A program made the translations under genes and the position numbers. Positions 1-64,000 of a DNA stretch of 64,000 bases are shown one piece after another. Location of the stretch: NCBI RefSeq assembly GCF_006149045.1, contig NZ_VBSN01000016.1:1-64000 (forward strand), given 5' to 3'. Position 1 is the first letter of the stretch, and every line of letters starts with the position of its first letter. Source of the stretch: Dyadobacter flavalbus. Its GTDB lineage: Bacteria; Bacteroidota; Bacteroidia; Cytophagales; Spirosomataceae. The notes beneath the pieces are model-generated. The model saw only the letters and a list, made by a program, of their open reading frames with translations. It searched no databases and was not told the origin of the DNA.

Positions 1-81
1 TCCTTTAATACTATCTCCGTTCAGATAAGCATTTACAATCGTTAGTCTGAACTCTACACTGAATTTTCTGTTTTTACCCAT
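1..81 (-). CDS. IS3-type transposase OrfA, N-terminal fragment cut by window edge
   Basis: Reading the minus strand from an ATG at 81 gives 27 codons without a stop to the window edge: MGKNRKFSVEFRLTIVNAYL followed by NGDSIKG. This is the usual beginning of the helix-turn-helix OrfA protein of IS3/IS150-type elements (basic start, then EFRLxIVxAYLxG). OrfA binds the element ends and is joined to OrfB by frameshifting in this family. Only the N-terminus is inside the window, so group and integrity cannot be judged. Confidence 0.75.
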   Translation of the reverse strand, partial: MGKNRKFSVEFRLTIVNAYLNGDSIKG

Positions 82-87
82 AAAAAA

Positions 88-120
88 TGCCCCCAAGAAG
101 TGTCTAACTTTTTGGGGGCA
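88..120. repeat. Hairpin inside the IS end
   Basis: TGCCCCCAA and TTGGGGGCA form a 9-bp inverted repeat around a 15-nt loop, between the IS tip and the OrfA start. A hairpin here could block read-through transcription or translation into the transposase from outside, as described for several IS families. That role is inferred. Confidence 0.6.
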
Positions 121-159
121 GTGCAAAATTACATCATCCGGTGCATTGCAGAATTTTAA

Positions 160-1407
160 TTATTTTTCGCTGATCAGTTTATTCATCAGACTGTTAAAAT
201 CAGCAACAAACTCGTCGTAATATTTGCCCGTTCCCGGACCTGAAAAACCCGTATGAATTTCGCGTACCTTGCCTTTTTTATCAATAAAGATGGTTGTTGG
301 ATAAGACATTACTTTGTTCAGCATCGGCAATGCTTTTCCTGTTGCTTCGTCGGTGTTCGTGCCGGCCAGCAAAACCGGATAGCCAATATTAAGACGTTCA
401 ACCATTCTTTTAATCTTTGGCCCGGAGACTTCCGGCTTGTCGGATCTTTCAAAAGCCAATCCGATAATTTCCACGCCGCGGTCCTTGTTTTTCTTGTACC
501 ACGGCGCAAGGAAGTTCGTTTCGTCCATACAGTTCGGGCACCACGAACCCAGAATCTGGATAATGACCGCCTTATTTTTAAAGCGTTCATCTTTCAACGA
601 GACATTGTTTCCGTTGGCATCCGGAAAGGTAAAATCCACCGTTTCGTAGCCCGGTTTCAAAAACGTAAGTTTGGTGGCATCCGGCAATGCAGCATTCGGG
701 TCCAACTTTGCCGTCCATGTTTTATAGCCTTTTAGCCCCGACCACAAACCGCCTTTCAGCGTTCCGTCATTTTGGATCGCAGCTTTAAATAACATCGCAT
801 TGGAACCATCGAAAGTAGACAGATACAAACTGTCACCGTTCAGACTTCCGGTAAGAAAACGGTAATCGCCGGTCGGAGTCAGAAACGAGCCTTCCACATT
901 GCTTCCGGTTTGGGTAAGGCTTCCAACTGCGCGGGTTGTATCGCCGGTTGTTTCATTTCTGAAAGTCGTTGCCCATTTGCCTGAAACGTTTTTGGTCGTT
1001 GAAGCTTTTCCTTCCTGAAAAAATTTATAGTTTTCACCAAAACGGGCTTCAAACGGCAATGAGCCTGCTACTGCGCCGTTGCTGTAACGGTAATATTTCC
1101 CTTTCAGCTGATCTCCATCCGCTTTTGCCACGATTTTGGAATCAAAAAGCTGCATGGGAATAACAAGCGAGTCATTTTCAAAATAAACCGAGTCCATTCG
1201 CAGCCTTTCTTTTCCGTTCACGACGTAAACGGCATATGTTTTATCACCGGCATTTTTCGTTATATCGAGCAGTAAAGGCAGGGTATGGCCTTCCCGACTG
1301 AGGCTTGCGCGCCATATTCCGGTCTTTAAATCCTTTTCAGCCGATGATTTGCACGCCGCCGGTATGATCAGTGCCAAAGCACTCAGAACAGAAACTATTA
1401 ACTTCAT
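160..1407 (-). CDS. TlpA/ResA-like thioredoxin-family lipoprotein
   Basis: This is a 415-residue exported protein. Residues 1-18 are hydrophobic and end in PAAC, so Cys19 could be lipidated, although Pro at -3 makes the lipobox weak. Residues 25-240 form a lineage-specific beta-rich region with no catalytic motif that I recognise. The C-terminal third is a thioredoxin fold with the redox motif WCPNC at 289-293. Such proteins reduce disulfides or help cytochrome c maturation in the periplasm; here only a thiol-disulfide role is supported. The gene stands alone between the IS end and rsmH, which is divergent. No N-terminal DUF4369 domain is evident. Confidence 0.8.
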   Translation of the reverse strand: MKLIVSVLSALALIIPAACKSSAEKDLKTGIWRASLSREGHTLPLLLDITKNAGDKTYAVYVVNGKERLRMDSVYFENDSLVIPMQLFDSKIVAKADGDQLKGKYYRYSNGAVAGSLPFEARFGENYKFFQEGKASTTKNVSGKWATTFRNETTGDTTRAVGSLTQTGSNVEGSFLTPTGDYRFLTGSLNGDSLYLSTFDGSNAMLFKAAIQNDGTLKGGLWSGLKGYKTWTAKLDPNAALPDATKLTFLKPGYETVDFTFPDANGNNVSLKDERFKNKAVIIQILGSWCPNCMDETNFLAPWYKKNKDRGVEIIGLAFERSDKPEVSGPKIKRMVERLNIGYPVLLAGTNTDEATGKALPMLNKVMSYPTTIFIDKKGKVREIHTGFSGPGTGKYYDEFVADFNSLMNKLISEK

Positions 1408-1488
1408 ATCAATAAATTATTATAAAATAACCTGCGCGTCATTAAATTAAATCCCTTGTAAACCGCAATTCCTACGCCTGAAAATTGC

Positions 1489-1496
1489 TAAGTTTG
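1489..1496 (+). promoter_or_regulatory. Candidate -7 promoter element of the rsmH cluster
   Basis: TAAGTTTG fits the Bacteroidetes -7 consensus TAnnTTTG and lies 49 nt before the rsmH start. No TTG of the -33 element is found at the usual 19-21 nt spacing, so support is partial. Confidence 0.4.
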
Positions 1497-1544
1497 TAAC
1501 TGCCACCCGGCAAGAAATAGTTCCTAATACGTTCCTTTTAACAA

Positions 1545-2462
1545 ATGGATTCACAAAGTACATATCACGAGCCTGTCATGTTAACTGAATGCCTGGAAGG
1601 GCTTGCGATTAAACCTGAGGGCACTTATGTGGATGTGACTTTTGGCGGAGGCGGCCATTCAAAAGCCATTCTTGAGAAACTGACGACAGGCCGACTGCTG
1701 GTTTTTGACCAGGACCCGGATGCTGCTGCCAACGCTGAGGTCCTTAAAGGTAATGAAAAATTTACATTTATCGCCGCCAATTTCAGGCATCTCAAACGAT
1801 ACCTCAAACTGCATAAAGCGGAAAAAGTAGACGGCATTCTGGCGGATCTGGGTGTGTCTTCACATCAGATCAATACGCCGGTAAGGGGATTTTCAACGCG
1901 CTTTGATGCCGACCTGGACATGCGCATGAACCCGAATATCGAAAAAACCGCACGTGAAGTCCTGAATTCAAGATCTTCTGCCGAACTTCAGCGCATACTC
2001 GGCATGTACGGCGAAGTCACCAACGCACGTACGGCGGCGGAAGCGATTTTTGCAGCACGGCACAATTCACCGATTGAAACCGTCAATGAGCTTAAAGGAA
2101 TTCTGATGCGGTATGCGCCCAAACATCGTGAAAACAAGTATTTCGCACAGGTTTTTCAGGCATTGCGCATTGAAGTAAACGACGAGCTGAGCGTTCTGGA
2201 AGAGTTTCTGACGCAGGTTCCGGAAGTGCTTCATCCCGGCGGAAGGCTTGTGGTCATGTCTTACCATTCGCTGGAAGACCGGCTTGTCAAGAATTTTATT
2301 CAGAAAGGAAAATTCGACGGAGAAATGGAAAAGGATTTTTACGGCAATATCATCAAACCGCTCGCAAGTGTCACAAGAAAGCCGATAGAAGCAACTGCAG
2401 AGGAAATTGCAGCCAATCCGAGAGCACGCAGCGCCAAATTGAGGATCGCAGAAAAATCGTAA
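1545..2462 (+). CDS. rsmH: 16S rRNA (cytosine1402-N4)-methyltransferase RsmH
   Basis: At 305 residues this has the usual family length. It begins with the family signature YHEPVML and has the SAM-binding loop DVTFGGGGHS (GGGGH at 34-38). The C-terminus has SYHSLEDRLVK and ends in NPRARSAKLR, both hallmarks of MraW/RsmH. The enzyme methylates C1402 in the decoding centre of 16S rRNA using SAM. It opens the dcw-type cluster here; the usual upstream partner mraZ is missing, and the preceding gene is the divergent TlpA-like protein. Confidence 0.95.
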   Translation: MDSQSTYHEPVMLTECLEGLAIKPEGTYVDVTFGGGGHSKAILEKLTTGRLLVFDQDPDAAANAEVLKGNEKFTFIAANFRHLKRYLKLHKAEKVDGILADLGVSSHQINTPVRGFSTRFDADLDMRMNPNIEKTAREVLNSRSSAELQRILGMYGEVTNARTAAEAIFAARHNSPIETVNELKGILMRYAPKHRENKYFAQVFQALRIEVNDELSVLEEFLTQVPEVLHPGGRLVVMSYHSLEDRLVKNFIQKGKFDGEMEKDFYGNIIKPLASVTRKPIEATAEEIAANPRARSAKLRIAEKS

Positions 2463-2598
2463 GCCATGAACATGTGCTTTGGGCAATCGGCTTTTAGCCA
2501 TTCGCTTTTGGGAACATACATGTTTGCTGTTTGACGTGATTGTAAAAACGGATCATTGCAGTTAATTTAAGTAAAAACTATCCTGACGATTTCTAGCC

Positions 2599-3009
2599 AT
2601 GTCGGAAAATAAAAAAAGACCGAAACCTGTTCCGCCAAAGCCGCCCAAACGCAAAAGGGAATATCATTTATTCAACTGGCTGAACCGTTTTTTGCCGCTG
2701 GATAAAGCTTTTGGAGAAAGGATTCCCGGAAAAGAGGAACGCCTGCCCGTCAAGTATTTTTACTATTTCGGCTGGGTTGTCATGCTGCTGGTTGCTTATG
2801 AAAGAATCGGTTTTCAGTCTGAACAATATGTGAGGAACAGCATCAAGCTTAAAAAGGAAGTAGACGACCTTCGTGCCGAATATACTTCCATTCATGCGGA
2901 ATACATGAAAAGCGGGAAACAGTCGGTCGTTATTGAAAAGGTAAAAGCAGAAGGGCTGGAAGAAAACCTGAACCCGCCCAAAAAGATCATTATCAAAGAA
3001 GATGAATAG
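2599..3009 (+). CDS. ftsL: FtsL-like division protein
   Basis: This small 136-residue protein has FtsL topology. It has a Lys/Pro-rich cytoplasmic tail (1-50), one membrane helix around 52-68 (VKYFYYFGWVVMLLVAY), then a charged, probably coiled-coil periplasmic segment (75-120). Sequence similarity to FtsL is always low, so the call rests on topology and on its position between rsmH and ftsI, where FtsL-like proteins sit in Bacteroidetes. Its expected role is to bridge FtsB/FtsQ and activate FtsW-FtsI at the septum. It lies 136 nt after rsmH and 56 nt before ftsI. Confidence 0.75.
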   Translation: MSENKKRPKPVPPKPPKRKREYHLFNWLNRFLPLDKAFGERIPGKEERLPVKYFYYFGWVVMLLVAYERIGFQSEQYVRNSIKLKKEVDDLRAEYTSIHAEYMKSGKQSVVIEKVKAEGLEENLNPPKKIIIKEDE

Positions 3010-3065
3010 CTGCTCCGGCTTTTCGGGACGCAATCATTACTCTAAATCAAGGCACTTTTCTCAAA

Positions 3066-5216
3066 ATGGGTACAAAGAATGATATAGAAAGCGGTTCAAA
3101 CAACAAGAAAGCGCTGATTAACCGTGCCAGGATGGTGGGCTGGCTGCTGTTTTGCCTTGCCATTATGGTTTTTGTCAAACTCATCCGCGTTCAGTATTAC
3201 GATGAATTCAAAGGAAAGACGTGGGCCGAATATTCTGTTAAAAATGACCTGAAACTGGATACGATTCCGGCCATGCGCGGCAATATCTATTCCAGCGACA
3301 ACAGTCTGCTCGCTACTTCGCTTCCTTATTATTACGTCGGCTTTGATACCAAGGTGGCGGATTCGGTCTATTTCGATAACAATATTGACAAACTTGCCCG
3401 GCTGCTTGCAAGCAACTTCGGGGAAAATACAGCCGGCGAATACAAAGCCAAGATCAAGCGTTACCGTAAAAGCAAAACCAAAAGATATTTAAGACTTAAA
3501 AGCCGGCAGATAAGCCATCTTGAACGGGAGAAAATCAAGAGCTGGCCGTTTTTTAACAAAGACCGGAAAGGCGGCGGCGGGAAATTCGAAACCATTTACA
3601 GGCGATACAAACCTTTCAGTCCGATGGCCGACCGTACTGTCGGCGGCATTGACCCGAAAAGCGGAAGAGGCTATATCGGCATCGAAGCAAGCTTCGACAA
3701 AAAGCTGGAAGGAAAATCCGGAATCGGATGGGTGGAAATGGTGGAAGGCGGCATGAAAATCCCGGTCGGCGACGCACTGAACGTGCAGCCCGAAGCCGGA
3801 AGAGACGTGTATACAACGCTTGATATGAACTTTCAGGATATGGCCGAAATTGCGTTGCGCCGGAAACTGACTGAAAGCATGGCCAATTTCGGCTGCGTGA
3901 TCGTGATGGAAGTAGCAACCGGAGAAATCCGGGCCATGGCAAACCTGACCAAAAGAGGCGACGGAAAATACGAGGAAGTGTTCAATTATGCCGTTGCAGG
4001 AAGCGCCGATCCCGGCTCAACCTTCAAACTGCCGACGATGATGGCTTTGCTGGAAGAAACAAAACTGGACCCGGATCGCGTTACGGTCAATACGGGTTCA
4101 GGCTCGGTAAGATTCAGGGGAACGCAGATCAATGATTCCAAAAGAGGCGGGCACGGCGTTCTGACCGCTACGCAGGTTTTTGAAAAATCGTCAAACATCG
4201 GCGTACATTTGCTGATGCAGCGTTATTTTTTCTCCAAACCGGACACGTATCTTTCCTATCTTAAGAAATTTCACCTGACTACACCGACGGGCATTCACAT
4301 GAAAGGAGAAAAACCTCCTTATATCAAAGACCGGACGTCCAAGCGGTGGAGCCATTATTCGCTCACTTTCATGTCTTATGGATATGAAATGCAGATGACG
4401 CCGCTGCAAACGCTTGCCCTGTACAATGCGGTTGCCAATGACGGTTACTGGGTACGGCCCATGATCGTACGTGAAATCAGGAATGCCGAGGAAATCGAGG
4501 ATAAAATGGAGCCTTATGTCGAAGATAAGCCGATATGTTCTCCTGAAACCATCCGGAAAGTTAAAAAAATGCTGGAAGGCGTTGTAAATGAAGGCTCGGC
4601 AAAAAATATCAGTTCGGAACTTTATCAGATTGCAGGAAAAACCGGAACGGCACAGAAACTGATCAACGGCCAGTACACGGCCGGAAAATACTACACGTCG
4701 TTTGCCGGCTACTTTCCTGCCGACAAACCGAAATACAGCTGCATTGTCATCATTGACACGCCTCAGGGAAAAGGCGCAAACTATACGTTGTACGCAGGAA
4801 GCGTGGCCGCGCCTGTTTTCAAGGAAGTTGCAGACCGCATTTACGCCTATGACGTGAGCATTCAGAAACCGGTAAAAGATTCGCTTCCGGAAACTTCGAA
4901 AGATGTGAAATGGGCCGGCAGATCTTCTGACCTGAAAATAATCAGCAAGGAACTGAATCTTACGCCTGCTCCCGAAGATACCGAATATGCCGCTGCTTCT
5001 CTTTTCAAAAAAGGCAAAACCAAGTGGACGCCGCGCAGCGTTGATTCCAAAGATGTTCCCGATCTGCAGGGTATGGCCATGCGCGATGCCTTGTACATTC
5101 TGGAAAACAAAGGTTTCAGGGTTACTTTCAAAGGATCGGGCAAAGTTGTGGAACAGTCGCTACCGCCCGGCGCCAATAAAACCGGAATAAAAACAATCCT
5201 TTTAACATTACAGTAA
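3066..5216 (+). CDS. ftsI: Septal peptidoglycan transpeptidase FtsI/PBP3 with PASTA tail
   Basis: This 716-residue class B penicillin-binding protein crosslinks septal peptidoglycan. A membrane anchor lies near 21-41 and the dimerisation domain follows (about 65-235). The transpeptidase domain shows STFK at 318-321 with the nucleophile Ser318, SSN at 375-377 and KTG at 525-527. The last 55 residues (DVPDLQGM onward) form a single PASTA domain, common in Bacteroidetes FtsI. The gene is followed after 8 nt by murE, so the two are surely cotranscribed. All three catalytic motifs are intact. Confidence 0.95.
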   Translation: MGTKNDIESGSNNKKALINRARMVGWLLFCLAIMVFVKLIRVQYYDEFKGKTWAEYSVKNDLKLDTIPAMRGNIYSSDNSLLATSLPYYYVGFDTKVADSVYFDNNIDKLARLLASNFGENTAGEYKAKIKRYRKSKTKRYLRLKSRQISHLEREKIKSWPFFNKDRKGGGGKFETIYRRYKPFSPMADRTVGGIDPKSGRGYIGIEASFDKKLEGKSGIGWVEMVEGGMKIPVGDALNVQPEAGRDVYTTLDMNFQDMAEIALRRKLTESMANFGCVIVMEVATGEIRAMANLTKRGDGKYEEVFNYAVAGSADPGSTFKLPTMMALLEETKLDPDRVTVNTGSGSVRFRGTQINDSKRGGHGVLTATQVFEKSSNIGVHLLMQRYFFSKPDTYLSYLKKFHLTTPTGIHMKGEKPPYIKDRTSKRWSHYSLTFMSYGYEMQMTPLQTLALYNAVANDGYWVRPMIVREIRNAEEIEDKMEPYVEDKPICSPETIRKVKKMLEGVVNEGSAKNISSELYQIAGKTGTAQKLINGQYTAGKYYTSFAGYFPADKPKYSCIVIIDTPQGKGANYTLYAGSVAAPVFKEVADRIYAYDVSIQKPVKDSLPETSKDVKWAGRSSDLKIISKELNLTPAPEDTEYAAASLFKKGKTKWTPRSVDSKDVPDLQGMAMRDALYILENKGFRVTFKGSGKVVEQSLPPGANKTGIKTILLTLQ

Positions 5217-5224
5217 TTCCATTT

Positions 5225-6706
5225 ATGGAAAGCAATCAGGAAAAAAAACTCAGCGACCTTTTAAACGGAATTCCAGTAATTACAATAACGGGTTCACAGG
5301 AAGTTACGATCAGTAATATTATCATAGATTCAAGAAGAGTCTTGCCGGGAAGTATGTTTGTGGCACTGCGCGGAACACAAACGGACGGACATCAATTTAT
5401 TGAAACGACCGTTAATGCCGGCGCAAGCGCCATACTTTGCGAAGAACTTCCGGAACAGCTGAACGACAACGTCACTTATATCCAGACCGAGGATTCTGCG
5501 GCGGCAATGGGAATGATAGCTGCGGCTTTTTACGGCCATCCTTCGCAAAAACTTTCACTGGTCGGCGTTACAGGAACCAACGGCAAAACGTCCGTTGCCA
5601 CATTCCTTTTCCAGCTTTTTCGCGCACTGGGTTACCGATGCGGGCTTTTGTCGACCGTTCAGAACCAGATTGAAGACGAAATTATCCCTTCCACGCATAC
5701 AACGCCGGATGCCGTTGCACTGAACAAGCTGCTTTCGGAAATGCTGGAAAAAAAATGCAGCCATGTATTTATGGAAGTAAGCTCGCATTCGGTTGCTCAG
5801 CACCGCATTACGGGATTGCATTTTGCAGGCGGCATTTTTACCAATATCACACACGATCACCTCGATTTTCACAAGACTTTTGACAATTACATCAAAGCCA
5901 AAAAAGGCTTTTTTGACCAGCTTCCAAAAACGGCATTTGCGCTTGTGAATGTGGACGACCGCCGCGGATCGGTTATGGTACAGAATACCAGAGCGAAAGT
6001 GGAAACCTATTCGCTGCAGACACTGGCTTCGTTCAAGGGCAAGATCATTTCGGATACGCTGGCGGGCATGCACATGGAGATTAATCAGCAGGAAGTATGG
6101 TTTCGCGTAATCGGCCGTTTCAATGCGTATAATCTGCTGGCTGTATATGGCGCTGCTTTGCTGCTTGGCGAAAGTTCCGAGGCTGTGCTTACCGAACTTT
6201 CCAATCTGAAAAGCCCTCCCGGGCGGTTTGAACAATTTCATTCCGCCGACAATATCGTTGGCATTGTGGATTACGCGCATACGCCGGATGCGCTTGAAAA
6301 TGTGCTTGAAACCATTACTCACCTGCGTCACGGAAATGAAAAAGTAATTACAGTTGTTGGCTGCGGAGGAAACCGCGATGCAGAAAAAAGGCCGAAAATG
6401 GCGGCTATTGCGTGTAAGTACAGCAATCTCGTAATCCTGACTTCAGATAATCCGCGCTATGAAGACCCGCTGGATATTCTTGAACAAATGCGGAAAGGCG
6501 TTCCTGCGCAGGATTTCAAGAAAACAACCGTAATTCCTGACAGACGCGAAGCAATTTTCAGAGCCGGCCTGGAAGCAAATCCGGAAGATATTATTCTGAT
6601 TGCAGGCAAAGGCCATGAAAATTATCAGGAAATAAATGGTGTAAAACATCATTTCGACGACAAGGAAGTTTTGCTTGAAGTTTTCAAAAAGCATCTTTCC
6701 AACTGA
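5225..6706 (+). CDS. murE: UDP-MurNAc-L-Ala-D-Glu:meso-diaminopimelate ligase MurE
   Basis: This is a 493-residue Mur ligase. ATP binding is shown by GTNGKT at 117-122 and carbamylated-Lys-region motifs follow. DNPR at 408-411 is the signature of enzymes that add meso-diaminopimelate rather than lysine, so the peptidoglycan is predicted to be DAP type. It acts in the cytoplasm as the third amino-acid adding step before MraY. The 8-nt gap to ftsI indicates one transcript. A strong hairpin follows the stop codon. Confidence 0.95.
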   Translation: MESNQEKKLSDLLNGIPVITITGSQEVTISNIIIDSRRVLPGSMFVALRGTQTDGHQFIETTVNAGASAILCEELPEQLNDNVTYIQTEDSAAAMGMIAAAFYGHPSQKLSLVGVTGTNGKTSVATFLFQLFRALGYRCGLLSTVQNQIEDEIIPSTHTTPDAVALNKLLSEMLEKKCSHVFMEVSSHSVAQHRITGLHFAGGIFTNITHDHLDFHKTFDNYIKAKKGFFDQLPKTAFALVNVDDRRGSVMVQNTRAKVETYSLQTLASFKGKIISDTLAGMHMEINQQEVWFRVIGRFNAYNLLAVYGAALLLGESSEAVLTELSNLKSPPGRFEQFHSADNIVGIVDYAHTPDALENVLETITHLRHGNEKVITVVGCGGNRDAEKRPKMAAIACKYSNLVILTSDNPRYEDPLDILEQMRKGVPAQDFKKTTVIPDRREAIFRAGLEANPEDIILIAGKGHENYQEINGVKHHFDDKEVLLEVFKKHLSN

Positions 6707-6737
6707 ATTCCTGCTGTTAAAACCTGAACTTTCCCTG

Positions 6738-6763
6738 TTTCCGGATTAATAATAATCCGGAAA
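6738..6763. terminator. Hairpin between murE and mraY
   Basis: TTTCCGGATTA and TAATCCGGAAA form a perfect 11-bp inverted repeat around a 4-nt loop (ATAA). It is not followed by a T run, so it may be a weak terminator, an RNA-processing or stability element, or a protein site. It separates murE from a promoter-like sequence for mraY. Confidence 0.5.
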
Positions 6764-6787
6764 TACGACTTTAAACCGGAAGGCCTT

Positions 6788-6817
6788 TTGCTTAATCTCT
6801 GAAAAAAAGCAACTTTG
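6788..6817 (+). promoter_or_regulatory. Candidate mraY promoter
   Basis: TTG at 6788-6790 is followed after 19 nt by CAACTTTG at 6810-6817. This matches the Bacteroidetes TTG-N19-21-TAnnTTTG layout apart from the first base of the -7 box. It is 26 nt before the mraY start, so mraY could be expressed independently of the hairpin-ended upstream transcript. Confidence 0.5.
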
Positions 6818-6843
6818 CAGCCATTATCCCAACACGTTCTTCA

Positions 6844-8058
6844 ATGCTCTATTATTTATTCGATTATCTCGACAGGAATTTCAATATACCCGGTGCCGGT
6901 GTATTTCAATATATTTCTTTCAGGGCGTTAGGTGCAACGGTACTTTCGCTCTTTATTGCCGCTACTTACGGAAAAACCATTATTAATTTTCTGCGTAAAA
7001 AACAGATGGGAGAATCCATCCGTGACCTCGGGCTTGCCGGGCAAATGGAAAAAGCCGGAACGCCTACCATGGGCGGGTTCATTATTCTTGCATCCCTGCT
7101 GATCCCCGTACTGCTTTTTGCCAAGCTAAGCAACGTATATATCATTTTATTGATCATCACTGCTTTATGGACCGGCCTGATCGGGTTTGTGGATGATTAC
7201 CTTAAAAAATTCAAAAATAACAAAGACGGTCTTCACGGAAAATTCAAGATTGTCGGGCAAGTCGGTCTTGGATTGATTGTAGGCTTGACGCTTTCTTTCA
7301 GCGACAATGTAAGAATCCGGATTTACGAAAAACCACTGCTAAGCTCCAACCTGGGCGAAATTCAGCGGTACAGAGATATTATTCATCCGACCATTACGAC
7401 AATTCCTTTTACCAAAAACAACGAGTTCGACTATAAAACACTTTTGTTCGGCTGGCTTCCGGAGGAATATACCTGGGTTATTTACACCATTATTGCAATT
7501 TTCATCATCACGGCAATTTCGAACGGTGCAAACATTACAGACGGAATTGACGGGCTGGCAGCCGGCGTTTCCGGTATCATTGCGCTTACATTGGGCGTTC
7601 TGGCTTATTTATCGGGTAACACCAAATTTTCACAATACCTGAATATCATGTACATCCCGAATTCGGGTGAGCTTGTGATCTTTTGTGCGGCATTCATCGG
7701 TGCCTGTGTCGGGTTTTTATGGTATAATGCTTATCCTGCTCAGGTTTTTATGGGCGACACAGGAAGTCTGATGCTGGGTGGCGTCATTGCCGTAATTGCG
7801 CTCGCGATCCGCAAGGAATGGCTCATCCCGATCATGTGCGGCATATTCATTGCTGAAAACCTTTCAGTAATCATTCAGGTCAGTTATTTCAAATATACGC
7901 GAAGGAAATACGGAGAAGGACGCAGGGTATTTTTAATGTCACCTTTGCATCATCATTATCAGAAAAAAGGAATCCACGAATCCAAAATCGTAACCCGGTT
8001 CTGGATCGTAGGAATTATTCTCGCCATTCTTACTTTGGCAACTTTGAAATTAAGGTAG
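6844..8058 (+). CDS. mraY: Phospho-MurNAc-pentapeptide transferase MraY
   Basis: MraY transfers phospho-MurNAc-pentapeptide from UDP to undecaprenyl phosphate, making lipid I at the inner membrane. The 404-residue polytopic protein shows TPTMGG (73-78), the catalytic DDYLKK (117-122), NxxDGxDGL (230-238), FMGDTGS and the C-terminal HHHYQKKG loop. The stretch at about 150-200 is longer than in Escherichia coli MraY (360 residues), as is usual in Bacteroidetes. murD, ftsW, murG and murC would normally follow. Here the cluster ends and a repeat region begins. Confidence 0.95.
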
Positions 8059-8120
8059 TTTGATCAAGCTAAAAGCTGTTGGAAAGCGGCGGCTCTGCTG
8101 TATTGGAACTTTGTGGTAAA

Positions 8121-8230
8121 AGTCATGGATTGTCATGGATTGTCATGGATTGTCATGGATTGTTATGGATAGTAATGAATTGTAAGAAATTGTCATAGAT
8201 TGTTATGCATTGTCATAGATTGTTATTTTG
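8121..8230 (+). repeat. Array of eleven 10-bp repeats, unit TGTCATGGAT
   Basis: From 8121 the sequence falls into consecutive 10-nt units. The first four are TGTCATGGAT (the first begins with A), then come degenerate forms such as TGTTATGGAT, TGTCATAGAT and TGTTATGCAT. The period is kept throughout without insertions. It starts 62 nt after the mraY stop codon. Exactly one helical turn per unit could give phased curvature or a set of side-by-side protein sites. Together with the inverted array at 8290-8409 it fills the 360-bp gap between mraY and the DUF4136 gene. Confidence 0.85.
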
Positions 8231-8289
8231 AATGAAGGACGAAGCGTAAATGAACGGCTGTACTCAACACAAAAACCCCTGACTAAAAT

Positions 8290-8409
8290 AACAACAAATG
8301 ACAACCCATGACCATAAATGACAATTCATAACCACAAATGACAATTCATAACCACAAATGACAACCCACAACTACAAATGACAATGCTTGACAATACATG
8401 ACAATCCTT
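8290..8409 (-). repeat. Second 10-bp repeat array, inverted relative to the first
   Basis: About twelve 10-nt units containing AATGACA or CATGACA run up to the 3' end of the DUF4136 gene. Read on the minus strand they are variants of the unit at 8121-8230 (TGTCATnnAT). The two arrays therefore face each other around about 60 nt of ordinary sequence (8231-8289). A transcript could fold into a long imperfect hairpin. A 20-nt higher-order repeat is visible in the middle (AATTCATAAC then CACAAATGAC, repeated). Confidence 0.8.
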
Positions 8410-8418
8410 CATTCCAGC

Positions 8419-8988
8419 TTACCTTCCTACCTGCTCGCTGTATCTCCGTGGATCGTAACCTTTTGCAAAAAGCGGGTACTGATCAAAAATACGTCTTACA
8501 ACGCTTCTGTAATGATTGTTTGAGTTTTCAACGCCATTGAAAATGCCCGAAGCATAACCTCTCCACACAACCTGATCGCTTTCTGCATCAATAAGCGATA
8601 CGATCAAAGTTCCTTTATCCAGCGCATATTTTATCGGCTCGTAACGGAAACCGTCATTTTCGGTATCGACCCAGTTTTTTATAACCGGCTGCATATATCC
8701 CTGGTAACGAAGGTTATCGTAGAAAATACCGTAATTAACAAGTAAAGTAGGTTTTTCGGCAGTCAGCTTGTATCCTCTTACCTGCATCTGCCGGCGGATG
8801 GCCTCGTATATTTCCGTGCAAAGATTATTGGTATCTCTTTCGCATTCCAGAAAAGTATAGGAAGAGTAATCTTTAAAATTGGTTTCGTAACTGTAATCGT
8901 GTTCTACAAACACCTTCCGGCCACTGGAGCATCCTGCAATGATCATTACGAAAAGTAAAGCGGTGTAAATTGTAACGTACTTCAACAT
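8419..8988 (-). CDS. DUF4136-type lipoprotein
   Basis: A start at ATG 8988 gives a 189-residue protein beginning MLKYVTIYTALL with the lipobox IIAGC, a clear lipoprotein signal. An upstream in-frame extension to 9057 would bury the signal peptide and is rejected. The mature part begins VFVEHDYSYETNFKDYSSYTF and ends with VVWRGYASG and a VRRIFDQYP segment, typical of DUF4136 proteins. The function of this family is unknown. It is followed (lower coordinates) directly by the 10-bp repeat array and lies 95 nt downstream of aroB on the same strand, so it may share its transcript. Confidence 0.75.
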   Translation of the reverse strand: MLKYVTIYTALLFVMIIAGCSSGRKVFVEHDYSYETNFKDYSSYTFLECERDTNNLCTEIYEAIRRQMQVRGYKLTAEKPTLLVNYGIFYDNLRYQGYMQPVIKNWVDTENDGFRYEPIKYALDKGTLIVSLIDAESDQVVWRGYASGIFNGVENSNNHYRSVVRRIFDQYPLFAKGYDPRRYSEQVGR

Positions 8989-9083
8989 AAGCATTTGATT
9001 TGTCAGGTTGTGAATAAAAATATATAATGAATGATTTGAATTCATTTCAATGACCAATAGCTTATGCTGATGCCTTGTTAGAA

Positions 9084-10118
9084 CTATCCCAAATAGTAAG
9101 CTATTGATTTACGCATTTCAGAAGCAGATATTACAACATCGTATTCGCATTGCCCCGCTCCTTTCAGTAATGAAAACCGTATTTCTTTCCCTTTGTTCTT
9201 TTTGTCCTGACGGGTCAGTGCGATGATTTCTTCTATGTCATCCGCCGAAATATTTACTTTTCCGTAAGTGGCAAAAAGAAATTCTTCAATGTCCGTCATG
9301 GTCTGCTGATCGATCATTTTCTTTGCGAAGGACAAGTAACTTTCCATGATCATCCCGATTGCGATGGCTTCTCCGTGAAACAGCCTTTGTCCTTGCGGCT
9401 TGCTTAAAAAACAGGTTTCCACCGCATGTCCGAGTGTGTGTCCGAAATTCAGTATTTTCCTTAACCCTTTTTCCTTCGGGTCCTGCTCCACAACCTGCTG
9501 CTTGATTTTTACAGAATGTGCGATCAGATCCTGCCAGTTTTGATCTTCAAAGTCTTTTTGCCTGATTTCCTCCCACTTGGCGGCGTCAGCAATCAGGCAA
9601 TGCTTTATAATCTCTGCAAAACCCGACCTGATTTCCCTTTCCGGCAATGTATTCAGGAAAACCGGGTCGATAAGGACTTTTTCGGGTAAATCAAATACAC
9701 CCAAATGGTTTTTAAATCCCTGAAAATCAATCCCCAGCTTACCGCCTACACTTGCATCCACCTGCGAAAGCAGAGTCGTTGGCACTTGTATAAAATTTAT
9801 TCCACGTTTGTAAACTGCCGCACAAAATCCGCCCATATCTCCGATCACTCCGCCCCCGATATTGATCACCAGCGCATGACGGTCCAGTTCCTCTTCCGTC
9901 ATCGCTTTCCAGATTTTTTCACATGTTGCCAAAGTCTTGTGCGATTCGCCGGCGGGAACCGTAACAAGGCTGTGTTTCGGCAAAATTTTCTTCAAAACCG
10001 GATAACAGTGCTTCTTTGTATTGTTATCAGCGATTACGATTATCCTGGAATACTGATCTGAACTGGTAAATTCGGGTAAACTTTCGGCAATGGGTGCAAT
10101 GACTACGGACTGATTCAT
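9084..10118 (-). CDS. aroB: 3-dehydroquinate synthase AroB
   Basis: AroB converts DAHP to 3-dehydroquinate, the second step of the shikimate pathway, using NAD and a divalent metal. From ATG 10118 the protein has 344 residues, close to family length. It contains the NAD-binding GGGVIGDMGGF, the active-site PTTLLSQVDASVGGK and metal-site FGHTLGHAVE. An in-frame ATG at 10232 would add 38 residues, poorly conserved-looking and spanning a 32-bp palindrome, so the shorter start is preferred. The upstream region is described separately. Confidence 0.92.
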   Translation of the reverse strand: MNQSVVIAPIAESLPEFTSSDQYSRIIVIADNNTKKHCYPVLKKILPKHSLVTVPAGESHKTLATCEKIWKAMTEEELDRHALVINIGGGVIGDMGGFCAAVYKRGINFIQVPTTLLSQVDASVGGKLGIDFQGFKNHLGVFDLPEKVLIDPVFLNTLPEREIRSGFAEIIKHCLIADAAKWEEIRQKDFEDQNWQDLIAHSVKIKQQVVEQDPKEKGLRKILNFGHTLGHAVETCFLSKPQGQRLFHGEAIAIGMIMESYLSFAKKMIDQQTMTDIEEFLFATYGKVNISADDIEEIIALTRQDKKNKGKEIRFSLLKGAGQCEYDVVISASEMRKSIAYYLG

Positions 10119-10141
10119 TCTAAAATTAAATTGAGATCCGG

Positions 10142-10173
10142 CCCGTCGTATATACAGCTGTATATACGACGGG
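10142..10173. promoter_or_regulatory. Perfect 32-bp palindrome before aroB
   Basis: CCCGTCGTATATACAG is followed immediately by its exact reverse complement, with no spacer. It ends 23 nt upstream of the preferred aroB start. As DNA it is a fully symmetric site suited to a dimeric or tetrameric repressor. As RNA it would form a hairpin of about 14 bp next to the start codon. No T run follows, so it is not a typical terminator. The rest of the 303-bp gap to the divergent VOC gene shows no other feature that I can support. Confidence 0.7.
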
Positions 10174-10421
10174 TGCTTCCAAATGGATGCGTTGATAACC
10201 AGCTTTTTAAAATAATATTCTGGAAATCTCATTTAAATATATGAATTATTATGTTCACCAGATAATCAATCGGGTTTTGTACTCTAAGAAAATTTTTCTA
10301 CACTCCACACTTTTATCCCAATTACACTTCGAAAGGCCTGATATCGCATTTATTTTGTAAAATTGCTTTTGCTTTAACCCTTTAACAAGTTTGTTTTTAC
10401 AGCTTTAATTTATCTCAACAA

Positions 10422-11477
10422 ATGAGTGCTCCGCTTATCTCAGGAATTCAACAAGTAGGAATTGGCGTTCAGAATGTGCCTGAAGCCTGGAAATGGTACC
10501 GCCAGATTCTGGGCTTTGACGTGCCGGTATTTGACGAAAAAGCGGAAGCACCGCTCATGACGCCGTATACCGGAGGAGCAGTTCATCAGCGGCACGCCGT
10601 GCTGGCCATTAACATGGCGGGAGGCGGCGGACTCGAGATCTGGTCATTTACAAGCCGCGTGTCGCAGCCTGCTGCTTTCAAGGCCGAGCCTGGCGATCTT
10701 GGGATCAATGCGATCCGGTTTAAAACCCGGGATGTAAGAAAAGCGCATGAATGGGTACAAAGCCGTACAAACAATTCGGCAGGCGATCTGGTGAGATTTC
10801 CGGATGGTGAAGGCTTCTGGGGAAATGATCCTTACGGAAATACTTTCCAGATTACAGGCGACAATTCGTGGTTCCAGAAAACGGATAAAGCCGTCGGCGG
10901 GGTTTCCGGCGTTGTAGTCGGCGTTTCAGATATCGACAAATCGCTGGCTTTTTACAAAAGTCTTTTGCAGCCGCTGGAAGTAGTCTACGACAAAACCGGT
11001 TTTTTCAAGGATTTGCCTGCTTCCGTCTCCGGTCAGCGGTTCCGCAGAATGTTACTGCGCAAAAGCTTTACACCCGACGGCGCTTTCAGCCGGTTACTGG
11101 GCGATACCAATATTGAACTGATTCAGGCACTGGACCGTGAGCCAAGGAAAATTTTTGAAAACCGTTTCTGGGGCGACTGCGGGTTTATCCATTTATGCTT
11201 CGATGCGCTGAATATGGATGCACTGAAAACAAAGCTTCAGGCAGAAGGTTACCCGTTTACGATTGACAGTGAAAGATCATTCGGTATGGAATCCGCGGCC
11301 GGCCGCTTTGCCTATCTGGAAGATCCCGACGGCACTTTGATTGAACTTGTAGAAACGCATAAACTGCCGATTTTGAAGAAAATAGGCTGGTTTCTGGATA
11401 TACAAAAGAGGAAAGACCAGAAGCCACTGCCCGACTGGATGCTGAAACTCATGAGCCTGAGCCGCGTTAAAGATTGA
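10422..11477 (+). CDS. Two-domain VOC (glyoxalase/dioxygenase fold) protein
   Basis: This 351-residue protein has two vicinal-oxygen-chelate modules. The first is at about 8-145 (QQVGIGVQNVPEAWKWYRQILGFD to DPYGNTFQI) and the second at about 160-315 (VGVSDIDKSLAFYKSLL to YLEDPDGTLIELVE). Each module has the beta-alpha-beta-beta-beta pattern ending in DPxGN/TxxxL/I. This resembles extradiol-dioxygenase or 4-hydroxyphenylpyruvate-dioxygenase-like enzymes, but the substrate cannot be read from sequence. It is convergent with the acyltransferase; a long inverted repeat lies between them. Confidence 0.75.
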   Translation: MSAPLISGIQQVGIGVQNVPEAWKWYRQILGFDVPVFDEKAEAPLMTPYTGGAVHQRHAVLAINMAGGGGLEIWSFTSRVSQPAAFKAEPGDLGINAIRFKTRDVRKAHEWVQSRTNNSAGDLVRFPDGEGFWGNDPYGNTFQITGDNSWFQKTDKAVGGVSGVVVGVSDIDKSLAFYKSLLQPLEVVYDKTGFFKDLPASVSGQRFRRMLLRKSFTPDGAFSRLLGDTNIELIQALDREPRKIFENRFWGDCGFIHLCFDALNMDALKTKLQAEGYPFTIDSERSFGMESAAGRFAYLEDPDGTLIELVETHKLPILKKIGWFLDIQKRKDQKPLPDWMLKLMSLSRVKD

Positions 11478-11487
11478 TCCCAAGTGT

Positions 11488-11536
11488 ATTTTACAAGTGA
11501 CTGCAATCTCCGAATGGTTACAGTCACTTGTAAAAT
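11488..11536. terminator. Inverted repeat between convergent VOC and acyltransferase genes
   Basis: ATTTTACAAGTGACTG (11488-11503) and its exact complement (11521-11536) form a 16-bp stem with a 17-nt loop. The stem begins and ends with AT-rich runs, so it can serve transcripts from both sides. Its right arm overlaps the last codons and stop (11524) of the acyltransferase, so that terminator would be part of the coding sequence. Confidence 0.6.
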
Positions 11537-12597
11537 CGTCCGCAGAACCATGCAAGCAAAGGAAGCGCAAAAAACAGGATAACGCCCGCCTGCCAGCCTG
11601 CGAAAATCCCCACAATCACAGAAAGCAGCAATACAATAAGCGGATACAGATACATTAGCAACCCAAACAGGACGGAATCATAAAATACGGATCGTGCCGT
11701 AAGTTTTGCCGCTTTTTTCTCGAAAAACGAATACAAGGGTCTATGGATCGCACGTCCAAGCCAGCCAATTGCCCGGAACAATGCGTTTCCTTTTTCAGGA
11801 ACCGTGCAATTTCCAAAAAAAGCGTTCAACTGCTTTATATGCTCGTCTTTCGGCAAATCGGCCGGTAAAGTCAGGATTTCGTCGTTCATGCGCGTAGTCA
11901 GAATTTCGTTGAATTCGCGCAGCCATTTTTCATATTCCAGCGGACTTGTCAAAATATCGTCCTGACTGATTTCTTTTCCAAAACGCAGCATAACCCGTTT
12001 TCCCGGCCCGCGGAAATGTTCATAATTAACGCCGGTCGGAATGACTTTCATGTCGGGCAAGGCGTCGTCGCTAAACCAGATCTGATGCGCCATGCGCGCC
12101 GTTCCTTTTCCCAGCGGCCTGAGCCGCCATTCATTTACACAAACCCCTTCTGAAAAAACCACAACCGAATCGCCTGCTTTCAATGCGTTGTGGCTTTCCT
12201 GTGCAGTATTGTCATGGTTTTTAAGGTACTGCCTTCCCTCCGACCCGCGAAAAACGGGAATAAGGTTGATCTGGCGCAGCCAGAAAGCAATGGCAGGCTT
12301 TTTGAAAACATCACCGCGTGTAAGCGTATGGATGGGCCTGTCCAGAACCGAACCGATAACCACCGCATCAAAAAAGGAATCGGGATGATTAGATGCCAGA
12401 AGCATCGGAGTTCTTTTTGGCAGTTTATCAAAATTGACTACGCAAAGTTTTTTAAGATAAATGGGAAGTGCCAGACGGACCAGAAAACGGGAGAAGTAGT
12501 AAAACAAGGTATGTAAAGTAATTTTTTGGTTTGTAAAATTATTCAAAGTTTTGAAATAAGCCTTGTTTGTAAAAGCTCCGGAATATTCATTTTCCAA
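11524..12597 (-). CDS. 1-acylglycerol-3-phosphate acyltransferase-like (PlsC) membrane protein
   Basis: This PlsC-family acyltransferase should transfer acyl groups to lysophosphatidate or related lipids at the inner membrane. It has the block I motif NHPDSFFD (one residue longer between His and Asp than HX4D, as in related Bacteroidetes proteins from memory) and an FSEGVC block in place of FPEGTR. C-terminal membrane helices occupy about 305-350. No in-frame ATG lies upstream of block I. The reading frame opens at TTG 12597 (357 residues), so a non-ATG start is likely. It is divergent from the APH-type kinase gene. Confidence 0.75.
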   Translation of the reverse strand: MENEYSGAFTNKAYFKTLNNFTNQKITLHTLFYYFSRFLVRLALPIYLKKLCVVNFDKLPKRTPMLLASNHPDSFFDAVVIGSVLDRPIHTLTRGDVFKKPAIAFWLRQINLIPVFRGSEGRQYLKNHDNTAQESHNALKAGDSVVVFSEGVCVNEWRLRPLGKGTARMAHQIWFSDDALPDMKVIPTGVNYEHFRGPGKRVMLRFGKEISQDDILTSPLEYEKWLREFNEILTTRMNDEILTLPADLPKDEHIKQLNAFFGNCTVPEKGNALFRAIGWLGRAIHRPLYSFFEKKAAKLTARSVFYDSVLFGLLMYLYPLIVLLLSVIVGIFAGWQAGVILFFALPLLAWFCGRFYK

Positions 12598-12649
12598 TAT
12601 AAATATTACTAATATGCCGAAAATCGTCTCCGGGCTCCTTTGAAGTTGC

Positions 12650-12657
12650 TACCTTTG
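12650..12657 (+). promoter_or_regulatory. Candidate -7 element for the kinase/HAD pair
   Basis: TACCTTTG is an exact TAnnTTTG match, 49 nt before the start at 12706. No TTG is present at -33 spacing. Confidence 0.45.
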
Positions 12658-12705
12658 AAATATTTTAAGTTGCGATCAGCACTTAAGGCTTAATGAAAAA
12701 TAATA

Positions 12706-13746
12706 ATGCGTTTAAAAGATTATCCTGAAATTATCCGAAAAGCCTGGGCAGGATTTGATAATTCGATTGGAGTAAAATTTGTAGAAGATATAAGTGCCAA
12801 AGTATCAACGAACCACGTTTTCAGAGTTACTTTGGACAATGATGACAAGGTTATTGCCAAACTTTCCTATTTCGGGAAGTACGAGCATTTCAAGGAAGAT
12901 CACCGGATTATTCAGGCGCTTTCCAATAATCTGCTGTACCCTTTTGAGAATGTGCTGGCCAAGTCACTCGTAAAAAACAATCAGGTTTATACCTATCGCT
13001 ATCAGGAAGACTTTATTGACACCTGGGTTGTTTTCTACAATCCGATCCGGGCTATGAACCGGCTTCCGAGAAGGCTGGACGAAATGCATATCCGGAAGCT
13101 CGGGACCGAAACGGCGAAATTTCATCTGGCCTGCTTCCGGGCCAGCAAGTCGATTCCCAAGTCGTCCAAAAACCTGCGTACGGATATTCAGCACCTGCGG
13201 GATATTCTGGAAACGGATACCGGACAGTATGAGCACAGAGGCTATATTCACACGCTGAACAGACAATGCGATGTTTTTATGAAGAACATTCAAAGGCTGA
13301 ATGTCGCTTCTTTTGACAAAATGCCTGTATTTGTAGACTGGAATATCGGCAACTTTTCGGTAACCGAAGATCTGAAATTATATTCGCGCTGGGATTACGA
13401 CTGGTTTCGCGTGTCGACCAGAATTATGGATTTTTACTTTTTCAGCAGAGTGGTTTCCAATGTCGGCGACAGAACGGTTTTCAGTTATCTGATGAGTACT
13501 TTGAATGAAGACCGGTTTATGATCTTTCTTCAGGAATACCACAAAGTGTATCCGCTGACAGAAAACGAAGTCCGGTTTATGAAAGAAGCTTACCGCTTTT
13601 TTATTCTGAACTATGTTGTCAAATACGGTAAATATTTTTTTCACAGATCCTATTGTACAAAATTGCAGAAGGAAGCATATGAACTTTATTTTCCATCCAT
13701 TGACGGCTTCGACGACGAAAAAATTCTGAGAGCCCTGAAAATATAA
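12706..13746 (+). CDS. APH/choline-kinase-fold phosphotransferase
   Basis: This is a 346-residue kinase-like protein. The catalytic loop reads FVDWNIGNF, giving the Asp and Asn at +5 of Brenner motif HxDxxxxN, with His-Gly replaced by Phe-Val. A DFG-equivalent acidic segment follows (SRWDYDWFRV). The N-terminal lobe contains FRVTLDNDDKVIAKL, with a plausible ATP-binding lysine. The family phosphorylates small molecules (aminoglycosides, choline, homoserine and others); the substrate here is unknown. A HAD protein starts 45 nt downstream, so the two probably share one transcript and perhaps one metabolite. Confidence 0.7.
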   Translation: MRLKDYPEIIRKAWAGFDNSIGVKFVEDISAKVSTNHVFRVTLDNDDKVIAKLSYFGKYEHFKEDHRIIQALSNNLLYPFENVLAKSLVKNNQVYTYRYQEDFIDTWVVFYNPIRAMNRLPRRLDEMHIRKLGTETAKFHLACFRASKSIPKSSKNLRTDIQHLRDILETDTGQYEHRGYIHTLNRQCDVFMKNIQRLNVASFDKMPVFVDWNIGNFSVTEDLKLYSRWDYDWFRVSTRIMDFYFFSRVVSNVGDRTVFSYLMSTLNEDRFMIFLQEYHKVYPLTENEVRFMKEAYRFFILNYVVKYGKYFFHRSYCTKLQKEAYELYFPSIDGFDDEKILRALKI

Positions 13747-13791
13747 GTTATCACGTTTCCGGTTTTCACTCCTTACTTTAGACACCACCTT

Positions 13792-14640
13792 ATGATTCTT
13801 GACAATTTCAAATCCGTTATATCCAAGTATGAAGTCGTTTTCTTCGATGCCTTCGGTGTTTTAAAAACGTATAACGGACTTATTCCCGGCATTGAAAATA
13901 CTTTTAAATACCTGAAAGAAAACGGAAAGGACTTTTATGTTGTAACCAATGATGCTTCGCGCAGCCCGGATCAGCTCGCGGAATCGTATGTCCGCCTTGG
14001 CATTGATGACATTACGCCGGACCGCATCATTTCTTCAGGAATGCTGGCAAGGGAATATCTGGAACTGAAGGTCCGTAACGGCATTGTCGCTTACCTCGGC
14101 ACGGACAATTCCGCGCATTATCTTGAAACGTCCAAGTTGAAAACCGTTTCCATCCGAAGCCTGAACCTGGATTCGGTTGCCGACGTAAGCGCGCTTGTTT
14201 TTCTGGACGACGAAGGTTTCGACTGGAACACCGATCTGACCAAAACACTCAATCTGCTGCGCAAACGCAACATTCCGGTTATTGTAGCCAATACAGACAA
14301 GACTTATCCTGCGTCCAAGAGCCGCTTGTCCATTGCCGTGGGTGCATTGGCCAAAATGATTGAAGATACGATTGGCCGACAGTTTATACGCTTCGGAAAA
14401 CCCGATCCGCAGATGTTTATTTTTGCTTATCAGCATATCAAGAATTATCCGGATATCAGCAAAAGGGATATTTTAATGGTCGGCGATACGCTGCATACCG
14501 ATATTCTGGGCGGAAACAAATTCGGCCTCGATACCGCGCTGGTTTTAACCGGAAACACACAGGCCGAAGACGCCGAAGTAAGGATCAGAAGTGCAGGAAT
14601 CATTCCGACTTACATCTGCGTATCGGCCGTTGTGGACTGA
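13792..14640 (+). CDS. HAD-superfamily class IIA (NagD-like) hydrolase
   Basis: This 282-residue protein follows the NagD/PGPase layout. Motif I is FFDAFGVL (Asp19), motif II is VVTNDASRS, the C2 cap lies in the middle, and then come GKPDPQMF and the motif IV stretch MVGDTLHTDILGG. The second Asp of the usual DxD is Phe21; other class IIA branches are known with Trp there. Phosphatase activity is therefore uncertain. It lies 45 nt after the APH-type kinase. Its stop codon lies one base from that of the convergent amidase gene. Confidence 0.75.
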   Translation: MILDNFKSVISKYEVVFFDAFGVLKTYNGLIPGIENTFKYLKENGKDFYVVTNDASRSPDQLAESYVRLGIDDITPDRIISSGMLAREYLELKVRNGIVAYLGTDNSAHYLETSKLKTVSIRSLNLDSVADVSALVFLDDEGFDWNTDLTKTLNLLRKRNIPVIVANTDKTYPASKSRLSIAVGALAKMIEDTIGRQFIRFGKPDPQMFIFAYQHIKNYPDISKRDILMVGDTLHTDILGGNKFGLDTALVLTGNTQAEDAEVRIRSAGIIPTYICVSAVVD

Positions 14641-14641
14641 T

Positions 14642-15652
14642 TTATTTCCGGCCTTTTTCTTTCGGAAAATTCACATAATATTCTTTTACCCTTTGTGCTT
14701 CCTGTGCCGACTCCTGCAACTTGCCTGACATTTTCAGAATTTCAGCCCGGTTTGCATGGCATTGGAAAGCTACATAGGAATCCGGGAAAGAACGTGCAGA
14801 ACGGGTAAAAAGGTCATAAGCCTGACGCAGCGAAGCAGTGTCCTTTTTTGACATTAATTTTTGACCTTCCAGAAAATCCTGATGCCAGCGTTTGGCAACG
14901 GGCGTCATGCGTTCCGCTTCCTGAAAAACTTTGAAAGCCGGAATAACGGGCAAGACGGAATTTTTTGGAGCTATTTTCTGAACGGGTTTTGAAAAAAACA
15001 CTTCGAGTGCCTCGGTAAAGGCAACTGCTTCTTTTCTGTTGTGTTCTTCCTGTTTCAGCTTCTGTTCTTCTTCCGCATTGGTAAAAAAAGAGGCTTCGGC
15101 CAGAACGCCCGGAATGCCGTACGAATTTCTTAAAACCGAAGCGCCGGATTCTGCAAAAATGGTAAAATCGGAAACGAGTGAAACCGGCGCTCCGGGCTTG
15201 TGCAAATGTTTCAGCAAACTGGACGCAAGCGCTTTGCCAAAATCAACGCTTGCGACATTTTCAGACGCATTGCCGTGAAAGTAAATAATCGGGAAGTTAA
15301 CCGTTGAATCCGCCGTTGCATTGTGATGAATGGAAACGAACAAGTCGGCTTTGTTGTCCACAGCCAGTTTGGCACGGTCCGGAAGCGGAACAAATTTATC
15401 TTCTGTTCTTGTCATAATAACGGTCGCTCCTTTTTCTTCCAGCATTTTGCGCAACAAAATTCCTACGCGAAGATTGATCCATTCTTCCCGTTCGCCGGCC
15501 GGGCCCACGCGGTAGCTGTCCGTCAATGCGGTACCGCCATGCCCGGGATCCACACAAATGATTTTTCCTTTTAAAGTGCTTTCAACGTTTTGGGAAAAAG
15601 CAGGGTTTTTGAAAACAGTCAGCAGAAACAGCAATGCAAAAAATTTATTCAT
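14642..15652 (-). CDS. N-acetylmuramoyl-L-alanine amidase (Amidase_3) with C-terminal extension
   Basis: This zinc amidase cleaves the bond between MurNAc and the stem peptide. The 336-residue precursor starts with a signal peptide (MNKFFALLFLLTVFKNPAFSQ). The catalytic domain shows the zinc ligands VDPGHGG, REEWINLRVG and SIHHNA, and the catalytic Glu in VLAEASFFTNAEEE. Residues after about 245 form a helical tail resembling a TPR-like repeat (DLFTRSARSFPDSYVAFQ). Periplasmic action is expected in daughter-cell separation or wall turnover. It is monocistronic as far as can be seen. Confidence 0.88.
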   Translation of the reverse strand: MNKFFALLFLLTVFKNPAFSQNVESTLKGKIICVDPGHGGTALTDSYRVGPAGEREEWINLRVGILLRKMLEEKGATVIMTRTEDKFVPLPDRAKLAVDNKADLFVSIHHNATADSTVNFPIIYFHGNASENVASVDFGKALASSLLKHLHKPGAPVSLVSDFTIFAESGASVLRNSYGIPGVLAEASFFTNAEEEQKLKQEEHNRKEAVAFTEALEVFFSKPVQKIAPKNSVLPVIPAFKVFQEAERMTPVAKRWHQDFLEGQKLMSKKDTASLRQAYDLFTRSARSFPDSYVAFQCHANRAEILKMSGKLQESAQEAQRVKEYYVNFPKEKGRK

Positions 15653-15746
15653 TGTAAGGGCCTGGGAAATTTTTCAATAAAATAGACAGGTTTTGACTGA
15701 ACAGCAAGCAATATTCCAATTATGCTATGTTTTTAGTAATTCCTGC

Positions 15747-15754
15747 TATTTTTG
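15747..15754 (+). promoter_or_regulatory. Candidate -7 element of yifB
   Basis: TATTTTTG matches TAnnTTTG exactly and is 55 nt upstream of the yifB start. The -33 TTG is not evident. Confidence 0.4.
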
Positions 15755-15808
15755 CCAAAGATCCTGAAAAGAATTCAGGGCAATTGATCACAACAATATT
15801 ACACACAC

Positions 15809-17350
15809 ATGCTAGCAAAAACCTTCGGAAGTGCCGTTTTCGGCGTGGACGCCACCTTGATTACCATTGAAGTAACCGTAGCGCAGGGACTGGGCTTTTA
15901 TATGGTCGGGCTTGCAGACAGCGCGGTAAAGGAAAGTCAGCAGCGGGTTGAAGCTTCTTTAAAATATTCTGAATACAAAATGCCGAGGCAGAAGCTGGTC
16001 GTAAACCTGGCGCCTGCCGATATCCGCAAAGAAGGTTCCGCATACGACCTGCCCATTGCGCTTTGTATCCTGCACGCATCCGAACAGCTTGCTTGTGAAC
16101 GCAGTCTTGAAGATTACATCATTATGGGCGAACTGTCGCTCGACGGTACGCTGAGGCCGATCAAAGGCGTACTTCCCATAGCCATCGAAGCGCGAAAACA
16201 AGGATTTAAAGGATTTATCCTGCCAGCAGAAAATGCGCATGAAGCTGCTATTGTAAATAATATTGACGTCATTCCGGCAGAAACGCTGAACGACGCCATT
16301 GCCTTTATTGAAGGTAAAAAAGAGATTCAGCCGCTACTTGTCGATACGCGCGATTTGTTTTTCACTTCCCAGAATGAATATGATGCCGATTTTGAACACG
16401 TTCAGGGACAGGAAAATATCAAACGTGCGCTGGAAATAACGGCTGCCGGCGGACATAACGCCATTATGATCGGGCCACCCGGAGCAGGAAAAACGATGCT
16501 GGCAAAGCGGATTCCCAGCATACTTCCTCCATTAAGCCTGCCCGAAGCACTTGAAACAACAAAAATCCATTCCGTAGCCGGCAAACTTGGGAAAAGGGCA
16601 ACGCTCGTTTCCCGCAGACCGTTTCGTGCGCCGCATCATTCCATCAGCGATGCCGCGCTTGTAGGCGGAGGAAGTTTTCCGCAGCCGGGTGAAATCTCAC
16701 TTGCGCATAACGGCGTACTGTTTCTGGACGAACTTCCCGAATTTAAAAGAACGGTGCTTGAAGTCATGCGCCAGCCGCTGGAAGAACGAAAAGTAGGTAT
16801 TTCAAGGGCCAGAATGACTGTGGAATTTCCGGCAAACTTTATGCTTATTGCCAGCATGAACCCTTGTCCTTGCGGTTATTACAATCATCCTGAAAAAGAA
16901 TGTGTTTGCGGCCCGGGCGTTGTACAGAAATACCTGAACAAAATCAGCGGCCCGCTTTTGGACCGGATTGATCTGCATGTGGAAGTAACGCCGGTTTCAT
17001 TTGATCAGATTGCCTCAACGCGAAAGTCGGAAAGCAGCGAACATATCCGTTCAAGGGTTATCAAAGCCAGAGAAAGACAAACCGAGCGATTTAAAAATAA
17101 AAGGGAAATTTACTCCAACGCCATGATGACGCCTGAAATGGTGAAAGAAGTATGTATAATCGGAGAAGCGGGCAAGGCACTTTTAAAAAAAGCAATGGAA
17201 AGGCTCGGGCTATCCGCAAGAGCTTACGACCGCATCCTGAAAGTTTCACGCACGATCGCCGACCTTGCCGACAGCGATGAAATCCGGGTGGAACATTTGG
17301 CCGAAGCCATTCAGTACCGCAGTCTGGACCGGGAAAACTGGGCCGGTTGA
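15809..17350 (+). CDS. YifB/ComM family Mg-chelatase-like AAA+ ATPase
   Basis: This 513-residue protein has the standard YifB/ComM layout. It has an N-terminal ChlI/Lon-protease-like fold (1-170, beginning FGSAVFGVDATLI), a AAA+ core with Walker A GPPGAGKT and Walker B LFLDELPE, the cysteine motif NPCPCGYYNHPEKECVCGP, and the C-terminal ChlI helical domain. In Vibrio, ComM is a branch-migration helicase aiding integration of taken-up DNA; a similar role is assumed. comF, another competence-type gene, occurs far downstream at 57.9 kb. Confidence 0.9.
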   Translation: MLAKTFGSAVFGVDATLITIEVTVAQGLGFYMVGLADSAVKESQQRVEASLKYSEYKMPRQKLVVNLAPADIRKEGSAYDLPIALCILHASEQLACERSLEDYIIMGELSLDGTLRPIKGVLPIAIEARKQGFKGFILPAENAHEAAIVNNIDVIPAETLNDAIAFIEGKKEIQPLLVDTRDLFFTSQNEYDADFEHVQGQENIKRALEITAAGGHNAIMIGPPGAGKTMLAKRIPSILPPLSLPEALETTKIHSVAGKLGKRATLVSRRPFRAPHHSISDAALVGGGSFPQPGEISLAHNGVLFLDELPEFKRTVLEVMRQPLEERKVGISRARMTVEFPANFMLIASMNPCPCGYYNHPEKECVCGPGVVQKYLNKISGPLLDRIDLHVEVTPVSFDQIASTRKSESSEHIRSRVIKARERQTERFKNKREIYSNAMMTPEMVKEVCIIGEAGKALLKKAMERLGLSARAYDRILKVSRTIADLADSDEIRVEHLAEAIQYRSLDRENWAG

Positions 17351-17383
17351 AAAGGAACCGTAACTGGTTTTTTAGCCACCGAT

Positions 17384-18205
17384 TTACAAACTGCCAATTG
17401 CATCAGCCAGCCGTTTCCTTTTTCTACGCCTGCTAAAAGCAATATACAATGCTATTGTAATCAGGAGAAAAGGCCAAATGTTTATTACTGCAAGCAAGGC
17501 AGAAAGCAAATTTTCCCAGCCAGTGACTATGGAGGATTTTACCTGATATGAAAAAACTGCTGGAGTTGAGCTGATTTTGTAAAACTTGATCTTAAGCGTA
17601 GAATATTGAACCTCATCTGTTAGAAGCTTCAATTGTCCTTCGGTAGATTCTATTTCAGTGCGAATGGTACCGAGTTCTTTTTCGATACTGAGAATATCCT
17701 TGATATTGGATGCTTTTTCCAGAAGTTGAAGATAACGTGATTCTATTTGCTTTTTTGTTTTAAGCGTAATTTCTGTGTCTACAAATTCAGCGGTCACATC
17801 CTTTACATCGATTACGCGATTATCAAAATACGGTACTCCTTCAGTTGCAGAATTAAGGAAAGTGTCGAATTGGGCAGAAGGCACGCGTATGATCAGCATA
17901 AAACTAATTTTATCCGCCGACTTATCCTGCTTATCCAATGAGACATAGGCATGATGTTTGGAAACAGCGGCCATAATCTGACTTCGGGTTCTTTCGGCAT
18001 CCGTTGTCTCAAACTCAATCGTTCCTTGCCGGATCAGTTTTTTTGAAGCAGCATGTTGCTGAACAACTTTGGGAACTGGTTTTCCTGAACTTGGTTCCGG
18101 CACTTGCATGAAATCTACTTGCGACATTAATTCTTCCTGTTCATTCGGGTTTGAGCAGGATACAATTAGTAAAAATAAGAAGAGTAACAGGATCAAATTT
18201 TTCAT
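17384..18205 (-). CDS. DUF4349 membrane lipoprotein
   Basis: This is a 273-residue protein with a lipoprotein signal (MKNLILLLFLFLLIVSC, lipobox IVSC). A DUF4349 domain covers about 55-260: KKLIRQGTIEFETTDAERTR, the VPSAQF segment, a predicted coiled coil (150-195), and a C-terminal membrane helix (about 235-257) followed by a basic tail RRRKRKR. The protein would thus be tethered to the membrane at both ends. No function is established for DUF4349. It is convergent with yifB, with stop codons 33 nt apart. Confidence 0.8.
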   Translation of the reverse strand: MKNLILLLFLFLLIVSCSNPNEQEELMSQVDFMQVPEPSSGKPVPKVVQQHAASKKLIRQGTIEFETTDAERTRSQIMAAVSKHHAYVSLDKQDKSADKISFMLIIRVPSAQFDTFLNSATEGVPYFDNRVIDVKDVTAEFVDTEITLKTKKQIESRYLQLLEKASNIKDILSIEKELGTIRTEIESTEGQLKLLTDEVQYSTLKIKFYKISSTPAVFSYQVKSSIVTGWENLLSALLAVINIWPFLLITIALYIAFSRRRKRKRLADAIGSL

Positions 18206-18291
18206 AAGAGGAAGGAAATAAGTGTGTGAAAATTTACAAAATATATAAATAAATTATATATTATTCATTAAATATTTTCTATCGAAGCCAC

Positions 18292-19101
18292 TTACAATTC
18301 TTCAGCACTTACGCCTCCGAGTTCCTGAAAAAGCGTTTGCCAGTAATGCGTTACATGCGGGTTGTTTTCCTTGGTGGAAGCAGTCGGTTCAAACGGAGAA
18401 ACGATTGTGACCTGCGGCGAACCGATTGCATATTGCTGCAATTGTTTGAAATCTTCCTTGGCTTCTTTTTCAGCCTCCGCATCGCTTGCAGGCGGTGCTT
18501 TGTGAAAATCCCGGCGGCCCTCGCCTTTTACACTTTCCACCATATCGCTGAAATAGTACACTTTCACGTCCGAGCCGGTTTCACCCGCTTTGGCAATCAC
18601 GGGCAGACTGGCCCAAATGTCCGTTGACTGATTGGAAAAACCTGTATTCTGCTGATTCAGTTTGGTTAGAAGCTGTCTCAGATAAATGCTTTTTTCCCGT
18701 TGCAACGCAAGCTGAAAGGCTGTTTCAATTCCTTCACGATCCGTTGCATTGACGCCTTCTGTATTGTCTTTTTCACTGCGGACAGTCAGCGACAAGGCCC
18801 GTGCTTTGGAAGTATTTTCATGAATGAAGTAAACTTCGAGCTTGTCCCCTTTATTTTTCATGTTATTTTCAACAATATCAGTCAATGCCTGACGGTATTT
18901 GTCATTGACGTAATTCTTGTTCACATTCACGCTCTGCGTTTTGTCCAGGAACACAAGTGTATGCACCGGCGTATCCGATTTTGTCTGCGTAGTTTCTTTC
19001 TCACTGCTACATGATGCCAGTGCAATGATAATTCCTGAAAGAAATGCCAGTTTTTTACTTACAATTTTTCTGAAAAGAGCGCGGTTTGGCTGAGGATCCA
19101 T
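18292..19101 (-). CDS. Lipoprotein with von Willebrand A-like features, function unknown
   Basis: This 269-residue protein is not clearly recognised. A lipoprotein signal ends at ALASC (Cys31). The domain begins with HTLVFLDKTQSVNV, whose D53-x-T55-x-S57 resembles the MIDAS DxSxS metal site. It later has VKVYYFSDMVES, similar to the second acidic MIDAS loop. This points to a vWA-type fold that could bind a partner or metal on the periplasmic or outer-membrane side. It lies 86 nt upstream of DUF4349 on the same strand, so the two may be cotranscribed. Confidence 0.5.
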   Translation of the reverse strand: MDPQPNRALFRKIVSKKLAFLSGIIIALASCSSEKETTQTKSDTPVHTLVFLDKTQSVNVNKNYVNDKYRQALTDIVENNMKNKGDKLEVYFIHENTSKARALSLTVRSEKDNTEGVNATDREGIETAFQLALQREKSIYLRQLLTKLNQQNTGFSNQSTDIWASLPVIAKAGETGSDVKVYYFSDMVESVKGEGRRDFHKAPPASDAEAEKEAKEDFKQLQQYAIGSPQVTIVSPFEPTASTKENNPHVTHYWQTLFQELGGVSAEEL

Positions 19102-19179
19102 ATTTATAATTATTTAGCGAAACTAACTGGTTCACAAATATCATACAACGCGGAACGGACGAGCGGCTGAATTATTTTA

Positions 19180-19223
19180 ACAAAAAAGCAAAAACCCTTC
19201 AAAACAGATGCTTTGAAGGGTTT
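19180..19223 (-). terminator. Rho-independent terminator of fabI
   Basis: AAACCCTTCAAA and TTTGAAGGGTTT pair as a 12-bp stem 19 nt beyond the fabI stop. On the minus strand the stem runs into TTTTTGCTTTTTTG, a good T-rich tail. Confidence 0.85.
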
Positions 19224-19241
19224 ACATTCAATATTCTAAAG

Positions 19242-20066
19242 TTATTGCTGGCTTTGCTTCTGGATCATTTCAACCAGTTCCTCGGAAATACCCGTTGAGG
19301 AATATCCGCCGTCGTGGTAAAGATTCTGCATGGTTACAAAGCGTGTAAGGTCAGAGAACAGCGTAATGGCATAATTTGCGCAATCGTCGGCCGTTGCGTT
19401 TCCGAGCGGGCTCATTTTTTCAGCAAAATCGTAGAATGCATCAAAGCCGTCGATTCCCGATCCTGCTTTTGTTTTGGTCGGTGACTGTGAAATGGTGTTG
19501 ACACGTACATTTTTTGCTTTTCCGTAACGGTACCCGTAACTTCTTGCAATACTTTCCAGCATGGCTTTTGCCTCGGCCATATCGCTATAAAAAGAATATG
19601 TACGTTGCGCGGCAATGTAAGACAAAGCCACAACGGAACCCCAGTCATTGATCGCGTCCTGCTTTTCAGCGACCTGCAGAAATTTGTGCAGCGAAATGGC
19701 CGATATATCCAGTCCTTTCTGCATCCATTCGTAGTTAAGATCGCCATATGACTTTCCTTTACGGACATTCACCGACATACCGATGGAATGCAGCACAAAA
19801 TCGATTTTACCGCCCAGGATTTCAACGGACTTTGAGAACAGGTTTTCTATATCTTCAACGGAAGTAGCATCCGCAGGAATGATTTCGGCATCACATTGCT
19901 TTGCCAGATCATTTATGGCGCCCATCCGCATTGCAATCGGCGCGTTTGTAAGTGTGAAAATGGCACCTTCTTCCTTTGCTTTCAATGCTACTTTCCACGC
20001 AATTGAATTTTCATCAAGTGCACCCGAGATAATTCCTCTTTTTCCTTTTAACAAACCGTAAGCCAT
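19242..20066 (-). CDS. fabI: Enoyl-[acyl-carrier-protein] reductase FabI
   Basis: FabI reduces trans-2-enoyl-ACP with NADH in the last step of each fatty-acid elongation round. The 274-residue protein starts with the nucleotide-binding GKRGIISGALDENSIAW. It carries the FabI-type active site Tyr-x6-Lys in FYSDMAEAKAML and the conserved VNTISQSPTKTKAGSGI loop that covers the substrate. The length is usual. A 9-bp inverted repeat lies upstream (20106-20128), and a strong terminator follows the gene. Confidence 0.95.
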   Translation of the reverse strand: MAYGLLKGKRGIISGALDENSIAWKVALKAKEEGAIFTLTNAPIAMRMGAINDLAKQCDAEIIPADATSVEDIENLFSKSVEILGGKIDFVLHSIGMSVNVRKGKSYGDLNYEWMQKGLDISAISLHKFLQVAEKQDAINDWGSVVALSYIAAQRTYSFYSDMAEAKAMLESIARSYGYRYGKAKNVRVNTISQSPTKTKAGSGIDGFDAFYDFAEKMSPLGNATADDCANYAITLFSDLTRFVTMQNLYHDGGYSSTGISEELVEMIQKQSQQ

Positions 20067-20105
20067 ACTTTCCTCTTATTATTTAGGATAATGTCATTTT
20101 TAATG

Positions 20106-20128
20106 CGGCAAAATAAAGCATTTTGCCG
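20106..20128. promoter_or_regulatory. 9-bp inverted repeat upstream of fabI
   Basis: CGGCAAAAT and ATTTTGCCG flank a 5-nt spacer, 39 nt before the fabI start and 46 nt after the hydrolase stop codon. On the minus strand it overlaps TATTTTGC, a -7-like sequence. It may be an operator of fabI or a weak terminator of the hydrolase; sequence alone cannot decide. Confidence 0.4.
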
Positions 20129-20174
20129 GGTTTAACCATATATTTTGCACCGTATGCATTTATACCACACAATT

Positions 20175-21194
20175 TCAAGGTAATGCCGTCGTGTTTTCTA
20201 CTTGCCTGAGATGCAGCTTTTCCCGGAAAAATTCGTTTGTAGCTTCATATACGCCTTTTACATCTTTGGAACGCAGCCGCGATGCAATTACATGGTCCCC
20301 GGCTTCGGGAAACGCTTTTTCAACTTTCAGGTCCGCCGGCGTTCCCAGTTCTGCAAACATTTCCCTGATTGCTTTTACCGAAACCACCGGATCCTGTTCT
20401 TTTTCATTTTTATAATAATAGCCTACAAAAACAGGCATTTTTATTTTTTCATAAACTTCCTTGCGGGCAATTGCATCGATCATTTGCTGCAAGGTCACAA
20501 GTCCGTTGGTGTTATAACCCTGAAGCCAGTATTTGGCCTGATCCGGATCTTTGTCTGTAGGCAGGCGGTGGCCGCCCATTACGGCATGCAATATCTGTTT
20601 TCCCCACGGGCCTGTCATCAGTTTGAGCGCAGGATTTGCGACGGCCATGCAAGGCGCATAAAGTACAACTCCTTTTATTTCAGGATTATTGGCCGCAAGA
20701 TACACCGAAAGAAGGCCGCCGGCCGAAGTTCCGATAACAATTACGCTGTCACCGAGTACTTTACCGATTGCCAGCGCACGCTTTGCACCATTCAGGAAAT
20801 TTTCAGGCGTAAGATCGTCAAATGCGTTCGGGTCGCTGATGCCGGCGTCGTGCATACGTGCCATATACAGATTGGCCCCGTATTTTCTGGCCAGATCCCG
20901 GTGAACAGGATCGCCTTCTGCCCAGCTGGCTCCGAAGCCATGAATGTAAACAATGCTGTACGGTGTTTTTTCTTTTTTTGAACTGTCTGCCCATACAATC
21001 CGTGCTTCATTATCCGGCTTCAGCAGTCTGGTTTCTTTTTCTGTATGATTAATTTCCTGTTCCAGTTTGACCAGATCGGCAGTAACAGTCGGAAGCTCGG
21101 GGTTCAGTTGTGCATCGGGTACGTCGGGACCGACGAGAAAAACGATCAGGATGACTGCAAGGATACCAATAATCCAAAACACGGCTTTTAACAT
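20175..21194 (-). CDS. Membrane-anchored alpha/beta hydrolase
   Basis: This is a 339-residue hydrolase. An N-terminal hydrophobic helix (4-22) anchors or exports it. The core shows the oxyanion region YIHGFGAS, the nucleophile elbow GTSAGG with catalytic Ser, an acidic loop near DPVVSVKAIREMF, and the catalytic His in AGDHVIAS. This is a complete alpha/beta-hydrolase triad similar to lipase or esterase families. The substrate is unknown. It is transcribed toward fabI and divergent from the response regulator. Confidence 0.75.
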   Translation of the reverse strand: MLKAVFWIIGILAVILIVFLVGPDVPDAQLNPELPTVTADLVKLEQEINHTEKETRLLKPDNEARIVWADSSKKEKTPYSIVYIHGFGASWAEGDPVHRDLARKYGANLYMARMHDAGISDPNAFDDLTPENFLNGAKRALAIGKVLGDSVIVIGTSAGGLLSVYLAANNPEIKGVVLYAPCMAVANPALKLMTGPWGKQILHAVMGGHRLPTDKDPDQAKYWLQGYNTNGLVTLQQMIDAIARKEVYEKIKMPVFVGYYYKNEKEQDPVVSVKAIREMFAELGTPADLKVEKAFPEAGDHVIASRLRSKDVKGVYEATNEFFREKLHLRQVENTTALP

Positions 21195-21308
21195 TTTTTA
21201 TAAATTAAGAAGTTTTGCGCACCCGAAAGATGACTAGTTTTAGGCATTTATTTACATGCTGCCATTACAGTTTTACTATCTTGCAAACATATTATTAATC
21301 TTTAAATA

Positions 21309-21995
21309 ATGCCCAATCTTTTACTTGTCGAAGATGACAGCAATCTGGGATCTTTACTTCAGGAATACCTGATTGATAAAGGTTTTTCTACGGACCTGGC
21401 CACGGACGGCCAGAAAGGCTGGCAGTGTTTTGTAGATAAGGAATATGACCTGTGTATTTTCGATGTGATGATGCCGAAAAAAGACGGGTTTTCTCTCGCC
21501 AAAGAAGTAAGAATGAGCGGACGCGATGTTCCGATTATATTTCTGACGGCAAAATCCATGAAAGAAGATACGATGCAGGGTTTCCGGGTGGGCGCCGATG
21601 ACTATGTAACAAAGCCTTTTGACAGAGAGGAATTGCTGCTCCGCATTGAAGCCATTCTCAGACGGTATAAAAAGCAGCCGGATGCACAGAATGAAACAAA
21701 CGTTTTCCAGGTAGGACAATTTACATTTGATTACAGCCATCAGCAACTGAAAGCCGGTGACAAATCCACAAGGCTTACAAGCAAGGAATCGGAGTTGCTC
21801 CGGCTTTTCTGCCAGAACCTTAATCAGCCGATCAGCAGAAGTTTTGCGCTTAAAACCATCTGGGGCAACGATTCTTATTTCAATGCTAGGAGCATGGATG
21901 TGTATATCACCAAACTGAGAAAGTATCTTAAAGAAGATCAGTCCATTCAGATTATGAACCTGCACGGCGAAGGATTCAAGCTGATGGTTGGCTGA
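21309..21995 (+). CDS. OmpR-family response regulator without adjacent kinase
   Basis: This is a 228-residue two-domain regulator. The receiver domain has the acidic pocket E8 D9 D10, the phosphorylation site D52 (FDVMMPKKDG), T in FLTAK and Lys in VTKPFD. The C-terminal winged helix (about 130-226) reads FTFDYSHQQLKAG to RKYLKEDQSIQIMNLHGEGFKL. It should bind DNA on phosphorylation. No histidine kinase is encoded nearby, so its partner must be elsewhere. Such RprY-like regulators are common in Bacteroidetes. Confidence 0.9.
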   Translation: MPNLLLVEDDSNLGSLLQEYLIDKGFSTDLATDGQKGWQCFVDKEYDLCIFDVMMPKKDGFSLAKEVRMSGRDVPIIFLTAKSMKEDTMQGFRVGADDYVTKPFDREELLLRIEAILRRYKKQPDAQNETNVFQVGQFTFDYSHQQLKAGDKSTRLTSKESELLRLFCQNLNQPISRSFALKTIWGNDSYFNARSMDVYITKLRKYLKEDQSIQIMNLHGEGFKLMVG

Positions 21996-22168
21996 ACCCG
22001 GAGCTGGATCAGTCTGCAAAAAGCAGAAAACAAACCTGACCATTTTGCACGAAGAACCCGTTTGTGTTTGAAACTCTAGCTTTCCCGAGTTGGTTATTTG
22101 TGCAGTACATATAATAATCAGCCTTTATAAAAAGCCGACAGCTTACAACTGCTCGCATAAAGCCAATC

Positions 22169-23152
22169 ATGATCAATATATCCCGTCGTCCGCGGCGCAA
22201 TAGAAAATCTTCTGCAATCAGAGATCTGGTGCAGGAAACAACGCTGCAGGTTTCCGATTTTATTTTTCCGATGTTCGTTCAGGAGGGTACAAACCAGAAA
22301 ATTGAGGTTAAATCAATGCCGGGTATTTACCGGTTTTCTCTGGACAATCTGCTTGAAGAACTTAAAGAAGTTACCGATCTGGGAATTCGGGCCATTGATC
22401 TTTTTCCCAATTACGGAGAAAGTAAAAAAGACCGTTTTGCTTCTGAAAGTTACAAGGAAGATACCTTCTATCTGAAAGCCATTACAGCCATCAAGGATAA
22501 ATTCCCTGAACTTGCCATTATGACGGATGCAGCCATGGACCCGTACAGTTCTGACGGACATGACGGTTTGGTAGAAAATGAAAAGATCCTGAATGATGCT
22601 ACGCTGGAAATTCTGGCCAAAATGACGCTTGCTCAGGCCAAAGCAGGTGCAGATATAATCGGACCAAGTGATATGATGGACGGGCGCATTGGATACATTC
22701 GCAGCAATCTGGATTTAAACGGGTTTACGGATGTCAGCATTATGTCATATTCAGCAAAATATGCCAGTGCATTTTATGGCCCGTTCCGCGATGCACTGGA
22801 ATCTGCTCCGAAATTTGGTGACAAGAAAACGTATCAGATGAACCCGGCCAATAAAAGAGAAGCGTTGCTTGAAGCTCAGCTGGATTTTCAGGAAGGCGCG
22901 GATATGCTGATGGTGAAACCTGCGTTGTCTTACCTTGACATTATCCGTTTGCTGCACGAGAACTTTGACATTCCGATTGCTGCATACAATGTTTCAGGGG
23001 AATATGCGATGGTGAAAGCCGCTGCCCAGAATGGCTGGCTTGACGGTGAACGTGCCATGATGGAAGTATTGATGAGTATTCGCCGAGCCGGAGCCAAATG
23101 TATTCTTACATACTTTGCCAAAGAAGCTGCGGTAATATTAAACGGAAGATAA
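22169..23152 (+). CDS. hemB: Delta-aminolevulinic acid dehydratase (porphobilinogen synthase) HemB
   Basis: HemB condenses two 5-aminolevulinate molecules to porphobilinogen in haem synthesis. The 327-residue protein has the N-terminal RPRRNRKSSAIRDLV arm that mediates oligomer contacts. The two Schiff-base lysines are recognisable in SYSAKYASAFYGPFRDA and MLMVKPALSYLDI. The stretch MTDAAMDPYSSDGHDG replaces the Cys-rich zinc site, which suggests the Mg-type rather than zinc-type enzyme. Hairpin repeats start 6 nt after the stop codon. Confidence 0.95.
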   Translation: MINISRRPRRNRKSSAIRDLVQETTLQVSDFIFPMFVQEGTNQKIEVKSMPGIYRFSLDNLLEELKEVTDLGIRAIDLFPNYGESKKDRFASESYKEDTFYLKAITAIKDKFPELAIMTDAAMDPYSSDGHDGLVENEKILNDATLEILAKMTLAQAKAGADIIGPSDMMDGRIGYIRSNLDLNGFTDVSIMSYSAKYASAFYGPFRDALESAPKFGDKKTYQMNPANKREALLEAQLDFQEGADMLMVKPALSYLDIIRLLHENFDIPIAAYNVSGEYAMVKAAAQNGWLDGERAMMEVLMSIRRAGAKCILTYFAKEAAVILNGR

Positions 23153-23250
23153 TTTATAGGCTCCTGCGGAGCCTTCGTTTTATAGATCAAGGTTATGCAA
23201 TTGATTGGCGGCTCCGCAGGAGCCCCCTTGCGAGATATATTCTTCCAAAC

Positions 23251-23326
23251 AACTTCCTACAAACAGGATGCCGCTCCGCGGCCAAATGCATGTTGCTACG
23301 GAGTAGCATCCTGTTTGTAGGAAGTT
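23251..23326. repeat. Three-way-junction hairpin element, best copy
   Basis: A perfect 21-bp outer inverted repeat (23251-23271 with 23306-23326, core CTACAAACAGGATGC) encloses two small hairpins. These are GCCGC-TCC-GCGGC (23270-23282) and TGCTAC-GGA-GTAGCA (23294-23308); their outer bases overlap the ends of the long stem. Folded as RNA or single-stranded DNA it forms a cloverleaf-like three-way junction. Confidence 0.8.
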
Positions 23327-23447
23327 ACGAAAATGCATAATGCAAGGCTCCGCAGGAGCCTCCTGTTTATAGAAAAATGGCATTAAGATAATTTTTGGCG
23401 GCTCCGCAGGAGCCTCCCTGCGAGATAAATTATTCCAATCAAACTGC

Positions 23448-23510
23448 TACAAACAGGGTGCCGCTCCGCGGCAACACATATGCTGTTATGCAATAACATC
23501 TTGTTTGTAA
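23448..23510. repeat. Second three-way-junction hairpin element
   Basis: The same design as 23251-23326 with a diverged outer stem (TACAAACAGG and CTTGTTTGTA). The first hairpin is identical (GCCGCTCCGCGGC, 23460-23472). The second is TGTTAT-GCA-ATAACA (23484-23498) instead of TGCTAC-GGA-GTAGCA, so both stem strands changed and pairing was kept. Confidence 0.75.
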
Positions 23511-23579
23511 AGAAATACAATTTGTAAATTGTTATTTTGTAGATTATCTCTGTCTCTTACCAATACTTCCTTTTTATTT

Positions 23580-25112
23580 ATGAATACAAAAATGACAATA
23601 CTGGCTTTTATATGCCTGATACAAATCAATCCGTTTGCTTCTGCTCAGAAGAAAGGCAATGAACTGCCTGAATCCCAAATCAAAAAATCAGAAACGGAAG
23701 CACACTTGCGCTTTTTGGCATCGGATGAACTGCTGGGCCGGCGTACGGGTGAACAGGGCAATTTTGTAGCAGCCAGATACATAGCAGAGCAATTTCGCAA
23801 ATTGGGCTTAAAACCGGTTGTTTCCGATTCCGGAACAAACGTTTCTTCATACTATCAAAATGTCCCTTTTCAGAAAACAGGCGCCAATGGAACGGGCCAA
23901 ATCGTTGCAGATGCTGAAATCATGAAAAGCGGCGATGACTGGATTCTGATGAACGGAGAAGCATCCGATCTGAAAGCTCCAATCATTTATGCAGGCTACG
24001 GACTGGAAAATGCAGCAAAAAAATGGGACGATTACAAAGGTCTGGACGTGAAAGGGAAAATCGTACTGATACAAAGCGGAACGCCTGACGTGCAGACTCC
24101 TTCCGAAATCATTGCTTCTTCTGTTGAAAAAAGAAAACTTGCTGTTGAAAAAGGAGCTTTGGGCATTATTGAATTGTTTAATGCCCCGACTCCCTGGAAC
24201 CTTGTCAACAAATATTTTGCAGGCGAACAGATTTCTCTGGCGCAAGGTGGCAATGCAGTTTTGAAGTCCATTCCGCATGCATGGGTTAATGGCAAAGAGG
24301 CCCGTTTTTCTCGTGCGTTGCGCGGTGTTAAGGAAGTAGAATTTAAAACAAGCGGCAGAAAAAGTACTTTAATCAACAGTTACAATGTCGCCGGTTTCAT
24401 TCCCGGAACTGATCCGGAGCTGAAAAAAGAATACGTTTTACTAACCGCGCATTATGATCATGTCGGTGTTGGCAAACAAGGCGGACAACCTTTTACGCCG
24501 CAGGATAGCATCTTCAACGGTGCACGCGACAATGCATTTGGTACGGTTGCATTACTTACAGCGGCGGAGGCTTTGTCAAAAAAACCTGCAAAGCGTTCTG
24601 TCTTGGTGATTGCACTTACTGGCGAGGAAGTCGGGTTGCTGGGCAGCAAATACTATGCAAGTCATCCTCTAATGCCGCTGAACAAGTGTATCTTAAACCT
24701 TAATTCTGACGGTGCCGGTTACAATGACACTACCATTGTTGCCGTAATGGGACTGGAAAGAACAGGTGTAAAAGCAGAAATTGAAGCAGCAAGCAAGTTT
24801 TTCGGATTAGGCGTATTTGCTGATCCTTCGCCGGAACAGGGATTGTTCGACCGGTCGGATAATGTCAGTTTTGCAAAAGAAGGAATTCCGGCACCGACAT
24901 TTACGCCGGGTTTCAGGGAATTTAATGGAGACATTATGAAAAATTACCATCAGGTTTCAGACAATCCCGAAACGGTCAATTTCAATTATCTACTGAAATT
25001 TTCTCAGGCTTATGCTTATACGACGCGGCTTATTGCTGATCGGAAAACCGCCCCGCAATGGATAGCCGGTGACAAATACGAAGCTGCAGCCAAAAAGTTG
25101 TACGGGAAATAA
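23580..25112 (+). CDS. Secreted M28 family zinc aminopeptidase with PA domain
   Basis: From ATG 23580 the protein has 510 residues and begins with a signal peptide (MNTKMTILAFICLIQINPFASA). Upstream in-frame codons lack an ATG and would spoil the signal. A protease-associated insert (about 125-230) precedes the catalytic domain. Metal ligands are seen in TAHYDHVG, NGARDNAFG, TGEEVGLLGS (catalytic and ligand Glu), LNSDG and NYHQVSD. It should remove N-terminal residues from peptides outside the cytoplasm. An S9 peptidase faces it convergently across a long hairpin. Confidence 0.85.
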   Translation: MNTKMTILAFICLIQINPFASAQKKGNELPESQIKKSETEAHLRFLASDELLGRRTGEQGNFVAARYIAEQFRKLGLKPVVSDSGTNVSSYYQNVPFQKTGANGTGQIVADAEIMKSGDDWILMNGEASDLKAPIIYAGYGLENAAKKWDDYKGLDVKGKIVLIQSGTPDVQTPSEIIASSVEKRKLAVEKGALGIIELFNAPTPWNLVNKYFAGEQISLAQGGNAVLKSIPHAWVNGKEARFSRALRGVKEVEFKTSGRKSTLINSYNVAGFIPGTDPELKKEYVLLTAHYDHVGVGKQGGQPFTPQDSIFNGARDNAFGTVALLTAAEALSKKPAKRSVLVIALTGEEVGLLGSKYYASHPLMPLNKCILNLNSDGAGYNDTTIVAVMGLERTGVKAEIEAASKFFGLGVFADPSPEQGLFDRSDNVSFAKEGIPAPTFTPGFREFNGDIMKNYHQVSDNPETVNFNYLLKFSQAYAYTTRLIADRKTAPQWIAGDKYEAAAKKLYGK

Positions 25113-25126
25113 TGTTTCCTATATCT

Positions 25127-25177
25127 TATCTATTAAATGAAAAAGCCGGACAAGCCGGCTTTTTCATTTAATAGATA
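25127..25177. terminator. Bidirectional terminator, 23-bp perfect stem
   Basis: A 23-bp perfect inverted repeat with a 5-nt loop (ACAAG at 25150-25154) lies between the convergent M28 and S9 peptidase genes. The inner part is AAAAAGCCGG/CCGGCTTTTT, so a T run follows the G/C core on either strand. This is a very good two-way terminator. Confidence 0.9.
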
Positions 25178-25196
25178 CTTCTAAAATTTACTAATG

Positions 25197-27380
25197 TTAC
25201 CTTGCTCCCGGAGGACAGTTTTTCTTCAGATAATCTGTGAACAAAGTCCTTAAATGCAACGAAGTTCCTTCGCCTTCGTAAATACCGTGTGACCGGTTCG
25301 GATAAGGCATGAACTGAAATACTTTATTATTCTTTATCAACTCATTGACAAGCATTTCAGCATTTTGATAATGTACGTTGTCATCGCCCGTTCCATGTAT
25401 GTAAAGCAGATTTCCTCTCAGGTTCTTTGCATGCGTAATGGGTGAGCCTTTTACAAAATCTTCCCGGTTTTCCTGCGGAATTCCCATATACCGTTCCTGA
25501 TAAATATTGTCGTACGTCAGCTGGTTTCCTACTGCCGCCACCGCAATTCCCGTTTTGAAATGCTGCGGATACTGAAAAAGTAAGTTCAATGTGGAAGATC
25601 CGCCTCCGCTCCATCCATGAACGGCTACGCGGCTTGTGTCAATAAAAGGATATTTTTTGAACATGGCCGTTGCAGCGCCATCCATATCTTTGATATTAAC
25701 AGTTCCGATATTCCTGTAAATTGCTTTCCGCCATGCGCGGCCTTTTGGTGACGGTGTTCCGCGGTTGTCCATAGAAGCATATATGTAACCATCTTCCGCC
25801 ATGCTTCCTGCATATAAACGGTTGCGGCCGGTTCCGTAAACATCTTTGACCGTACTTCCAGCCGGTTCGCCGTAGACCGTGAAAACAATCGGATATTTTT
25901 TTGCCGGATCAAAGTTGGAAGGTTTTACCATCCAAGCATCCACTTCGACGCCTTCTTCTGTTTTGATTTTAAAAAATTCAATATCCATGGCTGCCGGTCT
26001 GATCCGCATCATAGTCTGACTGATGGAATTGGCCGGATCAATGGCTTTGTGATCAGGAAGTGAAATCCATTCTGTCATCGGTGCGAGCCGGGCATTGGAA
26101 AAACTATGTTTGCCAAATTTTCCCAAAGGCGAGATTTCATAATTATGTGATCCGGTCTGATCTGCCGGAGAAAGACGAACGGTTTTTCCTTTTCCGTCGA
26201 GCGAAGTTTTATATAAATAACTTTGCGTTGCATTGTCCGGCGAGGCAATGAAATAATATGCATTGTTCTTTTCATCAATACGCACCGGATGGATCATGTC
26301 ATAGTTTCCGACCGTAATTAAAGTTTCTTTTTTACCGTCCCGGCTAACCCGGTAAGTATGCCGCCAGCCGTCTTTTTCACTTACCCACAAAAACTCTTTT
26401 CCATTATTGATCCAGTCCCAGCCAACGGGATCATCTTCCCAGCGGCTTTTAATATCAATAAAAGCTTCATCTTTTTCGGAGTAAAACGGTCTGGAACTGC
26501 CGTCTGCAGTATTGATGTAAAATAGCGTGCTCTCGTTTTGCTTGCGGTTCAATTGCTGAATAACCAGTTCATTCGGCTGTCCGGACCATTCCATTCTGGG
26601 AACATACGTATTCTGTGGATCACCGGGAATGTTCATCCATTTGGTTTGTGCACTCGCAATGTCAACAACTCCGATTTTATATGGCGAAGGCGTCTCGCCT
26701 ACTTTCGGATATTCCACCGGCACATTGAAGGAATAAATAGAATCCGTGGTATTGATCATCAGGAAATTGCGGATTTTGCGCGCATCAAGCTGCCAATATG
26801 CAACAGCTTTACTGTCGTCACTCCATCGGAAACCGTCGCGGCAGTCAAATTCTTCTTCGTAGGCCCAGTCAAAAGTACCGTTTATAATACGGTCGGTTCC
26901 GTCGGTTGTAAGCTGTTTAACCTGACCGCTTTGAAGATCCTCTGCATATACATTGTGATTGCTTACGTAAGCTGCCTTTTTGCCGTCGGGCGAAAACTTT
27001 GCAAACATCAGCGAAGAAGCGGGAAGTCCTTTTCCAAGCTGTCTGAGCGACTTGGAAGCCATATCAAAAAGCCAGTAATCGCCACGCGTATCGTAGCGCC
27101 ACACTCGCTTTGTATTGGTATAAATCAGCACTTTGTCACCGGCCTTGCTCACCGTATAACTCCTTATGGAAAGCGGTGTACTGGTTCCTGCCGGCGTAAG
27201 CTGAGCCTTTGTAAGAATGGTTTTTGGCTGATTGGAAGGCAAGGCCACTTCTATAATTTCATCTTCGGCAACATCCCGGTACCCGCTTCCATCCGGGAGC
27301 CATTGGAAAGTATCTGGAATTTGGGCAAAAAGCTGAAAAGTAAGAAATGTTAAAATGAATGTCTTAAAAATTTGCTTCAT
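25197..27380 (-). CDS. Dipeptidyl peptidase IV-type serine peptidase (family S9B)
   Basis: From ATG 27380 the 727-residue precursor starts with signal peptide MKQIFKTFILTFLTFQLFAQ. The N-terminal half is the eight-bladed propeller typical of DPP IV, with the Glu motif region FDWAYEEEF. The C-terminal alpha/beta-hydrolase domain has nucleophile GWSGGGS, Asp in HGTGDDNVH and His in NRSHGIYEG. It cleaves Xaa-Pro dipeptides from peptides in the periplasm. Together with the neighbouring M28 peptidase it suggests peptide scavenging. Confidence 0.9.
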   Translation of the reverse strand: MKQIFKTFILTFLTFQLFAQIPDTFQWLPDGSGYRDVAEDEIIEVALPSNQPKTILTKAQLTPAGTSTPLSIRSYTVSKAGDKVLIYTNTKRVWRYDTRGDYWLFDMASKSLRQLGKGLPASSLMFAKFSPDGKKAAYVSNHNVYAEDLQSGQVKQLTTDGTDRIINGTFDWAYEEEFDCRDGFRWSDDSKAVAYWQLDARKIRNFLMINTTDSIYSFNVPVEYPKVGETPSPYKIGVVDIASAQTKWMNIPGDPQNTYVPRMEWSGQPNELVIQQLNRKQNESTLFYINTADGSSRPFYSEKDEAFIDIKSRWEDDPVGWDWINNGKEFLWVSEKDGWRHTYRVSRDGKKETLITVGNYDMIHPVRIDEKNNAYYFIASPDNATQSYLYKTSLDGKGKTVRLSPADQTGSHNYEISPLGKFGKHSFSNARLAPMTEWISLPDHKAIDPANSISQTMMRIRPAAMDIEFFKIKTEEGVEVDAWMVKPSNFDPAKKYPIVFTVYGEPAGSTVKDVYGTGRNRLYAGSMAEDGYIYASMDNRGTPSPKGRAWRKAIYRNIGTVNIKDMDGAATAMFKKYPFIDTSRVAVHGWSGGGSSTLNLLFQYPQHFKTGIAVAAVGNQLTYDNIYQERYMGIPQENREDFVKGSPITHAKNLRGNLLYIHGTGDDNVHYQNAEMLVNELIKNNKVFQFMPYPNRSHGIYEGEGTSLHLRTLFTDYLKKNCPPGAR

Positions 27381-27674
27381 CGGAGCTTTGAAATAGATAG
27401 TATAACAACTAAGGTAATGCAATTTTAATACATTGATTTTCAAAAACACCAAAATTGCTTTATGGAATATCATGAATGGCTTTTACCAACTGCATTCGGA
27501 ACTTACAAAAATCAATTGAACCTGAAATTACCGGTTCAGTAAAAACGGATTTCAATTCTAAACCGACATGCTGTTGCATAGATATAAAAAACTCCCAAGC
27601 AGATGTACGGCTCAGGAGCTGAATAAATGGTTAATTATTTTATGTAATTATGGCATAGTCAAAGTATCGTCGAC

Positions 27675-28253
27675 TCACAGATACATTCCCAATCTTAAAG
27701 CAAGCCGGTTGTAAATGCGTTCTTCAAAGCGGACTTGCTGGTCATACCAGAGAGGTTTGTCAACGTGCAGTTCCTGTCTTTTATAGCTGAAAACAATTGT
27801 AAATGCATTGCCGCCCGGCTTCCCGTATTTTACACCAACACCCGGGTTCAGCATCCAGCCTCCTTTGGTTTTATATCCGTCCGTATCCTGATGAAACCAT
27901 GTAAACCCGTAACCTGCGTCCAGCGTCCCGAATAATCTGGCGGACTTACCTTTAAACAAATCGTAACGCATTCCGGCTGCCAGCGGATTAACCAAAGCGG
28001 TTTTATACCAATCCATTCCGGCTGTTACTCCGGCGGACAGGCTTTTATTTAGCTGCAAACCATTGTAAATCTGGGCAGTAATGCTTGCCTTGCTTTCCAC
28101 TGCGTTTTGCTGATAGCCATAAGAAGATTTGACGCGGCCGAACAAACCACCAAATTCAGTATGATTGACATACCTTCGTTTAAAAGTATTTTCCTGCGCA
28201 AGTAAAGAACCTGAAAGCAGAAAACAGATCAGTAGCTGAGAAAATACTTTCAT
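27675..28253 (-). CDS. Small outer-membrane beta-barrel protein
   Basis: This is a 192-residue protein with a signal peptide (MKVFSQLLICFLLSGSLLAQ). The mature part alternates short amphipathic strands and Gly/Tyr-rich turns (YGYQQNAVESKASITAQIYNG onward) and ends in an aromatic-rich strand (RLALRLGMYL), as expected for a barrel of about eight strands. The function is unknown. Its start overlaps the stop of the LVIVD-repeat lipoprotein by 4 nt (ATGA), so the two are translationally coupled. Confidence 0.65.
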   Translation of the reverse strand: MKVFSQLLICFLLSGSLLAQENTFKRRYVNHTEFGGLFGRVKSSYGYQQNAVESKASITAQIYNGLQLNKSLSAGVTAGMDWYKTALVNPLAAGMRYDLFKGKSARLFGTLDAGYGFTWFHQDTDGYKTKGGWMLNPGVGVKYGKPGGNAFTIVFSYKRQELHVDKPLWYDQQVRFEERIYNRLALRLGMYL

Positions 28254-29557
28254 TTGGAAACAGGAATTTTGCTGAGCAAACGAAGATTTTTGACATCACT
28301 GGCATCGTACTGATAAAACCCGTCTTTTCCGATTACAAGCACTGTTTTACCCAATGAAATTACATCGTATGCATCCATGTCTTTAAAATGCGCAAGCAGT
28401 TTGCTTTCTATATCCATTTTGTCCTCGGCATTAAAAATTTTCAGCCCGAATTCGCCTTCGCACAAGTACAAGATAGGAAAATCAATGCTGAGGCCATGCG
28501 GATTCTGCATTTGGTAACTTCTGATCAGCTGCGGCGATGAGGCGTCACTTACATCCACAAGGTCCATCTGATTTTGAGTTCCTGCGCATGCAGTTCCGGT
28601 GCGGAGCGTAACATATGCGATGTCGTCATGAACAACAACCGGATCACATGCATTGCCATGCTGAAATACCGATAATTGCTGCGGAGCCGAAGGATTGCTG
28701 TTGTCGTAAATGAACATTCCTGTGGACGAACCGATAAAAAGCTTGTTTTTATAAGGGAAAATGGTTTCAATATTCCAGCCCAGATTGATCGTTGAGAAAT
28801 CAGAAGGCGAACTTGGCTTGCTGATATTGAACAAATGAAGGCTGGATTGACTTACGGTATAAAGAAAATTATCATGCAGTGCAAAACGGGACATTGATCC
28901 GGCTTTTCCGCTTGTACCGCCGCTGTTAGAACTGGAAGAAGCGGATTTGCCCCTAAAAAAAGCCATATCGGAAAATGACATAGCTGTCGCGCTATTAAGA
29001 ATAGGGTACATGATATTTTCCTCACAGTTTGTCGAAACCGTTTCAGTGACGTACTCTACTTTATAATCTGTAATTGCATTGTCCTGAATGCCGGCATTCG
29101 GTGCAGTCATCGTCCACCAAACGCCGTCGAACTGTCCTGTCTGAAAAACATTATTTACTCTTCCTACTTCTTTGGGTGCGTTTACATCGCTGATATCCAA
29201 TGCAACAAGATCAGAAAAGCTGTCGGCGTAGAGAATGTTGCCTTTTACAGCTATATCGCCGTTTCCCGGTATATTAATGAACGAAATAAAGTTTGGCGCT
29301 GCGGGATTGCTGTTATCAATAATGTGAATGCCTTCCTTGATTTCATTGATGAAAAGATAATTGCCTTTAACATACATTTTCCCGGGCTTTTTCAGGGTGT
29401 GAGCGGCTTCTGTTCTTACTGAACTTCGGATTTCAGCAAGCGGTCTGGAAATGGGTGTGAGGCGGCGTGTTATTCTCGTTTCTGTACACTGATCGTTGCA
29501 TGACCAGGAAACAAATGCCACAATAAAAAGAAGCAAATGTAAAAATCCGGCTTTCAT
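28250..29557 (-). CDS. LVIVD-repeat beta-propeller lipoprotein
   Basis: From ATG 29557 the protein has 435 residues with lipobox SWSC, so it is probably attached to the outer membrane. It is built of repeats such as NYLFINEIKEGIHIIDNSNP, NILYADSFSDLVALDISD and NKLFIGSSTGMFIYDNSNP, each about 40-50 residues. These are LVIVD repeats forming a beta-propeller. Proteins of this kind are common in Bacteroidetes and are presumed to mediate binding; the ligand is unknown. It is coupled to the small barrel gene by the 4-nt overlap. Confidence 0.78.
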   Translation of the reverse strand: MKAGFLHLLLFIVAFVSWSCNDQCTETRITRRLTPISRPLAEIRSSVRTEAAHTLKKPGKMYVKGNYLFINEIKEGIHIIDNSNPAAPNFISFINIPGNGDIAVKGNILYADSFSDLVALDISDVNAPKEVGRVNNVFQTGQFDGVWWTMTAPNAGIQDNAITDYKVEYVTETVSTNCEENIMYPILNSATAMSFSDMAFFRGKSASSSSNSGGTSGKAGSMSRFALHDNFLYTVSQSSLHLFNISKPSSPSDFSTINLGWNIETIFPYKNKLFIGSSTGMFIYDNSNPSAPQQLSVFQHGNACDPVVVHDDIAYVTLRTGTACAGTQNQMDLVDVSDASSPQLIRSYQMQNPHGLSIDFPILYLCEGEFGLKIFNAEDKMDIESKLLAHFKDMDAYDVISLGKTVLVIGKDGFYQYDASDVKNLRLLSKIPVSK

Positions 29558-29937
29558 AACTTTCGAGTTTAAAGGATTTGTAAAATATGGTTCAGGTAAG
29601 TTTTTATTGGACACCACGGATTGCTAAATGGTTGGAAACCAAAACAAAATCGTCCGAAAGCAATGCCTTCGGACGATAACGCACCCCGAAAATGCCAGGA
29701 CTACCGGCACTTTTATTTTAGATAACTTTAATTTCCCGTTGTTGTTTAAACAAGACAGTTATGAGAAATGCAGGCAGGCATATGATGACAAGTTTTGCCG
29801 GCCGGTTAAATATTTTTGTTCATGGCTAACAGATTCCGGGAGAACGATAAAAGCAAAACGATAAATCCTGCTGTTCCCAAGGTCTGTAAATGATAGATTC
29901 AAAAGAATCCTGAATGGTTGGAATGTTCTTTAAATTT
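29558..29937. other. Gene-free stretch between the anti-sigma-like gene and the LVIVD gene
   Basis: These 380 bp hold the terminator hairpin at 29640-29677 and otherwise no protein-like frame, repeat or structured element that I can support. A 78-codon frame on the plus strand has no family features and runs through the terminator. Confidence 0.6.
29640..29677 (-). terminator. Terminator of the sigma/anti-sigma-like operon
   Basis: ATCGTCCGAA and TTCGGACGAT form a 10-bp stem with a 9-nt loop. On the minus strand it is followed by TTTTGTTTTGG. It lies about 260 nt beyond the stop codon at 29938. Confidence 0.7.
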
Positions 29938-31416
29938 TTAAAAAGAATAACGGACTCCCCACGATACGCCATACAGAACCGGATGTAAATCCAGACTTTG
30001 ATTGGAGCGAAATCCGGAAGAAACCGCTTTTTGATAAGAGCCCGTAAGATTGGCTTTCCATTTGGATGATAACCGGTAATTAAAGCGCAGGCCTGTTGTC
30101 GCAGACCAGTTTACACTGCGGTAAATGTCGTCGCTGGCTGTTGTCGTGATGATTTCACCGGATGCAGATTCCAGGTCGTTGCTCAGGAAAAAGTTGGCCA
30201 TCATACCTCCCAAAACAGAGTAGCTGAGCTTTTTGTCCGGGTTAATTGTAAATCCGGCCTGAACAGGCAACTGCAGATACTGGTAATTATTGCTAACCGT
30301 TTTGGACACATCGATATAAGTTGATCCGCCATTTATAAAATCATAACTGTTGCTGGGCGTATTGGCATTTGGTGCAAGGTCGGCAAGGGCGTTTTCAAGA
30401 ACATTGGCACTTTTATAATTCTTGGCGCTGAGCACGTAACCTCCGCCTTCATAGCTGGAATTGCCCTGCAGATAACTGACGCCAAGCTCAACAGACCAGT
30501 GCTTTGAAAGCCGCATTCCGCCCTGCGTCTGGATGGCGTAAGAAGCACCGGGCTGACTGGAACCTGAAACTGATTTTCTGTTTGAAACAAAATTACTTGT
30601 AAATGCAAGCGGCGCTTCTTTGATTTTCAGGTCCGGGTTAAAAGAAGCCGGCATCAAGCCGAGTCCTGCCCAATATTCCTTGTGTTTCACTGGTTTTACG
30701 GATTCCTCAGAATTTGACTCGGGACGGAAGAAAATATAACGTTTCTGAAAATGGACTTCCAGATCGTTGTAAGGCAATGCAGCAAGCGCTTGTGAAGACA
30801 CAAGCGTTTGCTGTCCTGCGATTTCCGGAACAGAATCATTGGCATCCGTTGCTGCCAACAATGATCTTTCGGAATCAGAGATAGAAGAAGGGTTTATAAT
30901 TTTTTGGGATTCATCAACGGCAGCTTCTGATTTTTTATTCCCGGACGTATTTTTCGCAAGGAAACTCTGTGAAGAATTCCTGAAAGCTGCGCGTTCATTG
31001 TTTTTATTTGTTTTATTTTCCGGTTTAACAAAGGAGTCTGTCGTAACGCCTGGACTTACTGCCAGCACTTTGTTTTCCTCTTCAGATTTTACAGTTTGAT
31101 CAGTCGGAGCTTTATTGGAATCCTTCTTTTGCTGCGGCATTTTGTTTGCAGCAATTTCCGTATCCATTTTCTTGTAACTTTCTCCAGATTTAGAAAACCA
31201 GAATCCTGCTCCCACCAGCAGGATAGCAGCAATGGACGCAGCAGCATACCATAACTTTGGAGACTGCCACCAAAGCGGAACAATCGTGCTTTTATCATCT
31301 TTATCAAGATGCGCTTCTATTCCTTCCCAAACGGATTGAGGAGGTGTTTCAGAAGCTTCCTGAAAAGCCTTTCGCCACTGATCTTCAAAGTTGTTTATTT
31401 CGGACGGATCCATCAT
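29938..31416 (-). CDS. Anti-sigma-like membrane protein with C-terminal beta-barrel-like domain
   Basis: This 492-residue protein starts at ATG 31416 (or 31413). An acidic cytoplasmic segment (1-50: SEINNFEDQWRKAFQEASET, then WEGIEAHLDKDD) precedes one membrane helix at about 55-75. A Lys/Asn/Ser-rich linker follows, and the last 250 residues look like outer-membrane barrel strands (YWAGLGLMPASFNP to GVSWGVRYSF). It overlaps the sigma factor gene by 32 nt, so synthesis is coupled. The position and N-terminal layout suggest that it binds and restrains that sigma factor. No ZAS zinc motif (HxxxCxxC) is present. Confidence 0.6.
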   Translation of the reverse strand: MMDPSEINNFEDQWRKAFQEASETPPQSVWEGIEAHLDKDDKSTIVPLWWQSPKLWYAAASIAAILLVGAGFWFSKSGESYKKMDTEIAANKMPQQKKDSNKAPTDQTVKSEEENKVLAVSPGVTTDSFVKPENKTNKNNERAAFRNSSQSFLAKNTSGNKKSEAAVDESQKIINPSSISDSERSLLAATDANDSVPEIAGQQTLVSSQALAALPYNDLEVHFQKRYIFFRPESNSEESVKPVKHKEYWAGLGLMPASFNPDLKIKEAPLAFTSNFVSNRKSVSGSSQPGASYAIQTQGGMRLSKHWSVELGVSYLQGNSSYEGGGYVLSAKNYKSANVLENALADLAPNANTPSNSYDFINGGSTYIDVSKTVSNNYQYLQLPVQAGFTINPDKKLSYSVLGGMMANFFLSNDLESASGEIITTTASDDIYRSVNWSATTGLRFNYRLSSKWKANLTGSYQKAVSSGFRSNQSLDLHPVLYGVSWGVRYSF

Positions 31417-31954
31417 CAAATCTTTTTTCTTTGTTCAATTTTTGCTGAAGCAGGCTTCTTGCGCGTGCGTACTGCGATTTTGAGGTTCCTTCGGATATCC
31501 CCAGTTTTTGTGCAATTTCATTATGCTGATAACCTTCAATGGCATACAGGTTGAAAATTGTCTGACAACCCGTAGGCAACTCCCGGATCAGTTCCAGTAA
31601 CTGCTGCATCTGAAAATTCCCAAGGGTAATTTCCCTGTCGGCAATCCCGTTATGATGCATGTCAATATCATCCAGATCTTTCAGGTACTTTTGCTGTCTC
31701 AAATGGTTCAGAGCCGTATTTACGACAACGGACCGGAGCCAGTATTCGAGCGGACTGTCATTCCTGAAAGAATCAATATTTTCATAAATTTTAATAAACG
31801 CATCCTGCAGAACATCTTCTGCATCGGCGCGGTTTTTGGTATATCGCAGGCAAATAGCAAACAACTTGCCACCAAAAACATCATAAAGTTGCTTCTGGGC
31901 GGCCCGGTTTCGCTGTTTACAGCCATTTACCAAATCCTTTTCGTTAAAATTCAT
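31385..31954 (-). CDS. ECF-type RNA polymerase sigma factor
   Basis: This is a 189-residue sigma-70 factor with regions 2 and 4 only. Region 2 includes LFAICLRYTKNRADAEDVLQDAFIKIYENI, including the core-binding and -10 recognition helix with WLRSVVVNTALNHLR. Region 4 reads LPTGCQTIFNLYAIEGYQHNEIAQKLGISEGTSKSQYARAR. It should direct polymerase to a regulon answering an envelope signal through the overlapping membrane protein gene. A TATCTTTG box lies upstream at 32008-32015. Confidence 0.9.
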   Translation of the reverse strand: MNFNEKDLVNGCKQRNRAAQKQLYDVFGGKLFAICLRYTKNRADAEDVLQDAFIKIYENIDSFRNDSPLEYWLRSVVVNTALNHLRQQKYLKDLDDIDMHHNGIADREITLGNFQMQQLLELIRELPTGCQTIFNLYAIEGYQHNEIAQKLGISEGTSKSQYARARSLLQQKLNKEKRFDDGSVRNKQL

Positions 31955-32007
31955 CCGAAGTTTAGGGGTGCTTCGTTCGGTTTTGTAATTATATCAGCAC
32001 CGCTATC

Positions 32008-32015
32008 CAAAGATA
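32008..32015 (-). promoter_or_regulatory. Candidate -7 element of the sigma operon
   Basis: On the minus strand TATCTTTG matches TAnnTTTG, 54 nt before the sigma factor start. It is the centre of a small palindrome CTATC-CAAA-GATAG. No -33 TTG is visible. Confidence 0.4.
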
Positions 32016-32242
32016 GTTGAATACTGCATCTTTGTCATCCGGCTGAACATTTTTGGTTCTCAAACCGTACAGGTGTGACACTTCAAGTATGAAAAGCGTT
32101 GGAAGTTTATGAAAATTTCTTTGCAGAAGAATCGTTTATTTTTTAGTACATTACTTGCAGGAACTAATCATAACTTCTTATCCTTTTAATATAAGCTGAG
32201 ATATAATTCCAGGTATTTACATACACCTAACTTCTATCGCCC

Positions 32243-32539
32243 ATGAGCCACTATATGGTTGAAATTCAGCTTCCCGCAGTTATGTCGGAAGATTTTACAG
32301 CGAAAATACCTGCTCAGAGAAAAAAGATCAATGAAATGATGGAACAAGGCAGAATGATGTCTTATGCCCTTTCGGATGATTATTCCAGACTTTGGTGCGT
32401 GGTAAAAGCAGAGAGTGAGTTTGAAGTGATGTCGCTTGTTTCGGAGTTTCCACTGATTGATTACATGGATCCAAAAATTTCCAAACTGATGTTTAACAAT
32501 GTTGTTGCATTACGACTGCCCATGTTTTCGCTGAACTAA
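32243..32539 (+). CDS. Muconolactone-isomerase-like small protein
   Basis: This is a 98-residue protein of the muconolactone delta-isomerase/dimeric ferredoxin-like barrel type: MSHYMVEIQLPAVMSEDFTAKIPAQRKKINEMMEQGRMMSYALS, then LWCVVKAESEFEVMSLVSEFPL. No catechol-degradation genes are nearby, so a catabolic role is not supported; family membership only. A strong bidirectional terminator follows. Confidence 0.65.
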   Translation: MSHYMVEIQLPAVMSEDFTAKIPAQRKKINEMMEQGRMMSYALSDDYSRLWCVVKAESEFEVMSLVSEFPLIDYMDPKISKLMFNNVVALRLPMFSLN

Positions 32540-32552
32540 AAGTATAATTTGC

Positions 32553-32589
32553 AAAAAACCTCATTGTCTTCCGGCAATGAGGTTTTTTT
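32553..32589. terminator. Bidirectional terminator
   Basis: AAAAAACCTCATTG and CAATGAGGTTTTTT form a 14-bp stem with an 8-nt loop between the convergent isomerase-like gene and msrC. T runs are present on both strands. Confidence 0.88.
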
Positions 32590-32606
32590 ATGCTTTTTGA
32601 AAAAGG

Positions 32607-33092
32607 TCAAAGCTTCTTTTCTATCAGTTTTATAATCTGCTTCAACCCTTCGGAATCATCCTCGGAAAAATCGTTCATTATGTCGCTATCCACATCCAGA
32701 ACCATTGCTACGGTTCCGTTTCTGTGAAAAACCGGAAGCACGATTTCTGATTTTGAAGCAGAACTGCAGGCAATATGGCCGGGAAACGCTTCCACATCCG
32801 GAACAATAATTGTTTCCTTGCGCGTGTAGCTGGCTCCGCAAACGCCTTTGTGAAACGGAATGCGCGTACAGGCAATCGGCCCCTGAAACGGCCCCAGTAC
32901 AAGCTGGCCTTCTTTGACCAGATAAAATCCCACCCAGAAAAAGCCGAACGCTTCTTTTAACGCAGCGGTAATGTTGGACAAATTCGCAACCAGATCACTT
33001 TCATCCGCTATCAATGCTTTGATCTGAGGAAACAGTGCATTGTAAACGGCTTTGCGATCCGCATTTACAGGAATCAATAATTCTTCTGCCAT
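32607..33092 (-). CDS. msrC: Free methionine-(R)-sulfoxide reductase (GAF domain)
   Basis: This 161-residue GAF-domain enzyme reduces free Met-(R)-sulfoxide with thioredoxin. The three cysteines diagnostic of fRMsr are present in IACTRIPFHKGVCGASYTRK and HIACSSASKSEIVLPV. The C-terminus reads VLDVDSDIMNDFSEDD, the usual ending of the family. Length and motifs match YebR-type proteins. It is a single gene with terminators on both sides. Confidence 0.88.
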   Translation of the reverse strand: MAEELLIPVNADRKAVYNALFPQIKALIADESDLVANLSNITAALKEAFGFFWVGFYLVKEGQLVLGPFQGPIACTRIPFHKGVCGASYTRKETIIVPDVEAFPGHIACSSASKSEIVLPVFHRNGTVAMVLDVDSDIMNDFSEDDSEGLKQIIKLIEKKL

Positions 33093-33188
33093 TTCTGGAA
33101 ATTTATTATGAAAATCTTTTTGACAATGAACATTTGAAGCACTCCGGCACGTTCATTCGCACAGTAAAAAACCTTGGGCAAGGCACAA

Positions 33189-33225
33189 GAAAAAAGCCCT
33201 TAGTCAGAATCACCGAGGGCTTTTT
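33189..33225 (-). terminator. Terminator downstream of leuA
   Basis: AAAAAGCCCT and AGGGCTTTTT pair around a 15-nt loop, with TTTTTTCTTG following on the minus strand, 100 nt after the leuA stop. It ends the leucine gene transcript ahead of msrC. Confidence 0.85.
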
Positions 33226-33324
33226 GCAATCTGATGGATGTTATTGAATGTGTAATGTTACAAATAAATCTTCAAAACATCAAATTCAGATTCAATGGGT
33301 TATGTAATTTTAAGGATATTCTAA

Positions 33325-34482
33325 TTATTCTACGGGAATGGCTGTACGTGCAAGATCCACAAGATCCGCATCATTAACTTCCTTTTTCAGATCGGCAACT
33401 TCCAGGAACCTAGTGTAAAGTTCATCCAGTGCTGATTTGTCAAAACTAAAACCAAGCAACTCCAGGCGGTGTTTCAAAGCATGGCGGCCGCTTCTTGCCG
33501 TCAGTACAATATCGGATTTGTCCACGCCCACATCCTGCGGATTCATGATCTCGTAATTCAAAGTATGCTTAAGAAAACCGTCCTGATGAATACCCGAAGA
33601 ATGCGCAAATGCGTTACGCCCGACAATCGCTTTGTTGGCTTGTACCGGCATGCGCATCATTTTGGAAACCAGCTGGCTTGTAGGATAAATGAACTGCGAG
33701 TTCACTCCCGTTTCCAGACCAAGCTCCTTATGCACGTTCAAAGCCATTACTACTTCTTCCAGAGAAGTATTTCCGGCGCGTTCGCCGATTCCGTTAATGG
33801 TAACTTCCACTTGCCGTGCTCCCTGGATTATTCCCGCAAGAGAATTGGCAGTTGCAAGTCCGAGGTCATTATGGCAGTGAATGGAAATAACTGCTTTGTG
33901 AATATTGGAAACATTTTCAAATATGTAGCGGATTTTTGCACCGTATTCGTCAGGCAGGCAGTAGCCGGTTGTATCCGGAATATTTACGACCGTCGCGCCG
34001 GCTCCGATTACCGCTTCTACAAGCTGAGCCAGAAAAACCAGATCCGCACGCCCTGCATCTTCACAGTAAAATTCAATGTCTTCAACTTTGCTTTTGGCAT
34101 ATTTGGTAGCAGAAATTGCTCTTTCAATGATCTTTTCGCGCGTTGTATTGAATTTGTGCTGAATGTGAATATCGGATGAGCCGATTCCGGTATGAATCCT
34201 TCCTCTGCTGGCATATTGCAATGCTTCTGCTGCTGCGTCAATATCGCCTTGTACAGCGCGTGACAATGCACAAATGACGGGTTCACGCACTGCTTTGGAA
34301 ATTTCGACAACAGAACGAAAGTCACCCGGGCTCGATACCGGAAAGCCTGCTTCAATAATATCTACACCGAGTTTTTCGAGTTGCCTGGCTACAACAATCT
34401 TTTCTTCTGTTGTTAATTGGCTGCCTGGAACCTGCTCGCCGTCTCGCAAAGTTGTGTCGAAGATCTGAACTCGATTACTCAT
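33325..34482 (-). CDS. leuA: 2-isopropylmalate synthase, short form without regulatory domain
   Basis: LeuA condenses acetyl-CoA with 2-ketoisovalerate, the committed leucine step. The TIM barrel shows [13 protein letters not shown], the [12 protein letters not shown] metal site and [19 protein letters not shown]. At 385 residues it stops after the linker subdomain and lacks the roughly 130-residue C-terminal LeuA dimer domain that binds leucine in enzymes of about 520 residues. Control by leucine may therefore act on expression: a leader peptide and attenuator lie in the 261-nt upstream gap. Confidence 0.85.
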
Positions 34483-34530
34483 TGGTGGGTAGTAATTTTA
34501 ATGGATACGAATTTAATAAATTTCAAACAA

Positions 34531-34564
34531 TATAAAACCCTTTCCTGATGAGAGAAAGGGTTTT
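34531..34564 (-). terminator. leuA attenuator terminator
   Basis: On the minus strand AAAACCCTTTC pairs with GAAAGGGTTTT (11 bp, 9-nt loop) and runs into TTTTATATTG. It lies 49 nt before the leuA start and 31 nt after the stop of the leader peptide, so it can stop transcription before leuA. Upstream bases GGGAAAGG (34583-34590) can pair instead with CCTTTCTC in the left arm and loop, forming a competing antiterminator. Confidence 0.8.
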
Positions 34565-34595
34565 AAAACGAGTCAAAACTTAACCTTTCCCGTTA

Positions 34596-34646
34596 TCACG
34601 GAAATGTAAGAATAATAAGATCAAGATTTGTATCGCGTGCGTTCAT
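34596..34646 (-). CDS. leu leader peptide
   Basis: ATG 34646 opens a 16-residue peptide MNARDTNLDLIILTFP ending in TGA at 34596. Three Leu and two Ile are grouped at residues 8-13. The end of the frame (TTT CCG TGA) is itself the left arm of a hairpin with ACGGGAAA. This is the standard layout of amino-acid attenuators, in which ribosome stalling at scarce Leu-tRNA frees the antiterminator. Confidence 0.75.
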   Translation of the reverse strand: MNARDTNLDLIILTFP

Positions 34647-34655
34647 TGGAAAGTT

Positions 34656-34674
34656 GCGAAATTTCGCTAACTGT
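34656..34674 (-). promoter_or_regulatory. 19-nt box shared with the ilvD leader
   Basis: GCGAAATTTCGCTAACTGT (plus strand) is identical to 48712-48730 upstream of ilvD. Its core GCGAAATTTCGC is a 12-bp palindrome. Here it lies 9 nt before the leu leader peptide start. It may be an operator for a shared regulator or an RNA element. Confidence 0.65.
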
Positions 34675-34713
34675 ATGTTTGTTCTGCAAAGAAAACATAA
34701 GTTTTGCTTCTTG

Positions 34714-34721
34714 CAAATATA
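34714..34721 (-). promoter_or_regulatory. Candidate leuA promoter -7 element
   Basis: TATATTTG followed by C on the minus strand is an exact TAnnTTTG match. It overlaps the region just beyond the leuB stop (34744) and lies about 70 nt before the leader peptide. leuA therefore probably has its own promoter in addition to read-through from leuB. No -33 TTG is found. Confidence 0.45.
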
Positions 34722-34743
34722 ATTTGGCAAAACTTGTCGTTAA

Positions 34744-35814
34744 TCAGATTCTTTTTAAAAGTTCAGTTCCGGCCGCCTGTGTATTCAGGATCATTTCCGG
34801 TGCTGTTGTTGAATCTGCAATATCCCGGGTCCGGAAACCGTCTTTCAGCAGCTTGTCGACTGCTGCAATAATCGTATCCGATTCTTCTTTCAGGCCAAAC
34901 GAAATGTCCAGAAGCAATGCTGCTGACAAAACGGAAGCCAATGGATTGGCAATGCCTTTTCCGGTAATATCGTGCGCAGAACCATGGATAGGCTCGTAAA
35001 CTCCTGTACTGTCACCAACTGAAGCTGACGCCAGCATACCCATTGAACCCGCGATCTGGCTGGCTTCGTCCGTCAGAATATCACCGAACAAATTAGCCGT
35101 AACCACAACGTCAAAACGGCGCGGGTCTTTGATCAGCATCATGGCAGCGGAATCCACAAACTGGTGCTCAACCTCAATATCCGGATATTCAGGAGCAAGC
35201 GCCTGAATTACTTCGCGCCACAAACGGCTTGTTTCCAAAACATTGGCCTTATCCACAGAACATAATCTCTTGCTGCGGGTACGCGCTGCTTCAAAAGCCT
35301 TGCGACCAATTCGTTCTACTTCATAACGGCTGTATTCTGCAAGGTCAAAAGCAGTACTATTATCATTTTTACGCCCTTTTTCACCAAAATAAATATCGCC
35401 GGTCAATTCTCTGAAAAACAGAATATCGGAACCTTTCAGGATCTCCGGTTTGATGGAAGAAGCGCCAAGCAGCTCATCAAATAATTTGATCGGACGCAAA
35501 TTGGCATACAATCCAAGTTCCTTGCGCATTTTCAGCAAACCTTGTTCAGGACGTACTTTTGCAGTCGGATCGTTGTCGTATTTGGGATGTCCGACAGCCC
35601 CGAAAAGAATGGCATCCGACGCACGCATTTTGGAAAGCGTTTCATCCGGAAGCGGGTTTCCCGTTGCTTCAATGGCAACATGGCCCATCAATGCTTCATC
35701 ATAAATAAATTCATGACCGAATTTTTCGGCAATCTTCACCAGCACATTCTTTCCTACTTCGGTAACTTCCTGTCCGATTCCGTCGCCCGGAACGATTAAT
35801 ATATTCTTCTTCAT
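34744..35814 (-). CDS. leuB: 3-isopropylmalate dehydrogenase
   Basis: LeuB oxidises and decarboxylates 3-isopropylmalate to 2-ketoisocaproate with NAD. The 356-residue protein begins IVPGDGIGQEVTEVG. It has the substrate-binding Arg region LGLYANLRPIK, FFRELTGDIYFGEKG, the active-site Lys in CSVDKANVL, and the NAD-preferring GSAHDITGKGIANPLA. It lies 61 nt after the cimA-like gene in the same direction. Confidence 0.95.
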   Translation of the reverse strand: MKKNILIVPGDGIGQEVTEVGKNVLVKIAEKFGHEFIYDEALMGHVAIEATGNPLPDETLSKMRASDAILFGAVGHPKYDNDPTAKVRPEQGLLKMRKELGLYANLRPIKLFDELLGASSIKPEILKGSDILFFRELTGDIYFGEKGRKNDNSTAFDLAEYSRYEVERIGRKAFEAARTRSKRLCSVDKANVLETSRLWREVIQALAPEYPDIEVEHQFVDSAAMMLIKDPRRFDVVVTANLFGDILTDEASQIAGSMGMLASASVGDSTGVYEPIHGSAHDITGKGIANPLASVLSAALLLDISFGLKEESDTIIAAVDKLLKDGFRTRDIADSTTAPEMILNTQAAGTELLKRI

Positions 35815-35875
35815 TAAAGTGTTAAATTGATAATCAGATTTATTTGTAAGCAGCCTTAAAAAGTTATGGTTTTAT

Positions 35876-37447
35876 CTATAAAGCATTAATCAGCGGGACT
35901 TCCGAAATCAACTGCGGAGCGTTCGGAATACCGATCAGGTTCAGCATTTTCTGGGTAGCCATAATCGCAGAGACAGTCTGGTCCGAATCCAGACCCCGTG
36001 TTTTCACATCCTTTCCGTTAATTTCCCAGGTTATAATCGTTTCGCAGAGTGCATCCGTTTTTCCGCCCGGCGGAATGCGCACGGCATAGTCGGTCAGCAT
36101 CGGAAGGCTGATCCCTTTCTGACAGTATATTTTTTTAAGTGCATTCATAAACGCATCATACTGACCGTCGCCCTGTGCATTTTCCTCGTAAACCTCATCG
36201 CCGAATTTTATCTGCAAAGTAGCCGAAGGCTTCAGATTTTTGGAATGCGTAAGGACATAATTTACAATCACCACTTTTTCCTCAATGGCATTGCTCGCAA
36301 GAATATCCGAAATAATATACGGAAGATCTTCCGGCGTTACGGCTTCTTTTCTGTCGCCAAGCTCGATAATCCGCTGTGTGACTTTCCGCAGATCCGAATC
36401 GGAAAGTGTTATGCCAAGATCTCTGAGGTTATTTTCAATATTGGCTTTGCCCGAAGTTTTGCCCAATGCATACAAGCGCTGACGGCCAAAGCGTTCAGGC
36501 ATCAACTTGCTGAAATAGAGATTGTTTTTTTTATCGCCGTCTGCATGAATGCCGGCTGTTTGTGTAAAAACACTTTCTCCGACGATCGGTTTATTGGCTG
36601 GAATCCGTATGCCTGAAAATGTCTCAATCAACTTGCTGATCGAATAAAGCGAGCGCTCGTTAACCGAAGTTTTATATTCCGGCATCAGGTCGTTTATAAC
36701 AGCAATTGTACTCGCAAGCGGCGCATTTCCGGTTCTTTCACCCATTCCGTTTACGGTAAGATGCAGCCCGTGCGCGCCCGCCTTCAAAGCTTCCATTACA
36801 TTGGCAACACTCAGATCGTAGTCGTTATGCGCATGAAACTCGAAATGATGATTTGGGTAACGGTCTACAATGGCCTTTACAAAAGCATAGGATTCCGCAG
36901 GCGTAAGGATGCCCAAAGTATCCGGAAGCAAAATTCTTCTGACAGGCTGCGTTGTCAGAAAGTCCAGCGAAGCAAAAACGTACTCCGGCGAATTCCGCAT
37001 GCCGTTGCTCCAGTCTTCCAGATACACATTGCATGCAATTCCGCTGGCTTCGGCCAGTTCAATGACATTGCGGATGTCTTCAAAATGCTGCTGCGGCGTT
37101 TTCTTTAACTGGTATTTCAAGTGATTCAGCGAACCTTTGGTCAGAAGATTCATCACTCTGGCACCTGCCTGAAGCATCCAGTTAATGGAAGCATCTCCGT
37201 CCACAAACGTCAGGACTTCAATTTTATCCAGGAAACCATTGCTTCTTGCCCAATCCGTAATTTGCTTCACCGCCTGAAATTCTCCTTCCGAAACACGGGC
37301 AGAAGCAACTTCAATACGGTCCACTTTTACTTCCTGAAGCAGGATTTGTGCAATGGTCAGTTTTTCTGAAGCAGAAAAAGACACTCCGCTGGTTTGCTCA
37401 CCATCGCGGAGTGTCGTATCCATTATTTCAATATAGCGGCTGTTCAT
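35876..37447 (-). CDS. Citramalate/2-isopropylmalate synthase-family enzyme with regulatory domain
   Basis: This is a second LeuA-family enzyme. The start at ATG 37447 gives 523 residues; a longer frame to 37516 adds a basic non-family tail. The catalytic barrel has [29 protein letters not shown] and NGMGERTGNAPLAS. The C-terminal 120 residues (ATLQIKFGDEVYEENAQGDG onward) form the LeuA dimer/allosteric domain that the shorter LeuA lacks. Bacteroidetes enzymes of this kind are often called (R)-citramalate synthase, making 2-ketobutyrate from pyruvate, but 2-isopropylmalate synthesis is not excluded. Confidence 0.75.
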   Translation of the reverse strand: MNSRYIEIMDTTLRDGEQTSGVSFSASEKLTIAQILLQEVKVDRIEVASARVSEGEFQAVKQITDWARSNGFLDKIEVLTFVDGDASINWMLQAGARVMNLLTKGSLNHLKYQLKKTPQQHFEDIRNVIELAEASGIACNVYLEDWSNGMRNSPEYVFASLDFLTTQPVRRILLPDTLGILTPAESYAFVKAIVDRYPNHHFEFHAHNDYDLSVANVMEALKAGAHGLHLTVNGMGERTGNAPLASTIAVINDLMPEYKTSVNERSLYSISKLIETFSGIRIPANKPIVGESVFTQTAGIHADGDKKNNLYFSKLMPERFGRQRLYALGKTSGKANIENNLRDLGITLSDSDLRKVTQRIIELGDRKEAVTPEDLPYIISDILASNAIEEKVVIVNYVLTHSKNLKPSATLQIKFGDEVYEENAQGDGQYDAFMNALKKIYCQKGISLPMLTDYAVRIPPGGKTDALCETIITWEINGKDVKTRGLDSDQTVSAIMATQKMLNLIGIPNAPQLISEVPLINAL

Positions 37448-37530
37448 AGGAGCTTTCGGCTTACCGGCCGTTCGCTTCCGGCAGTAACGGTAAAGAAGCC
37501 GATTGCCCGCAGCCAACTGCCGATACCATT

Positions 37531-38127
37531 TTAGTAAATTCTCTCGGTTTCAAACTCCCTAATTTCATTTTTCATAGCCTGAAGATAATCAATATCATCA
37601 AAGCCATTCATCAGATTGTGCTTTTTATAGCCATTGATGTCAAATGATTCGCTTTCGCCTGTGGAAAGAATTGTAATTTTCTGGTCAGGAAGATTTACTT
37701 CCAGTTCTGCATTGGGATCAGCTTCAATGGCAAGAAATATTTTATCCAGAAATGCAGCACTTACTTGTACTGGCAAAATACCGATATTCAGCGAGTTACC
37801 TTTAAAAATATCGGCAAAAAAGCTGGAAACCACGCAGCGGAAACCGTAATCATAAATAGCCCAGGCAGCATGTTCCCGGCTCGATCCGCTTCCGAAATTG
37901 TGGCCTCCGACAAGGATTTTCCCGGAATAAATCGGATTGTTCAGAACAAAGTCCTGCTTTGGCGTATCGTCTCCATTGTAGCGCCAGTCCCTGAAAAGGT
38001 TATCACCAAAACCTTCACGCTTTGTAGCTTTCAGAAAGCGGGCCGGTATAATCTGGTCCGTATCAACGTTTTCGATCGGCAGCGGAACTGCAGTACTTCT
38101 TAATATTGTGAATTTATCGTAAGCCAT
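37531..38127 (-). CDS. leuD: 3-isopropylmalate dehydratase small subunit
   Basis: LeuD is the swivelling subunit of isopropylmalate isomerase. The 198-residue protein shows NVDTDQIIPARFLK, the substrate-recognition segment GHNFGSGSSREHAAW and FKGNSLNIGILPV. The length is usual. It is 84 nt downstream of leuC, with which it forms the [4Fe-4S] enzyme complex. Confidence 0.95.
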   Translation of the reverse strand: MAYDKFTILRSTAVPLPIENVDTDQIIPARFLKATKREGFGDNLFRDWRYNGDDTPKQDFVLNNPIYSGKILVGGHNFGSGSSREHAAWAIYDYGFRCVVSSFFADIFKGNSLNIGILPVQVSAAFLDKIFLAIEADPNAELEVNLPDQKITILSTGESESFDINGYKKHNLMNGFDDIDYLQAMKNEIREFETERIY

Positions 38128-38211
38128 GGTTATGAGCTGTCAGCTATTGGGAAATAGCATTATGCCAGCGTTTATATTTTAACTGAATTTCAAATGAGCC
38201 GGAAATTAAAA

Positions 38212-39615
38212 TTAAAGAAGCTCGCGGGGATCCGTAACGACTCCTGTTACAGCAGCGGCAGCAGCAACGAGCGGACTGGCCAGCAGTGTACGTGCACCCG
38301 GACCCTGACGCCCTTCAAAATTGCGGTTCGACGTACTCACCGCATATTTTCCGGCCGGAATTTTATCATCGTTCATGGCAAGACAAGCGGAACATCCCGG
38401 CTGGCGCAGTTCAAACCCTGCATCGGTAAGGATGTCCAGAATTCCTTCTTCCTTGATTTGTGCCTCAACAATATGCGAACCCGGCACAACCCATGCCGTT
38501 ACATTGTCCGCTTTTTTACGGCCTTTTACAATGGATGCAAATGCACGGAAATCCTCGATACGGCCGTTTGTACAGCTTCCTATAAAGACGTAATCGATTT
38601 TTTTGCCCAGCATGGATTCATTTTCATGAAAACCCATGTAGTTCAATGACTTGTCATACGTAGCCTTTCCGCCTTCTACCTGATCCGAAGTAGGAATTGC
38701 TCTGGATATGCCCTGGCCCATTCCCGGATTGGTTCCGTACGTAATCATCGGTTCTATCTCTGCCGCGTCGAAAGTATATTCCTTGTCAAAAACAGCACCT
38801 TCGTCTGTTTTCAATGTTTTCCAGTAAGCAAGCGCTTTGTCCCACTTCTCGCCTTTCGGAGCCTGTTCACGGCCGTTGATATAAGCAAATGTGGTTTCGT
38901 CCGGAGCGATCATACCGCCGCGTGCACCCATTTCAATACTCATATTGCAAACGGTCATACGACCTTCCATGCTCATGTTACGGAATACGTCGCCGGCATA
39001 TTCTACAAAATAACCCGTTGCGCCCGCAGTCGTCAGCTTGGAAATAATATACAAAGTGACGTCTTTCGGCGTAACGCCTTTGCCTAACGTACCGTTGACA
39101 TTCACACGCATTTTCTTTGGCTTCGGCTGCATGATGCATTGCGATGAAAGCACCATTTCAACTTCCGAAGTACCGATTCCAAATGCAATGGCACCAAATG
39201 CGCCGTGCGTAGACGTATGCGAGTCACCGCAGACAATCGTCATTCCCGGCAATGTAATCCCGTTTTCAGGGCCTACAACGTGGACAATACCATTTCTTGC
39301 ATGGCCAAGGCCCCAGTGTGAAATGCCGTATTTGGCTGAATTTGTTTCCAGTGCTTTCAGCTGATTGGCAGAAAGCGGGTCCTGAACAGGAAGATGCTGG
39401 TTAATTGTGGGTGTGTTATGATCGGCAGTGGCAAATGTACGTTCCGGGTACATGACGCCAATATTTCTGCTTTCGAGTCCGAGGAAAGCCACCGGACTTG
39501 TTACTTCATGGATAAAATGACGGTCTATAAAAAACACATCCGGACCGTCTTCAATTTTACGGACAACGTGTGCATCCCACACTTTGTCAAAAAGGGTACT
39601 CGCTTGATTACTCAT
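38212..39615 (-). CDS. leuC: 3-isopropylmalate dehydratase large subunit
   Basis: LeuC isomerises 2- to 3-isopropylmalate together with LeuD. The 467-residue protein has [15 protein letters not shown], the iron-sulfur ligand Cys in [13 protein letters not shown] and the pair in [11 protein letters not shown], and the C-terminal [22 protein letters not shown]. It is the first gene of the leuC-leuD-cimA-leuB series. The 180-nt gap to the AraC gene shows no terminator or leader peptide that I can support. Confidence 0.95.
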
Positions 39616-39797
39616 TTTCTATAAATTAAAAATTTCGCCTCTGCAATACTGGCTTCAAAGAAATGACTGTGTAAAATGCAATTTCCTTAAAGGAGAAATG
39701 ACAATACAAAGTAGAGAAAATTATAAGGAATAAGGATAACGTTAAAGGCTCAAAAAATAGCGATTCTGGTTTGGACGTACACTTTGAACGGAAATCT

Positions 39798-40658
39798 TTA
39801 TTGTTTCAGTTCCGTGTGTTTTTTGGGCGTCATGCCAAATTTATCTTTATACGTTTTAATAAAATGCGAAACGCTTTCATAGCCGATTTCCGTACTGATC
39901 TCCGAAACGTTTCTGGTACTGTTCCGCAGCAGAAAATCTGCATAATCAAGGCGTTTGTTTTTAAGCCATAATGCCGGCGAAGTATGGAATTCATCCTGAA
40001 AATCCCTTTTGAAAGCGGACAGACTTCGGCCGGAAAGCCGTGCCAGTTCATTTAATGTAAGCGGTTTAAGGTAATAACTGTTCATCAGAAACGACAGGTC
40101 CACTTTTTCGCCTTTGTACAAACTGTAAAGAATGGCACGCAGCTGTTTGGAATTATCAAGTTCCAGCAAATGCAGCAGCAGCTCCTGAAATTTCAGCCGG
40201 AGAAAATGGTTTTTCAAATCCGTTCTGGACCGGAAATATGGAAATACGGATTGGATGAACTTTTCAAAATTGTCATCGGATTTCAGCAGCAGAATCGGAT
40301 TTTCAAAAATTGTAACCGCTACGTCCGGATTAAAAAGCTCGGGATGCAGGCTGACGAATTCTTTCAGCAGTTTTTCATCAAAGAAAAATACAAGACTTTT
40401 ATAGGATTCATTAATGGATTCCGACATCAGGTAAAAACCCCTTTGAATAAACAGAATATCGCCTTTTTCCACATGCACTTCCTGCGTCGGACTTGTAAAG
40501 CGTTTTTCCCCTTCCAGCACAACAATGACCGCATGCTCTTCAAAAAACACATCGTACTTGGAAGGATAAACTTCATTGCGGTATGCAACAAAAGTCATAT
40601 CCTGAATTTTCAGGGACTCAAATTCCTGAGAGCTGATATCGGACGGAACGCGCAGCAA
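39798..40658 (-). CDS. AraC-family transcriptional regulator
   Basis: This is a 286-residue regulator with an N-terminal cupin-like effector domain (VVLEGEKRFTSPTQEVHVEKGDILFIQRGFY). The C-terminal double helix-turn-helix (about 185-283) reads LTLNELARLSGRSLSAFKRDFQDEFHTSPALWL and NVSEISTEIGYESVSHFIKTYKDKFGMTPKKH. The frame opens at TTG 40658; the first ATG (40598) would remove 20 residues. It lies 30 nt after an outer-membrane-like gene and between the ilv and leu groups. A role in branched-chain control is possible but unproven. Confidence 0.85.
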   Translation of the reverse strand: MLRVPSDISSQEFESLKIQDMTFVAYRNEVYPSKYDVFFEEHAVIVVLEGEKRFTSPTQEVHVEKGDILFIQRGFYLMSESINESYKSLVFFFDEKLLKEFVSLHPELFNPDVAVTIFENPILLLKSDDNFEKFIQSVFPYFRSRTDLKNHFLRLKFQELLLHLLELDNSKQLRAILYSLYKGEKVDLSFLMNSYYLKPLTLNELARLSGRSLSAFKRDFQDEFHTSPALWLKNKRLDYADFLLRNSTRNVSEISTEIGYESVSHFIKTYKDKFGMTPKKHTELKQ

Positions 40659-40688
40659 GGTACTATATGGAAATTGTTAGGACAGAAA

Positions 40689-41846
40689 TCATTTTTTAAA
40701 CAGATTGTCAATACTTATCATGTAATGAAGACTGATTCTGGGTTTGTTAAAGAATTCAGACTCTCCAAATACAGAATAGAAATTTGCAAGATGCCCTACT
40801 TCCAGATTCAAACGACGTTTGTAACTGATGCCTCCATGCATTCCCAGAAACGTTGAGCGATAGTTTCTGTATACGCCGCTGTAATTAAACCCAAGATACG
40901 GCCGTATTACTCCCGAACCGATGTAACTGCCCATGGCAGCCTCAAAGGTTTTCAATGTAATCTTCTCTGAATAAGTATTATCGTAGCGAATAGTCAAGCC
41001 CGGCGTCATAAATACATTCAGCCGGAAATACCTGTTTTGAAATCTTCTGGGCAGTGTTATTCTAAGACCAATTCCATATGTAAATTCATTGCTCATATTT
41101 AAATAAGGTGAATTCCAGTTTTCACTTCCCAAGTTTACATCCAGATCATATTTAACTTTATTGTCATCCGCAACATAGACTTTTATTTCGCCGGTTAAGG
41201 ACTGATTATATTGTTCAATATATTTTTTCAGAGACTTTTCCTGGTATTCAGGAATTGGAGATTTGAACGTTTCGGAATCGAAAGTCAAACTTTTTAATTG
41301 TCTTTTATAATCATCATAGATCAGCAGATATTTCTTATTATTGACTTCCTTGTAAAAAGGATAATAATAAAGTTCGGTTAGCTGTTTTTCTTTCTCGACA
41401 AAAAAGCGGGATACTTCTGTAAGTTCAACATATTCAAATAAAGACGCCTTTTCTCCGGTTACAATTTCCTGTAAAAAAATATGAATGGAATCTTTTGCAA
41501 TCATAGACGGAGCTGTCTTATAGATTTGCTCCAGCGTTATATTTCGGATTCCGATTTTTTTACTCTTGTATATCGCCTTGTTTGACAGCATACAGAATGC
41601 TGCTATTTGTTCCGCTAAATACTGCTCTTCAACAAAACTTTCTTTCTTTTTAAATTGAATTTTAGCAGGGCTTGCAGTCCATCCTTCATCTCTCACCGAG
41701 CCAAAAATCGTATCTTTTTGAGTGGTTATAATATAGCCTTCAACTAATTTACCTTGGCCATTTGCATTTGATAAAGTGGAAACGGAGAAAATGAATGAAA
41801 AAATTCCGGACAATAAAAAAGTAACGCGAGTAAAATGAAGAAACAT
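40689..41846 (-). CDS. Exported outer-membrane-like protein of unknown function
   Basis: This 385-residue protein has an N-terminal signal sequence (hydrophobic 8-24, then ANG-Q). The middle (35-225) is charged, with a stretch YYYPFYKEVNNKKYLLIYDDYKRQLK. The last 150 residues look like beta-barrel strands (EFTYGIGLRITLPRRF to KPRISLHYMISI). It matches no family I recognise. Base composition is visibly more AT-rich than the flanking ilv and leu genes. It precedes the AraC regulator by 30 nt and follows ilvA by 198 nt. Confidence 0.6.
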   Translation of the reverse strand: MFLHFTRVTFLLSGIFSFIFSVSTLSNANGQGKLVEGYIITTQKDTIFGSVRDEGWTASPAKIQFKKKESFVEEQYLAEQIAAFCMLSNKAIYKSKKIGIRNITLEQIYKTAPSMIAKDSIHIFLQEIVTGEKASLFEYVELTEVSRFFVEKEKQLTELYYYPFYKEVNNKKYLLIYDDYKRQLKSLTFDSETFKSPIPEYQEKSLKKYIEQYNQSLTGEIKVYVADDNKVKYDLDVNLGSENWNSPYLNMSNEFTYGIGLRITLPRRFQNRYFRLNVFMTPGLTIRYDNTYSEKITLKTFEAAMGSYIGSGVIRPYLGFNYSGVYRNYRSTFLGMHGGISYKRRLNLEVGHLANFYSVFGESEFFNKPRISLHYMISIDNLFKK

Positions 41847-42044
41847 ATTGAAAGTGTATGATAAATGGTAATATAATTTTTATTTGGCAGCTGTAATTTT
41901 AGCAAGGCCGTTAGAAGAAGATCTTATAAGAAAGGTTGATTTCTTTGTCACTGGCTTCAAAAAATCTTATATAACAAATGCTGACTCTCTACATAAAGTA
42001 AACGGCAAACATAAAATTATATTTACATAAATATACTAATTGTT

Positions 42045-43301
42045 CTACACCATAAACTGAAACAAATCCGGCTGATCGTTCAGGTATTCATATACAATAC
42101 GGTTTTCATCCATTCGCTCGATCAGCGGTGCAAAATCTTCCCGGTTTTTTAGCTCAATGCCGACTAACGCAGGCCCTTGTTCCCGGTTGGTTTTCTTGAC
42201 GTATTCAAAACGGGCAATGTCGTCATTTGGTCCCAGTACATTCAGAAACTCCCGGAATGCGCCCGAGCGCTGCGGAAAACGGATGATAAAATAATGCTTC
42301 AGTCCTTCGTAAAGCAGTGAACGTTCCTTGATTTCTTCCGTACGCGTAATGTCATTGTTGCCTCCGCTGATCAGTGCAACCACGTTTTTTCCTTTAATTT
42401 CATCTTTGATAAAATCGAGCGCTGCAACGGTCAGCGCGCCGGCCGGCTCCGCTACAATGGCTTCCTCGTTATAAAGCTGTAAAATAGAAGAACATACCTT
42501 GCCTTCCGGTACGAGCAAAATCTTGTTCAGGCTCTCGCGGCAGACTTCAAAGGTTATTTCTCCCGCCCTTCCGACCGCAGCACCATCCACAAACTTGTCG
42601 ATCTGTTTCAATGTAACCACCTGTCCTTCGCCAATGGAATTGTACATCGTCGGCGAACCTTCGGGCTCTACGCCGATCAATTTTGTCTTGGGAGAAAGCT
42701 GCTTGAAAACAGTGGAAATGCCCGAAGCCAACCCGCCGCCGCCAATGGCCATGAGCAGATAATCAATCTTGAAATCAGCATCCTTGAAAATTTCCAGCCC
42801 GACGGTTCCTTGCCCTTCTATAACCTGCAGATCGTCAAAAGGATGGACAAAAATGGCGTTTGTAAGTGTCTGATACTCTTTAGAAGCATAATAAGCATCG
42901 TCGTACGTATCACCGACCAGATGAATTTCAATCCATTCCTTTCCGAATAATCTTACTTGCTTTACTTTCTGCGCCGGCGTAGTCGTCGGCATGAAAATAG
43001 CTCCTTTCACCTCCATTTTCCGGCAGGCATAAGCAACACCCTGCGCATGGTTTCCGGCACTTGCACATACGACTCCCGCTGTCAGTTCTTCCGCGGACAT
43101 ACTGGCCATTTTATTATACGCCCCTCTGATTTTGTAGGAACGAACCGTCTGAAGATCTTCTCTTTTCAGGTAAATATTCGCCTGATACTGTTCCGATAAA
43201 TGGGCATTGTAAAATATGGGCGTATGATTAATAACCCCGCGGAGCCTTTCAGCTGCAAGAAATATATTGTCTAAAGTCGGTGTCTGGAGTGAAGTATTCA
43301 T
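42045..43301 (-). CDS. ilvA: Threonine dehydratase (deaminase), biosynthetic
   Basis: IlvA converts threonine to 2-ketobutyrate for isoleucine. The 418-residue protein has the PLP lysine in RSYKIRGAYNKM (Lys57), the phosphate-binding GGGGLASG loop and SGGNND. A C-terminal ACT-like regulatory domain (about 335-418: YFIIRFPQRSGAFREFL) is present as a single copy, shorter than in E. coli IlvA (514 residues). It is the last ilv gene, 69 nt after ilvC and behind a hairpin at 43320-43340. Confidence 0.92.
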   Translation of the reverse strand: MNTSLQTPTLDNIFLAAERLRGVINHTPIFYNAHLSEQYQANIYLKREDLQTVRSYKIRGAYNKMASMSAEELTAGVVCASAGNHAQGVAYACRKMEVKGAIFMPTTTPAQKVKQVRLFGKEWIEIHLVGDTYDDAYYASKEYQTLTNAIFVHPFDDLQVIEGQGTVGLEIFKDADFKIDYLLMAIGGGGLASGISTVFKQLSPKTKLIGVEPEGSPTMYNSIGEGQVVTLKQIDKFVDGAAVGRAGEITFEVCRESLNKILLVPEGKVCSSILQLYNEEAIVAEPAGALTVAALDFIKDEIKGKNVVALISGGNNDITRTEEIKERSLLYEGLKHYFIIRFPQRSGAFREFLNVLGPNDDIARFEYVKKTNREQGPALVGIELKNREDFAPLIERMDENRIVYEYLNDQPDLFQFMV

Positions 43302-43319
43302 GTGTTGGAAAAGAAAAGA

Positions 43320-43340
43320 GCTTTACGAAATTCGTAAAGC
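43320..43340 (-). terminator. Hairpin between ilvC and ilvA
   Basis: GCTTTACG and CGTAAAGC pair around a 5-nt loop. On the minus strand TCTTTTCTTTTCC follows, resembling a rho-independent terminator within the operon. It could lower ilvA expression relative to ilvC. Confidence 0.55.
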
Positions 43341-43370
43341 CCGGTATTTTCTGATATGCAAATATTATGA

Positions 43371-44417
43371 TTAGCTGCGTTCCGGACGTAAACCACGTAC
43401 AGTTGATCCAGCCTGCCACATTTCCGAATCGCGCAATTCGGCCAGTTCCTCTTCCAGCTTCACACGGTAATCCGGTTGCGAGTTACGTGTAATGGAGATT
43501 TTAGCCTGCTCGCCGCTTTTTACAGAATTGTAAAGTTGTTCGAAAACAGGTTTTGTAGCATCGCGGAAAGGTTTCCACCAGTCCAGTGCACCGCGCTGTG
43601 CCGTTGTAGAGCAGTTTGCGTACATCCAGTCCATTCCGTTTTCAGCAACAAGCGGCATCAGCGATTGCGTAAGCTCTTCTACTGTTTCGTTGAATGCCTC
43701 GGATGGAGAGTGTCCGTTGGAACGAAGCACTTCATACTGTGCAGCGAAAATTCCCTGAATGGCACCCATAAGTGTTCCGCGCTCGCCGGTAAGGTCGGAA
43801 GTTACTTCACGGTAGAAATCCGTTTCAAAAAGGTAACCGGAACCTACGCCGATACCCATTGCAATGCATTTTTCACGTGCTTTGCCGGTTGCATCCTGGA
43901 AAACAGCAAATGAAGAGTTCAATCCTTTTCCTTCTACAAACAGGCGGCGCAGTGAAGTTCCCGATCCTTTTGGAGCTACAAGGTATACGTCTACGTCGGC
44001 AGGAGGAACGATTCCTGTCTGATCCTTATACGTTACACCAAAGCCGTGTGAGAAATACAATGATTTTCCGGCAGTTAAATTTGCTTTAACGGTTGGCCAT
44101 AATTCAATCTGGGCGGCGTCCGAAAGCAGGTAGCAAATGATCGTTCCTTTTGCCAGTGCTTCTTCCAGTTCAAAAAGCGTTTCGCCAGGAACCCATCCGT
44201 CTGCAACGGCTTTGTCCCATGATTTACCGCCTTTGCGTTGTCCAACGATCACGTTGAATCCGTTGTCACGCATGTTCAGGCTCTGGCCCGGACCTTGTAC
44301 GCCGTAACCGATTACAGCGATGGTTTCATTAGAAAGTACTTCGCGTGCTTTTTCAAGAGGAAATTCTTCACGGGTTACTACTTCTTCTTCGACCCCGCCG
44401 AAATTTAATTTTGCCAT
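43371..44417 (-). CDS. ilvC: Ketol-acid reductoisomerase (class I)
   Basis: IlvC isomerises and reduces acetolactate or acetohydroxybutyrate with NAD(P)H and Mg. The 348-residue short form has the Rossmann motif AVIGYGVQGPGQSLNMRDNG. The cofactor-selecting loop VGQRKGGKSW has basic and Ser residues consistent with NADPH. The metal-binding C-terminal knot includes DLTGERGTLMGAIQGIFAAQYE and MDWMYANCSTTAQRGA. It lies 67 nt after ilvN. Confidence 0.95.
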   Translation of the reverse strand: MAKLNFGGVEEEVVTREEFPLEKAREVLSNETIAVIGYGVQGPGQSLNMRDNGFNVIVGQRKGGKSWDKAVADGWVPGETLFELEEALAKGTIICYLLSDAAQIELWPTVKANLTAGKSLYFSHGFGVTYKDQTGIVPPADVDVYLVAPKGSGTSLRRLFVEGKGLNSSFAVFQDATGKAREKCIAMGIGVGSGYLFETDFYREVTSDLTGERGTLMGAIQGIFAAQYEVLRSNGHSPSEAFNETVEELTQSLMPLVAENGMDWMYANCSTTAQRGALDWWKPFRDATKPVFEQLYNSVKSGEQAKISITRNSQPDYRVKLEEELAELRDSEMWQAGSTVRGLRPERS

Positions 44418-44484
44418 TGATTATTGGATTGGATTAATTTGATTTACTACGAATTAAAAAACAATACTACTAAAAATTACAGGA

Positions 44485-45018
44485 TTACTGATAATACTCC
44501 CACTCTGCTTCCGGAAGATAATCCACAAGCGTTTGAGGCGACTTGCTCACCGCAACCCTTCCCGATCTTACAAATTCCAGGATTTCATGCGGCTTGATGT
44601 AATCAAAAAATTCAAAGATTTCTTCTTCTGTTCCCGTCTTCTGGATAATGACGTAAGTAAGATGCCAGTAAACGACCCATGCTTTATAAACCTTGTTGAT
44701 GGTTTCAATATCCAGCGGTTTTGCACCGATCGGCGTTGAAATCTTGAACAATGCGATTTCGTTATAAACAATATCGTTGTTGAGATAACCGAAAACGGCA
44801 AGTACTTCTATTACCTTCCGGATCTGGCGGACGAGCTTTTCAACTGCATCGCGGGATTCGTGACGGATCACAATCGTAAAACGTGAAATTCCCTTGCGTT
44901 CGGTTTCGGAAACGGTAAGGCTTTCAATATTAATGCGGCGGCGTGTCAGGATTGTTGTAATCTTGTTAAGAATACCAATCGTGTTTTCAGTAAAGACACA
45001 AATCGTGTAAGTTGTCAT
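44485..45018 (-). CDS. ilvN: Acetolactate synthase small (regulatory) subunit
   Basis: This is a 177-residue ACT-domain subunit that stimulates IlvB and confers feedback inhibition. The N-terminal ACT domain reads YTICVFTENTIGILNKITTI and RRINIESLTVSETE. The second half is the IlvH-type C-terminal domain. It starts 17 nt after ilvB, as usual. The regulatory domain looks intact, so valine-type inhibition is expected. Confidence 0.93.
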   Translation of the reverse strand: MTTYTICVFTENTIGILNKITTILTRRRINIESLTVSETERKGISRFTIVIRHESRDAVEKLVRQIRKVIEVLAVFGYLNNDIVYNEIALFKISTPIGAKPLDIETINKVYKAWVVYWHLTYVIIQKTGTEEEIFEFFDYIKPHEILEFVRSGRVAVSKSPQTLVDYLPEAEWEYYQ

Positions 45019-45035
45019 GACTACTTTTATTTAAA

Positions 45036-46796
45036 TCATTCTAATCTGATATCGGCCACGCAAGCTCCTGTCGGAACCATCGGGAATACGTTTTCCTCTT
45101 TTTCAACAAGTACTTCCAGCAAGTAAGGCTTGTCGGAAGCCAGCATTTTGTCCAGCGACTCGTTCAGTTCTTCTCTGGACCCGCACGTATGTCCGTCGAT
45201 TCCGAAGCCTTTGGCAATCGTTATAAAATCAGGATTCTGAAGTTCCACAAACGAATAGCGTTTCTGATGAAAAAGCTGCTGCCATTGTCTTACCATTCCC
45301 AAAAAGTTATTGTTCAGAATGATGATTTTCACCGGCAGTCCGCTTTGCGCAATGGTTCCGAGCTCCTGAATGGTCATCTGGAAACAGCCGTCACCGATCA
45401 TTGCCACCACTTCCCGCTCAGGCGCGCCCACTTTGGCCCCGAACGCAGCAGGCAAAGCAAAACCCATTGTTCCCAGTCCGCCCGAAGTAATGAACGAATT
45501 CGGTTTTTTGAACTCATAATAACGTGCAGTCATCATCTGATGCTGGCCAACGTCCGCAACGATCACCGCTTCGCCTTTTGTTTTATCTGAAAGCTTACGG
45601 ATCACTTCGGCCATTTTTATTTTCTCCGTTGTAGGAGCCAATTCAGGCTTAGTAATCTTTTCATATTCAATGACATCGAATTTCTTGAATTCGGCACGCC
45701 ATGCTTCATGTCTGTTTTCTTTCAAAAGCGGCAGCAGCATTTCAAGTGCTTTCTTCGCATCGCCTACAACCGGCGCATCGGCCTTCACGATTTTGTCGAT
45801 TTCGGCAGGATCTATTTCAATGTGAACTACTTTTGCCTGCTTTGCATAACGCGTGAGATCCCCGGTTACACGGTCGTCAAAGCGCATTCCGATGGCAATA
45901 ATGACATCACATTGATTGGTAAGCACATTCGTTCCGTAATTGCCGTGCATACCCAGCCAGCCTACATAGTTCGGATGGTCAACGGAAACAGAAGATAAAC
46001 CCAGTAATGTAGATGCTGCCGGAACATCCGTTTTTTCGATAAACGCCAGCAGCTCCTGTTCAGCATTGGCAATCTGCACGCCATGGCCCACGAAAAGAAA
46101 CGGGCGTTTTGCTTCATTGATCAGTTTTGCGGCAGCTTCCACCTGATGCTGTTTCGGAGCAAGGCGCGGGCGATAGCTGATCAGACTTTCGCATTTTTTA
46201 TAGGAATATGATTTTGACATCAGTTCCTGCTGCGCATTTTTGGTTATATCAATCAAAACAGGTCCCGGACGGCCGGATTTTGCTATGTAAAACGCTTTGG
46301 CCATAATTTCAGGAATTTCATCAGCTCTTGTAATCTGATAATTCCATTTTGTGATCGGGATGGTTATACCGATTACATCCGTTTCCTGAAAAGCATCGGT
46401 TCCCAGCAAATGCGCCGCAACTTGTCCGATCACGCATACCATAGGCGTGGAGTCGATGATAGCATCTGCAATTCCCGTTACCATATTGGTAGCGCCCGGC
46501 CCGGAAGTAACGAGACAAACACCTACTTTACCGGTCATTCTGGCAAAGCCTTCCGCCGCATGTGCAGCGCCCTGTTCGTGACGGACCAGAATATGATTGA
46601 TTTGATCCTGATAATCATAAATGGCATCGTAAACCGGCATAATGGCTCCTCCGGGATATCCGAAGATCGTTTCCACATCTTCCTCAATCAATGAGCGGAT
46701 CAGCGCATGCGAACCGTTGATAAGTTCAGGTTTGTCAATCGAAACCTTGGGCTCAGCGACCAGTATTGTTTGTGTTTGATTTTCATTGAATTCCAT
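45036..46796 (-). CDS. ilvB: Acetolactate synthase large (catalytic) subunit
   Basis: IlvB makes acetolactate from two pyruvates, or acetohydroxybutyrate from pyruvate and 2-ketobutyrate. The 586-residue ThDP enzyme has the catalytic Glu region LVRHEQGAAHAAEG, LVTSGPGATNMVTG, FAD-domain sequences, and the ThDP/Mg motif AMIGDGCFQMTIQEL to NNNFLGMVRQWQ. It starts 57 nt after ilvD in a clear operon. Confidence 0.95.
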   Translation of the reverse strand: MEFNENQTQTILVAEPKVSIDKPELINGSHALIRSLIEEDVETIFGYPGGAIMPVYDAIYDYQDQINHILVRHEQGAAHAAEGFARMTGKVGVCLVTSGPGATNMVTGIADAIIDSTPMVCVIGQVAAHLLGTDAFQETDVIGITIPITKWNYQITRADEIPEIMAKAFYIAKSGRPGPVLIDITKNAQQELMSKSYSYKKCESLISYRPRLAPKQHQVEAAAKLINEAKRPFLFVGHGVQIANAEQELLAFIEKTDVPAASTLLGLSSVSVDHPNYVGWLGMHGNYGTNVLTNQCDVIIAIGMRFDDRVTGDLTRYAKQAKVVHIEIDPAEIDKIVKADAPVVGDAKKALEMLLPLLKENRHEAWRAEFKKFDVIEYEKITKPELAPTTEKIKMAEVIRKLSDKTKGEAVIVADVGQHQMMTARYYEFKKPNSFITSGGLGTMGFALPAAFGAKVGAPEREVVAMIGDGCFQMTIQELGTIAQSGLPVKIIILNNNFLGMVRQWQQLFHQKRYSFVELQNPDFITIAKGFGIDGHTCGSREELNESLDKMLASDKPYLLEVLVEKEENVFPMVPTGACVADIRLE

Positions 46797-46853
46797 GACC
46801 TGTCTTTTTATTTAGTCCGATGAATTTTCTGGATTTTGTATTGTCAGCTGCTG

Positions 46854-48539
46854 CTATGCCTCGTCCGTCACACAGCCTTCGCTTGCCGACTTTACGGTTC
46901 TGATATATCTTCCCAGCATTCCTTTAGTAAACCGTGGTGCAGGCTGCACCCATGCTGCTTTCCGGGAAGCCATTTCCTCGTCCGTAATATGCAATGTAAG
47001 CTGGCGGGTATTTGCATCAATGCTGATCCTGTCACCATCTTTTACCAAGGCAATCGGACCGCCGTCAAAAGCTTCCGGTGTAATATGCCCTACAACAAAA
47101 CCGTGTGTTCCGCCTGAAAAACGGCCATCTGTGATCAATGCGATTTTATCACCCAAACCGGCGCCGATTACGGCAGAAGTCGGTTTCAGCATTTCCGACA
47201 TGCCCGGGCCGCCTTTTGGGCCTGCATTGCGGATTACAACAACATGGCCGGGCTTGATTTCACCATTTGCCAAAGCAGAAATAATTTCCGACTCGTGCTC
47301 GCATATTTTTGCTTCACCGCTGAAAGTCATTCCTTCTTTACCGGTTATTTTGGCAACTGCACCGGTAGGCGCCAGGTTTCCGTACATAACCTGTATATGT
47401 CCGCTCGGTTTCATTGGCTCTTCAAGCGGGAATACAATTTTCTGTGTTTCAAAATTCAGATCAGGCGCTTCCGCAAGGTCTTCCGCCAGCGTTCTGCCTG
47501 TTACCGTTATACAGTCTCCGTGAATCAGACCTTTGGAATACAGATATTTCATGACCGCCGGAACACCACCGATTCCAAGCAGATCTTCCATATAGTACTT
47601 TCCGCTTGGCTTCAGATCCGCAATGAACGGAGTGCGATCCGAAATTTCCTGAATATCATCCAAAGTCAGCGAAAGGCCTGCCGAACGTGCAATCGCAAGA
47701 AAATGCAGCGCCGCATTGGTAGAACCGCCTAGTGCCATCACGAGTGTCAGGGCATTTTCAAGCGACTTTTTGGTAATGATATCTTTTGGCGTAATATTCA
47801 GTTCCAGCAACTTTTTCATTGCTGTTCCTATCTTTTTGCACTCTTCCTGCTTGCCTTCATGCGTGGCCGGATACGAACTGCTGAAAGGAAGGCTCAATCC
47901 CATAGCTTCTATGGATGCAGCCATTGTATTGGCCGTATACATCCCGCCGCAGGCACCTTGGCCCGGAATCGAGTTCTGGATTACACCTTTAAAATCTTCG
48001 TCTGAAATGTTGTTTGCAAACTTTTTACCCAGTGCTTCAAACGCCGAAACAATATCCAGTTTCTGACCTTTATAATGCCCCGAACGGATGGTTCCGCCAT
48101 ATACCATAATGGCTGGTCTGTCGAGCCTGGCCATGGCCATTACTGCGCCGGGCATGTTTTTGTCACAACCAACGACAGCAATTACACCGTCGTACCATTG
48201 AGCAGAAACAACCGTTTCAATCGAATCGGCAATGATATCGCGGCTTGGCAGCGAATAACGCATGCCGTCGTTGCCATTGGTCATTCCGTCGGAAACACCG
48301 ATTGTATTAAAGATCAGACCAACCATATCATTTGCCGTAACACCCTGCTTTACATAAACGGAAAGTCCGTTCAGGTGCATGTTGCAGGGATTTCCTTCGT
48401 AACCCGTACTGGCAATTCCGATTTGTGGCTTGGCAAGATCTTCCTCTTTCAGTCCGATGCCGTACAGCATTGCCTGTGCAGCCGGGTTTGTAACTTCCTG
48501 GGTAAGGGTTTTTGAAAATTTGTTCAGTTCAGTCGCCAT
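46854..48539 (-). CDS. ilvD: Dihydroxy-acid dehydratase
   Basis: IlvD dehydrates dihydroxy-isovalerate and -methylvalerate to the 2-keto acids. The 561-residue protein has iron-sulfur cysteines in [26 protein letters not shown] and early GNPCNMH, and the C-terminal [22 protein letters not shown]. It is the first structural gene of the ilv operon. A leader peptide and attenuator occupy the upstream 130 nt. Confidence 0.95.
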
Positions 48540-48560
48540 TGGTGAATTTTTGTTATAAAT

Positions 48561-48593
48561 AAAAACACCTCACTCTTTGCCGTGAGTGAGGTG
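48561..48593 (-). terminator. ilv attenuator terminator
   Basis: On the minus strand CACCTCACTC (48584-48593) pairs with GAGTGAGGTG (48566-48575) around an 8-nt loop and runs straight into TTTTTATTTAT. It ends 22 nt before the ilvD start. Alternative pairing of its left side with the segment just after the leader peptide would prevent this fold. Confidence 0.88.
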
Positions 48594-48633
48594 CCAGATA
48601 TATGCTGTCATCCCACTCACGCCTTTGACGTGA
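48581..48633 (-). promoter_or_regulatory. ilv antiterminator and pause hairpin
   Basis: Three competing segments can be read on the minus strand. Segment 1 TCACG (48629-48633, in the last leader codons) pairs with CGTGA. Segment 2 CGTGAGTG (48614-48621, containing the leader stop) pairs either with segment 1 or with segment 3. Segment 3 CACTCACG (48581-48588) pairs perfectly with segment 2 over 8 bp. Since segment 3 is part of the terminator, 2:3 and 3:4 are mutually exclusive. Confidence 0.8.
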
Positions 48634-48670
48634 CCAAAATGGATAAGAGAGTAATTGCAAACAGTTTCAT
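48617..48670 (-). CDS. ilv leader peptide
   Basis: ATG 48670 opens the 17-residue peptide MKLFAITLLSILVTSKA with TGA at 48617-48619. It has four Leu, two Ile, one Val and two Thr, packed at residues 6-14. That is the composition expected of a multivalent ilv leader such as that of the enteric ilvGMEDA operon, though the sequence is different. The stop codon lies within attenuator segment 2. No Shine-Dalgarno is seen, as usual for the phylum. It is too short to be found by ordinary gene prediction. Confidence 0.85.
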   Translation of the reverse strand: MKLFAITLLSILVTSKA

Positions 48671-48680
48671 GAGAATTACA

Positions 48681-48733
48681 CTAACAGTTAATAGCGGAAT
48701 ACTAAATTGCAGCGAAATTTCGCTAACTGTTAG
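48681..48733. promoter_or_regulatory. Inverted repeat and shared 19-nt box before the ilv leader
   Basis: CTAACAGTTA (48681-48690) and TAACTGTTAG (48724-48733) are exact inverted copies. Next to the second copy is the palindrome AGCGAAATTTCGCT (48711-48724). The stretch 48712-48730 is identical to 34656-34674 before the leu leader. It may be an operator that coordinates both transcripts. The rest of the 344-bp ilvD-murQ gap holds only promoter-like sequence. Confidence 0.6.
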
Positions 48734-48853
48734 TATTTGATACAAATTAGAAGGGTATCTTTTTATTTTCCAAACATTAACATGATTATTTGACAATATT
48801 CTATGATAAATACCAAATTTATCCTTGGTAAAGAATAGTAATCGGAAAACATT

Positions 48854-48861
48854 TATTTTTG
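48854..48861 (+). promoter_or_regulatory. Candidate murQ -7 element
   Basis: TATTTTTG is an exact TAnnTTTG match, 22 nt before the murQ start. No -33 TTG at proper spacing. Confidence 0.4.
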
Positions 48862-48883
48862 ATTTATTAAAATCGCCATTCAA

Positions 48884-49693
48884 ATGATGACAACAGAATC
48901 GCCTTCCAGCTATAATGATCTGGAAAAAATGAGCGTCAAAGACATTTTGACCTCCATTAATACAGAAGACCAAACAGTTCCGAACGCAGTTCAAAAATCA
49001 ATTCCGCAGATTGAAGCGCTGGTTTCGCAGATTGTTCCGCGTATGAAGAAAGGCGGACGGCTGTTTTACATCGGCGCAGGAACAAGCGGAAGGCTCGGAG
49101 TCGTGGATGCTTCCGAATGCCCGCCAACTTTTGGTGTTCCTTTTGATCTGGTTGTAGGAATAATTGCAGGCGGCGACACGGCCATCCGAAAAGCGGTGGA
49201 AAATGCAGAAGACGACTGGAATCAGGCGTGGATTGATCTTGCTGTTTACAAGCCGAATGCGAACGATACATTAATCGGAATAGCAGCTTCGGGAAGAACG
49301 CCTTATGTAATCGGCGGCCTGAATGAAGCGCGGAAAGCAGGCCTGCTCACCGGATGCGTTGTGTGCAATGACGGTTCGGCAGTGGCAAAAGCAGCGGAAT
49401 TTCCCGTGGAAGTCGTTGTAGGTCCTGAATTTCTGACAGGAAGTACACGGATGAAAGCCGGAACAGCTCAAAAATTGGTGCTGAACATGATTTCAACCGC
49501 AGTGATGATCCGGCTTGGAAAGGTAAAAGGCAATAAGATGGTCGATATGCAGCTGACGAATGAAAAACTTGTAAACCGGGCCCTGAAAATGATTACAGAT
49601 GAAATAAATGTGTCACCGGAAGAAGCAGAATCGCTTTTGAATGAATACGGAAGTGTACGGGCCTCCATTGAAGCATACGGAAAACAGGCTTAA
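48884..49693 (+). CDS. murQ: N-acetylmuramic acid 6-phosphate etherase
   Basis: MurQ cleaves the lactyl ether of MurNAc-6-phosphate, giving GlcNAc-6-phosphate and D-lactate, in cell-wall recycling. The 269-residue SIS-domain protein has the family motif YIGAGTSGRLGVVDASECPPTFG and later LTGSTRMKAGTAQKLVLNM. The catalytic Glu lies in DASECPP. It is slightly shorter than E. coli MurQ (298). It stands alone, divergent from ilvD, with no murP or anmK neighbour. Confidence 0.93.
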   Translation: MMTTESPSSYNDLEKMSVKDILTSINTEDQTVPNAVQKSIPQIEALVSQIVPRMKKGGRLFYIGAGTSGRLGVVDASECPPTFGVPFDLVVGIIAGGDTAIRKAVENAEDDWNQAWIDLAVYKPNANDTLIGIAASGRTPYVIGGLNEARKAGLLTGCVVCNDGSAVAKAAEFPVEVVVGPEFLTGSTRMKAGTAQKLVLNMISTAVMIRLGKVKGNKMVDMQLTNEKLVNRALKMITDEINVSPEEAESLLNEYGSVRASIEAYGKQA

Positions 49694-49715
49694 ATAATTA
49701 AAAGTAAAAAGTGAA

Positions 49716-49770
49716 AAATAAAAAGGGATGAAATCAGAGCACAGCTGCTGATATTCATCCCTTTTTATTT
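49716..49770. terminator. Bidirectional terminator
   Basis: A 17-bp stem (AAATAAAAAGGGATGAA with its complement) and a 21-nt loop lie between the convergent murQ and NIPSNAP genes. T runs follow the GGGATG core on both strands. Confidence 0.85.
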
Positions 49771-49784
49771 AAACTCTGAACTGA

Positions 49785-50573
49785 TTAGATATCTGAGTAC
49801 TCAGCCGGATGTAAAAACAGCGTTACATTTTTAGAAACATTATTCTGATACTCAGGCATTGATTTTACTTTTCCCCATTCTGCATCATCACCGAAAGATT
49901 TCCAGTGTGCATCGCGGGAAGCCTTGTCAGAAAATGTGGTCATATACATCAGGTTTGGCATGGTTGCGCCGGCAATAACTTCTGCATAAAACACGGCATT
50001 GAATCCCAGACGATCAAAAATCCCGACTTCATTGCCATCATTGAACATCTTTACTTTATTCCGGTAAATCTTTTCAGTATGGCCTTCATAACTTCTCAGC
50101 TCGTAAATACGCTCGCTTTTCGGTGAAGTCAGATTGGGTTTTTTCATCATAGGCGCTTTTTCAAAAGCCTGCAGAACCGTTGATTTAATGCGTACGTAAG
50201 GCGGATTTTTATACTCGGCATCAATGTAATCCTTTCCGGCTGAAAGGTAAGCGGCATCTTTTTCCAGCGTTTTCGGAAGCGATACAAGCTGATCGAGTGA
50301 CTTTAATGGTGTAAAAACATAAATCAGTTTTCCTGCGGACGTATCCGATTCAACGGGCATGAAAACACCGATATTTTTGATACCTGCGCGGTGCATGGCG
50401 GGAATGTAGGCATCTTTCAGATAGCTTTCCACACGTGCAAGCTGTTCCGGCCCTTTCAGCTGATACATTTTTATTTCATAATACTCTCTTTTTGGCTTGG
50501 CTGCAACGGCATTTAAAGTAATCGCTAAGAAGAAAAGGGTAACGATAAGGTTTAGTTTGGAAAACTTAATCAT
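49785..50573 (-). CDS. Exported NIPSNAP-family protein
   Basis: From ATG 50573 the protein has 262 residues. A signal peptide (hydrophobic 7-22, ending AVAA) precedes two NIPSNAP-like ferredoxin-fold modules. One begins REYYEIKMYQLKGPEQLARVESYL (about 30-130). The other begins RIYELRSYEGHTEKIYRNKVKMF (about 157-260). Such two-domain exported versions are frequent in Cytophagales; the function is unknown. It is followed by a two-way terminator. Confidence 0.8.
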   Translation of the reverse strand: MIKFSKLNLIVTLFFLAITLNAVAAKPKREYYEIKMYQLKGPEQLARVESYLKDAYIPAMHRAGIKNIGVFMPVESDTSAGKLIYVFTPLKSLDQLVSLPKTLEKDAAYLSAGKDYIDAEYKNPPYVRIKSTVLQAFEKAPMMKKPNLTSPKSERIYELRSYEGHTEKIYRNKVKMFNDGNEVGIFDRLGFNAVFYAEVIAGATMPNLMYMTTFSDKASRDAHWKSFGDDAEWGKVKSMPEYQNNVSKNVTLFLHPAEYSDI

Positions 50574-50680
50574 GTTAATCAACAATTTATAAATTATGGA
50601 TAGTTTTTGAAATAGACAAAGGCATTTTAAAGCCTCGTTTACCCAAAAAAATCATACCTAAATTCATCGGATTGACAGAT

Positions 50681-51712
50681 TCAGAATTTCGGACAGGAAA
50701 GCTGCCTCTTGCTGCTCTTGTGTCGTTTCGGTTTCGGATCAAGCGGAGCAAACACGTAAGACAAGGAAATTTCATGCGCACCGCCGCTGCTTGCGCCCAA
50801 AGTTGAAATCGTCAGGTCATAACTGTAACCGATTGAAAACTTGTCCTGACGGAAACCTGCAAGAAAAACCAGCGATTCGTGATTGTTTATATTCTTTTCA
50901 TACTTTTTGAAAGGAATACCGCGGTACCATGCGCCCAGAACCAGCGGTTCAATAGTTACGTACATGCCGGCATCAAACTGATCGTATTTTCCCTGTTTTT
51001 TGTACATAATCGCAGGTGAAATCGTTTTTTCCTTGTCAATTTCATCACCCAGGAAAGTATATCCGGCAAACGGAATCCTCAAACCGGCCTGCAGACTCGC
51101 TTTTACCGGCAAACGTGCTTGGGACAAAGAGGAAAAAGCCTGATTCGGCCTGTTTAAATGATGTGCCGAAACCCCCGCCCAGTACCAGTCCGAATACAGC
51201 ATTGCACCCGTTCCGAAATCTGCATAAAAAACATTGGGGCCGCCTTGTGCAAACGGATCTTCGGAAGGCTGTCCGGTAAGTCCGCCGTTGTCATACTGGT
51301 CACCGAAAGTCAGCCCGAAATAATCGAGTGTACGGGAAGCAAAACCGCCCTGTATGCCAAGACGCAAAGATGTCAGTTCATTCAGCTGGATCTGATAGGA
51401 ATACTGCAATGCCAGTTCGGTTGATTTCAGGTTTCCCAAACCCTGGCTGTCCATGGTTACAAGTACGCCGAGCCCGCTGTTATAATTGGGAAGAAATACA
51501 TCTCCGCCAAACGTCGTTGTTACAAAATTTGCTGAAAGCGACGGCCACTGGTTCCGGTAATTGATCGTTGCCCGCGGCGCCAGCGCCCCGCCTGCGAGTG
51601 CAGGGTTAAGGTAAAGCGGATTGGCATAAAACTGGGAAAACTGCGGGTCCTGACTCCAACCTTTAAGGCCGGACAGTGTCAGTATAAACAGGAAAAGTAA
51701 ACACTTGGTCAT
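50681..51712 (-). CDS. PorP/SprF family type IX secretion protein
   Basis: This is a 343-residue outer-membrane protein with a signal peptide (MTKCLLFLFILTLSGLKGWS). The family-typical start DPQFSQFYANPLYLNPALAG follows. Later segments repeat barrel patterns, with FSIGYSYDLTISTLGASSGGAHEISLSYVF near the end as in PorP/SprF. These proteins bind particular type B cargo proteins on the cell surface. The divergent neighbour carries a type B-like C-terminus, making it the probable client. Confidence 0.88.
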   Translation of the reverse strand: MTKCLLFLFILTLSGLKGWSQDPQFSQFYANPLYLNPALAGGALAPRATINYRNQWPSLSANFVTTTFGGDVFLPNYNSGLGVLVTMDSQGLGNLKSTELALQYSYQIQLNELTSLRLGIQGGFASRTLDYFGLTFGDQYDNGGLTGQPSEDPFAQGGPNVFYADFGTGAMLYSDWYWAGVSAHHLNRPNQAFSSLSQARLPVKASLQAGLRIPFAGYTFLGDEIDKEKTISPAIMYKKQGKYDQFDAGMYVTIEPLVLGAWYRGIPFKKYEKNINNHESLVFLAGFRQDKFSIGYSYDLTISTLGASSGGAHEISLSYVFAPLDPKPKRHKSSKRQLSCPKF

Positions 51713-51936
51713 AAATTTTTATTGAATACCGCACTTTAAAAGCGGTTGGATAACAGGCAAAAAACAATTACAAATTTAAATTCACAAAATATCATCAAAT
51801 TGCGTACTGATATTCAAATTAGAGTGCTTTTAACGACATTACCGCACAAAATTTTAATATTTTATTTTCGTTAGTAAAGTCGGGTAAACTGAATATCAAA
51901 TGTGGTGGACAGGGGTGTTTGAACAAGTAACGAAAC

Positions 51937-54813
51937 ATGGGGCGATTTTATAATAAGTACAAACAAATATTTTATTCGACTTTCTTTCTTTTATTGCTTG
52001 CAGCAGTATCAGTAAAAGCACAGGTTCCGTTTCTTGTGGAAGGTCAGTGCATGCAGAATCCGGACTGCCAGGCCGACTCGACTTCTTTCAGGGATACGCT
52101 GAGTACAGCCGTTGCGTGGCAATGGAGTTTCGGAGAAGGCGGCGCTACGGATACACGCCGCAATGCGCAGCATTCTTATCTTGCGCCGGGTTCATATACC
52201 GTTACACTTACGCGTACATTAAATGGCGGAGGCACGGAAACAGTTTCAAAAGTGGTGCAGATCGGTGAATTGCCGCCTTCATTTCAGGAATGGAAAACAG
52301 ATACGACCATTTGCCCCGGCGATACGCTTGTTCTGGACCCCTATCCGAACGGAGCACCGTCCGGCGCAAAGTTTGTCTGGTACCCGAAAGGCGACACGAC
52401 ACAAACTTTGAATGTGGACAGTTCTGGCTGTTACTCCGTGGAAGTGATTCTGCCAAACGGCTGTAAAATACAGGATCGCGTGAATGTCAAGATCTGTATG
52501 GAACCGGCCAATCAGGAAGGTGCCAAATGGTTTTTCGGCGGAAATGCGGGACTTGATTTTTCAAACAGCCCGCCGACGCCCATTACGGACGGAAAGCTGA
52601 ATACGCCCGAAGGAACATCGGCCATTGCCAATTCCAAAGGTCAGTTGCTGTTTTATTCCGACGGAATTACGGTATGGAACAAAAACGGGGACGTCATGCC
52701 GTGCTTTTCACCGGGGAACTGCGCACCGTTGAAAGGAAGCCCGAATTCCACGCAGTCCGTTCTTATTGTGCCGCAACCGACCTGTAAAGGCTGCGAGTAT
52801 TTATTCAATGTTTTTACAACTTCGGATATCAACGGCGAAAAGCTTTTAACAGTTAGCGTTGTGGATATGCGCAGAAATAATGGCCTCGGCGCCATTATTG
52901 AGCAAAATACAACTCTTCAGCAGCCTACAACCGAACGGATCATTTCTGCACGCAACGACCGTGACAGTACTTACTGGGTTATTTCTCACGATTACGGAAC
53001 CAATAAATTCCGGATTTTCCATGCAACAACAGGCGGACTGGTAGAAACCAGTGCACCGGAACTCGGTATGCCGCATGACACGCCGACAGAAGCCGAAGGT
53101 TACATGAAATTTTCTTCTCCGGACAGTACAACCGGTCAGCGGAGACTGGCTGTGATTGTGCCCGGCCCGCCCCAGAATTATGTAGAGCTTTTCAGCTTCA
53201 ACGATTCAACAGGCGTTCTTACTTATGATAAAACCATTGATCTCGGGCCTGCGCCGCCTACGGCGTACGGTATCGAATTTTCGCCAAGCGGTGAAAAAAT
53301 GTACATTTCATTCAAAGGCGGTAACGGTGCAAGTTCATACCTGAAACAATACGACCTTACTTTGCCCGACAGCCTTCTGGAAGAAACGGCCATAACCATT
53401 GACAGTTCGGCTACCCGGAATTTCGGTGCGCTGCAGTTTGCTCCCGATGGCAAAATTTACATGGCCATTGAAGGAAGCGAATACCTGGCAGTGATTGGCG
53501 AGCCGGAAGGAAGTTCACTTACCGGCGTGGATTACGAAAGAGACGGCGTTAATCTGGGCGGGAAAGTAAGCAAGCTGGGCTTGCCGAATATGGTTCAGGA
53601 TTTCACACAGGAATCGTCCGGGCCCGGTTTTGAAGCGGATGGATTTTGTACCAATGAACCGACGACATTCCAGGCCAGCCCGATATGCGACCCGATAGAA
53701 GATTCGTATCAATGGGATTTTCTCGGAAACGGCAATTTTACTGCTCCTTCCAAAGAACAAAAGGCAACTTACACTTATACCGAACCCGGAACGTACCTGG
53801 TTGCGCTGCGGGCAAGCAACAAATGCAAGGACACAACGATTGTTCAGGAAGTAACCATTTATGAAACGCCTCCGCAGATTAACCTGGGTGCGGATAAAGA
53901 TACCTGCGGCAATTTTGTTCCGCTGGACATGAATGTTCAGGCCGAGGTTTATGCATGGATTCATCGCGGAAGGGTTGTGGGAAGACAAAAGACCTACAAT
54001 GCAGTGGCAACAGGAAGATACATTGCAGTGGCTTTTAACGGGCCGGAAGGTGAATGTTTTTCAGCCGATACCATTGAAATAACACTCCGCAAGCCACCTG
54101 CATTTTCGATCGGGCCGGATACGACCTTATGCCGCGACAGCTCCATACTCTTGTCCGTGCAAAGTGAAAGATGGATTGAGTTCAACTGGAGCACAGGCGA
54201 ACAGACCAGAGACATCACAGTTGGCCAGCCGGGCTCCTACTTTGTCATTGTAAAAGACAGAAACGATTGCTTCAATTCCGATACGATCCAGGTTGGTGAA
54301 CTGCCTTCGCCAATTATTAACCTCGCGCCCGAATACGCAATTTGTATTCCGGACGGACAGTCCGTTATGCTGGACGCAAACGGTCAGGGGCCATTGTCAT
54401 ATAACTGGCCGCATTCCGGAGATACAACGCGAACGGTACTTGTAAATCAGGAAGGTACTTATACAGTAGAGGCAACCAACAAAGAGGGCTGCGTTGCGCA
54501 ACAGACAACCAATGTCATTGACAGATGTGAACCGCGGTTTTTTATTCCGGATGCATTTACGCCGGACGGAGAAGGCCATAACGAGATTCTGGAGATTTTC
54601 GGAGCTTATTATACCAATTTCTCGATCCGGATTTACAACCGCTGGGGAGAAGTCATTTACGCTACAAACAACATTGAAGACCGCTGGGACGGCACTTATA
54701 AAGGTGTAAAAGTACAGCCGGGAAGTTATCCTTATGTGCTTTCCTATGAAAGCCAGTACTATCCCGAACGTGCCCCGTATGTAAAGCGCGGCTCTGTAAT
54801 GATCATCCGCTGA
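51937..54813 (+). CDS. Large secreted protein with PKD domains and gliding-type (T9SS type B) C-terminus
   Basis: This is a 958-residue surface protein. After a signal peptide (1-28), a PKD domain (about 35-110: WQWSFGEGG to SYTVTLTRT) is followed by a long region (200-570) with propeller-like repeats such as GIEFSPSGEKMYISF and ALQFAPDGKIYMAIEG. A second PKD follows (about 590-660). The last 90 residues begin FFIPDAFTPDGEGHNEIL and contain IRIYNRWGEVIY and WDGTYKGVKVQPGSYPYVLSY, the CHU_C-type sorting domain. It should be exported by the type IX system and held at the surface with the divergent PorP/SprF protein. Confidence 0.88.
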   Translation: MGRFYNKYKQIFYSTFFLLLLAAVSVKAQVPFLVEGQCMQNPDCQADSTSFRDTLSTAVAWQWSFGEGGATDTRRNAQHSYLAPGSYTVTLTRTLNGGGTETVSKVVQIGELPPSFQEWKTDTTICPGDTLVLDPYPNGAPSGAKFVWYPKGDTTQTLNVDSSGCYSVEVILPNGCKIQDRVNVKICMEPANQEGAKWFFGGNAGLDFSNSPPTPITDGKLNTPEGTSAIANSKGQLLFYSDGITVWNKNGDVMPCFSPGNCAPLKGSPNSTQSVLIVPQPTCKGCEYLFNVFTTSDINGEKLLTVSVVDMRRNNGLGAIIEQNTTLQQPTTERIISARNDRDSTYWVISHDYGTNKFRIFHATTGGLVETSAPELGMPHDTPTEAEGYMKFSSPDSTTGQRRLAVIVPGPPQNYVELFSFNDSTGVLTYDKTIDLGPAPPTAYGIEFSPSGEKMYISFKGGNGASSYLKQYDLTLPDSLLEETAITIDSSATRNFGALQFAPDGKIYMAIEGSEYLAVIGEPEGSSLTGVDYERDGVNLGGKVSKLGLPNMVQDFTQESSGPGFEADGFCTNEPTTFQASPICDPIEDSYQWDFLGNGNFTAPSKEQKATYTYTEPGTYLVALRASNKCKDTTIVQEVTIYETPPQINLGADKDTCGNFVPLDMNVQAEVYAWIHRGRVVGRQKTYNAVATGRYIAVAFNGPEGECFSADTIEITLRKPPAFSIGPDTTLCRDSSILLSVQSERWIEFNWSTGEQTRDITVGQPGSYFVIVKDRNDCFNSDTIQVGELPSPIINLAPEYAICIPDGQSVMLDANGQGPLSYNWPHSGDTTRTVLVNQEGTYTVEATNKEGCVAQQTTNVIDRCEPRFFIPDAFTPDGEGHNEILEIFGAYYTNFSIRIYNRWGEVIYATNNIEDRWDGTYKGVKVQPGSYPYVLSYESQYYPERAPYVKRGSVMIIR

Positions 54814-54861
54814 TCCTTCTTTTTACGGATAAAATTCGTTATTTTTGATTAAAATCATTTC

Positions 54862-54891
54862 GGCATTTGCAGTTTGAAAGCTGCAAATGCC
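54862..54891. repeat. Hairpin between cargo gene and ruvB
   Basis: GGCATTTGCAG and CTGCAAATGCC form an 11-bp perfect stem with an 8-nt loop. A T-poor tail (TGTTAATTTGT) makes it at best a weak terminator. The left arm with flanking bases (ATTTCGGCATTTGCA, 54857-54871) recurs at 63618-63632 within the second hairpin cluster. Confidence 0.6.
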
Positions 54892-54912
54892 TGTTAATTT
54901 GTAAAAAACATT

Positions 54913-55938
54913 ATGCGCCAGGATTATCTGTCCGGAGATAAAGAACAGCTTTCCAATACTGAAAAGGAAATCGAACGTGCATTGCGTCCGCTTACCTTTG
55001 ATGATTTTACAGGACAGGATAAAATTCTTGAAAACCTGAAAATTTTCGTTCAGGCTGCACGCCAGCGGGGCGATGCACTGGACCATGTGCTGCTGCACGG
55101 GCCTCCGGGTTTGGGGAAAACTACTTTGTCCAACATTGTAGCCAATGAACTTGGCGCAGGAATAAAGATCACTTCCGGTCCGGTTCTGGACAAGCCAAGC
55201 GATCTCGCCGGCTTACTGACCAATTTACAGGAACACGACGTCCTTTTTATAGACGAAATCCACCGCCTGAACCCCATTGTTGAAGAATACCTTTATTCAG
55301 CCATGGAGGATTATAAAATCGATATCATGCTTGACAGCGGTCCGAATGCACGCAGCATTCAGATCGGGTTGAATCCCTTTACACTCATCGGTGCTACTAC
55401 ACGAGCCGGTATGCTGACTTCGCCCTTACGTGCAAGGTTCGGCATCAATGCACGTCTGGAATATTACGATGCCGAGCTTCTGGCAACTATATTAAGACGT
55501 TCGGCAGCTATTCTGGGGACGCCGCTGGATGAAGATGCAGCTTACGAAATTGCCCGCCGAAGCCGAGGTACGCCCAGGATCGCCAATAATCTGCTTCGCC
55601 GTACGCGTGATTTTGCACAGGTGAAAGGAAACGGAAAAATCACCGTTGCCATTGCTGAAATGGCTTTGCAGGCACTGGACGTCGATCAGAATGGTCTGGA
55701 CGAAATGGATAACCGGATTCTAAGCACAATCATAGAAAAGTTCAAAGGCGGTCCGGTCGGAATTTCCACCATTGCAACGGCTTGCGGAGAAGAAGCGGAA
55801 ACCATTGAAGAAGTATATGAGCCTTTTCTGATCAAGGAAGGCTATATGAAACGAACTTCACGCGGCCGCGAAGTTACTGAAAAGGCTTTCAAGCACTTAG
55901 GAATACTTCCGCGCCATCGTTCCGGAGAATTGTTTTAG
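54913..55938 (+). CDS. ruvB: Holliday junction ATP-dependent helicase RuvB
   Basis: RuvB drives branch migration of Holliday junctions with RuvA. The 341-residue AAA+ protein has Walker A GPPGLGKT (63-70), Walker [10 protein letters not shown], sensor GATTRAG and the winged-helix C-terminus ([20 protein letters not shown] then [13 protein letters not shown]). The length is usual. ruvA and ruvC are not nearby. Confidence 0.96.
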
Positions 55939-55992
55939 CAAAAAAATACAATCTTGTTTTAAGAATTAAATGTATATTAACAATTGATGTAG

Positions 55993-56000
55993 TACTTTTG
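55993..56000 (+). promoter_or_regulatory. Candidate -7 element of the Nudix gene
   Basis: TACTTTTG followed by C is an exact TAnnTTTG match, 26 nt before the start at 56027. No -33 TTG. Confidence 0.4.
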
Positions 56001-56026
56001 CGGTAAAATTTACTGTAACTGCCTCT

Positions 56027-56452
56027 ATGATTGAAGTATTTGTTTCTGAAAAGTTAGTAGTGAGAGTGCCTTGTGCTGTGATTGAACATGAAGGAAAAAT
56101 ACTGGCAGGTCAGCGTAGCGCGGCATTATCGTTCCCACTACAATGGGAATTCCCCGGCGGCAAGCTGGAAAAAGGAGAAACCGACGAAGAAGGTCTTATC
56201 CGTGAAATCAGGGAAGAACTGGATGTAGAAATCGAAATCATTCACAAACTCCCGGTTACTGTGAAAGACCAGGGCTGGCGTGAAATCATTCTTGTCCCAT
56301 TCGTATGCAGGCTTCGTTCTCACGTAATTACGTTAACCGAACACGAGCAGGTTTTATGGCTGAATCCCGAGGAACTGCCTTCCATTGACTGGACAGAAGG
56401 AGATCTGAATATTATTCAGAATTATTACGATTACTTATCGATCAAATTGTAA
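56027..56452 (+). CDS. MutT-like Nudix (deoxy)nucleoside triphosphate pyrophosphohydrolase
   Basis: This 141-residue Nudix hydrolase has a complete Nudix box (GKLEKGETDEEGLIREIREELDV, fitting Gx5Ex7REUxEExGU) preceded by LQWEFPGG. Small size and sequence around VLAGQRSAALSFPLQWEFPGGKLE resemble MutT/CTP pyrophosphohydrolase proteins that clear damaged or unwanted nucleotides. The substrate is not determinable. Its 3' end overlaps the convergent pyrC gene by 18 nt. Confidence 0.85.
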   Translation: MIEVFVSEKLVVRVPCAVIEHEGKILAGQRSAALSFPLQWEFPGGKLEKGETDEEGLIREIREELDVEIEIIHKLPVTVKDQGWREIILVPFVCRLRSHVITLTEHEQVLWLNPEELPSIDWTEGDLNIIQNYYDYLSIKL

Positions 56453-57796
56453 TCTTTTTCCATCTCCAGCTTCACTGAACATTCCGTTTTCAAATACAAG
56501 ATTGCCTGAAACGAACGTGTGCGTAACGACAGACTGGAAGCTGGTTCCTTCAAACGGAGACCATCCGCATTTGGAATAAATATTTGCTGTTTCCACCTTT
56601 GTAGCGGCATTGGTATCTACTAAAATCAGGTCGGCCCAGTATCCTTCCCGCACGTAGCCGCGGTCTTTGATCTGAAAACAATCGGCAACGGCGTGGCTCA
56701 TTTTTTCTACAACTCTTTCAACAGAGATTTTTCCTGTTCTACTTAATTCGAGCATTACATTCAGCGTATGCTGCACAAGCGGCAGTCCGGAAGGTGCCTG
56801 CCAATAAGGCTGTGCTTTTTCGGCAATCGTGTGCGGTGCATGATCCGTAGCAATGACATCAATGCGGTTGTCCAGAACAGCCTGCAGAATAGCTTCTTTA
56901 TGATGCGGTGCCTTGATCGCCGGATTGCATTTTATTTTATTGCCGAGGCTGTGATAATCCTCTGCATCAAACCATAAATGATGCACGCAGGCTTCGGCCG
57001 TTACGAGTTTCGGATTTCCGTCGGACAGAAGGATATTGCCGTCTTTTCTGATTCCCGGCTCAAACAGGAATACTTCATCACCCGTTGAAATATGCAGGAT
57101 ATGCAGCCTTGTATTATGCTTGTGCGCAAGCGAAGTTGCAAAGGAAGATGATTTAAGGCAGGCTTCTTCATTCCTGATCAATGCATGAATGTTGTAAGGA
57201 ACATTCTCGCCGTACTTTTCTTTAAAAAATTCCATACGATGACGTACAGTCGGCTCGTCTTCACAATGCGTTGCAATGACGCATGGCGCATTGGCAAACA
57301 GTTTTTCCAGAACCTGCGGTGCATCCACAAGCATATTACCCGTTGAAGAACCCATGAAGATCTTGATGCCGCAGACTTCCGCCGGGTTTGTACGCATCAC
57401 TTCGTCGTAATTGTCATTGGATGCACCCATAAAAAACGAGTAATTGGCAAATGACGTTTCAGAAGCGATTTTGTATTTATCTTCCAACAGTTGCTGCGTC
57501 AGCGTATTCGGAACGGTATTCGGCATTTCCATAAAGGAAGTCACACCGCCCGCAACTGCTGCTTTTGATTCTGTATGAATATCGGCTTTATACGTTAATC
57601 CGGGCTCCCGGAAATGCACCTGATCGTCGATAACGCCGGGCATCAGGTATTTGCCGCCGGCATCAATAACGCGGTCAGCTTCTGAGTGCTGCAGATCTTT
57701 TCCAATTCTTTCGATGTGACCATTCCGGATAAATACGTCAGATTCCTGAATAGTGTTTTCATTTACTACAAGTGCATTAACGATCAGCGTTGTCAT
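56435..57796 (-). CDS. pyrC: Dihydroorotase
   Basis: This enzyme cyclises carbamoyl aspartate to dihydroorotate in pyrimidine synthesis. The 453-residue amidohydrolase has the region MPGVIDDQVHFREPGLTYK; Gln59 replaces the first His of the usual HxH metal motif while His61 is kept. It also has FMEMPNTVPNT, a second metal site area (IATHCEDE, LHILHIST) and DVIATDHAPHT. I recall DQVHFREPG as common in Bacteroidetes dihydroorotases, so this is probably lineage-typical. It overlaps the Nudix gene tail to tail and is divergent from comF. Confidence 0.85.
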   Translation of the reverse strand: MTTLIVNALVVNENTIQESDVFIRNGHIERIGKDLQHSEADRVIDAGGKYLMPGVIDDQVHFREPGLTYKADIHTESKAAVAGGVTSFMEMPNTVPNTLTQQLLEDKYKIASETSFANYSFFMGASNDNYDEVMRTNPAEVCGIKIFMGSSTGNMLVDAPQVLEKLFANAPCVIATHCEDEPTVRHRMEFFKEKYGENVPYNIHALIRNEEACLKSSSFATSLAHKHNTRLHILHISTGDEVFLFEPGIRKDGNILLSDGNPKLVTAEACVHHLWFDAEDYHSLGNKIKCNPAIKAPHHKEAILQAVLDNRIDVIATDHAPHTIAEKAQPYWQAPSGLPLVQHTLNVMLELSRTGKISVERVVEKMSHAVADCFQIKDRGYVREGYWADLILVDTNAATKVETANIYSKCGWSPFEGTSFQSVVTHTFVSGNLVFENGMFSEAGDGKRLQFDR

Positions 57797-57862
57797 TCCC
57801 GATTATTTTTTTCTGTAAAGGTATTGAGTCGCTTCGAAATTCATTCATAGATATTGCTAAAT

Positions 57863-58555
57863 ATGCGCATCAAGGACATTTTGCACGATTTTGTTGATTT
57901 GATATTTCCAAGAAACTGCGAAGCCTGTCATAGCGGACTCATTGGAAATGAAGAAATTATATGCACTTTCTGCCGGATTTCATTGCCCAGGATTGAAGCT
58001 GACGGATTAAATAGTGAAGCATTGAATTTCAAATTTGCAGGCACTCCGGAAATCATTTCCACGCATTCCTTTTTGTTATTTACCAAAAAAGGCAAAGTTC
58101 AGCAATTGCTTCATGCGTTGAAATACAAAGGCGTCAAGGAAGTTGGCTTGACATTGGGATTTATGTTCGGGCAGGAAATGGCAGCTTCCGGCATGCTTCC
58201 GCCGGCAGAACTGATTATCAGCGTGCCTTTGCATGAAAAAAAGAAGAAAAGCAGAGGCTACAACCAAAGTGACTTGCTTGCAGAAGGATTTTCCAATGCA
58301 ACCGGCATTCCCTGGTCCGGAACAATACTGAGCCGGACGAGGCATACGGCCACTCAAACCGGAAAGTCAAAAACGGAAAGACGTGAAAATGTGAAAGGTG
58401 TATTTTCAGTCAAAACAGACATAAAAGTCCAAAGCGTGATCATTATGGACGATGTTCTTACGACAGGTGCTACGCTGGAAGAATGTGTCAGTGCGCTGAA
58501 AACTGCCGGATGCAAGAAATTTTATATTCTTACCATTGCGCTGGCAAAACATTAA
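57863..58555 (+). CDS. ComF-family amidophosphoribosyltransferase-like protein
   Basis: From ATG 57863 the protein has 230 residues. An N-terminal zinc-finger-like segment (NCEACHSGLIGNEEIICTFC) precedes a phosphoribosyltransferase fold with the PRPP loop VIIMDDVLTTGATLEECV. ComF is required for natural transformation in several bacteria, and related proteins act in amyloid or phosphoribosyl metabolism; the role here is not tested. The preceding TTG 57854 start is less likely. Confidence 0.85.
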   Translation: MRIKDILHDFVDLIFPRNCEACHSGLIGNEEIICTFCRISLPRIEADGLNSEALNFKFAGTPEIISTHSFLLFTKKGKVQQLLHALKYKGVKEVGLTLGFMFGQEMAASGMLPPAELIISVPLHEKKKKSRGYNQSDLLAEGFSNATGIPWSGTILSRTRHTATQTGKSKTERRENVKGVFSVKTDIKVQSVIIMDDVLTTGATLEECVSALKTAGCKKFYILTIALAKH

Positions 58556-58591
58556 AACAAAAAAAGCCGTTACCTGAACCGGCAACGGCTT
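58556..58591 (-). terminator. Terminator of gldJ
   Basis: AAGCCGTT and AACGGCTT form an 8-bp core stem with a 12-nt loop containing CCGG. On the minus strand TTTTTTTGTTTTAATG follows. It lies between the convergent comF and gldJ genes, 18 nt after the gldJ stop. Confidence 0.85.
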
Positions 58592-58609
58592 CAATCAATA
58601 TATAGGCTG

Positions 58610-59875
58610 TTATTCTTTGTGACTTCCGGTCGCAATCATGGCACAACGGAAACCAACCATAGCTGTTGCAGAATCCTGATCCATGTAACGACGTGTTCCG
58701 GGAGACAACCAGTAAGCAACATCCGCCCAGGAACCACCTTTGTAAACCCTCAGATTATCGGTTACAAGAGAATTGTTGTTTTTGGTATCATAGCTTTTGG
58801 CTTCATCCTGATAGCCGTCACGACGGAACGAGTTCAGGTCATTTACGTCACTGTTTGAAAGCGGACGGTAAACGTCATAAACCCATTCGCTAACGTTTCC
58901 AGCCATGTCATAAAGACCATTGTCATTAGCCGGATAGGAACGGATTTCCTGTGTAATGATAGCTCCGTCATTTGATTTTCCTGCAATACCCGCGTAATCA
59001 CCCGGGCCGCGTTTGAAGTTGGCAAGCATGGTGCCCTGCTTGCGGCCACGCGGCTGGCGCATGGTTGATCCGTCCCAGGGATAAATTCTGGAGTTGGACT
59101 GATTTTCATCCGAATACTGCGTCCCGATCATCGCTATGGCAGCATACTCGAATTCTGCTTCAGTCGGAAGGCGGTACGGAGGCATTACGTAACCACTTTC
59201 AATTCTGAGTTGCGGAGCAGCTTGTGTACTAGCAACCGCTTCTGCCTGAGCAGCTTCTTTTTTCTTCTTGCCAAATGACAATCCTCTTTTCTTGCCGCCT
59301 GCCGCTGCTGCAGCACCTGCTGTATTGTTAGCCTGGCTTACTGCTGCGGTTCGCCATTCACAGTAATCATTGGCCTGAACCCACGATACGCCCACAACCG
59401 GATACAAACGGAAACCGGGGTGACGAAGGTACATGGTGACGTAGGAGTCGTTGAAAGACAATTCATTAAACCATACGTTGGTATCGGGAAGTGCCTTGCT
59501 GTAAAATTCTTCAGAAGAATCGCGCTGAACCGCATTCAGGTATTCAAGATAATGAACATTCGCAACTTCGGTCTGATCCATGTAGAAAGACTGAATACTT
59601 ACTGTTCTTTTCGGATTATCCCTTCTGCTCATTACGTCCTCTTCCAGAGAACCCATTGTAAACCGGCCGCCTTCGATATAAACAAGGTCAGGTCCGGCAG
59701 GCAATGCTTTGTACTGTTTTACCTCGAAGCCGTCTTTACCATTGTAAGCCAGTCCCGTTTTCGAACTGGTTTTTCCTGGTTTAAGGCTGGTCGGTTTTTT
59801 GTTTTTACTACATGAAGTAGCCGCTAATAACACAATCAGAATCAACGAGATCGACCGGATACCCATCTTTTGCAT
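58610..59875 (-). CDS. gldJ: Gliding motility / type IX secretion lipoprotein GldJ
   Basis: From ATG 59875 (alternatives 59866 and 59884) the protein starts MQKMGIRSISLILIVLLAATSC, a clear lipoprotein signal. The mature part is a formylglycine-generating-enzyme (SUMF1) fold: VYIEGGRFTMGSLEEDVMSR, QSFYMDQTEVANVHYLEYL, PVVGVSWVQANDYCEWR, YRLPTEAEFEYAA, MAGNVSEWVYDVYRP and GGSWADVAYWLSPGTRRYMD. The DVMSRRDNPKRTVSIQSFYMD stretch fits GldJ better than GldK. An Ala/Lys-rich insert (about 195-230) is unusual. GldJ is needed for stability of the GldK/T9SS complex in Flavobacterium. Confidence 0.8.
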   Translation of the reverse strand: MQKMGIRSISLILIVLLAATSCSKNKKPTSLKPGKTSSKTGLAYNGKDGFEVKQYKALPAGPDLVYIEGGRFTMGSLEEDVMSRRDNPKRTVSIQSFYMDQTEVANVHYLEYLNAVQRDSSEEFYSKALPDTNVWFNELSFNDSYVTMYLRHPGFRLYPVVGVSWVQANDYCEWRTAAVSQANNTAGAAAAAGGKKRGLSFGKKKKEAAQAEAVASTQAAPQLRIESGYVMPPYRLPTEAEFEYAAIAMIGTQYSDENQSNSRIYPWDGSTMRQPRGRKQGTMLANFKRGPGDYAGIAGKSNDGAIITQEIRSYPANDNGLYDMAGNVSEWVYDVYRPLSNSDVNDLNSFRRDGYQDEAKSYDTKNNNSLVTDNLRVYKGGSWADVAYWLSPGTRRYMDQDSATAMVGFRCAMIATGSHKE

Positions 59876-59968
59876 GCAAATCATTGCTTTAAAGTAACTT
59901 AAGTGTTTGGTATTTAATATTATGCGAATCCGCAAATGTATGAAATGAATCGTAATATAATTTATAAA

Positions 59969-62900
59969 TCAATCACTGATCATCTCCATTAAAATATTTC
60001 TGGCCTGATCAATGCTTTTTACATCTTCACAAATCAACATCAGTTTGCCTTTCTGATCTTTTAATGCGATCTTTTTCGGATGTCTTTTAATGTAATCAAT
60101 AATCTGTCCGAATTTAGGCGATTGAAAGAATGCATCGTTCTGCGAAGTAACGAAGTAGCCTTTCATTGTATTGTTTTTCAGCGTCAATTTTTCAAAATGC
60201 ATCCGTTCAGCTTCCCAGCGCAGCCGCACCGTTCTGAGCAGATCTTCCACTTCGTGCGGAACCGGGCCAAACCGGTCCAGAATCTCCTGCTCGAATTTGC
60301 TCAGCTCTTCTTCATTTTCCACATTGTCAAGGCGGGTATATAACGACAACCTTTCCGAAATATTTTTAACATAGTCGTCCGGAATCAAAGTTGTAAAATC
60401 CGTCTCGATCTGACAATCTGGAACAAGTTTCTGAGGCAGCCCGAGCGCTGTTGAAAACAGGTCTTTAAACTCGTTATTTTTCAGTTCACTTACGGCTTCA
60501 TCCAGCATTTTGTGATACAGATCGTAACCAAGATCATTTACAAAACCGCTTTGCTCAGCTCCAAGCAGGTTTCCTGCACCGCGAATGTCAAGGTCGCGCA
60601 TCGCAACTTTAAAGCCGTCGCCGAGTTCAGAAAATTCTTCCAGCGTCTGTAACCGCTTGCGCGAATCGCTGGCCAGTGTAGATACCGAAGGCGTCAGCAG
60701 ATAACAGAATGCTTTCCGGTTTGAACGCCCAACCCTGCCGCGCATCTGATGCAAATCCGAAAGACCGAACATATGCGCCGAATTGATGATGATCGTATTG
60801 GCATTGGCAATATCGATTCCCGATTCGATGATATTGGTCGAAACCAGCACATCGTATTCGCCTTCAATGAAATTGACCATAACTTTTTCCAGCTTATCGC
60901 CGTCCATTTGCCCGTGCGCTACGCCAATTCTTACATCGGGCACCAGGCGCAGAATGATATTGGCAATGGATTCAATGTCATTGACCCGGTTATGAACAAA
61001 AAACACCTGTCCACCGCGCTGCACTTCAAAGCTGATCGCATCCCGGATAAATTCTTCACTGAACGTATGTACTTCCGTCGTAACCGGCTGACGGTTTGGC
61101 GGAGGCGTGGCAATGACGGAAAGATCTCTGGCGCCCATCAAAGAAAAATGCAGTGTTCTCGGGATCGGCGTGGCTGTCAGTGTAAGCACATCCACATTGA
61201 CACGCATTTCTTTCAGACGGTCTTTAGCCTTTACCCCGAATTTCTGTTCTTCATCCACGATCAGCAGCCCCAAATCCTTGAATTTTACATCTTTGTTCAG
61301 AATCCTGTGCGTTCCGATCAGAATGTCGATTTTTCCTTCTTCGGCTTCCTTCAAAGTTTCCTTGATTTGCTTCGCAGATTTGAACCGGTTGATATAACCG
61401 ACCTTTGCAGGAAAATCGCTCAGACGCTCGCTGAATGTTTTATAATGCTGCATGGCCAGAATCGTCGTTGGCACCAGCACGGCAACCTGCTTGCTGTCAC
61501 AAACTGCCTTGAACGCCGCCCGGATTGCTATTTCTGTTTTACCAAAACCCACATCGCCGCAAACCAGCCTGTCCATCGGATGCGCTTTTTCCATGTCTTC
61601 TTTCACATTGGAAGTTGCAGTGGCCTGGTCAGGCGTATCTTCATATAAAAAGGAAGATTCCAGTTCGGCCTGCATGTAATTGTCGGGAGAAAACGGAAAG
61701 CCCGGTGCCTGCCGGCGTTTGGCATATAATGCAATCAGCTCATGCGCAATGTCTTTGAGCTGCTTTTTTACTCTGGATTTCTTGGCTTCCCACTCGCCTG
61801 AACCGAGCTTGCTCATGGCAGGCGGCGTGCCTTCTTTTCCGGTGTATTTTGCTATTTTGTGCAGGTTGTGCACGCTTACATAAAGCAGGTCATTATCGCG
61901 GTAAATAAGCCGGATTGCTTCCTGTTCCCTGCCGTTTACATCTTTTCGCTCCATGCCGGCAAAGCGGCCTATGCCATAATCCACGTGCGTTACAAAATCG
62001 CCGGGCTGCAAAGATTTCAGTTCCTTTAATGTAATCGCTTTGGACTTGCTGAATTTTTCCTTTAAGCGGTATTTGTGGAAACGGGCAAAAATCTGGTGAT
62101 CCGTATAACACGCTACTTTCATGTTATCATCCACAAATCCTTCCCGCAGGGAAATATGCATGGGCCGGAATTTCACAAAAGGGTCCAGATCTTCAAAAAT
62201 CCTTTCCAGCCGGTCAAGCTGCTTGGGCTGTTCCGCAACAATGATATTGATATATCCTTTGGACTGATTTTCTGACAGATCGTCCAGCAATCTTTTGAAA
62301 TCCTTGTTAAATGAAGGCTGCGGTTTGGAGGAATACGGCAGTTTGTTTTCCGTTTTGAAATACGATCTTTTTCCAAATTCAACAGTTTTAAATTTCTTGA
62401 CCTGATTCAGAAAGCCTCTCCGCGTTTCGAAAAGGTCCTGCGGGTTTGAAACAATCTGAACACCGCCGCCTGTCACTTCTTCGAGAGCTTTTTCGGCCTT
62501 TTCAAAACATTTTTCGATTACTTCAAGCGTAAGGTCTGCATCCTTAAACCAAAGCACCGTTTCCGCAGGAAAGAAATTCAGAAACGATTCGCGGGATTCG
62601 TGCGAAAGCTTTTGCTGAATGTCGGGGACAATGTTAACCTGCTTGGCGGTCTCAATCGAAAGCTGCGTATCCGGATCAAATGAACGGATGCTTTCGACTT
62701 CGTCTCCAAACAGCTCGATACGAAACGGGTGCTCGCTTGCAAAAGAAAAAACATCCAAAATTCCACCCCGGACAGAAAACTGTCCGGCTTCAAAAACGAA
62801 ATCGGTGATTTCAAACCCGTAACTCGTCAGAAATTCCGTCAGGAACGAAGGATCCAGTTTTTCACCGACTTTTACGGAAAAAGTATTGGCTTTCAGCGAC

Positions 62901-63319
62901 CGCTTGTTGATCACCTTTTCAAACAATGCCTCCGGATAAGTAACGATCTGAATAGGCCCTGTTTTGGCAATGCTCAGTTTGTTCAGGATTTCCCCGCGCA
63001 TCAGCACATTGGCATTATCCACTTCTTCATAATGATACGGCCTCTTGTAGGATGTCGGATAAAATAAAACCTCCGTTTTGCCAATAAGATTCTGCAGATC
63101 GTTCTGAAAATAAGCAGCTTCTTCCCGGTCGCTCAGGATATACACGGCCGGCCCTTTCCTTTTTTGCTGTATGGAAGCAGCTATAACGGCATCCAGGCTT
63201 CCGACCAGTCCTTTTATTTGCACGTGAGCGGCGTCCTGACTATCGGATGTTATCTGCGAGATGAGGATATCAAGATAACTATCGCCGCCATACAGTTTTA
63301 ATAAGTCTTTAACTTCCAA
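59969..63319 (-). CDS. mfd: Transcription-repair coupling factor Mfd
   Basis: Mfd removes RNA polymerase stalled at DNA lesions and recruits UvrA. The 1116-residue protein has the UvrB-homology N-terminus, the CarD-like polymerase-interacting module (LQPGDFVTHVDYGIGRFAGMERKDV, about 440-500) and a superfamily 2 translocase. The translocase has Walker A GDVGFGKTEIA, Walker B VDEEQKFGVK and TATPIPRTLHFSLMGARD, with the TRCF C-terminal domain at the end. The frame begins with TTG at 63319 (EVKDLLKLYGG follows); no in-frame ATG lies upstream. Confidence 0.95.
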   Translation of the reverse strand: MEVKDLLKLYGGDSYLDILISQITSDSQDAAHVQIKGLVGSLDAVIAASIQQKRKGPAVYILSDREEAAYFQNDLQNLIGKTEVLFYPTSYKRPYHYEEVDNANVLMRGEILNKLSIAKTGPIQIVTYPEALFEKVINKRSLKANTFSVKVGEKLDPSFLTEFLTSYGFEITDFVFEAGQFSVRGGILDVFSFASEHPFRIELFGDEVESIRSFDPDTQLSIETAKQVNIVPDIQQKLSHESRESFLNFFPAETVLWFKDADLTLEVIEKCFEKAEKALEEVTGGGVQIVSNPQDLFETRRGFLNQVKKFKTVEFGKRSYFKTENKLPYSSKPQPSFNKDFKRLLDDLSENQSKGYINIIVAEQPKQLDRLERIFEDLDPFVKFRPMHISLREGFVDDNMKVACYTDHQIFARFHKYRLKEKFSKSKAITLKELKSLQPGDFVTHVDYGIGRFAGMERKDVNGREQEAIRLIYRDNDLLYVSVHNLHKIAKYTGKEGTPPAMSKLGSGEWEAKKSRVKKQLKDIAHELIALYAKRRQAPGFPFSPDNYMQAELESSFLYEDTPDQATATSNVKEDMEKAHPMDRLVCGDVGFGKTEIAIRAAFKAVCDSKQVAVLVPTTILAMQHYKTFSERLSDFPAKVGYINRFKSAKQIKETLKEAEEGKIDILIGTHRILNKDVKFKDLGLLIVDEEQKFGVKAKDRLKEMRVNVDVLTLTATPIPRTLHFSLMGARDLSVIATPPPNRQPVTTEVHTFSEEFIRDAISFEVQRGGQVFFVHNRVNDIESIANIILRLVPDVRIGVAHGQMDGDKLEKVMVNFIEGEYDVLVSTNIIESGIDIANANTIIINSAHMFGLSDLHQMRGRVGRSNRKAFCYLLTPSVSTLASDSRKRLQTLEEFSELGDGFKVAMRDLDIRGAGNLLGAEQSGFVNDLGYDLYHKMLDEAVSELKNNEFKDLFSTALGLPQKLVPDCQIETDFTTLIPDDYVKNISERLSLYTRLDNVENEEELSKFEQEILDRFGPVPHEVEDLLRTVRLRWEAERMHFEKLTLKNNTMKGYFVTSQNDAFFQSPKFGQIIDYIKRHPKKIALKDQKGKLMLICEDVKSIDQARNILMEMISD

Positions 63320-63483
63320 GCAATTTTCTATTATAAAGCGAACTTAGCCGCCGTGAATTTAAACGCAAAAAGCCGTTTCAGGATTTCCCCGGACCGGCAA
63401 AAGAACAACAATGGTTTACTCAATTTTGTTTGTATCAGTGCTATTTACTAATAAAAATAATTTGAAAAACATTTTCCGGAAAA

Positions 63484-63792
63484 AGGAGGCTCTTCTGGAG
63501 CCGCCAAAACAAATGTCAAACGCGATTTTCTACAAACAGGGCGCTACTTCGTAGCGAACTTTGGTTTTACAATGAGCTATATTTTTGAATTTGAAATTTT
63601 GAACAACATCCTATTTTAATTTCGGCATTTGCAATCTGCCACGGAGTGGCAACCTGTTTCTAGCAAACGCATGCCTGATGCCCGATGTAACTCCGGCAGG
63701 AGTTGCCTTACCATCCGAGAAGGAGGCTCCTGCGGAGCCGCCAAAACGAATGCCAAATGCGTTTTTCTACAAACAGGCGGCTCCGCAGGAAC
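63484..63792. repeat. Cluster of palindromic hairpin repeats, locus 2
   Basis: The 520-bp divergent gap between mfd and pnuC contains the same hairpin family as 23159-23510. Palindromes are GGCTCT-TCT-GGAGCC (63487-63501), CGCTAC-TTC-GTAGCG (63541-63555), TGCCAC-GGA-GTGGCA (63636-63650), AACTCC-GGCA-GGAGTT (63688-63703), GGCTCC-TGC-GGAGCC (63724-63738) and an imperfect copy at 63778-63792. CTACAAACAGG occurs at 63529-63539 and 63766-63776. No real gene is seen; frames here are by-products of the repeats. Confidence 0.82.
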
Positions 63793-63839
63793 CATTGAAT
63801 TGCTAAACCTCTATTTTTACGATTTATAATTGATAATTC

Positions 63840-64000
63840 ATGACAGACTGGCTCAATCAGACCATTTCACTTGGTGGCATTACAACTACATATCTTGAAA
63901 TTCTGGGATTTCTTACCGGAGCAGTTTGTGTATATCTGAATACGCGCCAGAATGTGCTTGGCTGGTTTTTCGGCATCATTAATGCCGTACTGTACGCAAT
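63840..64000 (+). CDS. pnuC: Nicotinamide riboside transporter PnuC, N-terminal part (cut by window edge)
   Basis: ATG 63840 opens a frame that runs to the window edge (53 codons). It begins MTDWLNQTISLGGITTTYLE and continues with a first membrane helix and NTRQNVLGWFFGIINAVLYA. The motif VYLNTRQNVLGW-FGIINA is characteristic of PnuC transporters, which import nicotinamide riboside (or thiamine in PnuT forms). The specificity and any downstream kinase are outside the window. No riboswitch could be recognised in the repeat-filled upstream gap. Confidence 0.85.
   Translation, partial: MTDWLNQTISLGGITTTYLEILGFLTGAVCVYLNTRQNVLGWFFGIINAVLYA

Follow-up and report, generated by a model that had tools for sequence, protein, structure and literature searches.

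A probable ribosome-mediated attenuator upstream of ilvD, and a similar Leu-tuned element upstream of leuA, in Dyadobacter flavalbus

The window analyzed here, a 64,000-nucleotide stretch of the Dyadobacter flavalbus genome, carries on its minus strand the cluster ilvDBNCA (NCBIfam TIGR00110, TIGR00118, TIGR00119, TIGR00465, and TIGR02079, all above cutoff) and leuA. Both ilvD and leuA are preceded by a promoter-like site, a palindrome, a short leader open reading frame (ORF), and a predicted terminator (Table 1). A first-pass annotation had proposed a complete branched-chain attenuator before ilvD; its claims were checked in the window, in 48 genomes of the genus (the window's own included; IlvD present in 48/48), and in ilvD loci of other genera.

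Table 1. Positions of the ilvD and leuA leader features in the window, with the basis of each assignment
Feature	Position	Strand	Basis
Promoter-like -33 element TTTG (Bacteroidota type) before ilvD	48771..48774	-	consensus match only
Promoter-like -7 element TAATTTG (TA-n-TTTG, one base shorter than TAnnTTTG) before ilvD	48743..48749	-	consensus match
Palindrome AGCGAAATTTCGCT, candidate operator or short RNA stem	48711..48724	.	18 nt past the -7-like box
ilvD leader ORF MKLFAITLLSILVTSKA (ATG 48670, TGA 48619-48617)	48617..48670	-	read from sequence
Segment 1, CATTTTG + G + TCACGTC	48627..48641	-	fold
Segment 2, GGCGTGAGTGGGATG, containing the leader stop codon	48609..48623	-	fold
Segment 3, CACCTCACTCACG (terminator 5' arm plus loop bases)	48581..48593	-	
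Segment 4, GAGTGAGGTG plus T run (predicted intrinsic terminator with segment 3, 12 pairs)	48561..48575	-	
ilvD, first gene of ilvD-ilvB-ilvN-ilvC-ilvA (cluster runs to 42045)	46854..48539	-	
-33-like TTTG before leuA	34714..34717	-	consensus only
-7-like TTTCTTTG before leuA	34687..34694	-	consensus only; A at position 2 absent
Second palindrome AGCGAAATTTCGCA	34655..34668	.	genome search
leuA leader ORF MNARDTNLDLIILTFP with TGA	34596..34646	-	sequence; leader here in 47/48 genomes
leuA segment 2, GGAAAGG, able to pair with CCTTTCT (34559-34553)	34584..34590	-	
leuA leader terminator TAAAACCCTTTCTCTCATCAGGAAAGGGTTTTA	34533..34565	-	fold
leuA (2-isopropylmalate synthase)	33325..34482	-	NCBIfam NF002086 above cutoff; TIGR00973 just below its cutoff

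Results

The 17-residue leader was found on the minus strand as proposed, with Ile, Leu, or Val at 7/17 residues, all 7 of them among the 16 after Met. By itself, this peptide carries little weight as evidence (P of about 0.04 for at least 7 such residues of 16, given a background of 21.6% from 33 window genes), and its ORF contains no CTA codon. Coordinates place the leader stop codon within segment 2, as had been claimed, and all three proposed pairings exist: 1:2 (TCACG/CGTGA) is part of a longer hairpin than described, with 7 inner pairs and an outer helix CATTTTG/TGGGATG; 2:3 joins CGTGAGTG (48621-48614) to CACTCACG (48588-48581); and 3:4 joins CACCTCACTC (48593-48584) to GAGTGAGGTG (48575-48566), followed by TTTTT. 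The predicted intrinsic terminator lies between the leader and the first structural gene, its T run only 21 nt from ilvD, and the 2:3 antiterminator excludes 3:4. Since the gene upstream of the leader (at 48884) is on the plus strand, the simplest target for the terminator is the ilv transcript.

The 110-nt leader stretch folded with a z score of -3.07 (1/200 shuffles equally good). Terminator-like sites showed no excess between 46000 and 51000 (6 found, 6.1 expected), the one in the ilvD leader being the strongest of the 6. No Rfam family (leader, riboswitch, and T-box families included) matched the window at its gathering score; matches at E values up to 10 were sub-threshold only. A 10-base inverted repeat (CTAACAGTTA/TAACTGTTAG, 48733-48724 with 48690-48681) flanks the palindrome before ilvD in the window; it differs by one base in L082 and was not noticed, by eye, in the remaining rows.

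The first-pass annotation had looked to close relatives for refutation, and this check turned out in its favor. The leader frame, its I/L/V richness, and the terminator, here called the cassette, were kept in 46/48 same-genus genomes, and the alternative pairings were present in nearly all same-genus rows. Across the ilvD leaders, 384/726 codons in frame specify Ile, Leu, or Val, compared with 96/680 and 53/680 out of frame; the start codon taken was the one yielding most I/L/V, which somewhat favors the in-frame count, and starts are doubtful in several rows (L083, L085, L088, L093, L104, and L117). The cassette is absent, with ilvD still present, from L120 and L121, and likewise from L008 and L021, whose upstream sequences match them. 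In a tree of 11 ilvD rows, the two cassette-less loci fell apart (2 changes; a single change in 0% of 200 bootstrap trees); because only 1/8 inner branches was well supported, two losses are likely rather than demonstrated. L008 and L021 retain the promoter-like site and the palindrome, and these cassette-less relatives are ready-made natural controls.

Over the 46 genus rows with the cassette, paired cells amounted to 89.1% for 1:2, 86.9% for 2:3, and 97.2% for 3:4, compared with at most 61% when the columns were slid by 1 to 3. RNAalifold, run without a supplied structure, recovered 1:2 and 3:4. The 1:2 hairpin has at least 5 pairs in 46/46 rows and at least 10 in 45 (counts taken without a shuffled control), and compensatory changes occur mainly in it, at columns 57/64 (CG in 36, UA in 5, and AU in 1); its last pair (columns 58/63) is unpaired in 27/46. 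Pairs changed on both sides were not above shuffles within the genus for 1:2 and 2:3 (347 and 437 of 500 shuffles, respectively, reached the observed value), and the one such pair in 3:4 was reached by 62/500. As to the covariation suggested earlier as a check, segments 2 and 3 barely vary within the genus, so that there is little covariation in them. Within-genus covariation as proof of 2:3 and 3:4 was rejected for too little variation. Near-frozen segments are expected where each would serve two helices, and support for 2:3 accordingly comes from distant lineages.

For these, the best 80 of 584 ilvD loci were screened for a leader plus terminator, a set made up of nearest relatives and not a phylum sample (9 Dyadobacter and 71 others; upstream DNA shorter than 160 bases in L010 and L055 and shorter than 600 in some others). 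The screen was passed by 22/80 ilvD regions, compared with 2/80 reverse complements and 1/800 dinucleotide-shuffled regions. Outside Dyadobacter, 17/71 loci passed and 54 failed, the passing lineages including Rhabdobacter, Runella, Siphonobacter, Emticicia, Arcicella, Saprospiraceae, Sinomicrobium, and Robertkochia; within Dyadobacter, 5/9 passed, and L007 and L022 have the cassette yet miss the I/L/V cutoff. Some distant Bacteroidota thus have the identical layout in other letters. When the partner of the terminator arm near the leader stop was compared with letter-shuffled sequence, 2:3 was found in other letters in 14/17 passing distant loci (P of at most 0.03 against 200 shuffles each); in L026, L041, and L046, the 2:3 pairing was no better than in letter shuffles. 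Some distant leaders resemble membrane segments (for example, MSFNNSIIIIIISVIVTII). Evidence from the window alone is moderate; sequence comparison with relatives argues strongly that the ilvD leader is secure.

Ribosome positions were simulated by masking, with a stalled ribosome covering the A-site codon plus 9 nt. A stall at one or more I/L/V codons left at least 5 2:3 pairs in 46/46 genus rows and 17/17 distant rows. With the stall at the last I/L/V codon (for leuA, the last Leu codon) at least 4 codons before the stop, at least 8 2:3 pairs remained in 46/46 genus rows (215/920 shuffled-leader controls) and in 16/17 rows outside the genus (146/340 controls). With the ribosome at the stop codon, the terminator formed in all 63 rows (46/46 and 17/17), and 2:3 fell below 4 pairs in 38/46 genus rows (435/920 controls; 8/46 kept at least 4) and in 10/17 distant rows (130/340 controls; 7/17 kept at least 4). 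The position of the ilvD leader stop thus lets a ribosome halted at it block segment 2. Being made before segment 3, the 1:2 hairpin would protect segment 2; without a ribosome, RNA ending at segment 3 had at least 4 2:3 pairs at equilibrium in 27/46 genus rows (the window's included) and 12/17 distant rows, and 1:2 could therefore protect only by being the earlier helix to form.

A search with the palindrome led to the leuA element (34717-34533, minus strand), where the fold of 34645-34530 had a z score of -5.59. One genome of the 48, L146, lacks the leuA palindrome and leader start and still has the terminator; it was counted among the 48 rows for codon content (its peptide is spurious) and excluded from masking (47 rows). 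Leu makes up 200/720 codons of the leuA leaders in frame, compared with 58/672 and 19/672 in the other frames and with 146/726 in the ilvD leaders; Val makes up 6/720, compared with 113/726 in the ilvD leaders. Both leader sets are therefore enriched in the product codons of their operons, and amino acid content follows the pathway, though the leuA leaders also contain 81 Ile. The rare Leu codon CTA accounts for 14/1283 Leu codons in 33 window genes, compared with 52/146 in ilvD leaders and 33/200 in leuA leaders.

When the ribosome was stalled at a Leu codon, at least 8 2:3 pairs were left in 47/47 leuA rows (227/940 controls). When the stop codon and the 9 nt after it in the mask were crudely covered, 2:3 fell below 4 pairs in only 3/47 rows (480/940 controls), 44/47 keeping at least 4, which is worse than the shuffled control; under this mask, the leuA stop position did not block segment 2 in most of the 47 rows. 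The leuA element thus follows the stall half of the attenuation logic and, by the crude mask, not the stop half. A covariance-model search of the genome for further copies of the ilvD-type element returned, at E values up to 1, only the known place (150/786 first-look candidates scored), and neither a terminator nor a leader was seen by eye upstream of leuC (39616-39797). An AraC-type regulator gene (39798-40658, minus strand; NCBIfam matches below cutoff only) adjoins leuC within the ilv-leu cluster.

At no more than one mismatch, the palindrome (AGCGAAATTTCGCT/A) occurs at only 2 places in the 6.48-Mb genome of the window, before ilvD and before leuA, both at branched-chain promoter-like sites. 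In other genomes of the genus, 1 to 5 places qualify at this tolerance, compared with 0 to 3 for the reversed control; the clear-cut count of 2 therefore applies to the window's genome. Counted in the fetched upstream regions, GCGAA-WW-TTCG is present in 48/48 genus ilvD regions and 47/48 genus leuA regions. With box patterns picked by eye, its distance downstream of the -7-like box is 18 nt in 47/48 ilvD regions and 40/48 leuA regions (17 nt in 7 and none in 1). TAnTTTG or TTATTTG was found in 48/48 genus ilvD regions, the promoter assignment being a consensus match plus conservation.

Among the best 80 of 584 ilvD loci, 35 show GCGAA-NN-TTC[AG]C in the 600 nt ahead of the gene. Loci of Spirosoma, Fibrella, Larkinella, and Lacihabitans that fail the attenuator screen have the palindrome upstream of ilvD. 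Across the 80 loci, the palindrome is thus conserved more broadly than the attenuator, and it is probably a protein-binding site or, less probably, a short RNA stem. An Lrp-like or other regulator is a candidate binder. Two palindrome copies about 240 nt apart (about 490 to 575 and 250 to 340 nt upstream of ilvD) occur in L037, L038, and L046, and L041 has a related palindrome inside a longer hairpin.

Discussion

We consider it highly probable that the ilvD leader attenuates transcription through the ribosome, in the manner of ilv/leu leaders, and that a similar, Leu-tuned attenuator precedes leuA. The first-pass reading of the ilvD leader as such an attenuator is supported, and relatives keep the layout. 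From what is seen directly (the reading frames, their amino acid bias, the possible pairings, the terminator, the order of these parts, and their conservation), we infer the following course. RNA polymerase would begin the transcript a few bases beyond 48743, and its first products would be the leader ORF and 1:2 hairpin. A free-running ribosome translating the leader would reach the TGA in segment 2 and mask that segment, so that 3:4 could form and transcription would stop near 48561. Under a shortage of charged Leu-, Ile-, or Val-tRNA, the ribosome would stall on the leader codons and mask segment 1, which would free segment 2, allow 2:3 to form, and let polymerase continue into ilvDBNCA.

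A small ORF that happens to adjoin a terminator of the usual kind, one closing off a transcript from upstream, would account for a window peptide that is only mildly I/L/V-rich (P of about 0.04) and for nearby terminator-like sites at the shuffled level. This is extremely unlikely: the gene at 48884 is on the plus strand, leaving no close upstream gene on the same strand to end, just 21 nt separate the T run from ilvD, the set is conserved in 46/48 genomes, and 1/800 shuffled regions passes the screen. It is also very unlikely that the leader RNA acts as a switch that binds a ligand or protein (a riboswitch, T-box, or similar) and in which the short frame is incidental. Conserved stems, a terminator, and a palindrome in the 5' region would suit such a switch, but a frame bias and a Val and Leu content that differ by operon would not be expected from it, and the window has no Rfam match at the gathering score, with sub-threshold matches only at E values up to 10.

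Nor do we put any but the faintest trust in the idea that the short frame is the gene, carried on the shared transcript, for a hydrophobic micropeptide with a function in the membrane. Certain distant leaders do look membrane-like (MSFNNSIIIIIISVIVTII is one), but leuA leaders (for example, MSQQDNLILNLQQLP) are no hydrophobic helices, the leaders are enriched in the rare codon CTA, and the window leader stop falls in segment 2. Attenuation remains our preferred reading of both leaders.

The shared palindrome hints at an additional regulator of the pathway. With about even confidence for and against, we propose that branched-chain operons of Bacteroidota are under widespread two-layer control, in which a palindromic operator TAGCGAA-WW-TTCGCTA just downstream of the transcription start would be combined with a modular, codon-specific attenuator. 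The operator part of this proposal would be kept across Cytophagales genera and bound by a yet-unnamed regulator; the cassette would be gained or lost as a module, tuned to Leu/Ile/Val before ilvD and to Leu before leuA. Attenuation depends on a ribosome that follows polymerase closely, and a working leader would therefore be direct evidence of coupling in Bacteroidota; if the two-layer proposal is true, the cassette, which works only with ribosome and polymerase moving together, would be a marker of transcription-translation coupling in the phylum.

The literature search found no published account of this ilvD or leuA leader (subscription journals are thinly covered), and the matches listed for the 12-letter palindrome core bear unrelated titles. 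Bacteroidetes/Chlorobi are reportedly listed in the comparative prediction of amino acid operon attenuators by Vitreschak and others (2004). The Bacteroid-trp RNA RF01692, which has no gathering-score match in the window, is presumably a trp attenuator. In the table concerned, it is given as a likely cis-regulatory RNA of Bacteroidetes (PMC2864571). Passages on Bacteroides mention short ORFs reminiscent of leader peptides and give the Bacteroidota promoter consensus TTTG/TAnnTTTG (PMC7366714). Authors writing in 2010 stated that, apart from ermC, their own Firmicutes case was the first leader peptide system known to them to have been demonstrated outside Proteobacteria and Actinobacteria (PMC2965389). 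For Flavobacterium psychrophilum, in the same phylum as Dyadobacter, the same mechanism, leader-peptide attenuation upstream of amino acid biosynthesis operons, has been suggested, with pheA and hisG named among conserved 5' elements and "ilv" occurring 0 times in the main text (PMC9723704). The earlier remark that such leaders are rarely annotated in Bacteroidetes is thus fair for the literature surveyed and needs the qualification that the mechanism had already been suggested for Bacteroidota, in the relevant part of PMC9723704. The mechanism type is a textbook one, and to the Flavobacterium suggestion the ilvD leader adds a well-supported case; the leuA attenuator, the CTA enrichment in both leader sets, and the shared palindrome are the fresher parts. 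Together, the two leaders are a well-delimited attenuator pair in a phylum where such control is only hinted at in the literature surveyed.

Enteric ilv leaders have the 1:2/2:3/3:4 layout described here. In the enteric ilvGMEDA, ilvBN, and leu attenuators, as treated in the relevant part of PMC1183508, a leader ORF is likewise rich in product codons, and ribosome position chooses between terminator and antiterminator; the rare Leu codon CUA is discussed there for the Salmonella leu attenuator, and CTA use in the Dyadobacter leader sets parallels it. The likeness is one of layout, with no sequence relation claimed: the Dyadobacter promoter-like site is of the Bacteroidota type, and, in contrast to the enteric attenuators, ilvD and leuA of Dyadobacter are each preceded by a leader of their own, a switch of the same kind being kept by relatives and used twice in one gene cluster.
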